NCBI GenBank assembly: GCA_902603055.1
Contig: CACKTD010000006.1
Span: 1-56,894 of the forward strand
Length of the DNA stretch: 56,894 nt
DNA from: Coxiellaceae bacterium
Lineage (GTDB): Bacteria > Pseudomonadota > Gammaproteobacteria > Comchoanobacterales > Comchoanobacteraceae
Direction: 5' to 3'
The number at the start of each line of letters is the position of its first letter. Position 1 is the stretch's first letter. This document shows, piece after piece, positions 1-56,894 of the stretch. The notes beneath the pieces are model-generated. The model did not search any database and had not been told where the DNA came from. It worked only from the letters and a program-made list of their open reading frames with translations. A program made the position numbers and the translations under genes.

Positions 1-1271
1 ATATTTATCCCTTGTAAGATTCGGATTGCTTGATAAAGTTGGAAGTCAGAATAGGCTATGTCAGATACATCAACCTTTTCTTTTTCTTGCTTTTTACTCT
101 TGTTACCATTTTGTAAATGATCAACAAAACTTTTCTCTGAAATTAAATCATAAATGTTTGTCTGTTTGTCAGCAGGATTAATTTTCTCAATACTAACAAA
201 TACATCTGGATTCACGCCTTTTGCCTGGATGGATGTTCCATTTGGTGTATAATAGAGGGCAGTTGTAATCTTAATTAAAGATGAATTATCAACAGGTATT
301 ACGCTTTGAACAGAACCTTTACCAAATGTTTTTGTTCCAACTAGAATTGCTCTATGATGATCTCTAAGAGCGCCTGCTAATATTTCTGAGGCAGATGCAG
401 ATCCACCATTTGTCAGTACCACAATGGGCATATTATTAGTAACATCACCAGGAGTCGCATTAGCAGTAAAATTTGTGCCTTCTGCTCTTCCCTTTATTGA
501 TACGATTGCTTTGTTTTTGCCTAATTTGTCAGCATCAAGGAATAAATCAGAAATTTGTACTACTGAATCTAACAAACCACCCGGGTTATTTCTAACATCA
601 ATCACTAAGGCCTTAAGGTCTTTATTTTTTCGCTTAAGTTCATTAATATTTGTCACAACACTTTTATAGGTTGCTTGATTGAAAACGCTGATTCTTATAT
701 AGCCAATATTACCACCAATAACTTTAGATTTTACAACCTTAATATTAATTACCTCACGCGTTAAGACAACTTTTCTTGGTGCTTTACTGCCAGGTGTATA
801 AATAGTTAATTCAACTTTAGTATTTGGTTTTCCTCTTAACATGTTTAAGGCTTCATCGGTACTCATATTTTTAAGTACTTTTCCATTGATGCCAATGATC
901 ATGTCACCTGTTTTAATACCTGCACGTTGAGCTGGTGTATCATCAAAAGGTGTAATTACCTTTAATGCACCCTGCTCTGGTATTATTTCAATACCTAACC
1001 CACCATATTCACCGGTAGACTGTGTTTCAAATGCTTTTAATTGTTTTTCATCAATAAAGTCAGAATGTGGATCTAATCCCTGGACCATACCTTTAATTGC
1101 ATAATTGAATAGAGTTTTAAAGTCTGTATCTTTGATATAATAATATTTTATCTGAGCCATTACTTTAGCAAATCGTTCGATATCTTGCTGTGTAAGCTCG
1201 TCTTTAGTCTGTTGTGCAAATGATGTACTTATCATTATTAAAAACATAAAAAATACTGAACGAATAATCAT
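1..1271 (-). CDS. ctpA: C-terminal processing peptidase CtpA (S41 family), 3' end cut by window edge
   Basis: Periplasmic serine protease that trims C-termini of envelope proteins. Reading leftward from the ATG at 1271 gives 423 codons with no stop before the edge. Residues 1-19 form a signal peptide ending in an SFA cleavage site. A PDZ domain follows (about residues 85-160, containing GGLGIEI and AGIKTGDMI), then the S41 core with the catalytic serine in GGSASASEI (near residue 293) and the lysine in FGKGSVQ (near 318). The last visible residues resemble the usual CtpA end, so probably only a short tail is missing. The start lies 36 nt downstream of the RND pump stop on the same strand, so it may be the last gene of that operon. 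Confidence 0.92.
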   Translation of the reverse strand, partial: MIIRSVFFMFLIMISTSFAQQTKDELTQQDIERFAKVMAQIKYYYIKDTDFKTLFNYAIKGMVQGLDPHSDFIDEKQLKAFETQSTGEYGGLGIEIIPEQGALKVITPFDDTPAQRAGIKTGDMIIGINGKVLKNMSTDEALNMLRGKPNTKVELTIYTPGSKAPRKVVLTREVINIKVVKSKVIGGNIGYIRISVFNQATYKSVVTNINELKRKNKDLKALVIDVRNNPGGLLDSVVQISDLFLDADKLGKNKAIVSIKGRAEGTNFTANATPGDVTNNMPIVVLTNGGSASASEILAGALRDHHRAILVGTKTFGKGSVQSVIPVDNSSLIKITTALYYTPNGTSIQAKGVNPDVFVSIEKINPADKQTNIYDLISEKSFVDHLQNGNKSKKQEKEKVDVSDIAYSDFQLYQAIRILQGIN

Positions 1272-1307
1272 AACCTAATTCCTTTTAAGATACTCATTAA
1301 CTATAGT

Positions 1308-4300
1308 TTAATTTTCCTTTTTTGTTTGAAAATTAATAAAAAATTTACGCATGTTCATTAATATTGGTAAAACAAGTATTAATAATACATTTGCTAAGAT
1401 TAAACCAAACGTTATTGAAATAGCCATTGGTATTAAAAATTGTGCTGATCTTGAAGTTTCAAATAATAAGGGCGTCAAACCAACAATGGTTGTTAATGTT
1501 GTTAATACTATAGATCGAAAACGTTGGCAGGTAGCTTTTATGATCTTTTGAGAATGAGAAATTCTTGGAAATTGCTTTTGTATTTGTTTAAATCGATGTA
1601 ATAAGATAATTGAGTTATTTACAACAATTCCAGTTAGTCCAAACATTCCGAAAATTGACATTAATGTCATGTCATATCCTAATAAAATATGACCTAAAAT
1701 GGCACCAGTTAACCCAAAAGGAATAACAAGCATGAGTAGAAATGGCCATAAAAAAGAATCACTTGTCCATGATAAAATTGCATATATCAATAATAATCCA
1801 ATCACAGCACCAAATTTTATTTCTTCTAAAGCTTCTTTACCATATCTTGATTGTTCTTCTAAATTAAAACGTGCACCAGTATTACTTTCAATAGTTGGAA
1901 ATACATCTTTTTTCAATTCATTTATTATCATTCCTGAATTGTTAAATCGTCTATCTACTTCTGCTGAAACCAAAACAGTTAGAACTCCGTTATAACTATT
2001 ATAATTATCAAAACTTTTTCCAATATTAATGTCTGCAATAGTGTCCAAAGTCGTAATTTGTCCGTTTCTACCAATAATAGGTAATGATGCAATATCCTTT
2101 ATCTTGTTAATATCACTTTGATCAAGTGCTATTTTTACATTAACAACTGTTCCCATATAGCTAAAATCGTGGATAAACCGGCCACTGATAATATCTCGCA
2201 CCTGATTAGAAATCATACTATTTGAAAACCCATAAAGTTGTGCTTCTGGTTTAACCGTTAATATATACTCCTCCATACCATATGGGAAATCATCATTAAT
2301 ATTATTAACTCCCTTTATTTCAGATAATACATTTTGAAGTTGCAATGAGGCTTTTTTTAGATTTTCTGGATCTTTGCCTTGTATCATAATCTTTAAATCA
2401 CTTTCGGACGGTCCAGATCCTATTTTTGTATATTGAATACTTTTAATATGGTCATCGACTACTACTTTCTTTTTTATCACATCAAATAATTCATCATTTG
2501 ATATTTCTCGTTTGTCTGCATTAATTGTATCAAGAATTAAATAACCATATCTTGGATTATAATTTGAATCATTACTTGAGACAGAATCAATATATGGATC
2601 ATTCGATGATACCCCGACGATAATATTTTTTATTGGACTACCAATCTCACCATTTACTTTTTGGATGATATTTTCTAAATCAAATTGGTAATTAGAACGC
2701 TGTTTCTCACTGGTTCCTGGATTAAAAATAGTTTTGATCATGAGAATATTAGCTGGTGGTGATGGAAAAAATTCAAATTTTGGAAAACCCTGAGTTAAAG
2801 CAAATATGGTTGTAAATATGATCATAGACACACTTACTAAGCATAATGATGGATAATTAAATAGCTTTGTGAGTCCATTTTTCAATGATGTAAATTGAAT
2901 ATAACGAATTGATCTATCGAGTTGTGTGCGCATTTGATGAAGTTTATTTTTACGTTGCTTTAAAAAACTAACATATAAGTGATGGGGTAATATGAAAAAA
3001 CACTCTAATATAGAGGCAGCAATAATACAAATTACTATAAATGGAATATCAAACAGTATTTGACCAAATAACCCTTTAATCATTAACAATGGAATAAATG
3101 CACAAATAGTTGTTAACGATGAAGCGATTATTGGCTTAAACATAAAATTCACAGAACTAATCACCGCATCAAAAGGTTTCATTTTAGCCTGTAAATTTGT
3201 ATACGCCTGTTCTGCAACTACAATGGTATCGTCCACTACTATACCCAACGACATAATTAAAGCAAAAGTAGAAAGAAAATTTATCGATCCACCCAATGTA
3301 TACAACATAAATATTGCAGCTGAGATTGCAATAGGTATTGCACATGCTACCCAAAATGCTAATGTACGATAGAAAAAAAGATTTAGGAGAATGATGATAC
3401 CAATGAACCCAAAGACACCATTCTTAAATAGTATATTTATACGGTTATATATTTTTTTCCAATTTTCAGCAAAGCTCTCTACTTTTAATGTACTTGGATA
3501 ATCATTTTTAACGTCATTTATAAATTGATCAACACTAGTTGCTTGATTAAGAATATGGCCACCATTTTGGTTTAACCTTGAAATATTAATTGTAACCGCT
3601 GGTTTTCCATTAAAATAAACTTTTTCAAATAGTTTTTCATCCTGCCAGGAAACGTTACTAATTTGTTTTAAGGGAACAACAATTTTTTTATCTGGATTAC
3701 CGATTTTTAAAAGTTCAAATTGTTTAATTGTAGAAAGTTTACCAGATGACTTAATATTGACATTAGTAGAATTGGTCTCAAACTCACCAATTGAAATATC
3801 ATTAGATTGACTATATATCATTTCAGCAATATCAGATAATGTAATTCCCATACTAGTATATTGTTCTCGTGAAAGTTCAATCATTAATTTTTGATCAGGT
3901 AATCCATGCAATTCAACATAATCTATATCTTTATTAAGGAGCTCTGTCTCAAATTCTTTGGCATAATACCTCATTTCATCTAGAATTTCGGGTCCATATA
4001 AAACAACACCTAGTAAATCTTCAGTTTGAGTTGGCTTTACATATTGGATTTTATCTATTGTTTTAGGTAATTTAATGATATTTAACCTGTTTTTTAAATC
4101 TTCTAACTGTTCATCAAGGTTAGATCCTGTTGTATATTCAATGACAAAATTTGCGTAATTATCGGATGCCCTTGCCATGATCTTAACAAGATTAGGTGTA
4201 TTTCTAAGCTCATTTTGAACAGGTTTAATTATTGAGTCATACACTTCCCTAGATGTTGCACCTTGCCATTCGATGTTAATTGTTAAAATATCTGGATTAA

Positions 4301-4415
4301 ATGGCGGGATATACTGAACATTAATCATAAAAGCAGCATATATCCCAAAAAAAATAGACAGGATGGTTAATAAGTTGCTGATTATTCGATTTTTCGTGAA
4401 ATATTCAAATATCAT
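1308..4415 (-). CDS. RND-family efflux permease (AcrB/HAE1-like)
   Basis: Inner-membrane proton-driven drug or metabolite exporter of about 1035 residues, the usual RND length. It has two homologous halves, each with one TM helix, a large periplasmic loop and a TM bundle. The TM4 proton-relay aspartates are present in GIVVDDTIVVAEQ (near residues 395-396). The matching TM10 segment reads GIVVNNSIILL, without the lysine of AcrB; that variant is common in other RND branches. I chose the ATG at 4415, directly after the adaptor stop, because the protein then begins at the usual cytoplasmic MIFEYFTKNRII. A TTG at 4436 would add seven residues and overlap the adaptor. No outer-membrane channel gene is visible. 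The substrate is unknown. Confidence 0.9.
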   Translation of the reverse strand: MIFEYFTKNRIISNLLTILSIFFGIYAAFMINVQYIPPFNPDILTINIEWQGATSREVYDSIIKPVQNELRNTPNLVKIMARASDNYANFVIEYTTGSNLDEQLEDLKNRLNIIKLPKTIDKIQYVKPTQTEDLLGVVLYGPEILDEMRYYAKEFETELLNKDIDYVELHGLPDQKLMIELSREQYTSMGITLSDIAEMIYSQSNDISIGEFETNSTNVNIKSSGKLSTIKQFELLKIGNPDKKIVVPLKQISNVSWQDEKLFEKVYFNGKPAVTINISRLNQNGGHILNQATSVDQFINDVKNDYPSTLKVESFAENWKKIYNRINILFKNGVFGFIGIIILLNLFFYRTLAFWVACAIPIAISAAIFMLYTLGGSINFLSTFALIMSLGIVVDDTIVVAEQAYTNLQAKMKPFDAVISSVNFMFKPIIASSLTTICAFIPLLMIKGLFGQILFDIPFIVICIIAASILECFFILPHHLYVSFLKQRKNKLHQMRTQLDRSIRYIQFTSLKNGLTKLFNYPSLCLVSVSMIIFTTIFALTQGFPKFEFFPSPPANILMIKTIFNPGTSEKQRSNYQFDLENIIQKVNGEIGSPIKNIIVGVSSNDPYIDSVSSNDSNYNPRYGYLILDTINADKREISNDELFDVIKKKVVVDDHIKSIQYTKIGSGPSESDLKIMIQGKDPENLKKASLQLQNVLSEIKGVNNINDDFPYGMEEYILTVKPEAQLYGFSNSMISNQVRDIISGRFIHDFSYMGTVVNVKIALDQSDINKIKDIASLPIIGRNGQITTLDTIADINIGKSFDNYNSYNGVLTVLVSAEVDRRFNNSGMIINELKKDVFPTIESNTGARFNLEEQSRYGKEALEEIKFGAVIGLLLIYAILSWTSDSFLWPFLLMLVIPFGLTGAILGHILLGYDMTLMSIFGMFGLTGIVVNNSIILLHRFKQIQKQFPRISHSQKIIKATCQRFRSIVLTTLTTIVGLTPLLFETSRSAQFLIPMAISITFGLILANVLLILVLPILMNMRKFFINFQTKKEN

Positions 4416-4416
4416 T

Positions 4417-5646
4417 TTAATTTCCAATTGGTGCAATGATCATGCCATTTACAGCATCAGGAAATTTTGAAGTTAATATTTTTTTATAAGGAGGTTCTTT
4501 ATCAAATTTAATTATAACAGTATCTTCTTTACCATATTGATAACCAATTTTTTTAATTTTGGTTAATACCAACTGATTATTTGAATCTACTAAATAAACA
4601 TAGTCGTTGTAGTAAATAGCATTTACAGTAACGCGATATGAATTATTGGTTGCAGGTAGCTGTAAACTAGTTACTATGGATTGATTTTCATAAAAGTACT
4701 TAGATTCATCATTTGGAACATTAAAAACAATGTTTCTTCCATAATTAGATTGTTCGGATGTTGGTGCAAAATGTGAAAAAGGAAGTCTAATTTTTCCTCC
4801 ATTAATATATACATACGCAACTGAAAACATTTCTGCGGATTTTTGGTTCATATATTGATAAGGAATAGTAGCATGGACCTCATATTGATTTATGGGAATA
4901 ATAATCATAATCTCATCTTGTTTAGATAGATCGTGATCATTTGAGTAATTGATTTTTTCAACATATCCATCTACGGGCGATTTAACTACAGATTCTTTTA
5001 GATCTTTTTCTAAATCATCTAATTCATGATGTAGCTTGTCATTTTCTAACTTAAGTTCATTCAGTTGATATTTTAAATTACTATTATTAATAAGCTCCCT
5101 TAAATATTGAATATTAGTCAATGATCTATTTTGTAAAGACTTTTCATAATTTTGTTTACTTATGATTCTTTTTTCAAAAAGCTTTTTATTACGTCTTAAT
5201 AAATTATCAGCATTACTTCGATTTTCTTCTCCATTTTTTAGCAGTTCAATTCTGAGGTCTAGCTCATATTTAACTTTCTGAATTTTCATTTCATTAATAT
5301 TGATACTCTTTTTTAAAATATTGATTGCTCTAACAAGGTCTTCTTTTCGATATTTCATTAAAGTTTGACCCTTTTTCACATATTCACCTTCATGAACAAA
5401 AATTTTCGCAATTTTAGTATTTAAATTAGTATTAACTTTATATTTATTAGCAACCTTTACATTACCGTAAAGAACTAAATTAGTGGTGTAGTTTCCTTTT
5501 TCAAGTGTGATTACTTTGGCCACTCTCGCATTAATATTTTTTTCCTTTTTTTGAATATTAGGTTTGAAGAAATAGATTATCCCACAAATTGCTACAGCTA
5601 CCGCAATAACAAAAACACTCCATTTAATTGATTTCTTTAATTCCAT
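4417..5646 (-). CDS. RND efflux periplasmic adaptor (membrane fusion protein)
   Basis: 409-residue HlyD/AcrA-type adaptor that would link the downstream RND pump to an outer-membrane channel. It has an N-terminal membrane anchor (about residues 9-27), a split lipoyl domain (first half around VHEGEYVKKGQTLMKY, second around VVKSPVDGYVEKI), a long lysine- and glutamate-rich coiled-coil hairpin between them (about 105-220), and a beta-barrel plus membrane-proximal domain. Its stop is followed after one base by the pump ATG, so the two are translated as a unit. There is no lipobox, so the anchor is a TM helix. Confidence 0.88.
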   Translation of the reverse strand: MELKKSIKWSVFVIAVAVAICGIIYFFKPNIQKKEKNINARVAKVITLEKGNYTTNLVLYGNVKVANKYKVNTNLNTKIAKIFVHEGEYVKKGQTLMKYRKEDLVRAINILKKSININEMKIQKVKYELDLRIELLKNGEENRSNADNLLRRNKKLFEKRIISKQNYEKSLQNRSLTNIQYLRELINNSNLKYQLNELKLENDKLHHELDDLEKDLKESVVKSPVDGYVEKINYSNDHDLSKQDEIMIIIPINQYEVHATIPYQYMNQKSAEMFSVAYVYINGGKIRLPFSHFAPTSEQSNYGRNIVFNVPNDESKYFYENQSIVTSLQLPATNNSYRVTVNAIYYNDYVYLVDSNNQLVLTKIKKIGYQYGKEDTVIIKFDKEPPYKKILTSKFPDAVNGMIIAPIGN

Positions 5647-5668
5647 TTATGCATCCAAACAAGTCAAA

Positions 5669-5706
5669 ATTATAGACTGTAATTGAAATTTATGCTTATT
5701 TGTCAA
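5669..5706 (-). promoter_or_regulatory. Candidate promoter elements for the efflux operon
   Basis: On the minus strand a perfect TTGACA (5701-5706) and a perfect TATAAT (5669-5674) lie upstream of the adaptor gene. They are 26 bp apart, too far to be one sigma-70 pair, so at most one of them probably pairs with a weaker partner. The rest of the 151-bp gap (5647-5797) is AT-rich with nothing else recognisable. Confidence 0.3.
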
Positions 5707-5797
5707 TAACTTTAATTAACATATTAATATGAAAAAGTTGTTATTTTAAAAGTAACGGTATGAAATGTACTAATTAATGAACTAAAATTATTAATTG

Positions 5798-7486
5798 TTA
5801 ATTATGAATTGCTCGTGCATCAACGATCTGTAATTGAATATTATGCATATTTCTAAATCGATTGATTTTAATATAATATACAGCTTCAATTTGTGTTGAA
5901 TGGATATAGTCCTCTGGGTCAATATTAAATAAGATTGCTGGTAATGATTTTGTACCATTGATATTTTGTAACGCAAGTTTTAGGTGCTTTTCTCCTAAAA
6001 TTTTGTATTCCAAAATATTAAAGCGTCCATAAAATAAAGGCTCTTCAAACGACTGACCCCATGGGCCACCAGATTCTATATTGATTGCTTGTTTAATAGT
6101 AATATCCTGATCTTCAAGTGACCCATCAGTTACGTAAACTTTTGTAAATATACTAGGATCATATATCGACATTTCTTCAATTAGTTTTTCTTTAAAGAGG
6201 CTTAAATTATCATGTTTCAGAGTAAGTCCTGCAGCCATGACATGTCCTCCATAGGAAATAATAAGACCAGAATTTTTTTCATCAATTTTAGTGAGTAATG
6301 CTTTTAAATTAACGCCGGGTATTGATCTAGCAGACCCCTTTAATTCATGACTATTAGCTTTCGCAAATATAAATGTTGGCTTAAAGACCTCCTCTTTGAT
6401 CTTAGATGCTAAAATTCCAATAACACCCTGATGCCAATCTTCTTGATATAAAACCATTACAGGTAAATCTAATGATAATTGATTCATCTGTGATTTAGCA
6501 TCAATAATCATCTGCTGATCTAAGCTTTTACGTGTTGAGTTAAGAGAATTTAATTGATGTGCAAATTGCATTGCTTGAGAGGTATTATGGCTCATTAAGC
6601 ATTGTATACCTATAGAGATATCATCTAATCGCCCAGCAGCGTTTAACTTAGGTGCAATATGAAAACCAATGTCATCCGTAGTTAAATGATTAATGGATTT
6701 TTTTGAGATCTCAATTAATGCTTGTATACCAGGTCGAGGTTTTGTTTTGATTAGTTTTATACCATTTGCAACTAAAATACGATTATTTTCATCCAATGGC
6801 ACTAAATCTGCAACCGTTCCTAATGCAACTAAATCTAGGAATTGAGCCATGTTTGGTGTCGACCAAGAGGGATCATTGATTTTAAAATAATGGCGTAGAG
6901 CTAATAAAACATAAAATGCGACGCCGACACCTGCTAATGCTTTTGATGGAAATGTATCATCTGGTTGATTAGGATTAACGATTGCTAGAGCATTTGGTAG
7001 TGTTTCGCCTGCGAGATGGTGGTCGGTAATAATGACATCTATACCTTGTTCATTAGCATAATCAACTCCCTCAAAACTTGATATTCCATTATCAACAGTG
7101 ATTATTAAATCAGGCTTTTTATCTTGGAATGACATAATGAGTGGTTTAGATAAACCATAACTGAATTCAAAACGATTTGGTACAATGTAACTATGATTAT
7201 TCGAACCAAATAATTTCAATGCCTCCATCATTAATGTTGTGCTTGTTGCTCCATCCGTGTCGTAGTCTCCAACAATCACTATATTTTGTGCTTGTTTAAT
7301 AGCATCAAAAATACGTTTTGCACAACTATCGATATTCTTTAAGGTTCTAAAGTGCTCTAACTTTTTAATCGGCAAAGTAGGATCATAATCCTTGTTCACA
7401 CCACGATTTCGATAGATATGGTCTAATAGTGAAACTTCTTTAGACCAAACCTCTCCTCTATCTTTAACTACCCAACTCATAGCCAA
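5798..7486 (-). CDS. recJ: Single-stranded-DNA 5'-3' exonuclease RecJ
   Basis: Metal-dependent exonuclease of RecF-pathway recombination, mismatch repair and stalled-fork processing. 562 residues, close to family length. DHH-family motifs are intact: the metal-binding DYDTDG (residues 74-79), a VDNG motif (131-134), DHH (155-157) and a DHHA1-type region with SYGGHVMAAGLTL. An OB-fold-like C-terminus follows. Transcribed alone on the minus strand, divergent from rpmE. The first codons read M-A-M-S-W, so the start could also be the third residue. Confidence 0.95.
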   Translation of the reverse strand: MAMSWVVKDRGEVWSKEVSLLDHIYRNRGVNKDYDPTLPIKKLEHFRTLKNIDSCAKRIFDAIKQAQNIVIVGDYDTDGATSTTLMMEALKLFGSNNHSYIVPNRFEFSYGLSKPLIMSFQDKKPDLIITVDNGISSFEGVDYANEQGIDVIITDHHLAGETLPNALAIVNPNQPDDTFPSKALAGVGVAFYVLLALRHYFKINDPSWSTPNMAQFLDLVALGTVADLVPLDENNRILVANGIKLIKTKPRPGIQALIEISKKSINHLTTDDIGFHIAPKLNAAGRLDDISIGIQCLMSHNTSQAMQFAHQLNSLNSTRKSLDQQMIIDAKSQMNQLSLDLPVMVLYQEDWHQGVIGILASKIKEEVFKPTFIFAKANSHELKGSARSIPGVNLKALLTKIDEKNSGLIISYGGHVMAAGLTLKHDNLSLFKEKLIEEMSIYDPSIFTKVYVTDGSLEDQDITIKQAINIESGGPWGQSFEEPLFYGRFNILEYKILGEKHLKLALQNINGTKSLPAILFNIDPEDYIHSTQIEAVYYIKINRFRNMHNIQLQIVDARAIHN

Positions 7487-7586
7487 ATAATAACTTTAAA
7501 TTTTCTGCCAATCAAGATAATGAATATTTATACTTGAATTATTTAATAATTTTAGTAATAATAGAGTCTTTATAAGTTAAATTGAA

Positions 7587-7805
7587 ATGAAACAAAATAT
7601 ACATCCTGTACTTAAATATACTAAAGTAATTTGCCGTGGCTGTTCTAACGAATTTGATGTCCTTGGACAACTAGACCGTTCACCCTACTTCATTGAAGTT
7701 TGTTCAAATTGTCATAGTGCTTATACAGGTAAAAGAAAGATTCTTTCCGCTGGTGCAATCGATAAATTTAAGAAGCGATACAAAAACCTTAAAACTGACG
7801 ATTAA
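7587..7805 (+). CDS. rpmE: 50S ribosomal protein L31
   Basis: Small zinc-binding protein of the large ribosomal subunit, 72 residues. The family start (M-K-x-x-IHP) and the C-terminal YTGKRKI / KFKKRY region are clear. Four cysteines at 16, 19, 39 and 42 (CRGC and CSNC) would bind zinc, making this the zinc-containing form. The first pair is C-x2-C where E. coli L31 has C-x-C. Single gene, convergent with dusA with only 13 nt between stops. Confidence 0.93.
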   Translation: MKQNIHPVLKYTKVICRGCSNEFDVLGQLDRSPYFIEVCSNCHSAYTGKRKILSAGAIDKFKKRYKNLKTDD

Positions 7806-7818
7806 TCAATGATTTAAT

Positions 7819-8706
7819 TCACTGATAATTTTCTTGATGAAGGTTTGATCTCCATTGCTTAGCTCCTTTGCATCCCTTATATAATGAACTGAGATGATTA
7901 AGTTTAAACTTTTTAGATCGAATTAAATCTGTTAATTCTTCTCGGGAACATGCTGTTAATAAATTAAAATGTGAATCTATTAAGTGTAATTGGTAGATAT
8001 TTTCATAACACAATCTTCCAATCATAACTCCATTAACATGTTTTAAATGATTAGTAATATCATTAATCGTTTTTATACCGCCATTAATAATACAGTTAAT
8101 ATCTTTATATTTCGATTTTAATTGGTAAACACGATCATAATTTAATGGTGGTATTTCTCGATTTTGTTTAGGGTTAAGGCCTTTTAATTTTGCAATCCTA
8201 GCATGTATGATAAAGTTTTTCATTCCAGAACTTTTACAAACATTAATGAATTTATCTAAAAAGCATTCAGTATCGAAATTATCAACACCAATACGACATT
8301 TTACACTGATTGAATCGATAGGGATGAATTCAGAAATTGCTTGAATACAATCTTTAACAATATTTGGATTAAGCATTAAACAAGCCCCAAACGACCCACT
8401 GGTAACCCTTGGGCTTGGACAGCCTACGTTTATGTTTATTTTACTAAAACCAATCTGACTAAGAATGCTAGCCGCTTTTTTAAATCCCTCAGGCTGATTA
8501 CCTCCGAGTTGTATTATGGCATTACTTGAGTAAGTGTTTTCTAATAGCTTCGGATTATTAATAATTGCGTTGGTATGATACATCTGACTATAAAAATCAA
8601 ATGATGGAGCAACCACTGACATGATTTTTTCCATGTCAGGGTTTGAATACCCCATCATAGGTGCAAGTGCTAATATCCCTCGTGTATCTTTACTACTATT
8701 TAGCAT
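7819..8706 (-). CDS. dusA: tRNA-dihydrouridine synthase A
   Basis: FMN- and NADPH-dependent enzyme reducing uridine 20/20a in the tRNA D-loop. Motifs are DusA-type: LALAPMM at the N-terminus, NVGCPSPRV, the catalytic cysteine in GSFGACLML, the DusA signature [21 protein letters not shown] (split here), INGGIKT and [10 protein letters not shown] chose the ATG at 8706, which puts the first motif about 13 residues in and overlaps the icd end by 11 nt. An upstream ATG at 8763 would add 19 residues lying entirely within icd. No Shine-Dalgarno is obvious, so translation may be coupled to icd. Confidence 0.9.
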
Positions 8707-9952
8707 TAATAAATTTGATGATTGAATCACCAAATGCAGAACATGATAGTAATGTGGCATCATCCATCATACGCGCAAAATCATATGTCACTTGTTTATT
8801 AGATACTGATGTCTCTAATCCATAAATTACAAGATCTGCAGCATCGTCCCAACCTAAATGTCGTAACATCATCTCAGCAGATAGGATTAAAGAGGATGGA
8901 TTTACTTTATCTTGTCCAGCATATGAAGGTGCTGTACCATGTGTAGCTTCAAAAACAGCAACTTCATCGTTTAAATTGGCTCCTGGAGCGATACCTATAC
9001 CACCGACCTGTGCTGCTAAAGCATCAGATATATAGTCACCATTAAGATTCATTGTTGCAATTACATCATAGTCTTTGGGTCTTAATAAAATTTGTTGTAA
9101 AAAAGCATCTGCAATACAGTCATTGATAATTATTTCACGATCACCGGTTTTGATTACATGCCATGGGCCACCATCCAAGGGTTTAGCACCAAATTCATTT
9201 TTTGCAATCTCATATCCCCAATCACGAAACCCACCTTCCGTAAATTTCATGATATTTCCTTTATGAACTAAAGTAACTCGATCTTTTTGGTGATCAATGG
9301 CATATTGAATTGCTTTTCGAACAAGTCGAGCTGTGCCTTCTTTTGAAATTACTTTGACACCTACTCCCGCTGTTTTTGGAAAACGTATTGTTTTCACATT
9401 AAGATCGGTTTCAAGAAAGTTGATTAGCTTTTTCGCATCATCACTTTGTGATTGAAATTCTATTCCTGCATAAATATCCTCAGAGTTTTCTCTAAAGATT
9501 ATCATATCTGTATTTTGTGGTTCTCTGAGAGGAGATGGTACACCTTTAAAATATTGCACTGGTCGTAAACATAAATATAAATCAAGTGTTTGACGAATTT
9601 TAACGTTAATAGAGCGCATTCCTCCACCCACTGGAGTTGTTAAAGGACCTTTGATGGATACTTTATAATCATTTATAGTTTGACATGTTTCTTCAGGCAA
9701 CCATCCATTTTCACCATATAATTCTGCTCCCTTTTCACCAGCATATACCTCAAACCATTCAATTTTCTTTTGATCGCCGTAAGCTTTATTTACGGCAGCA
9801 TCAATCACTTTAATCATAACAGGAGTTATATCGATACCAATTCCATCACCTGTAATATAGGGGATTTGTGGGTTATTAGGGACATTCAGTGTGTTATTTT
9901 CTTTATTATAAGTTATTTTCTCACCAGCATTTGGGTATTGTATATGAGTCAT
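8696..9952 (-). CDS. icd: NADP-dependent isocitrate dehydrogenase
   Basis: TCA-cycle enzyme oxidatively decarboxylating isocitrate to 2-oxoglutarate in the cytoplasm. 418 residues, essentially the E. coli length. The substrate loop [13 protein letters not shown] carries the serine that is phosphorylated by AceK in E. coli. [27 protein letters not shown] and ATHGTAP are all present. The start is preceded by a GAGAGA ribosome site. It is divergent from mnmA, a gammaproteobacterial arrangement, and a 16-bp palindrome lies upstream. Confidence 0.97.
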
Positions 9953-10011
9953 AGTTTCTCTCTCTAGGCCTTATTAATTATTCTCTCTTATGTTAATAAT
10001 TTATTAAGCAT

Positions 10012-10027
10012 TTGTAAATATTTACAA
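10012..10027. promoter_or_regulatory. Perfect 16-bp palindrome between icd and mnmA
   Basis: TTGTAAATATTTACAA is its own reverse complement. It lies about 60 bp upstream of the icd start and 42 bp upstream of the mnmA start, in a divergent promoter region. This is where a dimeric repressor or activator would bind. I cannot match it to a specific regulator, and AT-rich DNA can give such palindromes by chance. Confidence 0.4.
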
Positions 10028-10068
10028 TTAGTAATATGATATACAATTAAAAGCAATTAACTAAAAAT

Positions 10069-11142
10069 ATGTCTAAATTTAAAACAAAAGTTGCTGTAGC
10101 ATTGTCTGGCGGGGTTGATTCTGCAGTATCTGCTTATTTATTAAAAAAATCAGGTTATGATGTCCATGCATTTTTTATGAACAACTGGACTGATCATGAA
10201 TACCTTTGTGAATCTAACCAAGATAAAGAAGATGCCATCTCAATTGCTGATCAGTTGGACATACCAATATCTATTATTAGTTTAGAATCACAATATAGAG
10301 CCGATGTTTTTCAGAAAATGCTGGCCGATTATAAAGCTGGGTTAATTCCAAATCCTGATATATTATGTAACAGATATATAAAATTCAATGCATTCATACA
10401 ATATGCTATGAATCTAGATATGACCCTTATCGCAACCGGGCATTATGCACAAATAAATCAGAAACAGCAATTAATTCAAGGATGTGATCCTAAAAAAGAC
10501 CAAACATACTTTTTATGCGGCATCAGTCATGATGTAATTCAAAAAACACTATTTCCAATTGGTCATTTACATAAACATCAAGTACGACAAATAGCACAAG
10601 AAAATAATCTCATTGTATCGAGAAAAAAAGATAGTGTTGGTGTTTGTTTTGTGGGACCAAAATCATTTAAGACATTTTTGCAAAGCCACATTATTTGTGG
10701 TCAAGGTAATATTGAACTTGAAGACGGTACAATTGTTGGTCAACATGAAGGAGCCATATTTTATACATTAGGTCAACGCCAAGGTTTAAATATAGGTGGG
10801 ATAAAAAACTATCCTGAAAGTCCATGGTATATTATTAAACGTTGTATTACTTCAAATACTATCACTATCGACCAAAACCCAAAACACCCTATTCTTAGAA
10901 CAAAACAATTTGAGTTAAAGAACATCAATTCATTAACAAATGAAAAAATTCCAGAGCAAGTATACTGTCGACTTAGGCATGGAGGACCCTTGTACACTGC
11001 ATCATTACATGTTCAAGATTCTATTCCAAAAATTAAATTAAACAATGAAGTATATGCTTTATCACCTGGACAATGGTGTGCATTGTATCACAATGATCAA
11101 TGTATTGGTGGTGGTCAAATTATAAAAACATACCCAATTTAA
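10069..11142 (+). CDS. mnmA: tRNA-specific 2-thiouridylase MnmA
   Basis: Adds sulfur to the wobble uridine (U34) of Lys, Glu and Gln tRNAs, taking it from the Tus relay. 357 residues, normal length. The PP-loop ATP site SGGVDS is at residues 13-18. The catalytic cysteines are in NPDILCNRYIKF (C100) and GVCFVG (C193). ATGHYA and QTYFLCGI are also family motifs. Followed after 25 nt by the APC permease. Confidence 0.97.
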   Translation: MSKFKTKVAVALSGGVDSAVSAYLLKKSGYDVHAFFMNNWTDHEYLCESNQDKEDAISIADQLDIPISIISLESQYRADVFQKMLADYKAGLIPNPDILCNRYIKFNAFIQYAMNLDMTLIATGHYAQINQKQQLIQGCDPKKDQTYFLCGISHDVIQKTLFPIGHLHKHQVRQIAQENNLIVSRKKDSVGVCFVGPKSFKTFLQSHIICGQGNIELEDGTIVGQHEGAIFYTLGQRQGLNIGGIKNYPESPWYIIKRCITSNTITIDQNPKHPILRTKQFELKNINSLTNEKIPEQVYCRLRHGGPLYTASLHVQDSIPKIKLNNEVYALSPGQWCALYHNDQCIGGGQIIKTYPI

Positions 11143-11167
11143 GTGGGTTTAGGTTAGGATAGGTATT

Positions 11168-12541
11168 ATGAGAAATAAGTTCACATTTTTAGGATTACTA
11201 TCAATGATCATTGTATCCATCGATAGTGTTCGTAATTTACCTGCAACAGCCTTATTTGGATCTCAAATAATTAGTTTATACTTATTGGGTGGCTTACTAT
11301 TTTTCATCCCAGCTGGCATTATTGCAGCTGACTTTACCCTCCAAATACCAAAAGAGGGTGGTATCTATACATGGGTGTCCACTGCCTTTGGAAAACGTAT
11401 AGGATTTTTTGCCATATGGCTTCAATGGGTTGAAAATGTAGTTTGGTTTCCATCCATCGTCTCATTCATTGCGGCTTCATTTGCCTATTTACTGGGTCTA
11501 CATACTTCCGCCTTATATTATGCAATTACAGTACCCGCATTATTTTGGTTGTGTACATTTATTAATTTAATGGGAGTAAAGATTACCGAGCGTTATAGTT
11601 TGATTGCAACTATTTTCGGATTAATTTTACCTTTTGGAGGTATTGTATTAATGGCAATTATTTGGATCCTATCCCATCAACCCATTGCAAACCCAGAAAT
11701 CTATAGTGATTTCAGGCTTTTTGAAAATTTTACGAACTTAGATTTTTCTGCTATGGGTATTATTTATTTATCACTTGCTGGCATTGAGATCACTGCAGCT
11801 CATATCAAAAATGTAGATAATCCACACATCATATTTCCAAGAGCAATTTTAATTGCAACGGTATTTATTTTAAGTTCACAAATACTTGGAAGTTTCTCTC
11901 TGTTTATACTTATTCCACTGAAGGATATTAATCTAATTGAGTCGGTTATTAATGTATTTAAAGTGGTTTTATTGAAATTTGATCTCGTATATATGATGCC
12001 AACTGTTGCATTTTTACTAATCGTTGGTACCTTTGGGACACTCATTAATTGGATAATTGCACCGATCAAAAGTTTAGCTGTGGCTGCCAGAGATGGATTT
12101 TTGTTAGAATCATTTTCATCTTTAGATAATGGTGAGCCACCCACCATTTTATTAATATCACAAGGGGTAATTGTTACTATTTTAAGTAGCCTATTTTATC
12201 TACTAGGTGATGTTAACCAGAGTTATTGGCTTTTATCTATTATCCCTGCTGGATTGTATCTTTTAATGTACTTAATCATGTTTGCATCCTATTTTTATTT
12301 AAATATAAAAAAGAATTTAAACTATAAATCGCAATTTAAGGGAAATATAATGTGTGTGATGTCGACAATTGGCTTAGTGGGTTCGGCATTTGGTTTATAC
12401 TCAGTATTGCTTCCGCCGGCAATGATATTTAAAAATATGAGTTATGCATCATATTCTGTTATCATTTCATTTGGGGTATTTATTTTTTGTTTGCCAGCTT
12501 TAATTTCAATGTACTTTTATGACTACGAAAAAATCAAATGA
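11168..12541 (+). CDS. APC-superfamily amino-acid permease (glutamate/GABA-antiporter-like)
   Basis: 457-residue integral membrane protein with about 12 hydrophobic segments. The N-terminus carries APC features (PATALFGSQII, IPAGIIAADF, PKEGGIYTW), closest by eye to the glutamate:GABA antiporter branch common in intracellular gammaproteobacteria. A later segment with FGTLINWIIAPIKSLAVAARDG also fits this family. The substrate cannot be read from sequence. Its last 23 nt overlap the following CDF transporter, suggesting coupled translation. Confidence 0.85.
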   Translation: MRNKFTFLGLLSMIIVSIDSVRNLPATALFGSQIISLYLLGGLLFFIPAGIIAADFTLQIPKEGGIYTWVSTAFGKRIGFFAIWLQWVENVVWFPSIVSFIAASFAYLLGLHTSALYYAITVPALFWLCTFINLMGVKITERYSLIATIFGLILPFGGIVLMAIIWILSHQPIANPEIYSDFRLFENFTNLDFSAMGIIYLSLAGIEITAAHIKNVDNPHIIFPRAILIATVFILSSQILGSFSLFILIPLKDINLIESVINVFKVVLLKFDLVYMMPTVAFLLIVGTFGTLINWIIAPIKSLAVAARDGFLLESFSSLDNGEPPTILLISQGVIVTILSSLFYLLGDVNQSYWLLSIIPAGLYLLMYLIMFASYFYLNIKKNLNYKSQFKGNIMCVMSTIGLVGSAFGLYSVLLPPAMIFKNMSYASYSVIISFGVFIFCLPALISMYFYDYEKIK

Positions 12542-13628
12542 GTTAAAATACGCAAAGAATGTTACTTTGTTAAGTGCATTTATTAATTTTATTCTAGCAA
12601 TTATTAAAATAATGGTGGGTAACCATACATCATCCAGAGCACTAACTACAGACGGTGTTCATTCGTTAGCAGATTTATTTACCGATGCATTTGTTTACTG
12701 GGGAGCTTCCATCGGAAATATACCACCAGATGATAATCATCCCTATGGACATCAACGCATCGAAACTATGACCATGATTATTTTATCATTAGTATTAGTT
12801 ACAACAGGTGTAATTTTCGCTTATGAAGCAATTAATCATTTTTATGATGCACCGAAAATTATGGGGACATATGTTATTTCGGTAGCATTTATATCCATCA
12901 TTTTGAATGAAGTGATATACTACTACACCTATAAGATTGGGCAAAAAATACATTCTAATTTGCTGATATCAAATGCATATCATCATCGAAGTGACTCACT
13001 ATCAAGTTTAGTTGTTCTTATTGGAGCAGTTGCGAATATTTATGGTTATCACACATTGGATTCACTTGCGGCGTTAATTGTAAGTATTATGATTATAAAA
13101 ATGGGGATTGATCTTATTACGGAAGGTGTTATGGAATTGATTGATACTGGTGTTGATGATCGTACAAAAGAAAAAATCAAACGAATTATTAAGAAATACC
13201 CTGAAGTGATAGCGATACAATCTTTAAGAACTCGTTTAATGGCTGGAAGGATTTTTATTGATATGAGTTTAAAATTAAATAAATTCATAAGCGTATCTGA
13301 GAGCGCCTATATATCAAAAATGATTGAAACTAATTTAAAAGATAAATTATCTCTTATTAAAGATGTTGTTATTCATGTAACGTCAGATAATGATATTTCC
13401 AGAGAAGAAGTAGGTAATACAAAGATATCACGAGAAGATCTCGATATATTGTTAAAAAAACAACCATATTATCAATCAATTGATTACTTTAAGGTATATT
13501 ATGATTTTGAAACCGAAATCCACTGTATATTAAAAAAATCAGCTGATAAAACTAAAATAAAGGGAATAAAAAAATTAGCTGACCATATCAAGATTATCTT
13601 CATGGAAGACGTCAATCATACTATATGA
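12519..13628 (+). CDS. Cation diffusion facilitator (CDF) metal efflux protein
   Basis: Inner-membrane antiporter exporting divalent metals such as Zn, Fe or Mn. 369 residues with six TM helices. Metal-site motifs are D-G-V-H-S-L-A-D in TM2 and HHRSDSLSS in TM5. HPYGHQRIE is the typical loop after TM2. The long cytoplasmic tail (about residues 215-369) has a CDF dimerisation domain plus an extension. It starts inside the permease 3' end and overlaps the convergent glycosyltransferase by 8 nt. Metal specificity is unknown. Confidence 0.9.
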   Translation: MTTKKSNELKYAKNVTLLSAFINFILAIIKIMVGNHTSSRALTTDGVHSLADLFTDAFVYWGASIGNIPPDDNHPYGHQRIETMTMIILSLVLVTTGVIFAYEAINHFYDAPKIMGTYVISVAFISIILNEVIYYYTYKIGQKIHSNLLISNAYHHRSDSLSSLVVLIGAVANIYGYHTLDSLAALIVSIMIIKMGIDLITEGVMELIDTGVDDRTKEKIKRIIKKYPEVIAIQSLRTRLMAGRIFIDMSLKLNKFISVSESAYISKMIETNLKDKLSLIKDVVIHVTSDNDISREEVGNTKISREDLDILLKKQPYYQSIDYFKVYYDFETEIHCILKKSADKTKIKGIKKLADHIKIIFMEDVNHTI

Positions 13629-14745
13629 TTTCTTTTGACGTCGCATTATTGATAACATCAAAATATGACTGAATCATTTTGTCCATTAAAAAGTGGCTCT
13701 GGGCAAACTTTTGACCATTTACAGAGCATCGTTTAATTTCTTGATCATGGGTTAACATCCAATGAATTTTTCTATAGACATCATCCTCATCGTTGCCATC
13801 ACATGTATATCCAGTAATCTGATCCTTTACAATATCATTTACCCCTCCAGTTTGTCCTGTCAAAATTGGGCAACCAATTAGTTGGGCCTCAACTAGTGTA
13901 ATTCCAAAACCCTCCACAGAACTTGTATTTTCATCATATCTTACGGGCATTACGAAAATAGTTGCCCGTCGAAATAATTTGGCTTTGTCCTTATTAGAAA
14001 TAAAACCTAAAAATAAAACGTTATCCATTAGATCTTTTTTTTGTACTAAATTTAAAAGCCTAGATTTATCATGACCGTCTCCAGCAATCAAATAGCGAAT
14101 ATTAGGCCATTTTTTTTTCAGTCTTTGAAGAGCACATATTACCTTATCATGTCCTTTTCTTGGCTCAATACGACTGATTGTTAACAATATTGGTCCTTCA
14201 TTTGTAATGTTATTGCCGATGTCTGGATTAATAGCCTGAAAAGGATTGATACCATTCGGTATCACCTTAACATTTTCAAGACTTAGTTTTTTTAATAATT
14301 GTGCTGTAAAATTTGAAACAGCAATAATCTTATAACAATGAGATAGTGAATTATTAATTCGTATGCGTTTTTTGATCGAACCCTTGTCCAGTACATCATT
14401 TCCGTGTGCAATGGTTATCAACTTATATGATTTATTCTTCAAATACGAGATAATGTATTCATTAGACTTCCATGTATCAGTAATAATAAAAAAATTATCA
14501 TTATCGCTCAATCCATTTAATAAACTAGTAATAAAATAAGTTCTCAAAAATTTTATTCGGTTATATCGAATAATATTAAACGATTGTTTTAAATCCCATT
14601 CTCGAGATCCTAATTGGGCTGGAGCAATTACAGTAATATTAAAAAAATCTGATAGCCCAAAGGCTAAATTGTACATCACTGTTTGAATGCCACCAATAGA
14701 TGGTGGAAAGTTTTGAGTTAATATAATGATACGAATTTTTGGCAT
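13621..14745 (-). CDS. Glycosyltransferase family 4 (first of three)
   Basis: GT-B fold transferase, 374 residues, probably building LPS core, O-antigen or another surface glycan. The N-terminal acceptor domain starts with TQNFPPSIGGIQTVMYNLA. The C-terminal donor domain has TISRIEPRKGHD and EGFGITLVEAQLIGCPILTGQ, containing the GT4 E-x7-E motif. It is transcribed alone, divergent from the O-antigen-ligase-like gene, and its 3' end overlaps the CDF gene by 8 nt. Sugar and acceptor are unknown. Confidence 0.88.
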   Translation of the reverse strand: MPKIRIIILTQNFPPSIGGIQTVMYNLAFGLSDFFNITVIAPAQLGSREWDLKQSFNIIRYNRIKFLRTYFITSLLNGLSDNDNFFIITDTWKSNEYIISYLKNKSYKLITIAHGNDVLDKGSIKKRIRINNSLSHCYKIIAVSNFTAQLLKKLSLENVKVIPNGINPFQAINPDIGNNITNEGPILLTISRIEPRKGHDKVICALQRLKKKWPNIRYLIAGDGHDKSRLLNLVQKKDLMDNVLFLGFISNKDKAKLFRRATIFVMPVRYDENTSSVEGFGITLVEAQLIGCPILTGQTGGVNDIVKDQITGYTCDGNDEDDVYRKIHWMLTHDQEIKRCSVNGQKFAQSHFLMDKMIQSYFDVINNATSKEII

Positions 14746-14821
14746 ATAGTCTTTACGAGAATTAAGGCTTCTGTCATTATAACAAAAGTATTATTTAAGA
14801 TCATTTAAAAAGGGAGAAAAT

Positions 14822-16192
14822 ATGATTCAATCACTCAGTCCAGAACATGTTGTACCATATTCTAAATCGACACAATCATATGCTCTTTGGTCAATTGGTT
14901 TTTACCTTTTAATGTTCATTCCTACAGCACTTACACTGGGTAAAGCACCCTTAGATATAGCAATTTCTGGAATTAGTGTATGCTTTGTATTAAACGCTGT
15001 TGTAATGAACGATTGGAATTGGTTGAAAATCAACTGGGTTCCTATAGCTTTAGTAACATGGATATATTATATACTTATATCATTTCAAGCTATTCAACCA
15101 CTTACATCATTGAGTGCAGCACTACCTTTTGGACGTTTTATATTATTTGGAGTTGCTTGCCAATATTGGTATCTAAAGGATAATACTGTACAAAAGCATA
15201 TGATCACTGCTATTGAGTTTGCAGTTTTATTTTTAACATTTAATGCTTGGTTACAATATTTTTCTGGAAAAGATTTGCTCGGTATAGAGCCAATTGGAAC
15301 CCGATTAACTGCACTATCTGGGAAACAGGTTGTCGGAGGTTACCTTGTTATGATGGCTTGGCCTGTCATTATTAAATGGTTAATGGATGTCCAAAATAGT
15401 AATAATTCAGTTCAAAAAAGAATACTTATATTTTTTATGGTTCTTGCCGTATTTACATTAATACCTGTAACTGGCGAAAGAACAAGTTCGTTATGGTTAA
15501 TAATGGGTTTAGTGATGACTTATTTATTAGTACCACAAACTCGAATTGCACTTTTTCTCATCACAATGCCTTGTTTTGCGATTCTTTCAATCGTTATGAT
15601 GTTTAATGCCGATCTTGCAGAGAGAATGTTAGTTTCTACTCCAAATATCATTGCAGATACTGCAAAATCAAGTCTTAACCTAAACCATGAGGCTAATAAT
15701 ATTTATAGTAAAATCAATCAAACAGCTCTAAATCTCTACCTTGATAAACCTCTTTTTGGAGTTGGGTTAAAACAATTTGAGATTGCATGTCAATCCGCAC
15801 CAAGCTCAATTAATAAAGTACGTGATTTCTATATATCTACAAGTGGCGAACAAAATAAATGCAATAATTCGCCTCAAAATATGTATTTAGAGTTTTTAGT
15901 TAATACAGGAACAATTGGTACTATCTTATTCTTATCATTAATGAGTATTTGGGCATGGAATATTTATCAAAAAAAGGAACGAATTAGTGAAACTAAAATT
16001 ACTCAAGATAAAGATAATCAATACACAATTACAGTTCGTAACAATCCAATATATATAGGTGTCCTTATTGCATTATGTATTAGGGTATTTCCATTTGTTA
16101 CGACTACAAGTTTCTATTTTTCATGGGGTGGATTAACCTTTTGGTGGATGGGATGTTGGCTATTGGCTCAATTAAACAATGACAATAGATAA
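14822..16192 (+). CDS. O-antigen ligase/polymerase family membrane protein (Wzy_C/WaaL-like)
   Basis: 456 residues with about ten hydrophobic segments and one large periplasmic loop (about residues 275-355), the topology of WaaL-type ligases and Wzy polymerases. Just before and within the loop are V-T-G-E-R-T-S and DKPLFGVGLKQFE, and it ends with SPQNMYLEFLVNTGTIG, matching the conserved H/Q-N-x-x-L-E pattern of Wzy_C proteins. It probably joins or polymerises undecaprenyl-linked glycan at the outer face of the inner membrane. A good AAAGGGAG ribosome site precedes the ATG. Overlaps the next GT4 gene by 14 nt. Ligase versus polymerase is undecided. Confidence 0.82.
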   Translation: MIQSLSPEHVVPYSKSTQSYALWSIGFYLLMFIPTALTLGKAPLDIAISGISVCFVLNAVVMNDWNWLKINWVPIALVTWIYYILISFQAIQPLTSLSAALPFGRFILFGVACQYWYLKDNTVQKHMITAIEFAVLFLTFNAWLQYFSGKDLLGIEPIGTRLTALSGKQVVGGYLVMMAWPVIIKWLMDVQNSNNSVQKRILIFFMVLAVFTLIPVTGERTSSLWLIMGLVMTYLLVPQTRIALFLITMPCFAILSIVMMFNADLAERMLVSTPNIIADTAKSSLNLNHEANNIYSKINQTALNLYLDKPLFGVGLKQFEIACQSAPSSINKVRDFYISTSGEQNKCNNSPQNMYLEFLVNTGTIGTILFLSLMSIWAWNIYQKKERISETKITQDKDNQYTITVRNNPIYIGVLIALCIRVFPFVTTTSFYFSWGGLTFWWMGCWLLAQLNNDNR

Positions 16193-17300
16193 ATCAACTA
16201 CTATTGTCTCAGTACTACCCTACTGTGACCTTTATTCAAATGACGCGTATGGAGCTGTATCATTATTAGTATCAGAATCTATACGTAATAGTGAATTTAA
16301 AAATCAAATTGTTTTGGGTCGCAATCATACATCAATGACTTTACCGGAAGGACAATTTTCAGGTATTGATCTAAAGCGCTCTTTTTTTAAATCCACTTCT
16401 TTTAAATATTCACAAGCATGCATAAAAGTTATAAAAAATCTCAGCCAAAATACACTCATTGAAATTCATAATCGCCCTAAAGTGATTCAATATTTTATAA
16501 ATGCTACTAAAAAAATAATATTAATTTTTCATAACGATCCACTTACAATGAATGGATCCAAGTTAATTAAAGAACGCCTTCAATTATTAAAACAATGTAG
16601 AGCAATATTTTTTGTAAGTAGATATCTATTAAAACAATTTATGCAGGGACTTGAACAAAAACATGATTTTCATAATTGCTTTGTTATATATTATGGGTTT
16701 GATTTCAATAAAAAAATAACTACTACAAAAAAAAGTAAAGAGATTCTATTTGTGGGTAAGTTAATTCCTGAAAAAGGTGCCTTAGAATTATTAAAAGCAT
16801 GGAATAGTTTATCTAAATATCACCAAGATTGGCATTTAACAATGATATCACCACCTGGCAAATCAAAAAAATACATTCAAGAATTCAAACAAATGATTAA
16901 GACAATGGATAACTCTGTTGAACATCTTGATTTTAAACCTCATTCTGAGATACTAAACTACTTCCAAAAAGCTGAAATTGCCTGTTTACCATCAATTTGG
17001 CATGAACCTTTTGGTCGTGTTGTAATGGAGGCTTTAGCATCTAGTTGTGCGACTATTTCCTCTTGCCATGGAGGTATCCCAGAAATAATAGAGAATGCCG
17101 GTTTATTAATAAATCCAACAGTAAAAAATATTGCTTTAGCACTTACAAAGGTCATAAATGAAACTAACTATAGAAAATCTCTACAACTAAAAGCACATAA
17201 GCAAGTAGTAGATAAATTCAACCTTATAAAAACGACGAGACAGCTTGATTCAGTACGTCATCAAATAATAGCTTCTGGTTCCTTATCTCTAATGGAATGA
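16179..17300 (+). CDS. Glycosyltransferase family 4 (second of three)
   Basis: 373-residue GT-B transferase. The donor-binding half has EILFVGKLIPEKGALELL and EPFGRVVMEALASSC, with the GT4 E-x7-E pair, followed by HGGIPEII. The N-terminal half is more divergent but contains IFHNDP and FFVSRYLL patterns typical of lipopolysaccharide GT4 enzymes. Coupled to the ligase-like gene by a 14-nt overlap, so the two probably act on the same glycan. Its last 40 nt overlap the convergent GT8-like gene. Confidence 0.87.
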   Translation: MTIDKSTTIVSVLPYCDLYSNDAYGAVSLLVSESIRNSEFKNQIVLGRNHTSMTLPEGQFSGIDLKRSFFKSTSFKYSQACIKVIKNLSQNTLIEIHNRPKVIQYFINATKKIILIFHNDPLTMNGSKLIKERLQLLKQCRAIFFVSRYLLKQFMQGLEQKHDFHNCFVIYYGFDFNKKITTTKKSKEILFVGKLIPEKGALELLKAWNSLSKYHQDWHLTMISPPGKSKKYIQEFKQMIKTMDNSVEHLDFKPHSEILNYFQKAEIACLPSIWHEPFGRVVMEALASSCATISSCHGGIPEIIENAGLLINPTVKNIALALTKVINETNYRKSLQLKAHKQVVDKFNLIKTTRQLDSVRHQIIASGSLSLME

Positions 17301-18193
17301 TGATAGTGAATCTTTCGCATATGTTGTTGATCAAATTGATCTATACAAGGCACTGTCATGTTAGGATCTAGCTTATTATGCATTCCAGCTAAATGAATAA
17401 TACTAATGGGTTCATATGGAATATATAAATCGGTAAAATAACGTTGTTTGCTATCATATCTCCAGACCGGAGGATCGAGAAAATTACAAATATCTGGAAG
17501 TAATTCAACACCTAATTTATTCTGGTCTACTGCAAGTGCGAGTGATAATTGGTCACTTGTAAAAACACGGCCTTTTTTTAAACATAGATCTTGCCAATAT
17601 TGCCAATATTTCCAGTGTGGAGCTTTTACGTTTAACGCATAAACACCACAATTTAAAACAGGTCTTGAAACTAGACTTTTACTAAGATTTTTAGGAAGAC
17701 GTGCGCGTAATGCATTTTTATATAATATACCTCGAGGTTCAACACGATTAATATGCTTTGAAAAAGGATGAAACCTAAGACTAAGATGACTATTTTGAAG
17801 TCGGCTGGCTTGAGAAACGATTGCTAATTTATTCTTCGCTGCTCCTTGGAGGAGGTAGTTGATTGCAGTGGTTGTTTGCATCCATGTATCCGCATCTAAA
17901 AAGATGATTGTTTGGTAGCCAGATAATAGTTTATTAAGGTGTGCCTTATGATAATTGATGAGAAGGTTGCGTCTATTTTTAAATTGCTGTTGTTGAGCGT
18001 CATTTAAGAAATTAAGTGAAACAACCTCAATATGACGATCTACTAACCAGTGTTTTTGGCTTGTAGAAATACCAACATCTAAAAAAACGAATTTAAATTG
18101 ATCCGTTAGATTAAGATCAAATAATGATGATAACAATGATTGTGCTAATCCAAAAAATTGTTCATCACATCCTGTTACTATTACGTTTTCCAT
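17261..18193 (-). CDS. GT8-like glycosyltransferase
   Basis: About 310 residues from the chosen start. It shows the retaining GT-A pattern of family 8: N-terminal VTGCDEQFFGLAQSLLSSL, the metal-binding DxD in FLDADTW, and further on LNCGVYALN and SDQLSLALAV. Likely adds a hexose or related sugar to LPS core. I chose the ATG at 18193 because a GAGG ribosome site lies at the right distance upstream; an ATG at 18226 would add eleven residues without a good site. Convergent 40-nt overlap with the GT4 gene. Confidence 0.82.
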   Translation of the reverse strand: MENVIVTGCDEQFFGLAQSLLSSLFDLNLTDQFKFVFLDVGISTSQKHWLVDRHIEVVSLNFLNDAQQQQFKNRRNLLINYHKAHLNKLLSGYQTIIFLDADTWMQTTTAINYLLQGAAKNKLAIVSQASRLQNSHLSLRFHPFSKHINRVEPRGILYKNALRARLPKNLSKSLVSRPVLNCGVYALNVKAPHWKYWQYWQDLCLKKGRVFTSDQLSLALAVDQNKLGVELLPDICNFLDPPVWRYDSKQRYFTDLYIPYEPISIIHLAGMHNKLDPNMTVPCIDQFDQQHMRKIHYHHSIRDKEPEAII

Positions 18194-18274
18194 TAATACC
18201 TCAAAATAACAATAACATATTATCACTATGAATAGAATATTGATTATCAGTGTCTAAAAATGCAAAATTACATT

Positions 18275-19198
18275 ATGGACAATATTCTAGTCATAAAGCA
18301 TGGTGCACTCGGTGATATATTCTTAGCAATACCTGCTTTTGCAAGTATAAAAAAACATCATCCAAATGCAATAATTACAATCATGACTCAATCTTGCTAT
18401 ATTGATCTACTATCTAAAATGCCCTATTTCAACTATGTTATATCAGATGATCGTAAAGCTTTTTGGAATTTACCTTATTTATTAAAAATAATTAAACAAA
18501 TTAATCAAAATTTTCAAAGAGTTTATGACCTTCAATGCTCAAAAAGAACAGCATGGTATCATAGTATGATTTTTTCAGAAATTGAATGGTTTGGGCGTTC
18601 TCCTAAATGTTCACACCCTATTCCTTTTAATGCAGGTGAAAAACATGTTATTGATTCCTACAAGGATCATTTTCAACATTATAATATAGCCTTTTTAGAA
18701 GCACCTTATGATATGAGTTGGTTACATCAAACAACCAGTATAAATGTACCAAAAAATAAATATGCTTTGATTATTCCAGCATGTTCACCTAAACACCATC
18801 AAAAGCATTGGACTATAGATGGTTTTGCAGCAATGATTAAATGGTTGTACGAAAATAATTACATTTCGGTTTTAGTGGGTGCTGGTAAAGATAAACAGAT
18901 TATTGATCAGATTAAAACAAAAGTTCCGTTAAATAGTTATGAGGATTGGTATGATGCTTCTCCTATTCCGGTTGTATCCAAATTAGCGCATCATGCAAAA
19001 TTAATTATTGGTTTAGATACAGGCCCAATGCATTGCGCTGCTTCATCAAATACTCCTTGTATAATTCTTTTTTCTAACTTTAAATCTCCAAAATTATGTG
19101 CACCAAAAGGACCATATGTCAATATTATTGAGAGTGATGATCTTAAAACATTGCGGCCAAAAGTTGTAATAAATAAAATTAAACAGTTGCTAGCTTAA
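18275..19198 (+). CDS. Glycosyltransferase family 9 (heptosyltransferase-like)
   Basis: GT9 enzyme of about 307 residues, related to the ADP-heptose:LPS transferases of inner-core assembly. It begins with the family pattern ILVIKHGALGDIFLAIPA and has the donor-site motif GLDTGPMHCAAS near the C-terminus. The chosen ATG gives the normal N-terminus; an ATG at 18260 adds five residues, and neither has a clear ribosome site. Divergent from the GT8-like gene, and its last 20 nt overlap the third GT4 gene. Heptose as donor is inferred from the family only. Confidence 0.85.
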   Translation: MDNILVIKHGALGDIFLAIPAFASIKKHHPNAIITIMTQSCYIDLLSKMPYFNYVISDDRKAFWNLPYLLKIIKQINQNFQRVYDLQCSKRTAWYHSMIFSEIEWFGRSPKCSHPIPFNAGEKHVIDSYKDHFQHYNIAFLEAPYDMSWLHQTTSINVPKNKYALIIPACSPKHHQKHWTIDGFAAMIKWLYENNYISVLVGAGKDKQIIDQIKTKVPLNSYEDWYDASPIPVVSKLAHHAKLIIGLDTGPMHCAASSNTPCIILFSNFKSPKLCAPKGPYVNIIESDDLKTLRPKVVINKIKQLLA

Positions 19199-20312
19199 AT
19201 TTATTTAATACGTTTTCATAAAGTGCTAAAGTTTCATTCCCCATCCGCGATAAAGTAAATTTATTTAAAACATGTTCGAAACACTCGTTTTGCATTTTTT
19301 CTAATTCAGACTTTTTCATTTTTAATATTTTATTCAGGCAAGAGCCTAATGATTTTGCACAATTTGGTTTAAAAAGCCAACCTGTTTTATCTGGTATGAT
19401 TGTCTCAGTAAATCCACCCTCCATTGGTGCAATCGTACATCGCTTGAGCAGTCCTGCCTCAATTGGTATTCTTCCAAAAGGTTCAATGCGTGTGCTTGAA
19501 TTTATTACATAATCAGAACATAGATAAGCAGCGCAAAGGTTGTCACAGTTTCCAATATATGTAGCAGTTATATTCGATGGTATCAGTTTTATTGATTCTA
19601 AAAGAGCATTTAAATACTTTGGTTGATCACACTTACCCATAAAAAGGATTTGTAAACTTAAATTTGACTCAATATATTTCAAAGAATCAATTAATAAGTG
19701 CTGCCCCTTTCCATGTGTAATCCGAGCTGGAAAAATAAGTACTGGTGCTTTACCAAATAGATACTTATCTTTGAATGATTGAATGTCATTATTTTTTGCA
19801 GGTTGGGGATTTTCATTAGAGCCTCGATAGATTAAATGAACCTTGTCCATAACTTTAGGGTAATAAGTTGCTATATAATTTTTTATGGTCTGTGATGTTG
19901 CTATGACTGCATCCCCTTTAGTAAAGGAAATATTATAGGGATATTTAATATGCGCGAAACCCATGCTATGCGCTGCATAACACGTAGTTATTAGAGGAAA
20001 ATTATGAGTTCTTTTCGCAATACTTGCTATCCAACATGGTACTCTAGAATGGGCATGGACAAGATCAAAATCATAGGATTTAATAAGTTCAATTAATATA
20101 TTTGATTTTTCTTTCCATGTTAATATATTTTTAGAATGCCATGGATACTCTAAATGCGGTATGTTGTGTGTTTTTAATTTTGTCTCAAAGTAGCCACCAG
20201 CAGAAGTAACAAAAGACTGGTGTCCATGTTCATTTGCATAACAAGCCATATCAAACACACCTCTTTCAGCACCACCATGATCAAGCCGGGGGATTATATG
20301 CAATAGTTTCAT
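19179..20312 (-). CDS. Glycosyltransferase family 4 (third of three)
   Basis: 377-residue GT-B transferase. N-terminal LHIIPRLDHGGAERGVFDMA is the classic GT4 glycine-rich loop. The donor half has LIFPARITHGKGQ and EPFGRIPIEAGLLKRC with the E-x7-E pair. Its start overlaps the stop of the ELM1-family gene by 4 nt (ATGA), so the two are translationally coupled. Probably part of LPS/O-glycan synthesis; sugar unknown. Confidence 0.88.
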   Translation of the reverse strand: MKLLHIIPRLDHGGAERGVFDMACYANEHGHQSFVTSAGGYFETKLKTHNIPHLEYPWHSKNILTWKEKSNILIELIKSYDFDLVHAHSRVPCWIASIAKRTHNFPLITTCYAAHSMGFAHIKYPYNISFTKGDAVIATSQTIKNYIATYYPKVMDKVHLIYRGSNENPQPAKNNDIQSFKDKYLFGKAPVLIFPARITHGKGQHLLIDSLKYIESNLSLQILFMGKCDQPKYLNALLESIKLIPSNITATYIGNCDNLCAAYLCSDYVINSSTRIEPFGRIPIEAGLLKRCTIAPMEGGFTETIIPDKTGWLFKPNCAKSLGSCLNKILKMKKSELEKMQNECFEHVLNKFTLSRMGNETLALYENVLNKFKLATV

Positions 20313-21262
20313 ATGACAAAGCCTTTTATCTTCTTAGTTAACTCAATCCGCTCATCCATCTTTGAATATTTCCATGGTATAAAATCACCTTTAAAGTCTT
20401 TTAAAATATTTTTTGATTTAAACAATCTAAGCATTCTTAAAATTTTTGATTTAAGTTTAAATTTATTTAAATGAATCAAATGAATTGGTTTACCTGTGAA
20501 AGCACATTCCGAAATCATTGAAACTGAATCAGATGTAATCATGAACTGTTCAGAAATTGATAACAATGTTACAAATGCATCTGGCTCTTCATCAAAATTT
20601 AAAAGTGTCTTGTCATAATGAGTTAGAAAAAGAAGCATCTTTTTTAATAAAGGAGGAGTTCTTCTTGATGTTATCCAATAACAGCACCCTTTCCATTTTT
20701 TCATGATGTTATAAATATTCAATGCGGAAATAACAATGTCATTATTATTCATTCTATGTTTTTTTGTATTTCCACCTATAACCAGGCCTAAAACCAACTT
20801 CCCTTTCATCTTTTTCGTGTCAAACTGGGTTTTTGCATGATCAAGTTTTTTTTGGGTAATATCATGTAATGCACCAGTATAACTTATTGAATTAGCATAA
20901 GATGGTTGATCGTGATCTGGAATCACTAGATAATCAAATTTCCTATGAAAGTGGTGTGGGTCTTGAATATGAATACACCGAAGTTTATTGGCACTTAATC
21001 TTTTTAATAAAAGTGCAATTGGTACACTACGATAACCTGCAGTGATTACCCATTCCGGATAGGGATCACAAAATAAATCATTATCTTCAAAATCCTCTAA
21101 AGAGGTATTATTTAACCACATGAATGGTAGATAATACTTATAATTTTTTAATCGAGTAGATTTTGTTTCCCATTTAAAGTTTAAAGATTCAGCTAATCCT
21201 GTGGCTTGACGAATATGGCTTAATTTGCCATCTGTAATTACCCAGCATGAATTTTTAAGCAT
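20309..21262 (-). CDS. ELM1/GT-B-type family protein (formerly DUF1022)
   Basis: 317-residue protein resembling the family named after plant mitochondrial fission factor ELM1. That family has a GT-B-like architecture and an unproven bacterial role. Visible family features: WVITDGKLSHIRQATGLAE at the N-terminus, VITAGYRSVPIALLL, IQDPHHFHRKFDYLVIPDHDQP, LVIGGNTK, and a C-terminal ITSDSVSMISECAFTGKP that looks like a nucleotide-sugar site. Setting between a lipoprotein and a GT4 gene, with overlapping start/stop codons on both sides, supports a role in surface-glycan or lipid glycosylation. That function is inference. Confidence 0.75.
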   Translation of the reverse strand: MLKNSCWVITDGKLSHIRQATGLAESLNFKWETKSTRLKNYKYYLPFMWLNNTSLEDFEDNDLFCDPYPEWVITAGYRSVPIALLLKRLSANKLRCIHIQDPHHFHRKFDYLVIPDHDQPSYANSISYTGALHDITQKKLDHAKTQFDTKKMKGKLVLGLVIGGNTKKHRMNNNDIVISALNIYNIMKKWKGCCYWITSRRTPPLLKKMLLFLTHYDKTLLNFDEEPDAFVTLLSISEQFMITSDSVSMISECAFTGKPIHLIHLNKFKLKSKILRMLRLFKSKNILKDFKGDFIPWKYSKMDERIELTKKIKGFVI

Positions 21263-21410
21263 TGGGAACTAAATATTTGTTATCAACAACATAGTCTTGG
21301 TTTTGATACAAAATTAATTTTTCTTGGTTATTTAATGATGCTTTGTTGTGAAACGTTTCGCTGGTACTCATACAACCAGACAACATTAAAAATAGACACA
21401 TTACCCTCAT
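21255..21410 (-). CDS. Small lipoprotein, 51 residues, in the position of bamC downstream of dapA
   Basis: Complete small gene. A short signal ends in lipobox LSGC (cysteine 13), leaving a 39-residue mature peptide with the C-terminal run DYVVDNKYLVPNA. The residue after the cysteine is Met, not Asp, so outer-membrane sorting is expected. The ATG overlaps the dapA stop (ATGA, 21407-21410) and its stop overlaps the ELM1 start (21260-21262), so it is embedded in a coupled operon. In E. coli and relatives the outer-membrane-assembly lipoprotein BamC follows dapA directly. This could be a shrunken BamC-like peptide, but the similarity is too weak to name it. Confidence 0.7.
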   Translation of the reverse strand: MRVMCLFLMLSGCMSTSETFHNKASLNNQEKLILYQNQDYVVDNKYLVPNA

Positions 21411-22252
21411 TGTAGCTCCTCAATAATATACGGCATTAATGCTTTTTGAAACTGTGCTTCTAATGGCATTAATGGTGATCTTGTTTGATTAGATTTAATT
21501 AGTTTATGGTGTGATAGTAACCATTTTATTGGCACTGGGTTGACACGTAAATTCATCGACTCTAAAAGTGGAATGATTCCTTTATCATGATTTATCATAA
21601 AATTTTTAGTTAATTCTGGATAAACATTGGATATCACTGAAATCAATCCGTGTCCACCATGCTGGCAGTAATCATAAGCACTTAAATCATCGCCAGAAAA
21701 AATATATCCGTAATCATCCTTAATTGAATCAAGCCATAATAAATTAGCAGTTGCATCTTTAAATCCAATACAATTCGATAACTTTAATATTTTTTGTACA
21801 GTATGTAAATCCAGCTTTGCACCTGTTCGAGTTGGTACATGGTATAAAATGAAAGGTCCATTAAGATTGGCATTAATCTTTTTAAAATGCTCATAAATCT
21901 CTGGATTCGATGGGTTATTATAATATGGAGTTACAATCATTACTGCATCTGCACCATTTGAAAAAGCGATATGTGAGTTTTGAATTGTTGAACGAGTGCA
22001 GTTTGATCCAGTGCCGACAATAATAGGAATGGATTTATTAACCTCAGTTACAGCAACTTCAATTAGTTTATTTTTCTCCTCAGTATCTAAGCAAGCACTT
22101 TCACCCGTGGATCCCAAAATAACAATGCCATCAACCTCTTGATTAACTTGAAATTTTAACAACTTACTATATGAAATGTAATCAATTGTTTCATCTTGGT
22201 TAAATGGTGTGACGATAGCTGTTAATAATAAATTATTTTGGTTTGAGAACAC
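21407..22252 (-). CDS. dapA: 4-hydroxy-tetrahydrodipicolinate synthase
   Basis: Condenses pyruvate with aspartate semialdehyde, the first step of the lysine/diaminopimelate branch that supplies peptidoglycan. 281 residues from a GTG start at 22252, placed after a GGGGGGAA ribosome site and matching the family N-terminus (LLLTAIVTPF). An ATG at 22330 would add 26 unrelated residues lying inside serS. Active-site features are present: GSTGES, TPYYNNP (Tyr), YHVPTRTG (Tyr and Arg) and the Schiff-base lysine in GFKDAT. Start overlaps the serS end by 20 nt. Confidence 0.94.
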   Translation of the reverse strand: MFSNQNNLLLTAIVTPFNQDETIDYISYSKLLKFQVNQEVDGIVILGSTGESACLDTEEKNKLIEVAVTEVNKSIPIIVGTGSNCTRSTIQNSHIAFSNGADAVMIVTPYYNNPSNPEIYEHFKKINANLNGPFILYHVPTRTGAKLDLHTVQKILKLSNCIGFKDATANLLWLDSIKDDYGYIFSGDDLSAYDYCQHGGHGLISVISNVYPELTKNFMINHDKGIIPLLESMNLRVNPVPIKWLLSHHKLIKSNQTRSPLMPLEAQFQKALMPYIIEELQ

Positions 22253-23498
22253 TGATTCCCCCCATGTACGGTTGTAATACAGAAGGTATATTAAGTACTT
22301 TTCCATCAAAATAGTTTTCAAGTACAGCAATTAATGTTCTTCCAACGGCTAAACCTGATCCATTCAAGGTATGAACAAATCGAGTTTTACCATTTTCTTT
22401 AAATCGAGCTTGCATTCTTCTTGCTTGAAAATCATGACAATGACTACATGAGGAAATTTCACGATAAGCATTTTGCCCAGGTAGCCATACTTCTAAATCA
22501 ATTGTTCTATGTGCACTAAATCCTATATCACCAGTACATAACATAACCTTTCGATAAGGCAATTCTAATAACTGTAATATTGATTCTGCATTTGCTACTA
22601 GATCTTTAAAAGCACTATCTGCCGAATCAGGATGTACTATTTGGACTAACTCTACTTTATCAAATTGATGTTGTCGAATCATTCCTTTGGTATCTTTTCC
22701 ATAAGAACCTGCTTCCCTTCTAAAACATGGCGTATGTGCCGTTAGTTTCATTGGAAGATCTTCAGGTTGGATGATTTTATTTGCAATAAAATTAGTCAAA
22801 GGTACTTCAGCAGTAGGTATAAGTCCAAGTTTATCTTTCTCAAATATGAACTGGTCTTCAATAAATTTGGGTAATTGACCTGTATTGTACATGGAATCAA
22901 GATTAACAACGATTGGAACATAACATTCTTGATAACCATTTTTTTGAGTCTGAATATCAAGCATGAACTGTGTTATGGCTCGATGTAATTTAGCAATTGG
23001 GCCTTTTAAAACAACAAACCTTGATTTGGAAAGACTACTCCCTAACTCAAAATCCATGCCACTAAACTTTTCACCTATTGAAATGTGATCAATGTCACTT
23101 TTAAAACATTTATCATCCAGGAAACTGCTAAGAACTTCATTATCATCTTCTGATTGTCCAATAGGTACTGATGAATGACATACATTAGGAATGAAAGATA
23201 AAAAAGTATCTATCGCAACTTTGGAATCTTGAAATTGATTATGCTTTAACTTAAGTGCATTGGATATAGATTCTACTTCTTTGAAAAGTGCATCTGTATC
23301 CTTTTTTTGTGATTTCAAAATACCGATATTTTTGGATAAAGCATTTCTTTGAGTTTCGAGATCTTGTTTTTCTTGGAGCAAAGTTATGAACTTCGAATGT
23401 AGTTCATTAAATTCATCTCGGTTCAATTCAAACCCTCTATTGTTGAGGTTTTCATATACGAAATCTAAGTCATTACGAAGAAGCTGAACATCTATCAT
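22233..23498 (-). CDS. serS: Seryl-tRNA synthetase
   Basis: Class II aminoacyl-tRNA synthetase charging tRNA-Ser, 421 residues. The N-terminal long antiparallel coiled-coil arm that holds the tRNA is clear (about residues 25-105). Motif 2 (CFRREAGSYGKDTKGMIRQHQF) is split here as CFRREAGSYGKDT and GMIRQHQF. Motif 3 is GSGLAVGRTLIAVLENY. Its start overlaps the lolA stop by 4 nt (ATGA) and its end overlaps the dapA start. Confidence 0.97.
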   Translation of the reverse strand: MIDVQLLRNDLDFVYENLNNRGFELNRDEFNELHSKFITLLQEKQDLETQRNALSKNIGILKSQKKDTDALFKEVESISNALKLKHNQFQDSKVAIDTFLSFIPNVCHSSVPIGQSEDDNEVLSSFLDDKCFKSDIDHISIGEKFSGMDFELGSSLSKSRFVVLKGPIAKLHRAITQFMLDIQTQKNGYQECYVPIVVNLDSMYNTGQLPKFIEDQFIFEKDKLGLIPTAEVPLTNFIANKIIQPEDLPMKLTAHTPCFRREAGSYGKDTKGMIRQHQFDKVELVQIVHPDSADSAFKDLVANAESILQLLELPYRKVMLCTGDIGFSAHRTIDLEVWLPGQNAYREISSCSHCHDFQARRMQARFKENGKTRFVHTLNGSGLAVGRTLIAVLENYFDGKVLNIPSVLQPYMGGISVLKPK

Positions 23499-24076
23499 TC
23501 AATAATCTCTACATCTTTTGGATACTTTATTTGAAAATCTGATGGTTTAGGTTTCTTATTTAGCATATTTAGAGTCATAACACATTTATAATCGATCTTA
23601 TCCACAATGGTGATTTTCTCAAGTTGATTATTATGAAACACAATTTCAACCCGTTTGAACAAATCAGATTCACTTTTTGGTTCAAATACTAACCTGTTTG
23701 ATTCAAACTTTAAATTATACTTTTTTTGTAATGTCTCTATATCTGTTGACAGTAATCTTGCAGGCGAGTCAAAGTCTAATTTAGCAAAATTTTGTTTAGT
23801 TACCTGGTTTAATGCTTGATCATAAACAACTAGTTCCTTGTGTGATATCCAGATGGTCTGAATATAAGGATTCTTTGTTTCCCATTTTGATCCATATTTT
23901 GAATCATAATAAAATAAGCCTTTCTGGTGATCATAGGACTGATTTTTATCATCATAATTTGTAATATCGTAATTTGAAACTATGGATGCATTTTCTTTAA
24001 AATTAGAAAATATCTCCCAGCCATCATTTGCGGCAAAAGAAAAACTAATTAAAAATAAGAGTAAATATCTAAACAT
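23495..24076 (-). CDS. lolA: Outer-membrane lipoprotein carrier LolA
   Basis: Periplasmic chaperone that takes lipoproteins from LolCDE and delivers them to LolB. 193 residues with a signal peptide (residues 1-16, ending FSFA). The mature protein shows the LolA pattern: a GLFYYDSKYGSKWETKNPY strand region (residues that form the hydrophobic cavity), a following WISHKELVVYD strand, and a C-terminal NNQLEKITIVDKI strand. The ftsK-lolA-serS order is common in gammaproteobacteria; rarA, which often sits between lolA and serS, is absent here. ATGA overlap with serS. Confidence 0.88.
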   Translation of the reverse strand: MFRYLLLFLISFSFAANDGWEIFSNFKENASIVSNYDITNYDDKNQSYDHQKGLFYYDSKYGSKWETKNPYIQTIWISHKELVVYDQALNQVTKQNFAKLDFDSPARLLSTDIETLQKKYNLKFESNRLVFEPKSESDLFKRVEIVFHNNQLEKITIVDKIDYKCVMTLNMLNKKPKPSDFQIKYPKDVEIIE

Positions 24077-24122
24077 AGAATTTTATTTTAAGGCTTCTTT
24101 TCAAAAAACACAAATCAAATAC

Positions 24123-26198
24123 TTATGTTGTTGCAGTTTTTACTAGTAAAGTACGGGTTCCATTTGATTCAGGTGAACTCAATATACCGGACTTTTCCAT
24201 TTGCTCTATTAATACTGCGGAACGATTATAACCTATCCTTAAACGTCTTTGTAGGTATGAAATTGAAGTTTTACCAGATTCAATTACTATTTGAACAGCT
24301 TGATCATATAATGCATCTTTTTCGCCATGATCACCGTCAGCAGACTGTGCTATTTGCTCATGATCTTCTGTAATATTTTCAATATATTCAACTTTTTGGC
24401 TGGATTTTAGGTGTTTAACTACACGATGAACTTCTTCATCTTCTACAAACGCCCCATGTATACGAATTGGAACAGATGTTCCTGGAGGTAAATATAACAT
24501 ATCTCCATAACCAAGTAACTGTTCTGCACCACCTTGATCCAAGATAGTTCTCGAATCTATTTTAGAAGATACTTGGAAAGAGATACGTGTTGGAATATTT
24601 GCTTTAATTAAACCAGTTATTACGTCAACAGAGGGTCTTTGTGTTGCAAGTATCAAGTGTATACCTGCAGCACGAGCTTTTTGAGCGATTCGAGCGATTA
24701 ATTGTTCAATTTTCTTCCCCGCTACCATTATCAAGTCAGCAAACTCATCAGCGATAACAACAATATAAGGCAGTGGTTTTTCAGCAACCTCATCCAAAAG
24801 ATTCATTTGTACTTTTTGAGATTTAACTTTCATGTTGTAATTAGCAATGTTTCTAACACCTGCATTTGCCATTAGCTTATAACGTCTTTCCATTTCCATT
24901 ACACACCATCTTAGTGCATTCGCAGCATCTTTCATGTCTGTTACAACAGGAGTCAATAAATGTGGTATATCTGCGTAGATAGCAAGCTCTAACATTTTTG
25001 GATCAATCATGATTAATCTTAAATCTTCAGGTTTGGTTTTATATACTAAACTTAAGATCATTGTATTCAAACCAACCGATTTACCAGAACCAGTTGTACC
25101 AGCGACTAATAAATGTGGCATTTTGGCCAAATCAACTACCACTGGATGACCTGCAATATCCTTGCCTAGACCAAGTGAAAGTGTTGAACTACTATTAAGA
25201 TAATTTCTTGAATCTAATACTTCTCTTAAACGAACAACTTCTCTTTTTGTATTCGGTAATTCCAAACCAATAACAGATTTTCCTGGAATCACTTCAACAA
25301 CTCTAACACTTGTGACTGACAATGATCGTGCTAGATCTCTCGATAAAGCTGAAATACGAGATGCTTTTGTCCCAGCCTCTGGCTGTAATTCAAATCGAGT
25401 GACAATGGGGCCTGGCCGGATAGCAACAACTCTTACTCGTATATTGTAATCCAGAAGATGTCCCTCAATTTCTTTTGCAAGCATTTGCAATTGTGCGCGT
25501 GGTGGTCCACCGGTATGCTTATCAGCATTAACTTCTAGCAATTGAATTTTAGGTAATAAACCTGACTTAGCCTGTAATTTACTTGTGGATCGTGTTTGGG
25601 TTCTAGTTTTTATCAGACGTGATTTCTTGGAGGATCTAAGTTGTGACAATTTTTCTAACGGAAAACGTAATGTGTTAAAAATGTTAGTCATTAGCTGAGA
25701 TAATGTAATAAGAAGCGATTTATCAAAATAAAGTATTGCAGAGCATGTTAGTGCACAAATTAATAATAATGTAAAACCAAGCATACCAAGCAATTGAAGA
25801 CCATACCAAGTAATGTTAAAGCCAATAATACCCCCTGGATTATATGCCCATGGATATTTTTCTAGCGGTATAGAAAGTGTAAATACACAACATAAACAGG
25901 CAATAATCAAGCACTGTAGTAGGAAGCGAGAAGTACGTAAAGAAGGTGAAACTTCAATAAAAGTAGTAATTATTAAATGCGTCGGTAGTACAAATGAAGA
26001 AATTCCAATTAAATAAAACATCCAATTAGCAGAATATGCTCCAATCATACCTTCCCAATTCATGATTTTATGATATGCATGCAAATTTACTTGAGTTATA
26101 TCCTGTAAGTTAAAACTCACTAATGCAAATAATAATGAAAAACCACAAATTATTCTTACAATTTTTTTTGCCTCTAAAGCATGCGAAAATTTTATCAA
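24123..26198 (-). CDS. ftsK: DNA translocase FtsK (short-linker form)
   Basis: Septal DNA pump that clears chromosome termini and activates XerCD at dif. 691 residues: four predicted TM helices (about 12-155), a very short linker (about 160-215) and the RecA-like motor with Walker A GTTGSGKS (367-374) and IADEFADLI as Walker B. The C-terminal gamma domain, a winged helix reading KOPS sites, includes [23 protein letters not shown]. coli FtsK has a linker of about 600 residues; this compact form resembles the SpoIIIE-like versions of many bacteria. 46 nt upstream of lolA. Confidence 0.96.
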
Positions 26199-26220
26199 AA
26201 TACCTTCCTGATCACATATA

Positions 26221-26237
26221 TTAAGTTAACGACTTAA
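26221..26237. repeat. Small inverted repeat between ftsK and trxB
   Basis: TTAAGT and ACTTAA arms (6 bp, 5-bp spacer) in the divergent ftsK/trxB promoter region, 23 bp upstream of the ftsK start. A possible operator, but the arms are short and AT-rich. A TATGAT element at 26275-26280 could be the trxB -10 box; no good -35 box is seen with it. Confidence 0.25.
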
Positions 26238-26308
26238 TAAAGGTAAATCAATATACTTAGAAAAATTTAAAAATTATGATAGATTAATAATAAATTGGAG
26301 TTAAAAAA

Positions 26309-27256
26309 ATGCATAAACCACTTGCAATTATAGGTTCAGGACCAGCTGGATATACCGCAGCAATATATGCTGCTAGAGCAAATATTGATGTCATATTGAT
26401 TACAGGTATTGAAGTTGGTGGACAGCTAACAACTACTACTGATGTTGAAAATTGGCCAGGGGATATTAACGACCTTCAAGGACCAGATTTAATGATTCGT
26501 ATGCAAGAACATGCGGTTAAATATGGTGTAAAAATAATTAATGATCATATAAAAGAAGTTAATTTTAAACAAAAGCCATTCCAAATGATTGGAGATAATG
26601 ATCAATATACTGCTGATTCTGTAATAATCTGCACAGGTTCAAATGCAAAATATTTGGGTTTAGAATCTGAAAAAGAGTATATGGGTCGCGGTGTGTCTGC
26701 TTGTGCTACTTGCGATGGTTTTTTCTTCAAGGATCAAAATGTAGCAGTTATTGGAGGTGGTAATACAGCTCTTGAGGAAGCTATTTATTTAGCAAATTTA
26801 GCAAAACATGTACATCTTATTCACCGACGTGATCAATTTCGAGGCGAAGAAATTATTCAAAATCGTGTATTTGATTTACAAAAGAAAGGGAAAATATCCA
26901 TACATTGGTTTAGCGAACTTGATTCGGTATTAGGTGATGATAAAGGAGTAAATGGAATTAAGATTTTGAATAATAAAGAGAATACTCATAAAGAAATTGA
27001 TCTCGAAGGAGTTTTTATTGCTATTGGGCATCAACCCAATACGTCCATTTTTGAAAACCAACTAGAAATGAAGGAAGGTTACCTTAGAGTATTTTCTGGT
27101 CAACATGGAAATGCAACAGAAACATCCATCCCAGGAGTGTATGCAGCTGGCGATGTAATGGATTCAGTTTATCGACAAGCCATAACATCAGCTGGTAGTG
27201 GTTGTATGGCTGCACTTGATGCAAAAAAATATTTGGATTCATTAAAAGATAGTTAA
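26309..27256 (+). CDS. trxB: Thioredoxin reductase
   Basis: FAD enzyme transferring electrons from NADPH to thioredoxin. 315 residues, the usual length. FAD site [12 protein letters not shown] at the N-terminus, redox-active CATC at residues 132-135, NADPH site [12 protein letters not shown] with HRRDQFR, and the closing FAD motif [15 protein letters not shown] ribosome site precedes the ATG. The OxyR-like regulator gene lies on the same strand beyond a tRNA gene, so the two may be functionally linked. Confidence 0.97.
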
Positions 27257-27262
27257 AAGAAC

Positions 27263-27336
27263 CACGCCCGAAAGGATTCGAACCTCCGACCTCCTGGTTC
27301 GTAGCCAGGTGCTCTATCCAACTGAGCTACGGGCGC
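27263..27336 (-). tRNA. tRNA-Arg (anticodon ACG), CCA not encoded
   Basis: Full cloverleaf on the minus strand: acceptor GCGCCCG/CGGGCGT with a G-U first pair, D-arm GCTC...GAGC, anticodon stem CCTGG/CCAGG around loop CTACGAA (anticodon ACG, read as ICG for CGU/CGC/CGA), and T-arm GGAGG-TTCGAAT-CCTTT with two G-U pairs. Discriminator is G. The next bases on the RNA strand are GTT, not CCA, so the end must be added by CCA-adding enzyme. It lies 6 nt from the trxB stop on the opposite strand. Confidence 0.95.
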
Positions 27337-27459
27337 ATTTTAATTAGTATAATTAGTTATTAAATAATCTCAACAATTATATATAAAATTTATTGATTAA
27401 ATACTCATTTTATATTATATTTACTATATAACGTAAATAACGAATAAAAAGGTAAAATA

Positions 27460-28335
27460 ATGAATTTAAGAATATTAGAATACTTAGTAACTGTTGCCCA
27501 AGAGAGACACTTTTCTCGTGCAGCTAAAAAATGCTACGTATCACAACCAACACTGAGTACACAATTAAAAAAATTAGAAGATACTCTTGGAGTAGTAATA
27601 TTTGAAAGAGACAATAAAAATGTGATGTTGACTCGTACTGGTGCTAAAATTGTAGAACAGGCAAAACAAGTGTTGCTTGAAGCTAAAGAACTTTCAATGA
27701 TAGCTAAAAATAGTGTAAACCCACTATCTGGTAAATTTAAGCTAGGTATTATTCCTACCATTGGTGCATATGTTATTCCGAGTGTTTTAAAGAAAGCTAA
27801 AAGTTATTTCCCAGACATGAAATTAATTCTTGTAGAGGATATCTACGAAAACTTGACCAAAAACCTTTCATCAGGTGAATTGGATGCCATTGTTATTTCT
27901 GGTCCAGTCATTGAACATAAAGGTATTAGCTTTAAAGATGTTTCATCAGAAGAGTTATTTGTTTGTATTAACAAAGACAATAAGCTTGCTTCTAAAAAGA
28001 TACTAACACCTAGGGATTTGGCTAATGAAACCATTCTCACTTTGGATGAGACTCATTGCTTAAGAAAAATTATTTTACAACTATTTTCTAATGATTCATT
28101 AGCAAATGATTTTAAAGCAAATAGTTTAATAACGCTAATTCACTTAGTTGCACAAAACCAGGGTGTAACTATATTACCAAAAATGGCATTAATCGATTGT
28201 CCTGAAAATGTTGTGAATATTCCACTATCAAGCAAATATAATAAAAGGGATATTATTATTGGTACTCGAAACTTATCTTCTCGTGTTGAAGCTATCAATG
28301 GTATGATAAACCTTTTGAAGGATGTCTGTATTTAA
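27460..28335 (+). CDS. oxyR: OxyR-like LysR-family regulator lacking the resolving cysteine
   Basis: 291-residue LysR-type activator. The N-terminal HTH (about residues 1-60, with HFSRAAKKCYVSQPTLS) and a substrate-binding domain are clear. The peroxide-sensing peptide L-D-E-T-H-C-L-R matches E. coli OxyR, placing the reactive cysteine at 200. The position of the second cysteine (E. coli C208) is Phe209 here. C169 and two C-terminal cysteines could substitute, or sensing may not use that disulfide. Ribosome site AAAGG. Context beside trxB fits peroxide response. Convergent 4-nt overlap with mreD. Confidence 0.82.
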   Translation: MNLRILEYLVTVAQERHFSRAAKKCYVSQPTLSTQLKKLEDTLGVVIFERDNKNVMLTRTGAKIVEQAKQVLLEAKELSMIAKNSVNPLSGKFKLGIIPTIGAYVIPSVLKKAKSYFPDMKLILVEDIYENLTKNLSSGELDAIVISGPVIEHKGISFKDVSSEELFVCINKDNKLASKKILTPRDLANETILTLDETHCLRKIILQLFSNDSLANDFKANSLITLIHLVAQNQGVTILPKMALIDCPENVVNIPLSSKYNKRDIIIGTRNLSSRVEAINGMINLLKDVCI

Positions 28336-28688
28336 TAAATTGTCGTGGAGTGTTGTTTTGAAATGACACTCCATGCACAAAATAGAACGAGCGAACAAAC
28401 AAGAAACTCGAAAAAACTTATATTTTTAAATGGTATTCCTAAAAAGGCATAATTTAAAACTATATTCAAATAAATGATTGAAAAGTAGCCTAAAAAGAGT
28501 ATATACATTTGATTGCGCATTGTACGTGATAGGATAGTGTAACTTACAGTAATTAACCATAATAAGCTAAGACCAATCCATTGATAAAAAATCAAGTCCA
28601 TCAAAAGTAATAATACAAATGGTATAACTAGATCATGAGTTGATTTGACATAATAATATACATAAATATAAATCAATAAGACAATCAT
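28332..28688 (-). CDS. mreD: Rod-shape-determining protein MreD
   Basis: Small integral inner-membrane protein of the elongasome. 118 residues with four or five hydrophobic segments, shorter than E. coli MreD (162). Sequence is poorly conserved in this family and the call relies on position directly after mreC with an ATGA overlap, plus the membrane profile. Ends 4 nt inside the convergent regulator gene. Confidence 0.8.
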   Translation of the reverse strand: MIVLLIYIYVYYYVKSTHDLVIPFVLLLLMDLIFYQWIGLSLLWLITVSYTILSRTMRNQMYILFLGYFSIIYLNIVLNYAFLGIPFKNISFFEFLVCSLVLFCAWSVISKQHSTTIY

Positions 28689-29461
28689 TTAGTAGATCCC
28701 TTAAAAACAGCTACCCAATTGGGACAAAATGTTCTTTCCGGCAATGAAATCGATAGCGTTGATGCATGTCCATTAGAATGATTAATTTCGTCAACATATC
28801 CAACTAGAAATCCACTAGGTTGTAATACATTATTACCTGATGTGTACATAATATCATCTCGTGATAATTCTTCGACATGATTAATGTAAGCAACTTGTGG
28901 TTTTTGATCAGCTAATTCATAAACTCCTTTTCGTTGTCCGGATTCATCCGATACTATAAGTTTAGTATTTCCATCATTGATTAAACTAACGTTGCAAAAT
29001 TTTGAATTACAATCTGATCTTAGCGTACCAATTACACCGTAATTATCAATTACAAGTGATCCTTTGTGTAATTTTTTTGCACGATTTAATTCAATGGATA
29101 TAATTGATTTACCACATTTATAGGTGTGGCCTACCAGCCATTGATCATTAGGTAACGAGGTTCTAAACGTATCAAATTGATTCTGATTTATTATTTGGCT
29201 TTCGAGCGATTGGATTTTTGATTCGAGTGCTAAGATATATCGCTCTTTTTGATCAACAATAAAACCATTATTTATGTTTGTGGTTAATCCATTCCAATAA
29301 TGTTTTGTATACTTTTGGAAGTAACTTGCTGATAGGAACGTTGAAGATCTTATAGAATGAACAGGAGTCACTTTGAAACAATAAGCATAAATAAGTTGTA
29401 TTAACAACAAAAATGCAAACGTCAAAGGGACAGTAGCTGGCAATCCTCTATTAAGGTTCAT
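28685..29461 (-). CDS. mreC: Rod-shape-determining protein MreC
   Basis: Bitopic periplasmic scaffold of the elongasome that activates PBP2/RodA. 258 residues: one TM helix near residues 12-28, a coiled coil (about 70-95) and the two beta-barrel domains with [34 protein letters not shown]. Shorter than E. coli MreC (367), mainly from lack of a C-terminal tail. Overlaps mreB and mreD by 4 nt each. Confidence 0.92.
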
Positions 29462-30507
29462 TCACTCACTGTCATTGATTCATTGTTACCAAATTCATCA
29501 ATATATTCGAGTATTTTTCCACCACCGCGAGCAACACATGTTAAAGGATCATCAACAATATATACAGATAAACCAGTTTCTTGGCGTATTAATTTATCAA
29601 GGTTAGTAAGTAATGCACCACCTCCAGTAAGCATTAAGCCTCTTTCAGCTATATCTGCTGAAAGTTCTGGTGGTGCCTCTTCAAGAGCAACTCGTATAGC
29701 CTCAAGAATACCATGTAAAGGTTCTTGCATTGCTTCAGCCATATCATTACTTGTTACTCTAAATGTCTTAGGTACACCTTCAGCGACATGTCGTCCAACA
29801 ACTTCAATGGATTTTACTTTTTCATTAGTGACGTATGCTGTACCAATTAGGTGTTTAATACGTTCAGCTGATGCTTCACCAATTAATATACCAAACTTAC
29901 GTCTAATAAATGTAATTATACTTTCATCAAGTCTATCACCACCAATTCGTACTGATTGGGCATAAACGAGTCCATTTAGGGATACGATAGCAATTTCAGT
30001 CGTACCACCACCAATATCAATAATCATAGAACCACCTGGAGTATCAACAGGCAAATCTGCTCCAACGGCAGCAGCCATTGGTTCCGTGACCAAAAAGGCT
30101 TCCCGAGCTCCTGCACCAAGTACACTTTCCTTGATTGCTCTTCTTTCGACCTGTGTAGAACCACACGGTACGCAGACAACTACTCTAGGACTAAAACTCA
30201 TGAACTTTTTTGGCACAACTTTGTTTAGAAAGTACTGAAGCATTTTTTCAGTTACTTGAAAGTCAGCTATAACCCCATCCTTCATAGGTCTTATAGCACT
30301 TATGTTGCCAGGTGTTCTACCCAACATTTTTTTTGCCTCATGGCCTACAGCATTCACAGATTTGTTACCATTTTTAGTTGTTAATGCAACCACAGAAGGT
30401 TCATTTAACACTATTCTACCCTCTCTGGGCGCATAAATTAAGGTGTTGGCAGTGCCCAAATCCATAGCTAATGCCGGGGAAAACCGACGTAATAATTTAT
30501 TCAACAT
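29458..30507 (-). CDS. mreB: Actin-like cell-shape protein MreB
   Basis: ATP-binding actin homologue forming membrane-associated filaments that guide lateral wall synthesis. 349 residues, normal length. Phosphate 1 motif [12 protein letters not shown], phosphate 2 motif [15 protein letters not shown], adenosine motif LTGGGALL. The N-terminal MLNKLLRRF is the usual membrane-binding amphipathic helix. GAGG ribosome site upstream. First gene of mreBCD, divergent from gatCAB, so the organism is probably rod-shaped. Confidence 0.98.
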
Positions 30508-30602
30508 TTTTTGATCCTCAAAACAACTTTAACTACTGTATAATAATTTGAAAGTTGACACAATCTTTAAATTAATGTTAAAAAGAGTATATTAGGAAAT
30601 TT
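30508..30602. promoter_or_regulatory. Divergent mreB / gatC promoter region
   Basis: 95-bp gap serving both operons. On the plus strand a perfect TTGACA (30555-30560) stands 17 bp before a weak -10 (TTAAAA, 30578-30583), and AGGAA before gatC is a ribosome site. On the minus strand TTGTGT and TACAGT, 17 bp apart, could be the mreB promoter, followed by GAGG. Assignments are by eye. Confidence 0.4.
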
Positions 30603-30899
30603 ATGAATAACGTAGACTCTGATACAATTTCTAAACTCGCAACATTATCTAAACTCAAGATTAATGATGACGAAAAGCTTGAGATTGGCATCCAATTTAA
30701 TAAAATCCTTGATATGATTAATCAATTACACGATGTCCCGGATGATAGTATTCTTGATGCTTCCGATAACCATGTTAATCTTCGTGAAGACAGTCACCAT
30801 TCAGAAGAAAACTTAGATCTGACAAAGTTTGAACAATACTCAACTGACTACAACTGTTTCTTAGTTCCTAAAGTTGTCGATCTGAAGGAAGATAATTAA
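30603..30899 (+). CDS. gatC: Asp/Glu-tRNA amidotransferase subunit C
   Basis: 98-residue scaffold subunit of GatCAB, wrapping between GatA and GatB. Family pattern visible: ISKLATLSKLKINDDEKLE at the N-terminus, FNKILDMINQL in the middle, and LREDSHHS before the C-terminal region. Lies 5 nt upstream of gatA in a gatCAB operon. GatCAB makes Gln-tRNA or Asn-tRNA from mischarged precursors; which one depends on synthetases outside this window. Confidence 0.95.
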   Translation: MNNVDSDTISKLATLSKLKINDDEKLEIGIQFNKILDMINQLHDVPDDSILDASDNHVNLREDSHHSEENLDLTKFEQYSTDYNCFLVPKVVDLKEDN

Positions 30900-30904
30900 A
30901 TAGT

Positions 30905-32362
30905 ATGTTACATAATGAATCGATTTCTAAATTGTTGGAAATGTTGCGGAAGAAAGAAATAAGTTCTTATGAGCTTACCGACCACTTTTGTGAAAGAATC
31001 TTGAGATATGATGATCGCTTAAACAGCTTAATAAGTTTTGAAAAAGATATTCCTTTATCTCAAGCAAAGTTGTCAGATACACGTAGATCAGACAATAAGT
31101 TACTCCATAACCTTGATGGTATACCAATCCTTCAGAAGGATTTAATTTGTTCTACTAAATACCCTACCACGTGTGGTTCAAAGATGTTAGAAAATTATTG
31201 GTCACCATATAATGCTTCCGTTGTTAAACTATGTGACAATGCAGGTTTAATTGAAATGGGTAAAACCAACATGGATGAATTTGCAATGGGATCAAGTAAT
31301 GAAAACAGTTATTTTGGTTCAGTTTATAATCCATGGAATGTTGAGCTTGTCCCTGGTGGAAGTTCTGGTGGCTCTGCAGCTGCTGTAGCAGCACGATTAT
31401 CACCATTAGCAACAGGTACAGATACCGGTGGATCCATAAGACAACCTGCATCTTTTTGCAACTTAACTGGATTGAAACCTACTTATGGCTTAATTAGTAG
31501 ATATGGTTTAGTAGCCTTTGCATCAAGTTTAGATCAGATTGGCCCTATGGCTAAATCTGCTGAAGACTGTGCTCATTTAATGGATTTAATTGCTCAAAAA
31601 GATCCTAAAGACAGTACTTCAATAACAAAAAAAAGTACATTCGTAAGCAATTTAGATATGCCTTCAAATTCATTAACAATCGGTATTCCAGAAGAAATTG
31701 AATTGTTTGATTTCAATAAACAAATTCTTAAAATATTCGATCGAACCATCGAGGATTTAAAGAAAATGGGAGTGAAGTTTAAAAAGGTAAAAATACCCTC
31801 TCTTAAACATTCATTGGCTGCCTATTATGTAATTGCTCCTGCTGAAGCATCTTCAAACCTAGCACGTTACAATGGTGCCTTGTATGGCTATCGGTCTGAT
31901 AACTCAGATAGTTTAGATTCAATGTATCAAAACACACGAACTGAGGGTTTTGGCAACGAGGTAAAACGTAGAATTATTACTGGGACATTCGTTCTTTCGA
32001 AAGGATTCCAAGGCCAATATTACAACAAGGCTCTAAAATTAGTTTCAAGATTAAAAAATGATTTTAAAAATATTTTTAAAGACTGCAACATGATTATTAC
32101 ACCAACTGTTTCAGTCCCACCATTTGGATTTAATGCGTACAATAACCCAGTTGATATGTATCAATCTGATATACTTACAATTCCTGCAAATCTGTGTGGG
32201 CTTCCAGCAATATCCTTTCAGTCTGGTTTTGATACTGAAAAAAGGCCAATTGGTATGCAACTGATTTCAAATCATTTGGATGATCATAAACTTCTGTCAC
32301 TTGTGCATCAATTTCAAAAGAATACAGATCACCATCTTCAATCTCCAAAGGAATTTGAATAA
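30905..32362 (+). CDS. gatA: Asp/Glu-tRNA amidotransferase subunit A
   Basis: 485-residue glutaminase subunit that frees ammonia from glutamine for GatB. Amidase-signature triad is intact: Lys78 in ILQKDL, cis-Ser153 in GGSSGGSAAA, and nucleophile Ser177 in GTDTGGSIRQ. The first bases of gatB follow one nucleotide after its stop codon, supporting coupled production of the complex. Confidence 0.97.
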   Translation: MLHNESISKLLEMLRKKEISSYELTDHFCERILRYDDRLNSLISFEKDIPLSQAKLSDTRRSDNKLLHNLDGIPILQKDLICSTKYPTTCGSKMLENYWSPYNASVVKLCDNAGLIEMGKTNMDEFAMGSSNENSYFGSVYNPWNVELVPGGSSGGSAAAVAARLSPLATGTDTGGSIRQPASFCNLTGLKPTYGLISRYGLVAFASSLDQIGPMAKSAEDCAHLMDLIAQKDPKDSTSITKKSTFVSNLDMPSNSLTIGIPEEIELFDFNKQILKIFDRTIEDLKKMGVKFKKVKIPSLKHSLAAYYVIAPAEASSNLARYNGALYGYRSDNSDSLDSMYQNTRTEGFGNEVKRRIITGTFVLSKGFQGQYYNKALKLVSRLKNDFKNIFKDCNMIITPTVSVPPFGFNAYNNPVDMYQSDILTIPANLCGLPAISFQSGFDTEKRPIGMQLISNHLDDHKLLSLVHQFQKNTDHHLQSPKEFE

Positions 32363-32363
32363 T

Positions 32364-33806
32364 ATGAAACAGCCATTAGTAACCATTGGATTAGAAGTTC
32401 ATGTTCAACTTAATACAAATACAAAACTATTTTCCAATAGTTTAACTCAATTTGGACAACAACCTAACTCACAGACAAATGAGGTAGATATAGGTCTACC
32501 AGGTACATTACCTGTAATTAATGAAGAAGCAGTAAAAAAAGCCATTCAATTTGGCTTGGCTATAGACGCCACAGTTAATGATAAATCTATATTTGCGCGA
32601 AAAAATTACTTTTATCCAGATTTACCCAAGAGTTATCAAATAACACAAGAAGCTTACCCTATTGTTTCAGATGGTCATTTAAAAATTGATTCTAAAACTA
32701 TTCGAATTGCTCGCGCTCATCTAGAAGAAGATGCCGGCAAATCGATCCATGATAAATTAACACAATATACGCTTATTGACCTAAATCGATCTGGCCAACC
32801 ATTGTTGGAAATAGTGACTGAACCAGATATCACCTCATCTCAAGAAGCCATTGCATATTTAAAAAAGCTTCATCATTTGGTGCGTTATATTAATATAACT
32901 GATGGGAATATGCAGGAAGGTTCTTTTCGCTGTGATGCCAATGTTTCAATTAGATATGATAAGGCAGATCCTTTAGGAACACGTGTTGAGATCAAAAATT
33001 TAAACTCATTTAAATTCATTGAAAAAGCTATAGATTTTGAAATTCAACGTCAACACATGCAGTTAATGAATAATGAACCAATAATTCAAGAAACACGCTT
33101 GTATAATGAAAATTCTAATCAAACAATATCCATGCGTAAAAAAGAAAATGCAGATGATTATCGCTATTTTTCTGATCCAGATTTACCAGTACTCATAATT
33201 AATTCAAAAATGATGGAAGAAGCGAGATCTTTGTTGCCGGTTTTACCAGAAGTGAGGTACGCGTCGCTAATTGAGCAAGGCATTTCAGAATCAGATGCTA
33301 GTTTAGTGGTAAGCACTATTGATCATAGCAACTACTATGATAACTGCATGTTAAAATCAGATTCCAAAAGTTCTAAACTTATTATAAATTGGATGTTTGG
33401 TGATTTAGCTGCATTAATGAATAAATCTCAATTATCAATTAATACACAACCGATAAAACCACAACAATTAGCAACCATTATAGATTATATTGAAGCAGGA
33501 AAAATATCGCAGCCAATGGCAAAAGAAATACTTTCCATTATTTGGAATGAACCAAGTTATGAAATCGATACAGTAATGCAAGAAAAAGGACTGAGTCTTA
33601 ATAATAATGAAGATGAAGTTCTACAGATGATTACTGAGGTTTTAGATGAAAATCCAAATCAGTTATCCCAATATCTATCTGGTAAAGATAAATTATATGG
33701 TTATTTTGTTGGACAGATGATGAAAAAAACAAAAGGCAAGGTCAGTCCAGAAATTATTAATAAACTTCTACAAACGGAATTACATAAAAAGGGATCTAAT
33801 GAATAA
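32364..33806 (+). CDS. gatB: Asp/Glu-tRNA amidotransferase subunit B
   Basis: 480-residue subunit that phosphorylates and then amidates Glu/Asp on tRNA. I chose the ATG at 32364, one base after the gatA stop, giving the family start (TIGLEVHVQLNT). An upstream ATG at 32280 would lie inside gatA. Motifs: DIGLPGTLPVIN, FARKNYFYPDLPKSYQITQ, HLEEDAGKS, the PLLEIVTEPD block and KNLNSFKFIEKAIDFE. The C-terminal helical and YqeY-like domains complete the protein. Overlaps the MFS gene by 8 nt. Confidence 0.96.
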   Translation: MKQPLVTIGLEVHVQLNTNTKLFSNSLTQFGQQPNSQTNEVDIGLPGTLPVINEEAVKKAIQFGLAIDATVNDKSIFARKNYFYPDLPKSYQITQEAYPIVSDGHLKIDSKTIRIARAHLEEDAGKSIHDKLTQYTLIDLNRSGQPLLEIVTEPDITSSQEAIAYLKKLHHLVRYINITDGNMQEGSFRCDANVSIRYDKADPLGTRVEIKNLNSFKFIEKAIDFEIQRQHMQLMNNEPIIQETRLYNENSNQTISMRKKENADDYRYFSDPDLPVLIINSKMMEEARSLLPVLPEVRYASLIEQGISESDASLVVSTIDHSNYYDNCMLKSDSKSSKLIINWMFGDLAALMNKSQLSINTQPIKPQQLATIIDYIEAGKISQPMAKEILSIIWNEPSYEIDTVMQEKGLSLNNNEDEVLQMITEVLDENPNQLSQYLSGKDKLYGYFVGQMMKKTKGKVSPEIINKLLQTELHKKGSNE

Positions 33807-35049
33807 AGCATCTTTTAAAGGCTGGGTTATATACAGTATAACTGCCCTATTCTACGCTTATGAATTTTTCTTAAGAGTAACACCTGCCGCAATGCAAAGC
33901 CATTTAATGTCAGTTTTAGATATTAATGCTAAATCATTTGGTTTTTTAATGAGTAGTTATTTTTATGCATATACACCACTCCAACTAATCGTCGGTAGCA
34001 TAATGGATTTGTATGGTGCTAAAAATACCTTAATTTTTGCTGTAACATCCTGTTTATTAGGGGCTATTATTTTCGCACAAACAGATGATTTTACAGTTGC
34101 TATTCTTGCCTATACACTCATCGGAGTTGGATCAGCATTTGCGTTTGTTGGTGTACTTAAACTTTCATCTTTATGGTTACCTAAAAAGTATTTAGCATTA
34201 GCAACTGGTATTGCAACAAGCTTGGGAATGTTAGGAGCTATATCCGGTGAGTTCATCCTTGATTCTGCAATTAATATTTATGGTCAGCATGAAACACTCA
34301 CAGCATACTCTTTAATTGGTTTATTAATTTTAGGAGCTGTTATTTTCATCGTAGAAGATCAACCACATCGACGTACAGTCGTTGAAAGAGCACCATTGAA
34401 AGTGAAAACCTTACTAAGAGATATTTTAAAGATTAAAAGTTCAAAACAATTTTGGATTAACGGCATCATTGGTAGCTTATTATTTATGCCTACGAATGTC
34501 TTTGCATCAATGTGGGCTGTAATGTTTTTTAAACACACCTATTATTTACCTTCTTATCAAGCTAATGCAGTATCAAGTATTCTTTTTGCTGGATGGGCGT
34601 CTGGAGCTCCAATCAGTGGTTGGCTTTCATCAAAAGTAAAATCAGTGACCCAACTCTTACGATATGGTTCACTAATAGCTGCTTTTTTCCTCGCCATGGT
34701 TATCTTTCATGAAGTACATAACATATACTTAATTTTCACATTTATGTTTTTGGTTGGTTTTTTTAGTAGTAGTCAGGTTCTGGTTTTTCCAATTGCAACA
34801 AAATATGTTGACTCAAAATTAACTGGAACTGCAATATCATTAACTAATATGCTTGTAATGTCTAACACATTTATTAGTCCACTAGTTGGATCTATATTAG
34901 ATCGTAGTTGGGATGGGACCATTGTGAACGGTGAACGCATCTTCTCCAATATGGGTTTTGAACAAGCATTATTACTTTTACCAATTGGGCTTATCATTGC
35001 ATTTTTTCTTACATTCTTTATGGACGAGATTAACTTGCAGAATCGATAA
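33799..35049 (+). CDS. Major facilitator superfamily transporter
   Basis: 416 residues with about 12 TM helices. N-terminal FYAYEFFLRVTPAAM and the first-loop GSIMDLYGAKNTLI (MFS motif G-x3-D-x2-G) place it in a branch frequent in Legionella, Coxiella and Francisella, where relatives are thought to import amino acids or nucleosides. Substrate here is unknown. It overlaps gatB by 8 nt and is probably the last gene of the gatCAB operon. Confidence 0.85.
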   Translation: MNKASFKGWVIYSITALFYAYEFFLRVTPAAMQSHLMSVLDINAKSFGFLMSSYFYAYTPLQLIVGSIMDLYGAKNTLIFAVTSCLLGAIIFAQTDDFTVAILAYTLIGVGSAFAFVGVLKLSSLWLPKKYLALATGIATSLGMLGAISGEFILDSAINIYGQHETLTAYSLIGLLILGAVIFIVEDQPHRRTVVERAPLKVKTLLRDILKIKSSKQFWINGIIGSLLFMPTNVFASMWAVMFFKHTYYLPSYQANAVSSILFAGWASGAPISGWLSSKVKSVTQLLRYGSLIAAFFLAMVIFHEVHNIYLIFTFMFLVGFFSSSQVLVFPIATKYVDSKLTGTAISLTNMLVMSNTFISPLVGSILDRSWDGTIVNGERIFSNMGFEQALLLLPIGLIIAFFLTFFMDEINLQNR

Positions 35050-35089
35050 TCTATTGTTATCATAAGAATGTTTTTAATTGGAGGTACTA

Positions 35090-35194
35090 ATGAAACTATT
35101 TACTATTTTACTAGCTAGCTTAGCTGTTGCTCTTGTTGGTTGTACTGATGCTGCTGGACAGTCTGGTAAATCAAAAGCTTATTACGGTAAGTAA
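35090..35194 (+). CDS. Very small lipoprotein, 34 residues
   Basis: Complete tiny gene: signal segment MKLFTILLASLAVALVG ending in lipobox LVGC with the lipidated cysteine at 18, leaving only 17 mature residues ending AYYGK. It has one of the best ribosome sites in the window (TTGGAGG, ending 6 nt before the ATG) and is followed 8 nt after the stop by a strong intrinsic terminator. The next residue after Cys is Thr, so outer-membrane sorting by Lol is expected. Features suggest an abundant entericidin-size lipoprotein; I recognise no family. Confidence 0.75.
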   Translation: MKLFTILLASLAVALVGCTDAAGQSGKSKAYYGK

Positions 35195-35202
35195 TTTAAT
35201 AC

Positions 35203-35238
35203 GTAGAGAAACAATTATGTTTCTCTACACTTTTATTT
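35203..35238 (+). terminator. Strong intrinsic terminator
   Basis: Perfect 10-bp inverted repeat GTAGAGAAAC / GTTTCTCTAC (35203-35212 and 35219-35228) around a 6-nt loop AATTAT, followed by CTTTTATTT. It ends the small lipoprotein transcript and insulates miaB. No other hairpin of this quality was found in the window. Confidence 0.85.
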
Positions 35239-35265
35239 AATAATAAAAACAATTACACTTCACTT

Positions 35266-36597
35266 ATGACAAAGAAAATTTTTATACAGACGTATGGCTG
35301 TCAGATGAATGTTTATGATTCTGATAAAATGTTTGATGTATTATCCCAAGTTGAACCCGTTAAAAGATGTTTTAAAGAAGAAGAAGCTGATATCTTATTA
35401 ATGAATACATGCTCTATTCGTGAAAAGGCGCAGGAAAAAGTTTTTTCAGAACTTGGGCGCTGGAAAAAATTAAAGAACAAAAAACCTAATTTACTCATTG
35501 GTGTTGGTGGTTGTGTTGCTTCTCAGGAAGCTGAAAATATCCATAAACGCGCACCTGAAGTCGATCTTGTATTTGGTCCTCAAACCATCCATAAACTTCC
35601 TGAAATGTTGAAAAAAGTTTCCTCAAATACACAGTTTACAGAGAAAGTCACAGATATTACTTTTGAACCAGTACAAAAATTCGATCAGCTACCTGCTCCA
35701 GGTCAAACGGGGCCAAGCGCATTTATATCAATTATGGAAGGCTGTAGTAAATTCTGCTCTTTTTGTATTGTACCTTACACACGTGGTCCTGAAATTTCTA
35801 GACCAGTAGCTGATATCTTGTTAGAGGTAACACAGTTAATAGCACTGGGTGCAAAAGAAATTCATCTATTAGGACAAAACGTCAATAATTATCGAGCTGA
35901 ATTTAATGGCCTTAACTTCAATTTAGCTGATTTAATTCGTGTCATTAGTACTATGGATGGTGTTGCTCGAATAAAATTTACAACATCACACCCTGCTGTA
36001 TTTGATCAGACCCTCATTGATGCCTATGCTGATCTTGAAAAATTACCAGATTATCTACATTTACCAGTTCAAAGTGGATCAGATAGAATATTAATGGATA
36101 TGAAACGTGGGTATAGCCAATTAGACTATCGGCTCATCATTAAAAAATTGAGAGAAGCCAGACCAAATATTTCCATTTCATCTGATTTTATTGTTGGATA
36201 TCCTGGTGAAACTGAAGCAGATTTCAATCAAACATTGCAATTAGTTCAGCAGCTAAATATTGACCATTCATATAGTTTCATTTATTCACCAAGACCTGGT
36301 ACCCCAGCCGCTTACAAAGAAGATAATGTTACCTTAGAAGAAAAAAAGGTTCGATTAAAAATATTGCAAGATGCAATTAATAGCAATGCACAAAAGATCA
36401 GCCACGCTATGCTTGGATCCTGTCAAGAGACACTTGTATTATCGAAATCATCAAAAGTAGAAGGACAGTTAACAGGTAAAACATCAAATAATAGAACGAT
36501 TAATTTTCTAGGCGATCCTAACTTGATTGGTCAAATGATCGATTTAAAAGTTACGAAAGTGTTGAGAAATTCATTAATCGGTGAATTAATTGTTTAG
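35266..36597 (+). CDS. miaB: tRNA-2-methylthio-N6-isopentenyladenosine synthase MiaB
   Basis: Radical-SAM methylthiotransferase modifying A37 of tRNAs that read U-starting codons. 443 residues. Auxiliary 4Fe-4S cysteines at 12, 49 and 83 (YGCQMN, MNTCSIRE, GGCVAS). The SAM-cluster CxxxCxxC is at 160, 164 and 167 (GCSKFCSFC), followed by VPYTRGPE. C-terminal TRAM domain (about 375-443). First gene of the miaB-phoH-ybeY-corC-lnt group. Confidence 0.97.
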   Translation: MTKKIFIQTYGCQMNVYDSDKMFDVLSQVEPVKRCFKEEEADILLMNTCSIREKAQEKVFSELGRWKKLKNKKPNLLIGVGGCVASQEAENIHKRAPEVDLVFGPQTIHKLPEMLKKVSSNTQFTEKVTDITFEPVQKFDQLPAPGQTGPSAFISIMEGCSKFCSFCIVPYTRGPEISRPVADILLEVTQLIALGAKEIHLLGQNVNNYRAEFNGLNFNLADLIRVISTMDGVARIKFTTSHPAVFDQTLIDAYADLEKLPDYLHLPVQSGSDRILMDMKRGYSQLDYRLIIKKLREARPNISISSDFIVGYPGETEADFNQTLQLVQQLNIDHSYSFIYSPRPGTPAAYKEDNVTLEEKKVRLKILQDAINSNAQKISHAMLGSCQETLVLSKSSKVEGQLTGKTSNNRTINFLGDPNLIGQMIDLKVTKVLRNSLIGELIV

Positions 36598-36650
36598 ATC
36601 CACAACACTTTTTTATTTTTTAGATTATACTTAACATCAGGAATAACGCG

Positions 36651-37580
36651 GTGAGTGTGATTAAAACATATACATTTACATTAGAGCCATTCGATAACCA
36701 TCGACTTAATCTATTATGTGGTCAAAACCATGGCACCATAAAAAAAATTGAGCAATTTTTTGATGTTAAAATAAAAAACCGATCAAATCAATTTCAAATC
36801 CTTGGGGATGATGCTGATATTGATAGTGTTAGCCACTTAATCCATAAACTTTTTAACTTAACCGCAAACGGACCCATTGAACCACATCAAATAGATTTAT
36901 TAATGAATTGTCCTACCAGTATGGATGCTACCATTAAAAGTAAATACCCGATTAAACTATTAAATCGACAACAACTAAACTTCCTGGAAGCTATTGATAG
37001 TCATGATATTAGTTTTGGAATTGGACCATCAGGAACTGGAAAAACCTATTTAGCTGTTGCTGCTGCGGTATTTGCATTGAAGAACAAACTTTGCAAAAAG
37101 ATCATTCTTGTCCGACCAGCAATCGAAGCTGGAGAAAAGGTTGGTTATCTACCAGGAGATATGGCTGAAAAAATCAATCCCTATCTTCAACCACTTTATG
37201 ACTCATTGTATGAACTAATGGGTGTTGAACAAGTAAATAAAGCCATTGAAAATAAGATTATAGAAATTAATTTATTAGCGTTTATGCGTGGTCGAACTTT
37301 TAAAAATAGTTTTGTTATTATTGATGAAGCTCAAAACTGTACTTCATCACAGATGAAAATGGCTCTAACTCGAATTGGCTATGCATCTAAAATGGTCATT
37401 GTTGGAGATTGTACCCAATCAGATCTACCAAAAAAAGAATCTGGTTTAGACAAGGCAATTGAGACTCTCCGTGGAATCAATCAAATCTCAAAAACAGAAT
37501 TTGATTCATCCTCTGTCGTGAGACATCCCCTTGTTCAAAAAATCGTTCAAGCGTATGAAGAAAAAGATAACCGTAGCTAA
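36651..37580 (+). CDS. ybeZ: PhoH-family ATPase (YbeZ)
   Basis: 309-residue P-loop ATPase that works with YbeY in RNA/ribosome quality control. N-terminal KH-like region (about 15-65), then Walker A GIGPSGTGKT (124-132 region), VRPAIEAGEKVGYLPGD and Walker B-like FVIIDEAQNC. It begins with GTG (GTG-AGT-GTG-ATT) after an AGGAA ribosome site. The 3' end overlaps the ybeY start by 26 nt. Confidence 0.94.
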   Translation: MSVIKTYTFTLEPFDNHRLNLLCGQNHGTIKKIEQFFDVKIKNRSNQFQILGDDADIDSVSHLIHKLFNLTANGPIEPHQIDLLMNCPTSMDATIKSKYPIKLLNRQQLNFLEAIDSHDISFGIGPSGTGKTYLAVAAAVFALKNKLCKKIILVRPAIEAGEKVGYLPGDMAEKINPYLQPLYDSLYELMGVEQVNKAIENKIIEINLLAFMRGRTFKNSFVIIDEAQNCTSSQMKMALTRIGYASKMVIVGDCTQSDLPKKESGLDKAIETLRGINQISKTEFDSSSVVRHPLVQKIVQAYEEKDNRS

Positions 37581-37965
37581 TACATCATCTGAGTATTATT
37601 TGCATGATGCTTTAATTGTTAAAACCATTAATTTATGTTTAAACAAATTAAACCTCAGTCGTGCAACGATTGAAGTCTTGATTGTAGATAACGATGAATC
37701 TGCCCTATTTAATATTCAATATCGAAATAAATTTGGACCTACGAATGTATTATCATTTGATACCTACGAAAATGGCCAATTAATTTTATGTGCACCAATA
37801 ATAAATAAAGAACATTATGAATATGATTTTGAATTAAATAAATATTGGGCTTTCATAATAATTCATGGTACTTTACATTTATGTGGTTACACTCACGATA
37901 AAACTCAAGATACGGCTAATATGGAACATATGGAAAAAGAGATTCTTGCAGATTTGAAATTATGA
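37555..37965 (+). CDS. ybeY: Endoribonuclease YbeY
   Basis: Zinc-dependent single-strand endoribonuclease for 16S rRNA maturation and 70S quality control, 136 residues from the ATG at 37555. This start gives the usual length and lies inside phoH; an in-frame start at 37531 would add eight residues. The metal site HGTLHLCGYTHD has all three histidines, with Thr where most homologues have Asp (GYDH). NVLSFDTY is the other family motif. ATGA overlap with corC. Confidence 0.94.
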   Translation: MKKKITVANTSSEYYLHDALIVKTINLCLNKLNLSRATIEVLIVDNDESALFNIQYRNKFGPTNVLSFDTYENGQLILCAPIINKEHYEYDFELNKYWAFIIIHGTLHLCGYTHDKTQDTANMEHMEKEILADLKL

Positions 37966-38774
37966 TCTTTAAATTTTTACAAAATTACCGAATCAATCGA
38001 ATGTTAAAGAAACAATCTGATGTAATTGAAATATTAGAGCGTGCTAGTACTAAAAATATATTTGATAGACATACATCCAAAATGATTCATGGTGTTTTAA
38101 ATATCTCAAAATTAAAAGTTAGAGATGTCATGGTTACTCGTGCAAAGATGAATGTCATTAAAGAAACAGAATCCTTTAAAGGTATTATTCGCATTATTAA
38201 CGATACGCGGCATTCTCGATACCCAGTAATTGCAGAAAATAAAGATCATGTTGTGGGACTCTTATTAGCTAAAGATCTAATTGGTTCAAACAGTAAGGTG
38301 AATTTAAAGGATGTAATTCGACCTGCTATGCTCACTCCTGAAGGTCGACGTGTTGATAGTTTGTTACATGATTTTCAGGAAAGAAGAAATCATATGGCCA
38401 TTGTTGTCAATGAATATGGTGAAGTCAGCGGCCTTGTTACCATTGAAAATATAATTGAAGAAATTGTTGGAGATATCGAAGACGAACATGATGCTGATGA
38501 TGATAATGCAACAGTTATTCGAGTTCATTCTCCTGGATGCTATATAGTTTCAGGACTCACCCCACTTGATGCATTTAATGAATTTTTTCATGTGAATTAT
38601 ACTGATAATTTTTTACATACTTTTTGTGGTTATCTAACACAACGATTAGGACGTATACCCGAAGAAAACGAATCCTTTAATTTTGATGATTTTAAAATTA
38701 AAATTTTAGCTGCTGATGAAAGAAGAATAAAAAAAATTGAAGTGACTGTTTTAAATAAAAACAAAAAATCATAG
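37962..38774 (+). CDS. corC: CBS-domain protein CorC/YbeX
   Basis: 270-residue cytoplasmic protein linked to magnesium/cobalt efflux and, in recent work, ribosome metabolism. Contains paired CBS domains (about 55-180, with MVTRAKMNVI, SRYPVIAENKDHVVGLL, MAIVVNEYGEVSGLVT) and a C-terminal CorC_HlyC transporter-associated domain (about 190-265). Coupled to ybeY by a 4-nt overlap and followed by lnt. Confidence 0.93.
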   Translation: MIFKFLQNYRINRMLKKQSDVIEILERASTKNIFDRHTSKMIHGVLNISKLKVRDVMVTRAKMNVIKETESFKGIIRIINDTRHSRYPVIAENKDHVVGLLLAKDLIGSNSKVNLKDVIRPAMLTPEGRRVDSLLHDFQERRNHMAIVVNEYGEVSGLVTIENIIEEIVGDIEDEHDADDDNATVIRVHSPGCYIVSGLTPLDAFNEFFHVNYTDNFLHTFCGYLTQRLGRIPEENESFNFDDFKIKILAADERRIKKIEVTVLNKNKKS

Positions 38775-38778
38775 TTTG

Positions 38779-40194
38779 ATGAAGAAACTTTATTTAGTTG
38801 GTTTAGCATTACTTGGAAGTTTATTTAGTATTGGGTTTATATACCCTGCTTTTTGGTTTATTAGTTTAAGTGTCCTCACTGTATTTTTTTATTTAGAACG
38901 CCATAATAATCAGCCTTTTCATTACTTTGTATTTTTTCTTTTTTTTCATATTTTTGGCATACACTGGTTGATTCACCCTTTGCGAGACTATGGACATATC
39001 CATGGAATTATAGCCAACCTATTATTAATACTTTTATCAATCTATTTTGCGTTGTTGTATTATTTCACAGTTTGGTGTTATCAAAAATTCTTTAATAAAA
39101 AAAATAACTTTGTCTTGGCTGCCCTTTTGGTAATAGCAGAATATACAAAATATCACTTATTAGGTGGATTCCCCTTTCTGTTGGCCGGCTACTTATCAAC
39201 ATTTGGACCTTTGAGTGCTTTTATTCCATACTTAGGAGTATTTGGAAGCTCATACATTACATATGCAGGTCTAATTTCATTTACTAATCGCAAACTTACA
39301 CTCAATTCGATAATATTTTCAGCTCTAATGGTCGTAGTACTTTCTTTTACTGCTTCCTTAGTCATGTTCACTTCACCGCTTAAAACTATCACTGTTGGAG
39401 CAATACAAACAAATATCAATCATTTTCTAGAAAATAAAAATATGGAGGTATATATACAGTCGCAAATTACACGATTTAAGGACGTTGATATCGTAATATG
39501 GCCTGAAGGATCAATGACATTTGATATTGAAAGTCTAACCCGATCAAATGAACAATCCTTTCCTTTACTGATCGGGGGAGTTATTGCACCCGATCATATA
39601 GATAATATGCACAAAAACCTTACAATAATACTTAACAACCAGGGCAAACTTCTTTCCACCCACCAAAAGCATCATTTAGCCCAATTTAACGAGACAATAC
39701 CAGATTATCTTGTGCCACTACTAAAATTGCTAAATTTGCCGCATATAGGCGCTAAAAGAGGCTCTGGAGGTGATGTTATATTTAAATCCTCACTTGGAAA
39801 CATAAGTCAATTAATATGTTATGAGCTTATGTTTACTGATTTTCTACATCAAGATTCATCCAATGCAAACATAGTACTAACAATGAACGATTTAAGCTGG
39901 TTTTTGGGATCTAGTTTCAATCAACAATTTAAAAATATTGCACAATTTAATGCACAATCCATTCAAAAACCAATTGTTGTTACAAGTAATTTTGGTTCTT
40001 CCTATTGGATTAATCACCGTGGAAATCTAATAAAAGAACTTACACCCCATTCATATCAGACAAATTACAGCCATGTAATCATGCGTAAAGGCACCACACC
40101 AATAGAATATATTGGTGATTCATGTATTATATTAGCCTTATTTTTATTGCTAATATTTTATTACATGAGATTTGAGCTTAATTTATTTAAATGA
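38779..40194 (+). CDS. lnt: Apolipoprotein N-acyltransferase
   Basis: Last enzyme of lipoprotein maturation, adding the third acyl chain at the inner membrane. 471 residues: about seven N-terminal TM helices (to about residue 200), then a periplasmic nitrilase domain and a final TM helix. Catalytic triad motifs: Glu in WPEGSM, Lys in THQKHH, Cys in LICYELMF. I use the ATG at 38779; a TTG directly before it is also in frame. Fits the lipoprotein genes nearby. Confidence 0.94.
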   Translation: MKKLYLVGLALLGSLFSIGFIYPAFWFISLSVLTVFFYLERHNNQPFHYFVFFLFFHIFGIHWLIHPLRDYGHIHGIIANLLLILLSIYFALLYYFTVWCYQKFFNKKNNFVLAALLVIAEYTKYHLLGGFPFLLAGYLSTFGPLSAFIPYLGVFGSSYITYAGLISFTNRKLTLNSIIFSALMVVVLSFTASLVMFTSPLKTITVGAIQTNINHFLENKNMEVYIQSQITRFKDVDIVIWPEGSMTFDIESLTRSNEQSFPLLIGGVIAPDHIDNMHKNLTIILNNQGKLLSTHQKHHLAQFNETIPDYLVPLLKLLNLPHIGAKRGSGGDVIFKSSLGNISQLICYELMFTDFLHQDSSNANIVLTMNDLSWFLGSSFNQQFKNIAQFNAQSIQKPIVVTSNFGSSYWINHRGNLIKELTPHSYQTNYSHVIMRKGTTPIEYIGDSCIILALFLLLIFYYMRFELNLFK

Positions 40195-40200
40195 TAAGTT

Positions 40201-40653
40201 ATGAGTATGAGATTTATCTTATTATTACTAAATATAGCCTTACTTACTCTTTTGCAAGGTTGTTATTTTCAGTTAGCAAAAAACAATATTTATGCACTTA
40301 ATCTTTCAAAAATAAATCCACGAACTGAGCAAGAGCATTACGATAATCTTTTATTTGGAGCTAACTTTGTTAACGATAATCATTCCAAATTTAGTGTTTC
40401 TGACTTAAGTTACTCCAGTCAATTTATTGCAGACGAGGATACTGGTAACCAATGGAGACAATATAATATTACAGCAACGTGGAATTTAGCTGCTAATGGA
40501 AAAAACTATCAACTAAGCGCCAACCAATTCTTTAACATTGCATCAAATCAAACTCCTAATGATATAAATATATACTCTGAAATTTATAAACCGCTCCGTC
40601 AAAAGCTGCTTTACGAGACTTATATTAAAATAAAACAATTGCAATTTTCTTAA
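40201..40653 (+). CDS. lptE: LptE-like outer-membrane lipoprotein
   Basis: 150-residue lipoprotein with signal MSMRFILLLLNIALLTL and lipobox LQGC (Cys21). The second half resembles LptE, which plugs LptD in LPS export: the strands YNITATWNLAANG and YQLSANQFFNIAS, then a C-terminal helix IYKPLRQKLLYETYIKIKQL. In many gammaproteobacteria lptE follows leuS downstream of lnt; here it directly follows lnt by 6 nt. Sequence similarity in this family is low, so the name is probable, not certain. Confidence 0.62.
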   Translation: MSMRFILLLLNIALLTLLQGCYFQLAKNNIYALNLSKINPRTEQEHYDNLLFGANFVNDNHSKFSVSDLSYSSQFIADEDTGNQWRQYNITATWNLAANGKNYQLSANQFFNIASNQTPNDINIYSEIYKPLRQKLLYETYIKIKQLQFS

Positions 40654-40675
40654 TATTTCCTTAATTAAACTTTAG

Positions 40676-40681
40676 TATAAT
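40676..40681 (+). promoter_or_regulatory. Perfect -10 hexamer just upstream of the orphan gene
   Basis: TATAAT ends 6 nt before the ATG at 40688, and no ribosome site fits in the gap. If used, transcription would begin at or next to the ATG, giving a leaderless mRNA. No convincing -35 box is seen 16-18 bp upstream. Confidence 0.3.
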
Positions 40682-40687
40682 ATAGGT

Positions 40688-41359
40688 ATGAATTACCAAA
40701 ATATAACTATTACAGACCGAATTGCATCATTGACATTTTTAATATTTGTCGTACCTATGTGGGCATTGAAATTAAGCATTGTTGACCCAATAAAATCGGC
40801 ATGGGCATCTTATGATTTTGAAGATGAAAAGCCCGATACTCTATATTATCAAGGCTTTGATGAAATACGTTATTTCTATATGGAGGGAAATGATGAAGAA
40901 GAGGCCAATCTTTTAGATAATATTGGTATCCTTGTATTAAGTTTAGCACTTGGGATAGGTAGTTTCCATGAGCTTTTATGGAAAGGTATAAAGTGTTTTG
41001 TTTGGGCGCTTTCGCATATATTACTATTTTTTGTAAATAAAGAAGATCTTGATAATTTTTTCTACCCATCAGAGTTAATTCCTCTTAGGCCAATCATTAT
41101 CCCTCCAAAGAAACGAGAGTCAACTTTTTTTAATAATCAAAGTGAAGAGGAAGATAATCAAAGTGAAGAGGAAGATAATCAAAGTGTTAGCTCTGGCTCT
41201 GATTGTGGGACTAGTAATTCCTTTGCATCTTTTAGCACTGCTGCATCTTTTAGCACTGCTGTTAGTAGTACCAGTTTACTAGTACTTATGACATTTTTAA
41301 GTACAGTACTTGTAGCTGCTGCTGAAGAGACTAATGATGGACATGTTCCTAAGTTTTAA
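40688..41359 (+). CDS. Unrecognised membrane protein with in-frame tandem repeats
   Basis: 223 residues; I recognise no family. Hydrophobic segments at about 12-30, 79-96 and 102-118. A proline/acidic stretch follows, then a low-complexity tail with the repeat NQSEEED twice and ASFSTA twice, and a last hydrophobic segment (about 196-212) ending AEETNDGHVPKF. The DNA carries two tandem repeats with unit lengths divisible by three, so copy-number change would lengthen the tail without a frameshift. No Shine-Dalgarno. Its last 63 nt overlap holB antisense. It lies where holA commonly follows lptE but does not resemble HolA. Confidence 0.65.
   Translation: MNYQNITITDRIASLTFLIFVVPMWALKLSIVDPIKSAWASYDFEDEKPDTLYYQGFDEIRYFYMEGNDEEEANLLDNIGILVLSLALGIGSFHELLWKGIKCFVWALSHILLFFVNKEDLDNFFYPSELIPLRPIIIPPKKRESTFFNNQSEEEDNQSEEEDNQSVSSGSDCGTSNSFASFSTAASFSTAVSSTSLLVLMTFLSTVLVAAAEETNDGHVPKF
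41135..41186 (+). repeat. 21-bp direct tandem repeat, about 2.5 copies
   Basis: Identical 21-bp units at 41135-41155 and 41156-41176 and a 10-bp partial third copy. They encode NQSEEED-NQSEEED-NQS in the orphan membrane protein. Identity at all positions suggests recent duplication by slippage. Confidence 0.9.
41225..41260 (+). repeat. 18-bp direct tandem repeat, 2 copies
   Basis: The unit GCATCTTTTAGCACTGCT occurs at 41225-41242 and 41243-41260, giving the peptide repeat ASFSTA in the same orphan protein. Confidence 0.9.
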
Positions 41360-41974
41360 ATGACTCTGAGTGAACTTTTTCAATAGAATATATCGTTCAA
41401 AACGATTTAGATAATTTAAGATAGCTTTGAGATCATCGGATTCCATGAGTAGCTGATGTAACCCAAAAGCAATCTCTTCTAAATTTTCATTAGGAATTTC
41501 CAGGGTCTCATTTTTCAAAAAAGGCAACCAATTACTTTTTATTATATTATCTGTGTTATCGTTATCACTTCGAATGACTTGTAATCTACTACGGACTGTT
41601 AACAGGATTTTATCAATATACTGACTTTGAGAGAAAAACAACCATACCGTTTTATTATCTATCTCCTCTAATTCTTTTAGTAATGCATTTTGACTTGCTA
41701 TTGTTAATTTATCAGCCTGATAAATTGCTACGACTTTTATGTCTCCCTGCATAGAAGTCGTAGATGACCACTCTAAAATAGGAAGAACTTCATCTAGATT
41801 TATATTGCCAGACTTATTAGGGTGAATGGACCGCCAACTTGGATGTTGGTCTTGGCTCCACAACTGACACTGGTTACACACTCCACAACTCTTAACTGCA
41901 CAACATAGAGTATCTTTTACAAAGCTCAAGATTTGTGCATCATTATAATCTAAGATTAAACTGTGTCTACGCAT
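41297..41974 (-). CDS. holB: DNA polymerase III delta-prime subunit (shortened)
   Basis: Clamp-loader subunit. 225 residues against 334 in E. coli. The zinc-finger cysteines are present (C24/25, 30, 33, 36 in CCAVKSCGVCNQC), then HPSWRSIHP, ALLKELEEIDNKTVWLFFS and the SRC-like VRSRLQ. The first 20-25 residues of the AAA domain and much of the C-terminal collar domain are missing. It overlaps tmk by 8 nt, as in the common tmk-holB order, and the orphan gene by 63 nt. Confidence 0.85.
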   Translation of the reverse strand: MRRHSLILDYNDAQILSFVKDTLCCAVKSCGVCNQCQLWSQDQHPSWRSIHPNKSGNINLDEVLPILEWSSTTSMQGDIKVVAIYQADKLTIASQNALLKELEEIDNKTVWLFFSQSQYIDKILLTVRSRLQVIRSDNDNTDNIIKSNWLPFLKNETLEIPNENLEEIAFGLHQLLMESDDLKAILNYLNRFERYILLKKFTQSHLKLRNMSIISLFSSSYKYCT

Positions 41975-42599
41975 GTGCTTTTAGCAAAACCGCTAAACGC
42001 GATTCAATTGCGGCATGCACCTCTTCTAAACTATTATCAGCAGCAATCACACAAAAGCGATCAGGGTCACCTTTCACACGATCGAGATAATTTTTTTTAA
42101 CATTCGTAAAGTAGGTTTGCGATCTTTTCTCAATACGATCTTTTGATTTTCTAGCATTTAAACGAACATTACAAACAGATAATGGTGCATCTAGATAAAA
42201 AGTAAGGTCTGGAATAGGTAACTCTGTCAACCACTGTTCCATTTCAACTATTCTTTTAGAATTTACACCACTTGCTACTTGATATGCATGTGTCGCATCG
42301 TAATATCGATCACATATAACCCATAATCCCTTTTGGAGAGATGGGTATATCAACTTCTTAATGTGTTGATTACGAGATGCAAAAAGTAGCAAAACTTCAG
42401 TATCAACATCTATGTCCTCTTTAAAGTCATGTGTGAATAAATTTCTAATTTTCTCACAATAAACAGTACCACCCGGCTCTCTGGTGGCTATGATCTGTTT
42501 TTTACTATGTTGAAGTATATAGTCGGTAATAACTCTAATAGCCGTCGTTTTACCTACACCTTCAACACCTTCAACTGTAATAAATACGCCTGAACTCAT
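41967..42599 (-). CDS. tmk: Thymidylate kinase
   Basis: Phosphorylates dTMP to dTDP for DNA synthesis. 210 residues. P-loop EGVEGVGKTT (10-19), DR-Y motif CDRYYDATHAYQ, LID region ARKSKDRIEKR. Part of the fab-mltG-tmk-holB cluster and coupled to holB by an 8-nt overlap; 45 nt separate it from mltG. Confidence 0.96.
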   Translation of the reverse strand: MSSGVFITVEGVEGVGKTTAIRVITDYILQHSKKQIIATREPGGTVYCEKIRNLFTHDFKEDIDVDTEVLLLFASRNQHIKKLIYPSLQKGLWVICDRYYDATHAYQVASGVNSKRIVEMEQWLTELPIPDLTFYLDAPLSVCNVRLNARKSKDRIEKRSQTYFTNVKKNYLDRVKGDPDRFCVIAADNSLEEVHAAIESRLAVLLKAHA

Positions 42600-42644
42600 A
42601 ATTATACTTTGAACTAAATAATCGTAAAAATAAAGTCTTTATTG

Positions 42645-43568
42645 TTAATTTGAATGGTATTTTTCTAATTGATGTTGTTTAAACGTTTTAGTGAATGTAT
42701 GTCGACCATTATCATCCAATATAAAAAACAAATAATCATGATCTACAGGTAGTGCCGCTGCTGCAATAGAGCTTTCACTCGGATATGCAATAGGTGTAGG
42801 TGGCAAACCTCTATGAATATATGTATTGTAAGGACTCTTAATTTTAAGATCATTATAGGTAAGTTTTCTTGGTTCTCCGATCAAATAAATAATACTTGAA
42901 CAAAATTGTAATTCCATACGCTGTTCTAAACGGTTATAAATAATACGGGCTATTGCTGGTTTTTCATCGTTATAAGGAGTTTCTTTTTCAATGAGAGAAG
43001 CCACAATAAGTAGCTGATATTTATTTTTAACAGGCAGTCCAATTAGACGACTATCCCAATAGCTATCTAAAACTTTATTCATCTTGGTAGAAGCTGATTC
43101 AAGAATATCATTGAGTGAACTATTCACATCATAAAAATAGGTATCTGGGAAATAAATCCCTTCATCAGATGTTGAAAATACATGATTGAGATTCAATAAA
43201 GGATGTTCTTTTAATTGTAATTTCATTTGTGAAGCAGTACTACCTTCCCCAATTCGAAACAAAAAGCGTTGGGAATTACCTTCTGTTAAATCGTGAATAA
43301 GAGAATACATAGTATCGGTTGATTTAAATTTATAAAAGCCTGGTTTTAATTTTAGAGCAATAGATGGTCGGTAAAATACACGTCGACCAATGAATTTGAA
43401 GTATATTACATTCTGGGACTCAATTTGGTTAAAGACTTTTGAAGCACGCTCACCAGGAAGAATTGTAACAGTAAAATCTCGGCCAAATGGTAAAATAAAA
43501 TAAAGATAAATAAGTGCAATGATTGCAATCGTTATACCTATAATTATTTTAAGGAATCGATTACCCAT
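42645..43568 (-). CDS. mltG: Endolytic murein transglycosylase MltG
   Basis: Inner-membrane enzyme that cuts nascent glycan strands and sets their length. 307 residues: TM helix at about 7-27, LysM-like domain (to about 110) and YceG catalytic domain with the active-site glutamate in SLIEKET. SPYNTYIHRGLPPTPIA is the other signature. Overlaps the upstream HAD gene by 25 nt. In E. coli pabC precedes mltG. Confidence 0.95.
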   Translation of the reverse strand: MGNRFLKIIIGITIAIIALIYLYFILPFGRDFTVTILPGERASKVFNQIESQNVIYFKFIGRRVFYRPSIALKLKPGFYKFKSTDTMYSLIHDLTEGNSQRFLFRIGEGSTASQMKLQLKEHPLLNLNHVFSTSDEGIYFPDTYFYDVNSSLNDILESASTKMNKVLDSYWDSRLIGLPVKNKYQLLIVASLIEKETPYNDEKPAIARIIYNRLEQRMELQFCSSIIYLIGEPRKLTYNDLKIKSPYNTYIHRGLPPTPIAYPSESSIAAAALPVDHDYLFFILDDNGRHTFTKTFKQHQLEKYHSN

Positions 43569-44374
43569 GTAACCAATGGCTCATTTTGCTTTTGCCAGCT
43601 TTTAGCATCTTCGTTATTACTATCAATTAGGTGCTTCTCAACACCCGATAATAACAGTAGGAAATCAATATTAGAATTATTAGCACCTTGACCATCCGTT
43701 CTAATAGTATCTCCAACCATTAAAATACGCTCCCTAGGAACATCATATTGATTGATAACACAATCAAAAATTTCTGGAAGTGGTTTACCTAATAAATTTA
43801 CAACTCCACCCAATTTCTCAAATTCTTGAGCTATGGTCCCTGGACAAATTATTTTTTGATTAGTATGGTCAAGTGCAATTAAATCTGGGTTAAGACAATA
43901 TAACGGAATGCCCTTTTTAGCAGCTTTTTTAAAAACAACTTCTAAATCAGTTTTAAGATTACTAGTGCTTGGTGCACCTGCTAATACTAAGATATCAGCA
44001 TCATCAACATCACTGACTCGATAAAAATCATCCAATTGTTCAACAACTAAACTATTAGGGCCAATAAAAAGATAATTGATAGGATAAGACTGTGGAAGCT
44101 TCTTCTCACGGACTAACATCCTAAATAGTTCACCTGAAGAAATAATACCATCAAAATGGTCATGCTGATGTAATCCAAAACTTTCAAGTAACATTACTAA
44201 TGATGAAACGGGTTGTGGTGAATTAGTCACCAAATGCTTTTTGGCTTTTAACCCTCTTAAAGTGGGTTCAACATGAGGAAATAGTTCATAACCATTATGA
44301 ATTACTCCCCAAATATCAAATAAAATTAAATCGTAACGATCTGCAATTTCATTAATTGAGTCAATTTTTTTCAT
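43544..44374 (-). CDS. HAD-superfamily class IIA hydrolase
   Basis: 276-residue phosphatase-like enzyme of the group that includes NagD and sugar/nucleotide phosphatases. Motif I is FDIWGVIHNG (nucleophile and acid Asp arrangement D-x-W), motif II VTNSPQPVSS, and the motif III/IV region GKPLPEIFD ... ILMVGDTIRTDGQGA. Substrate is unknown. ATGA overlap with fabF and 25-nt overlap with mltG put it exactly where pabC sits in E. coli. Confidence 0.85.
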   Translation of the reverse strand: MKKIDSINEIADRYDLILFDIWGVIHNGYELFPHVEPTLRGLKAKKHLVTNSPQPVSSLVMLLESFGLHQHDHFDGIISSGELFRMLVREKKLPQSYPINYLFIGPNSLVVEQLDDFYRVSDVDDADILVLAGAPSTSNLKTDLEVVFKKAAKKGIPLYCLNPDLIALDHTNQKIICPGTIAQEFEKLGGVVNLLGKPLPEIFDCVINQYDVPRERILMVGDTIRTDGQGANNSNIDFLLLLSGVEKHLIDSNNEDAKSWQKQNEPLVTWVIDSLK

Positions 44375-45600
44375 TGAGGCACCTTTAAAAGTATACTGCC
44401 ATTTGTGCCTCCAAAACCAAAGGAGTTACAAATAGCATATTCGGATTGAAACGCTTGTTTTTGGTTTGGAACAAAATTAAAAGGTAATGTAATATCCGTT
44501 TCCTCTAAATTTATTGTCGGCGGTGCGATTTGATTTTGCAATGCTTGCACTGTGATTAATGTTTCTAAGGCACCAGCACCACCCAGTAAGTGCCCATGTA
44601 CAGATTTAGTAGAACTAACACACATATTTTGAATATGATCTTTAAACACGTTGTGAATAGCAATAGGCTCAACCACATCACCAACAGGCGTACTGGTTGC
44701 ATGAGCATTGATATATCCCACTTGTTCAGGATGAATAGCAGCTTCTTTTATTGCAGCATTCATTGCGTAGGCTGCTGCTTCACCATCTGGATCTGGCTGA
44801 GTAATATGGTAAGAGTCAGATGTCATTCCAATACCTTCAATATATGCTAATATCGGAGCATTTCTTTTCCTTGCATGAGATAATGATTCTAACACTAAAA
44901 CAGCAGCACCATCACTTAAAACAAATCCATCACGGGATTTGTCCCAAGGGCGTGATGCACATGTAGGCTCGTCATTACGCGTTGAAAGAGCGCGCATAGC
45001 ACTAAATCCGCCCATCCCAAGATAATCACTGGCTTTTTCAGCTCCACCAGCAACCATCAAATCAACCATGCCATTTTTTATCATATAGTAAGATAATGAG
45101 AGTGCATGAACACCGGTTGCACAAGCGCTTGAAACAGCAAATGAAGGTCCTTTAAGGTTGTGTTTCATAGAAACAATCCCAGAGGCCATATTTGAAATAG
45201 TATAAGGAATAAATGAAGGCGTTATACGGGATATGTCATTAAATGCTTTCCTACAGTTTGCTTCAATATTAGACAAACCTCCAATACCCGAACCGATAAT
45301 TGTTCCACATCGAAATGGATTTTCAGGTTTATCGATATCTTTCAATTGCTCAAAACATTGATCAGCAGACCAAACAGCATAACGTATACATGGATCACTT
45401 TTTCTAAGGTATTTGTCAACTTCAAAATCATCATAACCAACAGCATAACCACAAATTTGACTTCTTAAGTTTTCAATGGGAATATGATTTAGTTTTTGAA
45501 TACCAGATCGTCCATGAACAACGTTTTCCCATATTGTATCTAGATGAGAGCCAACAGGTGATACTGCACCCATTGCTGTTATAACAACCTGCTCTTGCAC
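44371..45600 (-). CDS. fabF: Beta-ketoacyl-ACP synthase II
   Basis: Elongating condensing enzyme of type II fatty-acid synthesis, 409 residues. Catalytic Cys160 in SSACATGVHAL, with the two histidines in NAHATSTPVGD and KSVHGHLLGGAGALE, and C-terminal NSFGFGGTNGS. Starts with GTG overlapping the acpP stop by 1 nt (TAGTG). Confidence 0.97.
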   Translation of the reverse strand: MQEQVVITAMGAVSPVGSHLDTIWENVVHGRSGIQKLNHIPIENLRSQICGYAVGYDDFEVDKYLRKSDPCIRYAVWSADQCFEQLKDIDKPENPFRCGTIIGSGIGGLSNIEANCRKAFNDISRITPSFIPYTISNMASGIVSMKHNLKGPSFAVSSACATGVHALSLSYYMIKNGMVDLMVAGGAEKASDYLGMGGFSAMRALSTRNDEPTCASRPWDKSRDGFVLSDGAAVLVLESLSHARKRNAPILAYIEGIGMTSDSYHITQPDPDGEAAAYAMNAAIKEAAIHPEQVGYINAHATSTPVGDVVEPIAIHNVFKDHIQNMCVSSTKSVHGHLLGGAGALETLITVQALQNQIAPPTINLEETDITLPFNFVPNQKQAFQSEYAICNSFGFGGTNGSILLKVPQ

Positions 45601-45848
45601 TAACTGGCCGTGTCAGTTTGCTTTTCAATATATTTAATGGCATCACCAATAGTAACAATTTTTTCAGCATCCTCTTCAGGAATATTGATACCAAACTCTT
45701 CTTCGAAAGCCATTATTAATTCAACAGTATCTAGTGAATCTGCGCCAAGGTCATTCTGAAATGATGCTTTTTCGTTTACAGCATCTTCTTCAATGCCTAA
45801 TTGCTCAACAACAATTTTCTTAATTCGATCCATAATGGGTTGTGACAT
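45600..45848 (-). CDS. acpP: Acyl carrier protein
   Basis: 82-residue acidic carrier of growing acyl chains. The 4'-phosphopantetheine serine is Ser38 in the DSL motif of [17 protein letters not shown]. Has its own AGGAG ribosome site and a probable promoter in the 53-bp gap after fabG, in keeping with its need for high expression. Confidence 0.98.
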
Positions 45849-45871
45849 GATCTATCTCCTAATAATAAGTT

Positions 45872-45899
45872 ATTGTAATTAACCAATCCTATTTTGCAA
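45872..45899 (-). promoter_or_regulatory. Candidate acpP promoter
   Basis: Minus-strand -35 TTGCAA (45894-45899) and -10 TACAAT (45872-45877) separated by 16 bp, giving a predicted start about 20 nt before the acpP ATG and just upstream of AGGAG (45856-45860). acpP often has such an internal promoter in fab operons. Confidence 0.5.
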
Positions 45900-45901
45900 G
45901 C

Positions 45902-46636
45902 TTAAGATGTTAACATACCACCGTTAATATTAATTGTTTGACCTGTAATATAATTTGCAGCATCACTCATTAAATATAAAACTAAGGATGCAACATCATC
46001 AACATGACCAAGTTTTTGCAGTGGTATAGTATCTTTAATCTGTTGTACCTGCTCTTCATTGAGTTTGCCGGTCATATCTGTTTGTATAAATCCAGGAGCA
46101 ACAACATTTGCAGTAATTTGTCTTGGTCCATACTCCTTTGCAACAGAACGTGCTAATCCACATAAACCAGCTTTACTTGCAGAATAATTTACTTGACCCG
46201 CATTACCATGAGCACTTACAGAGCCAATGTAGATTAATCTACCCCAGCGTTTTTTCATCATGTGCTTAATAACGGATTGTGTTAATAGAAAGTTTGCACT
46301 TAAATTAACATCGATAACACTTTTCCATTGCTCATACTTCATTCTCAACATAATTTGGTCATCAGTAATACCTGCATTTGAAACTAAAACATCAGGCAGA
46401 TGTCCATATTTTTCCATAATAACTTGCATCCAAGCATCAATAGTATCTGCATCAGAAAGATTACCAACTAATACGCAACCTCGACCGTTATATTCATTAA
46501 TAACAGTATCAAGTTTGTTTTTACCTTTTTCAGATGTAGTCGTTGCTATAACGTTATAACCTGCATCAAGACATTGACGTAAAATTCCGTATCCTATTCC
46601 TCTTGAAGCACCTGTTACCAATACCAGTTTATCCAT
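45902..46636 (-). CDS. fabG: 3-oxoacyl-ACP reductase
   Basis: NADPH-dependent short-chain dehydrogenase reducing beta-ketoacyl-ACP. 244 residues. Cofactor motif GASRGIGYG at the N-terminus, NAGI motif, catalytic Ser in YIGSVSAHG, and YSASKAG with the Tyr/Lys pair. Its ATG shares one base with the fabH stop (TAATG). fabD, which normally lies between fabH and fabG, is absent. Confidence 0.97.
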   Translation of the reverse strand: MDKLVLVTGASRGIGYGILRQCLDAGYNVIATTTSEKGKNKLDTVINEYNGRGCVLVGNLSDADTIDAWMQVIMEKYGHLPDVLVSNAGITDDQIMLRMKYEQWKSVIDVNLSANFLLTQSVIKHMMKKRWGRLIYIGSVSAHGNAGQVNYSASKAGLCGLARSVAKEYGPRQITANVVAPGFIQTDMTGKLNEEQVQQIKDTIPLQKLGHVDDVASLVLYLMSDAANYITGQTININGGMLTS

Positions 46637-47550
46637 TATTTGTCCCCAAATTTAAATAACACACTAGACCATGTAAACCCAGCACCAAAGCCTAAAAGTA
46701 AAATATTTTGCCCATCTTTTAATAATTTTTGATTTTCCATATCGTGAAGTGCAAGTGGAATGGAGGCTGCAGAAGTATTTGCCATCTGATCAATATTGAG
46801 GAAACATTGTTCAATTGGGAATTTCACCTCTTTGCATATATGTTCAATGATACGCTTATTTGCTTGATGCATCACAATCCAATCAATGTCATAATGTGCC
46901 ATACAGTTTTGAACAAGCTTAACACCTTTGTTCACAGCAATTTTAAAGACTGATTTACCTGACATCTCAATATATTCATTTCCATTGTCATAAACAGTTT
47001 TCAGTAGATCTGCATGCGTTGCATCACTACCAATAACGGTATCAATAATACCCTGTTTATCATTCGCTTCAATCAAAACACCAGCAGCAGCATCTCCAAA
47101 TAGAATAGCTGTTTGACGATCTGTCCAATCAACATGATTTGAATTTTTATCAACACCTAATACATATGCTTTTTTGATTCGCCCAGACTGAATATATAAA
47201 TTTGCGATATCTAAACCAAATAAAAAACCTGAACATGCAGCATTTACATCGAAAGCAATCACATTTTCGAGCTCTAAAGCAGCACAAATCTGACAGGCTA
47301 GACTTGGCATTCGCTGTTCACCACTATATGTAGCTACGATTAGCATATCAATATCTTTTGGGACTTCCTGCATAGCATTAACTGCCATGTCAACTGTAGT
47401 CTGAGAAGCAGAAGCAATGTGACGGTTTTTAATCCCAGTTCGTTTCACTATCCACTCATCAGATGTTTCAATAAACTTACTAAGATCATTATTAGTCAGA
47501 GTATTTTTTGGTACGAAACTGGTGAATTTTTTAATCTTGGAGTACTTCAT
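46636..47550 (-). CDS. fabH: Beta-ketoacyl-ACP synthase III
   Basis: Initiates fatty-acid synthesis by condensing acetyl-CoA with malonyl-ACP. 304 residues. Catalytic Cys106 in DVNAACSGFLFGL, His in VMHQANKRI and Asn in ANTSAASIPLAL. Overlaps plsX by 20 nt and fabG by 1 nt. Confidence 0.97.
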   Translation of the reverse strand: MKYSKIKKFTSFVPKNTLTNNDLSKFIETSDEWIVKRTGIKNRHIASASQTTVDMAVNAMQEVPKDIDMLIVATYSGEQRMPSLACQICAALELENVIAFDVNAACSGFLFGLDIANLYIQSGRIKKAYVLGVDKNSNHVDWTDRQTAILFGDAAAGVLIEANDKQGIIDTVIGSDATHADLLKTVYDNGNEYIEMSGKSVFKIAVNKGVKLVQNCMAHYDIDWIVMHQANKRIIEHICKEVKFPIEQCFLNIDQMANTSAASIPLALHDMENQKLLKDGQNILLLGFGAGFTWSSVLFKFGDK

Positions 47551-48553
47551 TAAATCCCTTAAATTCTGTATCTATAAATTCCTCAAAATAACCTACAGGA
47601 TTAACTTCAATTGTTCTGTAAGCTAATAAAATAGCATTATAAAATGCATCAACACATGCAGAACCATGGCTTTTAACAACTAATCCGTCTAGACCAAACA
47701 ATAATGCACCATTTCTAAATTTAGGATCATAAAACTTCATAGAAGACCGTATTTTAGTCTTAAAGAAATAGCCTAAAAGGTATCCAAACCAACTTGATTT
47801 AAATGTTTCATTATATACAAACTTAAGAAATTTTGATGTTCCTTCACATGATTTTAAAAGAATATTACCTGAAAGACCATCACAGACGATCACATCAGCC
47901 ATATCACTGTATATTTGTGAAGGCTCAACGTAACCAATATAATTTAAATTCATAAGTTGGAATATTTCATTACATTCTTTTATCAGCGTATTACCCTTAT
48001 GCTTTTCATGACCAATATTTAGCAATGCAACACGTGGATTTGTAATGCCCTGAGTTTTAGCAACATAAATTCCCATTATTGCAAACTGAACCATATTAGA
48101 TACATTGCATTGTATATTTGCTCCCAAGTCAACAATCCAGGTATCTCGACGCTTTTTTGTTGGAAAGCTAGAAATAATTGCAGGACGATGAATACCATTG
48201 AGTGTTCTTAGTATTTTCCGGGAAATAGCCATTAGAACACCAGTATTAGCAGCACTAATCACAGCTTGAGATTTTCTTGCCTGTAATGATTGAATTGCAC
48301 GACCAATTGAAGAAAGATGATAACGTTTTAGTGCAGACAACAAACCATCATGCATTTTAATGTTTCTTTCACAATGAAATATTTTAATATTTTCTATTTC
48401 TGAAAAGACATATTTTTTTATAACAGCTTCATCACCGTATAAAGCTATTTCAATTTCAGGATGATCTGCAGCAAATCTGCATGATGCAGGTACTGTAGTT
48501 TCTGGACCGAAATCACCGCCCATCACGTCCACAGCAATGCAAATTTTAGACAT
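47531..48553 (-). CDS. plsX: Phosphate acyltransferase PlsX
   Basis: Makes acyl-phosphate from acyl-ACP for PlsY, whose gene is also in this window at 53944. 340 residues. AVDVMGGDFGPE near the N-terminus, SAANTGVLMAIS, and C-terminal HGSACVDAFYNAI are family motifs. 1-nt overlap with rpmF (TAATG). Confidence 0.97.
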   Translation of the reverse strand: MSKICIAVDVMGGDFGPETTVPASCRFAADHPEIEIALYGDEAVIKKYVFSEIENIKIFHCERNIKMHDGLLSALKRYHLSSIGRAIQSLQARKSQAVISAANTGVLMAISRKILRTLNGIHRPAIISSFPTKKRRDTWIVDLGANIQCNVSNMVQFAIMGIYVAKTQGITNPRVALLNIGHEKHKGNTLIKECNEIFQLMNLNYIGYVEPSQIYSDMADVIVCDGLSGNILLKSCEGTSKFLKFVYNETFKSSWFGYLLGYFFKTKIRSSMKFYDPKFRNGALLFGLDGLVVKSHGSACVDAFYNAILLAYRTIEVNPVGYFEEFIDTEFKGFNEVLQD

Positions 48554-48750
48554 TATTCCTGTTCTTCAGCATCAACATCTATTGCATCGATAACTTTTTT
48601 ACCTCGATAATAACCATTTGCAGTTATATGATGACGTAAGTGTGTTTCACCTGTTTCAATGTCAACGGATAGTCTTGGCTCTTTAATATGTGTATGAGAT
48701 CTTCTCATGCCTCTTCGGGAGGGAGTTACTTTACTTTTCTGTACAGCCAT
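48553..48750 (-). CDS. rpmF: 50S ribosomal protein L32
   Basis: 65 residues with the family start [19 protein letters not shown]. No cysteines, so this is the zinc-free form. Heads the rpmF-plsX-fab operon, as in many gammaproteobacteria. AGGTGG ribosome site before the ATG. Confidence 0.97.
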
Positions 48751-48784
48751 AATCCACCTTAAAAACTATTAATATACATCATTA

Positions 48785-49651
48785 TTAGTTAAAAAACAAT
48801 CTTAAAAACTCATCCATATCTTTTGGCACAGGAGATTTAAATATTAGTTTTTCATTTGTAACAGGATGATAAAATTCAACTATGTGTGCATGCAATAATA
48901 AACATTCATGTTTTTTTTCTTTATTAAGTTTAAAATTACCATATTTATCATCCCCAACAATAGGAAGATGATGCTCTTGTAAATGACGCCTAAGTTGATG
49001 CTTTCTTCCAGTTACTGGCATTAGCTCAAGATAACAATATTTGTCTGTTTGTTTTAATAGTTTAAGGTCAGTAATTGCACCATGAACTTTTTGGACATTG
49101 TCAGATTGGATTAATAATGGTTGATCGATACGATATTTATTTTTTTTGAAAGGCCATTTACCAAAACTAATTGCACGGTATATCTTTGATACTTTTTTAT
49201 CTTTGAACAACTGAGCCATTGATCTTGCTATCTGGTATTTTTTTGCATAAATAAGACATCCACTGGTCATTTTATCAAGACGATGTAGAGGATAGATTCT
49301 TTCTGAATACTTTTGACTAAGGAATGTACTAATATCTTTTTTTTCACCAGTACCAGGCTGTACTGCCATATTTCTTGATTTATTAATTACAATAAAATCA
49401 TCATCTTCAAACATAACATGAATATCTAACACCATATTTGTACCTAAAGTAACTTCATTTATTTTTGGGACCTTTATTAAATCGCCAAGCTGTAAGAGAT
49501 ATCCTTCCTTAGATCGTTTATTATTTACTCTAATATGCTTTTGTCGTATTAATCGATAAATTAACCCTTTAGAAACACCTGGGTACATTCGAAATAAAAA
49601 TTTATCCAATCGGCTATCAATGTTATCTGAAGTTATTTCTATTTCATTCAT
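48785..49651 (-). CDS. rluC: Ribosomal large-subunit pseudouridine synthase RluC
   Basis: 288-residue RluA-family enzyme. N-terminal S4 RNA-binding domain (about 12-65) and catalytic motif HRLDKMTSG with Asp126. RluC targets 23S U955, U2504 and U2580 in E. coli. The divergent pairing with rne is the typical rluC context and supports RluC over RluD. Confidence 0.93.
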   Translation of the reverse strand: MNEIEITSDNIDSRLDKFLFRMYPGVSKGLIYRLIRQKHIRVNNKRSKEGYLLQLGDLIKVPKINEVTLGTNMVLDIHVMFEDDDFIVINKSRNMAVQPGTGEKKDISTFLSQKYSERIYPLHRLDKMTSGCLIYAKKYQIARSMAQLFKDKKVSKIYRAISFGKWPFKKNKYRIDQPLLIQSDNVQKVHGAITDLKLLKQTDKYCYLELMPVTGRKHQLRRHLQEHHLPIVGDDKYGNFKLNKEKKHECLLLHAHIVEFYHPVTNEKLIFKSPVPKDMDEFLRLFFN

Positions 49652-49713
49652 AATATTATTATGTCATGGTTTAATTAAATTTAATATCGTACTATAGTAG
49701 TTATAGTTATTTT

Positions 49714-49719
49714 TATAAT
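49714..49719 (+). promoter_or_regulatory. Candidate -10 box for rne
   Basis: Perfect TATAAT 38 bp before the rne start in the 106-bp rluC/rne gap. No good -35 is seen. If used, the leader is only about 30 nt, too short for the long autoregulatory 5' UTR hairpins of E. coli rne. Confidence 0.35.
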
Positions 49720-49757
49720 ACAAAAGATTTTATGAATTTATTAAATAGAGAACATTT

Positions 49758-51563
49758 ATGGGAACAATATATATTAATGCACAATGGCCCGAAGAACTCC
49801 GAATCGCTACAGTTAAAAATGGAAAATTATTTGATTTAGAAATTGAGTTACAAAAGGCCAATAGAAACAAAGGGAATATTTACAATGCCAAAATAGTAAA
49901 GATAGAAAGTAGCTTAAACGCTGTCTTTTTAGATTATGGTGGTGTTAGAAATGGTTTTCTGCCACTGAAGGAAATCCACAAGGGTTATTTATCTCAGAAT
50001 CAAGATGGCAAACACAATCTAAGCGATCTTAAAATTGGACAAAAAATGCTTGTTCAAGTAGAAAAAGACGAACGTGGTGAGAAAGGTGCAGCCCTTACCA
50101 CCTATATTTCATTAGCAGGAACGTTTTTGGTTTTTATGCCTTTTAGTGGTAAAAGTGCTGTTACAAAACAAGCCGAAAATAAAGAGCGATCAGAATTGAA
50201 AGCCATCATTGAAGGGCTAAATCTTGATGAAGGAACAGGCATTATCGTAAGAACTGCAGGTATTGGCAAAACTAATGAAGAACTTTCATGGGATTATAAT
50301 GCACTTAAACATCATTGGTCCATAATTGAAAATGCCAGTAATCAAAACGAAGCACCATGTATGATTTTTCAAGAATCTGATACATTAATACGGGTTTTGA
50401 GAGATAACTTACGTCAGGATACAGATAAAATAATTATTGATACACAAAAGGGATTTGATTTAGTTAAGTCTTTTTTATCACAGACCAGACCTGGTAGTGA
50501 GGAAATTGTTGAATTAAATGACCAAACATTACCACTTTTTACTCAATTTGATCTTGAGGATAAAATTAAATCCATCTATGACCGTGAAATAAGACTTCCA
50601 TCTGGTGGCGCAATCATTATTGATACTACAGAAGCTTTAACAGCCATTGATGTCAACTCCTCACGATCAACAAAGAGTACAGACATCGAAACAACAGCTA
50701 AACATACCAATCTTGAAGCAATAGAAGTCATAGCAAATCAGTTACGAATACGTGATATTGGTGGGATCGTTGTAATTGATTTCATTGACATGAATGAGAA
50801 GTCTCATCGTACTGAAGTAGAAGATAGAGCTAAACAGTTATTTAGTTTAGATCGTGCTAAAATTAAGACTGAAAGCATATCAAATCTTACAGGCTGCATG
50901 TCACTTCTAAGACAAAGATTAAGATCATTTGCAAATAATATTATGACATTTAAAAGTGAATGTAATATTGATAGTTTTGCAATGTACTTACTACGAAATA
51001 CACAATCATTGGCATCTGAAGCACAAGTAAAAAACGTTCAATTACAGGTATCTGTAAATATTGCAACGTATATTCTCAACGAGTGTCGTGAAATTATAAA
51101 TCGTATTTCAGCTAATGTAGATTGCCAAATTCATGTGATTCCTAATCCAAACTATGCAGTAAATGAATACTCTTTAAAGGCAATTAGAGGTCTTGCAGAA
51201 AGTGCTCCCCCATCATATACACAAAAAGATCAGATAAGCCCTGAATCTAACTATGATTTAAACGCTAATAACAACCGGACACATCAAACACCTGCAATTA
51301 CTGAAAATCTTTATAACCAACCGTTGCCTAAGGGTAATCCGCTAGCACTATTTATTCGTTTTTTCTTTAACCTTTTTAAAAATGAACAATCCAGTCCTAA
51401 AAAATCACATTCTAAAAAGACTGATAAACCAGAAAATTCCTCTTCAAGTACTCGTAAACCTTATGGAAAACGTCATTCAAAAGGTAATCAGTATCGAAGA
51501 AAAAGAAACACACCTTATAATAATCGGAAGAAAACTGTTAGCCGCGCAGATTCTGATAAGTAA
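49758..51563 (+). CDS. rne: Ribonuclease E, compact and lacking the Zn-link motif
   Basis: Main endoribonuclease of mRNA decay and rRNA/tRNA processing. 601 residues: S1 domain (about 35-118), 5' sensor and DNase I-like catalytic domain with Asp298 (AIDVNS) and Asp341 (VIDFIDM). After RQRLR (about 385-389) the usual CPRCxGTG zinc-link is replaced by sequence with a single cysteine (C402). Residues 527-541 (PLALFIRFFFNLFK region) look like the membrane-binding helix of RNase E, followed by a Lys/Arg-rich tail to the end, so this is RNase E and not RNase G. Convergent 26-nt overlap with tsaE. Confidence 0.93.
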   Translation: MGTIYINAQWPEELRIATVKNGKLFDLEIELQKANRNKGNIYNAKIVKIESSLNAVFLDYGGVRNGFLPLKEIHKGYLSQNQDGKHNLSDLKIGQKMLVQVEKDERGEKGAALTTYISLAGTFLVFMPFSGKSAVTKQAENKERSELKAIIEGLNLDEGTGIIVRTAGIGKTNEELSWDYNALKHHWSIIENASNQNEAPCMIFQESDTLIRVLRDNLRQDTDKIIIDTQKGFDLVKSFLSQTRPGSEEIVELNDQTLPLFTQFDLEDKIKSIYDREIRLPSGGAIIIDTTEALTAIDVNSSRSTKSTDIETTAKHTNLEAIEVIANQLRIRDIGGIVVIDFIDMNEKSHRTEVEDRAKQLFSLDRAKIKTESISNLTGCMSLLRQRLRSFANNIMTFKSECNIDSFAMYLLRNTQSLASEAQVKNVQLQVSVNIATYILNECREIINRISANVDCQIHVIPNPNYAVNEYSLKAIRGLAESAPPSYTQKDQISPESNYDLNANNNRTHQTPAITENLYNQPLPKGNPLALFIRFFFNLFKNEQSSPKKSHSKKTDKPENSSSSTRKPYGKRHSKGNQYRRKRNTPYNNRKKTVSRADSDK

Positions 51564-51951
51564 TGTTTCTAGAATTTAATTGATTTGAGAATGAAATATT
51601 AATGATATGATGTGGGTTAAGAAATCCTGATGGCAAATTCTCCGCCCACTCTATCAAATATAACGTGTTCTCTTCAGTGTAAAAATCTAAACCGAGACTT
51701 AAAACTTCTTCAGGCTCTTTCAATCGATAAGCGTCCATGTGAATAATTTGATTAGATTCAGAAACAGGATATACATGCATAATCCCAAATGTAGGACTTG
51801 AAACAGGTTTTGCAGTAATTGTTGCAACTAAACGTGAAATAAAAGTTGTTTTACCTGATCCCATTGGTCCATTAATGTAGATAACATCGCCAAAAGAAAT
51901 ATTTTGCCTAAAAGTATTGATGTAATGGTCGAGATCTTCTAATTTTAACAT
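51538..51951 (-). CDS. tsaE: tRNA threonylcarbamoyladenosine biosynthesis ATPase TsaE
   Basis: 137-residue P-loop protein working with TsaB-TsaD to make t6A37. Walker A NGPMGSGKTT (27-36), switch-like SSPTFGIMHVY and MDAYRL, and LIEWAENLP near the C-terminus. Follows nnr with a 7-nt overlap, as in E. coli. Confidence 0.95.
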   Translation of the reverse strand: MLKLEDLDHYINTFRQNISFGDVIYINGPMGSGKTTFISRLVATITAKPVSSPTFGIMHVYPVSESNQIIHMDAYRLKEPEEVLSLGLDFYTEENTLYLIEWAENLPSGFLNPHHIINISFSNQLNSRNITYQNLRG

Positions 51952-53363
51952 GTATGGTATTTTATAATAATTGGTATAGAGGATACAAGATCATCCGCTG
52001 TTAATCCATTTCCAAGCTTTGAACCAACATATTCACCTACTTCTGCATGAGTACAAATAGCATTTGTTATTGATTCAAAAGTAACCCCAAATTGTGCAAT
52101 AAAACCGCCAATAATACCTGATAATACATCCCCACTTCCTGCGGTGGCTAATACAGAAGATCCTCCAGGAATAATTGCGAGTCGACTCTCATGAACGATA
52201 ATTGTAGATATGCCTTTTAATACTATATTACATCCGAATAAATTGTAGAGTTCATTTGCAGCTAATATTGGGTTTTGACAAACTTCTTCTATGGATACCT
52301 GTAGCAAACGTGCAGCTTCCTTATAATGAGGCGTAATTACATCATTGGGGGATATAATACTTTTTCCTGATAAGTAGTTTAATGCTCCGCCATCAATTAC
52401 TTTAATAACATCTTTAGATAATACATCATTTATAAGCTGAGTATGATCCTGATTATTCGCTGAAATACCTGGACCAATAACTATGACGGGATTATGTTCT
52501 TTAATCACTGCATGAAAAACCTGATCATCATAATGCTCAGATATTACTGAATGCATATTGTTAATTGGTTTTGATGACAATTGCATTAAATAAGAATACC
52601 CACAACCACTTTTAATCGCTGCATGTGTTGCTAATAATGCAGCTCCCTCCATGGATTCATCCCCTCCAATCGTAATTACACGACCAGCATTACCTTTGTG
52701 AAAATTCTGGGGTCTTGATGGAATATTAAAGTTTTCAATTAATTCATAACCATGGCTTTTTAATTGATAATCAGGGGATATTACAATGATCTTTCCACAA
52801 CTATCCTTACCAGGACCAAGAAAAAAACCTGGCTTTAAGCCAAAATATGTAAGTGTTAAATCTACTTTGATTACAGCATCTAAATGCTGCCCTTCAGAAC
52901 CAAGACCTGAAGGAATATCCAGTGCTATTTTTATTGCACTAACATTATTAAACCATCTAATAGCGTTATCTAATGATGGAGTTAACTTTAGGTTTAAACC
53001 TATCCCAATTACAGCATCAACCAATACATGATATTCTTTATCCGGAAATCTTTGTTGAATAAGTTTATTTTTTTTTAAATAGTTTTTTTGAGAAACTGGA
53101 ATTTTAATCTCATCAAATACTTGAATAATATCTACAGCATAACCTTGTTCATATAAAGAAATACCAACTAATACCCCTAACATACCGTTATCACCATTAC
53201 CAACTAAGATACCTATGTTAGATCCCTTTGTGATATATTCTTTTATTCGATTTACAGAATAGAATGATAACAACTCTGGCAAACGTTGCTTTTTTTGTTT
53301 GGAACAATCGATCCAAGTCTTTTCTAAATCTTTAATCTGTTTTTTTGTGTATATTTTCATCAA
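51945..53363 (-). CDS. nnr: Bifunctional NAD(P)HX epimerase/dehydratase
   Basis: Repairs hydrated NAD(P)H. 472 residues: N-terminal YjeF epimerase domain (about 1-200) and C-terminal ADP-dependent dehydratase (about 220-470) with GRVITIGGDESMEGAALL and TAGSGDVLSGIIGGF. The dehydratase motifs look intact. The epimerase glycine motif, usually NNGGDG, reads DNGMLG here (residues 58-63), although VDAVIG with its Asp is present, so epimerase activity may be weakened. Start overlaps the orn end by 32 nt; M2 at 53360 is an equal candidate. Confidence 0.94.
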   Translation of the reverse strand: MMKIYTKKQIKDLEKTWIDCSKQKKQRLPELLSFYSVNRIKEYITKGSNIGILVGNGDNGMLGVLVGISLYEQGYAVDIIQVFDEIKIPVSQKNYLKKNKLIQQRFPDKEYHVLVDAVIGIGLNLKLTPSLDNAIRWFNNVSAIKIALDIPSGLGSEGQHLDAVIKVDLTLTYFGLKPGFFLGPGKDSCGKIIVISPDYQLKSHGYELIENFNIPSRPQNFHKGNAGRVITIGGDESMEGAALLATHAAIKSGCGYSYLMQLSSKPINNMHSVISEHYDDQVFHAVIKEHNPVIVIGPGISANNQDHTQLINDVLSKDVIKVIDGGALNYLSGKSIISPNDVITPHYKEAARLLQVSIEEVCQNPILAANELYNLFGCNIVLKGISTIIVHESRLAIIPGGSSVLATAGSGDVLSGIIGGFIAQFGVTFESITNAICTHAEVGEYVGSKLGNGLTADDLVSSIPIIIKYHTC

Positions 53364-53901
53364 ATGAACTTTTTATCATAGCCTTCATATAATATTGTAG
53401 CTCATATACAGATTCTTTGATGTCATCCATTGCACGATGCGTGTTTTTTTTGGGGAATTCTTTCACTAAATTAACTTTTAAATCATATATTATTTTTAAT
53501 GTGGTCACGTCTAGATGCCGGTAATGAAAAAAATTAGCAAGTTTGGGCATATATTTTACTAAAAATCGACGATCTTGAGATACTGTATTACCACACATTG
53601 GAGAAACACCTGATTCAAGGTGCTTTGATAAAAAATCCAATGTTTCTTGCTCGGCTTTTTCACATGAAATTTTGCTTTCTGGGATCTTTGGCCATAATCC
53701 TGATTGGACATGTAGTTGTTTTGCAAATGGAGACGAATTTTCTAAAATAGATAATGGCTGATGAATAATTAGATTTGGTCCCTCCTCTAAAATATTAAAC
53801 TCAGTGTCAGTGACTAATGTTGCAATTTCCACAATGTGGTGTTGATCTGGCTCTAAACCAGTCATTTCAAGATCTATCCAGATTAATTTACTCAATTTCA
53901 T
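53332..53901 (-). CDS. orn: Oligoribonuclease
   Basis: Essential 3'-5' exonuclease degrading 2-5-nt RNAs and pGpG. 189 residues. DEDDh motifs: IDLEMTGL (Asp10, Glu12), CGNTVSQDRRFL and HRAMDDIKES. First gene of orn-nnr-tsaE on the minus strand, divergent from plsY. Confidence 0.97.
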   Translation of the reverse strand: MKLSKLIWIDLEMTGLEPDQHHIVEIATLVTDTEFNILEEGPNLIIHQPLSILENSSPFAKQLHVQSGLWPKIPESKISCEKAEQETLDFLSKHLESGVSPMCGNTVSQDRRFLVKYMPKLANFFHYRHLDVTTLKIIYDLKVNLVKEFPKKNTHRAMDDIKESVYELQYYMKAMIKSSFDENIHKKTD

Positions 53902-53943
53902 GGCACTATTGTAGCCTTTTTAATTGTGAAGTAACATAGTTAG

Positions 53944-54519
53944 ATGTATTTTAATTCATTGTTGTTTTATTTAATTTGTTATGCAATTGGTTCTATTCAA
54001 TTTGGTTACTTGATTTCTATATTATTTAACCTTAAAAACCCTTATACACATGGCTCTACAAATACTGGTGCCACAAACATGTTTAGAATAAATGGACCTT
54101 ATTTTGGACTACTGACCTATTTCTTTGATTTTTTAAAAGTATTTGGGGTTTATTTAGTATTAAGAAATCAATTACCTATAGAACATGTCTTTATATGCAT
54201 GTATTGTGGTGTTTTTGGCCACATTTATCCTTTACTAAATACATACAAAGGTGGTAAAGGAGTAGCCTCATTCAGTGCTATTTTAATTGCAATCTCATTA
54301 AAATTCACTATTGTAATGCTGGTAATTTGGGGAGCACTTTCATATTTGACAAGTGCTGGAGTTGCATCAGTAGCAATGGTTGTTTTAAGTATCATATTTA
54401 TAAAACAAACCATTGCTAAATCTATATTAATTACATTTCATCTAATTGTATCTGCTGTTATAATTATGAGACATAACAGCAATTTAAAAGATTATATTAA
54501 GCAATATCAATTAACTTAA
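53944..54519 (+). CDS. plsY: Glycerol-3-phosphate acyltransferase PlsY
   Basis: Inner-membrane enzyme moving the acyl group from acyl-phosphate (made by PlsX) to glycerol-3-phosphate. 191 residues, about five TM helices. Loop motifs GSTNTGATNMFR, GHIYPLLNTYKGGKGVA. Overlaps the convergent FKBP gene by 23 nt. Confidence 0.95.
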   Translation: MYFNSLLFYLICYAIGSIQFGYLISILFNLKNPYTHGSTNTGATNMFRINGPYFGLLTYFFDFLKVFGVYLVLRNQLPIEHVFICMYCGVFGHIYPLLNTYKGGKGVASFSAILIAISLKFTIVMLVIWGALSYLTSAGVASVAMVVLSIIFIKQTIAKSILITFHLIVSAVIIMRHNSNLKDYIKQYQLT

Positions 54520-54949
54520 CTTTAAAGATTAATACGCTGCCACCTGGAATTACTCCAGCGATTCCATTTTCGCCATAAGCTAAATTAGCAGGTATGACGA
54601 ATTCATATTCGTCACCAACAACCATAAGTTGCAAACCCTCTACCCAGCCTGGAATTACTTGGGTTACACCAAATTTAGCAGGGACGCCACGTTTATATGA
54701 GCTATCAAATTCAGTACCGTCAATAAGCTTACCTTCATAATGTACAGTTACAACATTATCTTTAGTAGGCATCATAGCACCATCGCCAGAATTTAATTTT
54801 TTATACAATAAGCCTGAGGCTGTTTTAGTAACACCATCGGATTTTGCATAATTATCATAATAATTTGAATTGTCAGTCATTGTCATATCTCCATAAATAA
54901 TTGGACTAAATAAAAGAATTAAAAATAACTTAAATAAGTTAGGCTTCAT
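54497..54949 (-). CDS. FKBP-type peptidyl-prolyl isomerase, exported
   Basis: 150 residues with a signal peptide (about 1-20, [16 protein letters not shown]) and one complete FKBP domain (about 45-150): [51 protein letters not shown]. Proline-isomerising and probably chaperone activity in the periplasm. It lacks the long N-terminal dimerisation domain of FkpA/Mip. Overlaps sucD by 11 nt on the same strand. Confidence 0.93.
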
Positions 54950-55814
54950 CCTGCATCCTCTTTAACATCGCAACTCCAATTTGGGCAGGATTTTTTACGA
55001 TTGTAATACCAGCATCTTCAAATGCTGCATACTTTGCTTCTGCGGTTCCTTTTCCACCTGAAATAATAGCACCAGCATGCCCCATTCTTTTGCCACTTGG
55101 TGCTGTTACACCTGCAATATAACCCACTACTGGCTTAGTAACATTTTCTTTAATAAACTCAGCAGCTTCTTCTTCAGCAGTACCACCGATTTCACCGACT
55201 ATAATAATACCTTCTGTTTGAGGATCATCTTGGAAGCGTGATAATACATCAATAAAATTCATTCCAGGAATTGGATCCCCTCCAATACCAACACAAGTAC
55301 TTTGACCAAGTTCACATGCTGTTGTTTGATTCACTGCTTCATAAGTTAACGTTCCACTTCTAGAAACAATACCAATCTTTCCTTTTTTATGAATACTACC
55401 TGGCATAATACCAATTTTGCATTCTTCGGGAGTAATTATACCTGGACAGTTTGGTCCTATCATTAAAGTACCTGTTTCAGTTAACCTTTTTTTAATCGGA
55501 ATCATATCAATTACGGGAATGCCCTCTGTAATACATATAATGAGTTCAATTCCTGCATCAATTGCTTCAGCAATTGAGTCTTTACAAAAAGGAGCAGGAA
55601 CAAAAATAACAGATACTGTTGCACCTGTATCCTGAACTGCCTCCGCAACACTATCATAAACTGGAACACCTAAATGAGTTGTTCCACCTTTACCAGGAGT
55701 AACACCACCTACTAGTTTCGAACCATATTCAAGCATTTGCTCACAATGAAGTGTGCCTTGGGAACCAGTTATACCTTGGCAGATTATTTTTGTATCAGAA
55801 TTTACTAAAATCAT
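54939..55814 (-). CDS. sucD: Succinyl-CoA synthetase alpha subunit
   Basis: TCA-cycle enzyme making succinate and ATP/GTP from succinyl-CoA. 291 residues. CoA-binding Rossmann region ([18 protein letters not shown]) and the phosphohistidine in [12 protein letters not shown]. Overlaps sucC by 4 nt (ATGA). Confidence 0.97.
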
Positions 55815-56894
55815 GACAATTCCCCTACTTTTTCAACAATACACTTTGTGGCTTCATTTAAGTCATTAATTGCTATTAAATTTAAACCACTTTCATTTAA
55901 TTTTTCACTTCCCAATTCTGCATTATTACCAACTAATCGAACAACCACAGGAATATCGAGTTTACATTGTTTACTTGCTTCAATAATACCATCAGCAATT
56001 AAATCACACTTAACAATTCCGCCAAAGATATTTACAAAAATACCCTTTACATTGGTATCAGATAATATAATTTTAAAACCCTCAGTGACTCGCTCAGCAG
56101 TTGCACTACCACCAACATCTAGAAAGTTCGCAGGTTCACCACCTGAAACTTTAATTATATCCATTGTTGCCATTGCTAACCCAGCTCCATTTACCATACA
56201 ACCGATATTGCCATCTAAATGAACATAGTTTAAATCCCATTTCTTAGCGTGATTTTCGCGATCGTCTTCCTGAGATGGATCGTGCAACATAGCTATTTCT
56301 TTTTGACGGTAAAGCGCGTTCTCATCTGCGGATACCTTAGCATCTAAGCAAACTAACTGATTGTCACCATTAATAATTAGAGGGTTAATTTCAATCATAG
56401 CAAGATCTTTTTCTAAAAATAAATCATACATTTTCTTTAATATGAGAAAGAATTGCTTTGTTTGGTCCTTGTCAAAACCAAGTTTTTTTCCTAGATCTCT
56501 TGCTATATATGGAAGTACTCCTATAATTGGAGAAATACTCACTTGAGTAATTTTTTCTGGTGTTTCATTTGCAACAGTCTCAATATCAACACCACCTTCA
56601 CTTGATGCAACAATCGTAACAGTTTGAGAAGCTCTATCAACTAACATACTTAAGTAAAGTTCAGTCTTTATTGTTGATGGGGCCTCGAGCAAAATTTGAT
56701 TAACAGGTTGACCATTTGCATCTGTTTGATAAGTGACTAATTGGCTGCCCAGTAACTTTTTAACAATATCAGATAATTCGTCTTTGTTATTCACAATCTT
56801 AACGCCACCGGCTTTACCACGGCCACCTGCATGTACTTGTGCTTTCACAACTACAGTACCGATATTCATTTCGTCATAAACGGCTAATGCTTCA
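55811..56894 (-). CDS. sucC: Succinyl-CoA synthetase beta subunit, 5' end cut by window edge
   Basis: About 360 of the usual 388 residues are visible; the frame is open to the right edge (EALAVYDE precedes the first Met seen at 56869), so the true start lies outside. ATP-grasp signature [23 protein letters not shown], and nucleotide/CoA-site motifs [12 protein letters not shown] and [12 protein letters not shown]. Partner of sucD. Confidence 0.97.

Follow-up and report, generated by a model that had tools for sequence, protein, structure and literature searches.

RNase E, an essential RNA-cutting enzyme, is described as a homotetramer with two zinc ions, in which the Zn-link clips the subunits to one another. 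The Zn-link is presented as the organizer of both the quaternary structure and the active site of RNase E, and Escherichia coli mutants support that role. In the E. coli enzyme, as reported in PMC2631609, most of the dimer interface is formed by the DNase I-like domains, dimers are connected to one another through the small domains, and residues R169-T170 act as the 5' sensor. When the zinc motif is mutated or deleted, no tetramer is formed and the activity is substantially lower (PMC2631609); hence, an uncompensated loss of the motif should be costly. When the tetramer is held artificially, activity is preserved without the zinc site (Callaghan 2005, cited in PMC12510024). A search of open-access papers yielded no description of a natural Zn-link-free RNase E.

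The window analyzed here is the whole stretch of 56,894 nucleotides, with approximately 32% GC, and belongs to a genome of 0.98 Mb assembled. It contains an rne gene whose product has no Zn-link. No other RNase E/G was detected in the assembly (which is 74% complete), and, judging from its sequence, this product is probably a working RNase E, bound to the membrane, that does without the shared zinc.

The rne gene and its neighborhood

The gene and its divergent neighbor are located as follows:

48785-49651, - strand: rluC (pseudouridine synthase with S4 domain; Pfam), divergent neighbor of rne
49758-51563, + strand: rne, RNase E, 601 aa (Pfam PF10150, 4.6e-81; TIGR00757, 408.6 bits; E. coli RNase E 2vmk, 1.8e-116)

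The 601-residue product scores 272.6 bits against PF10150 (cut-off 25.5), which places it in the RNase E/G family, and its TIGR00757 score likewise exceeds the cut-off of 325.95. Against the NCBIfam RNase E equivalog PRK10811 it scores 447.8 bits, under a whole-length cut-off of 908 that applies to a model of 1068 positions, E. coli C-terminal half included. An RluC-like ORF adjoins rne in most relatives, Zn-link-positive and Zn-link-negative alike, and this synteny supports the identification of the gene as rne.

The gap between rluC and rne (49652-49757) spans 106 nt and yielded no Rfam match; given these two observations, no E. coli-type autoregulatory 5' leader is recognizable, and this candidate was rejected. 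On the other side of the gene, the 3' ends of rne (+ strand) and tsaE (- strand) overlap by 26 bases (51538-51563), and the genes found downstream on the - strand are tsaE, nnr and an RNase_T exonuclease (53332-53901).

Retained domains and predicted structure

Four elements of the catalytic half were located outside the link:

49863-50123, + strand: S1 RNA-binding subdomain, approximately residues 36-122 (Pfam S1 match at 37-114; phmmer and structural match to E. coli S1)
50250-50255, + strand: 5'-sensor Arg165-Thr166 (E. coli R169-T170), invariant in the alignment
50580-50918, + strand: DNase I-like subdomain, residues 275-387 (VIA-align Z of 20.8 and rmsd of 0.8 against the V. cholerae DNase I domain 6x2d, 6x2d_B)
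50967-51185, + strand: small domain, residues 404-476 (PF20833, 9.6e-12 over 404-474; model blocks mostly at pLDDT 71-89)

The catalytic residues D298, N300 and D341 (D303, N305 and D346 in E. coli) lie in the DNase I-like subdomain and are invariant in the alignment, in line with the original prediction, according to which both aspartates were intact. The Pfam S1 match scores 24.2 bits. The small domain is recognized by PF20833 with 45.3 bits (cut-off 26.8), in an alignment that starts only at model position 14 of a profile beginning at the Zn-link.

The AlphaFold2 model, built from 8 sequences, presents a mean pLDDT of 71 and a pTM of 0.58. It has the RNase E fold, and its closest solved structure is 2vmk_A (Z of 38.0). 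The rmsd of 14.7 over 465 residues between the two reflects domain placement, hence only single domains are informative in this comparison. Within the catalytic half, the link alone has no confident structure (pLDDT below 50 at residues 390-402).

Two further elements follow the small domain:

51339-51386, + strand: amphipathic helix, residues 528-543 (MTS; predicted helix, aligning with the MTS of other gammaproteobacteria)
51402-51560, + strand: Arg/Lys-rich tail (AR1-like), with 18 K/R and 4 D/E in 53 residues (composition)

Residues 528-543 are modelled as a helix with low confidence, and 0.05% of shuffled C-terminal regions attain their hydrophobic moment of 0.60. The MTS and AR1 of gammaproteobacterial RNase E are thus both found by sequence and prediction, and AR1 has been considered ancestral in gammaproteobacteria (PMC4435900). 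The membrane-anchor-like helix and basic tail that had been singled out in the original prediction are present, yet they are nothing special: as far as their sequences tell, they correspond to the MTS and AR1 that are usual in gammaproteobacterial RNase E, and are not peculiar to this protein.

The altered link

The segment between the DNase I-like subdomain and the small domain is where this protein departs from the expected pattern:

50919-50966, + strand: altered link, residues 388-403 (LRSFANNIMTFKSECN), Zn-link absent (alignments; AlphaFold pLDDT below 50 at 390-402)
50961-50963, + strand: Cys402, leftover second Cys of CPxC (alignment; same in the relative G002)

The sequence of residues 385-405 is RQRLRSFANNIMTFKSECNID. 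KSEC aligns with CPRC, such that the first Cys is replaced by Lys399 and the second is kept as Cys402, and eight residues are deleted, among them the GxGxxR stretch that follows the second Cys. The CPxCxGxG motif that marks the Zn-link in RNase E is therefore missing, which bears out the earlier claim of a segment without CPRC and with a single Cys. All 38 RNase Es scored as CxxC-positive in the link segment have Cys in the two alignment columns that hold residues 399 and 402 of this protein. The possibility of a sequence error, raised together with that claim, did not hold: given that the frame is open and that the same KSEC linker is found in G002, we reject a sequencing or assembly error and consider the loss real.

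Relatives within the home order

The home order consists of one family of gammaproteobacteria with genomes of approximately 1 Mb, of which 14 were compared. We infer that it fits Candidatus Comchoanobacterales, formerly UBA7916, described in PMC9418006 as small-genome marine lineages of which at least some are host-associated. An RNase E match was found in 11 of the 14 genomes, and ten of these matches cover the link; in the same-genus genome G001, rne ends at residue 362, at the contig end, short of the link.

A check of whether relatives share the loss had been proposed, and they do. CxxC is absent from five of the ten RNase Es covering the link (G000, G002, G005, G009 and G013) and kept in the other five (G003, G004, G006, G010 and G012). 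The nearest relative covering the link, G002, presents 54-55% identity to this RNase E and the linker TVKSECQ, against TFKSECN here. Identity to G002 in the small domain is only 39%, which suggests possible drift at the interface of this domain as well. In a tree computed without the link columns the five Zn-link-free members cluster with moderate support (SH-aLRT of approximately 86), while in a larger quick tree they fall into two groups; hence, either one or two losses within the home order fit these results.

A second loss in another order

The small-domain profile, which starts at the Zn-link, was run as a screen over 274 genomes of the class, and the low scorers were read. Among these low scorers, further losses were confined to G044 and G188, both from one other order. 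Thirty genomes of that order had a match, and all 29 rne genes read (L036, L039 and L055-L081) are without CPxC; given this, the Zn-link is not treated here as defining for RNase E. The order comprises four families with genomes of 0.9-1.8 Mb and is probably SAR86/Magnimaribacterales, with whose description in PMC11582366 the four families and genome sizes are consistent. Two of its families have the linker ERW[T/Q]QD in common.

Placing all Zn-link-free proteins in one group was rejected (AU p = 0.0005, tree without the link columns), which indicates at least two separate losses of the Zn-link. Horizontal transfer from the second order was considered and is unsupported, as the ten home-order RNase Es form one group (support of 99) and the linkers differ. 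Five RNase E matches in IMG/VR (viral) all have CPxC, one of them (L145) with a changed GxG, hence no further loss is seen among the RNase Es of this viral collection. A search with this query retrieved no RNase E/G from four genomes of the class, G091, G105, G031 and G199; G091 and G105 are at least 94% complete and larger than 1.5 Mb.

A few controls were picked from a phylum-wide protein search. A 0.28-Mb genome and two genomes of approximately 1 Mb, all outside both orders, keep CPRC, so that genome reduction alone is not the cause of the loss. The same genomes weigh against decay, i.e., an rne gene degenerating in a shrinking genome and leaving an impaired enzyme. Although decay would agree with the small assembled genome and with a fast-evolving family, the frame is open, the catalytic and sensor residues are invariant, a second RNase E/G is not detected in the 74% complete assembly, and the loss is maintained throughout the second order. 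We regard decay as highly improbable.

Alternative ligands and zinc sites elsewhere

Three cysteines, C380, C402 and C443, had been put forward as alternative zinc ligands. The first fails as a replacement ligand and was rejected: C380 also occurs in L021 and L027, family members that keep CxxC, and so does not compensate for the loss. As for the others, C402 is the leftover Cys of the motif and C443 is common to G002 only. A rebuilt clip could be formed by C402 of two protomers, with C443 or other side chains, holding either zinc or an inter-protomer disulfide; the normally reducing cytoplasm argues against the latter. Such a clip appears unlikely. Both C402 and C443 occur in this protein and in G002, and, as reported in PMC12510024 for the Caulobacter link in E. 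coli, foci form after a single Cys-to-Ala change and mostly do not after a double one. However, the Zn-link-free G005, G009 and G013 have neither C402 nor C443, the second order is without such Cys, and the model gives the link region low confidence. The first two of these observations indicate the loss needs no rebuilding.

The loss could also be part of a wider economy, in which zinc is scarce and the organism drops zinc sites generally. In the second order, ribosomal L31 (L098-L102, L095 and L096) is Cys-free in five of the seven genomes read, as such an economy would have it, and Cys-bearing in G044 and G285; the zinc cysteines of L36 are kept there too. In this genome, however, L31 (window 7587-7784) keeps its zinc cysteines, and both the CxxC...CxxC of L31 and the CxxC...C...H of L36 are found here and in the relatives read. 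General zinc sparing is thus disfavored for this genome, and we consider it very unlikely.

Mode of action and comparison with known enzymes

In an enzyme that no longer uses shared zinc, protomers would pair via the DNase I-like interface, and packing of the small domains would persist. The result would be either a dimer or a looser tetramer, free of metal, in which a flexible linker of 13-16 residues would join the domains. Since the protein retains both its domain for dimerization (DNase I-like) and the small domain, such a metal-free dimer or tetramer is likelier than a monomer. It is possible, as suggested in the original prediction, that this RNase E acts as a dimer or monomer, or dimerizes differently. 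With some reserve, we favor the reading that the Zn-link-free enzyme is a dimer or loose tetramer and that RNA decay dependent on the 5' end can proceed without the Zn-link.

Since the loss is real, common to small-genome relatives and separate in a second order, the Zn-link seems dispensable in nature. With natural Zn-link-free enzymes it can be tested directly which purpose the tetramer serves (tethering of 5' ends across protomers or internal entry), and in what way interfaces adapt to losing a shared metal site. Should the second order prove to be SAR86, the textbook model would not hold for the main RNA-decay enzyme of very abundant ocean bacteria.

In comparison with the catalytic domain of E. 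coli RNase E (2vmk, 2bx2 and 5f6c), this protein presents 42-44% identity and has the same domain order, active site, 5' sensor, DNase I-like domain and small domain, followed, as in E. coli, by an MTS-like helix and an Arg-rich segment. It differs in having no CPxCxGxG, in a link eight residues shorter, and in a C-terminal half reduced to approximately 120 residues, too short for the array of degradosome partners found in E. coli. With RNase G and the rest of the RNase E/G family it has the catalytic domain family in common. Its score against the NCBIfam RNase G model, however, is 257 bits, below the cut-off of 594, against 448 bits for the RNase E model, and unlike RNase G it bears an MTS and a basic tail, as RNase E does, and has rluC as a neighbor. 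The RNase Es of the second order (L036, L039 and L055-L081) have wholly lost CPxC and, as is the case here, keep the catalytic core and the small domain, yet their linkers (ERWTQD, ESYDIEHVLVRG and LMGKTIWVRS) are unlike the KSEC linker of this protein.
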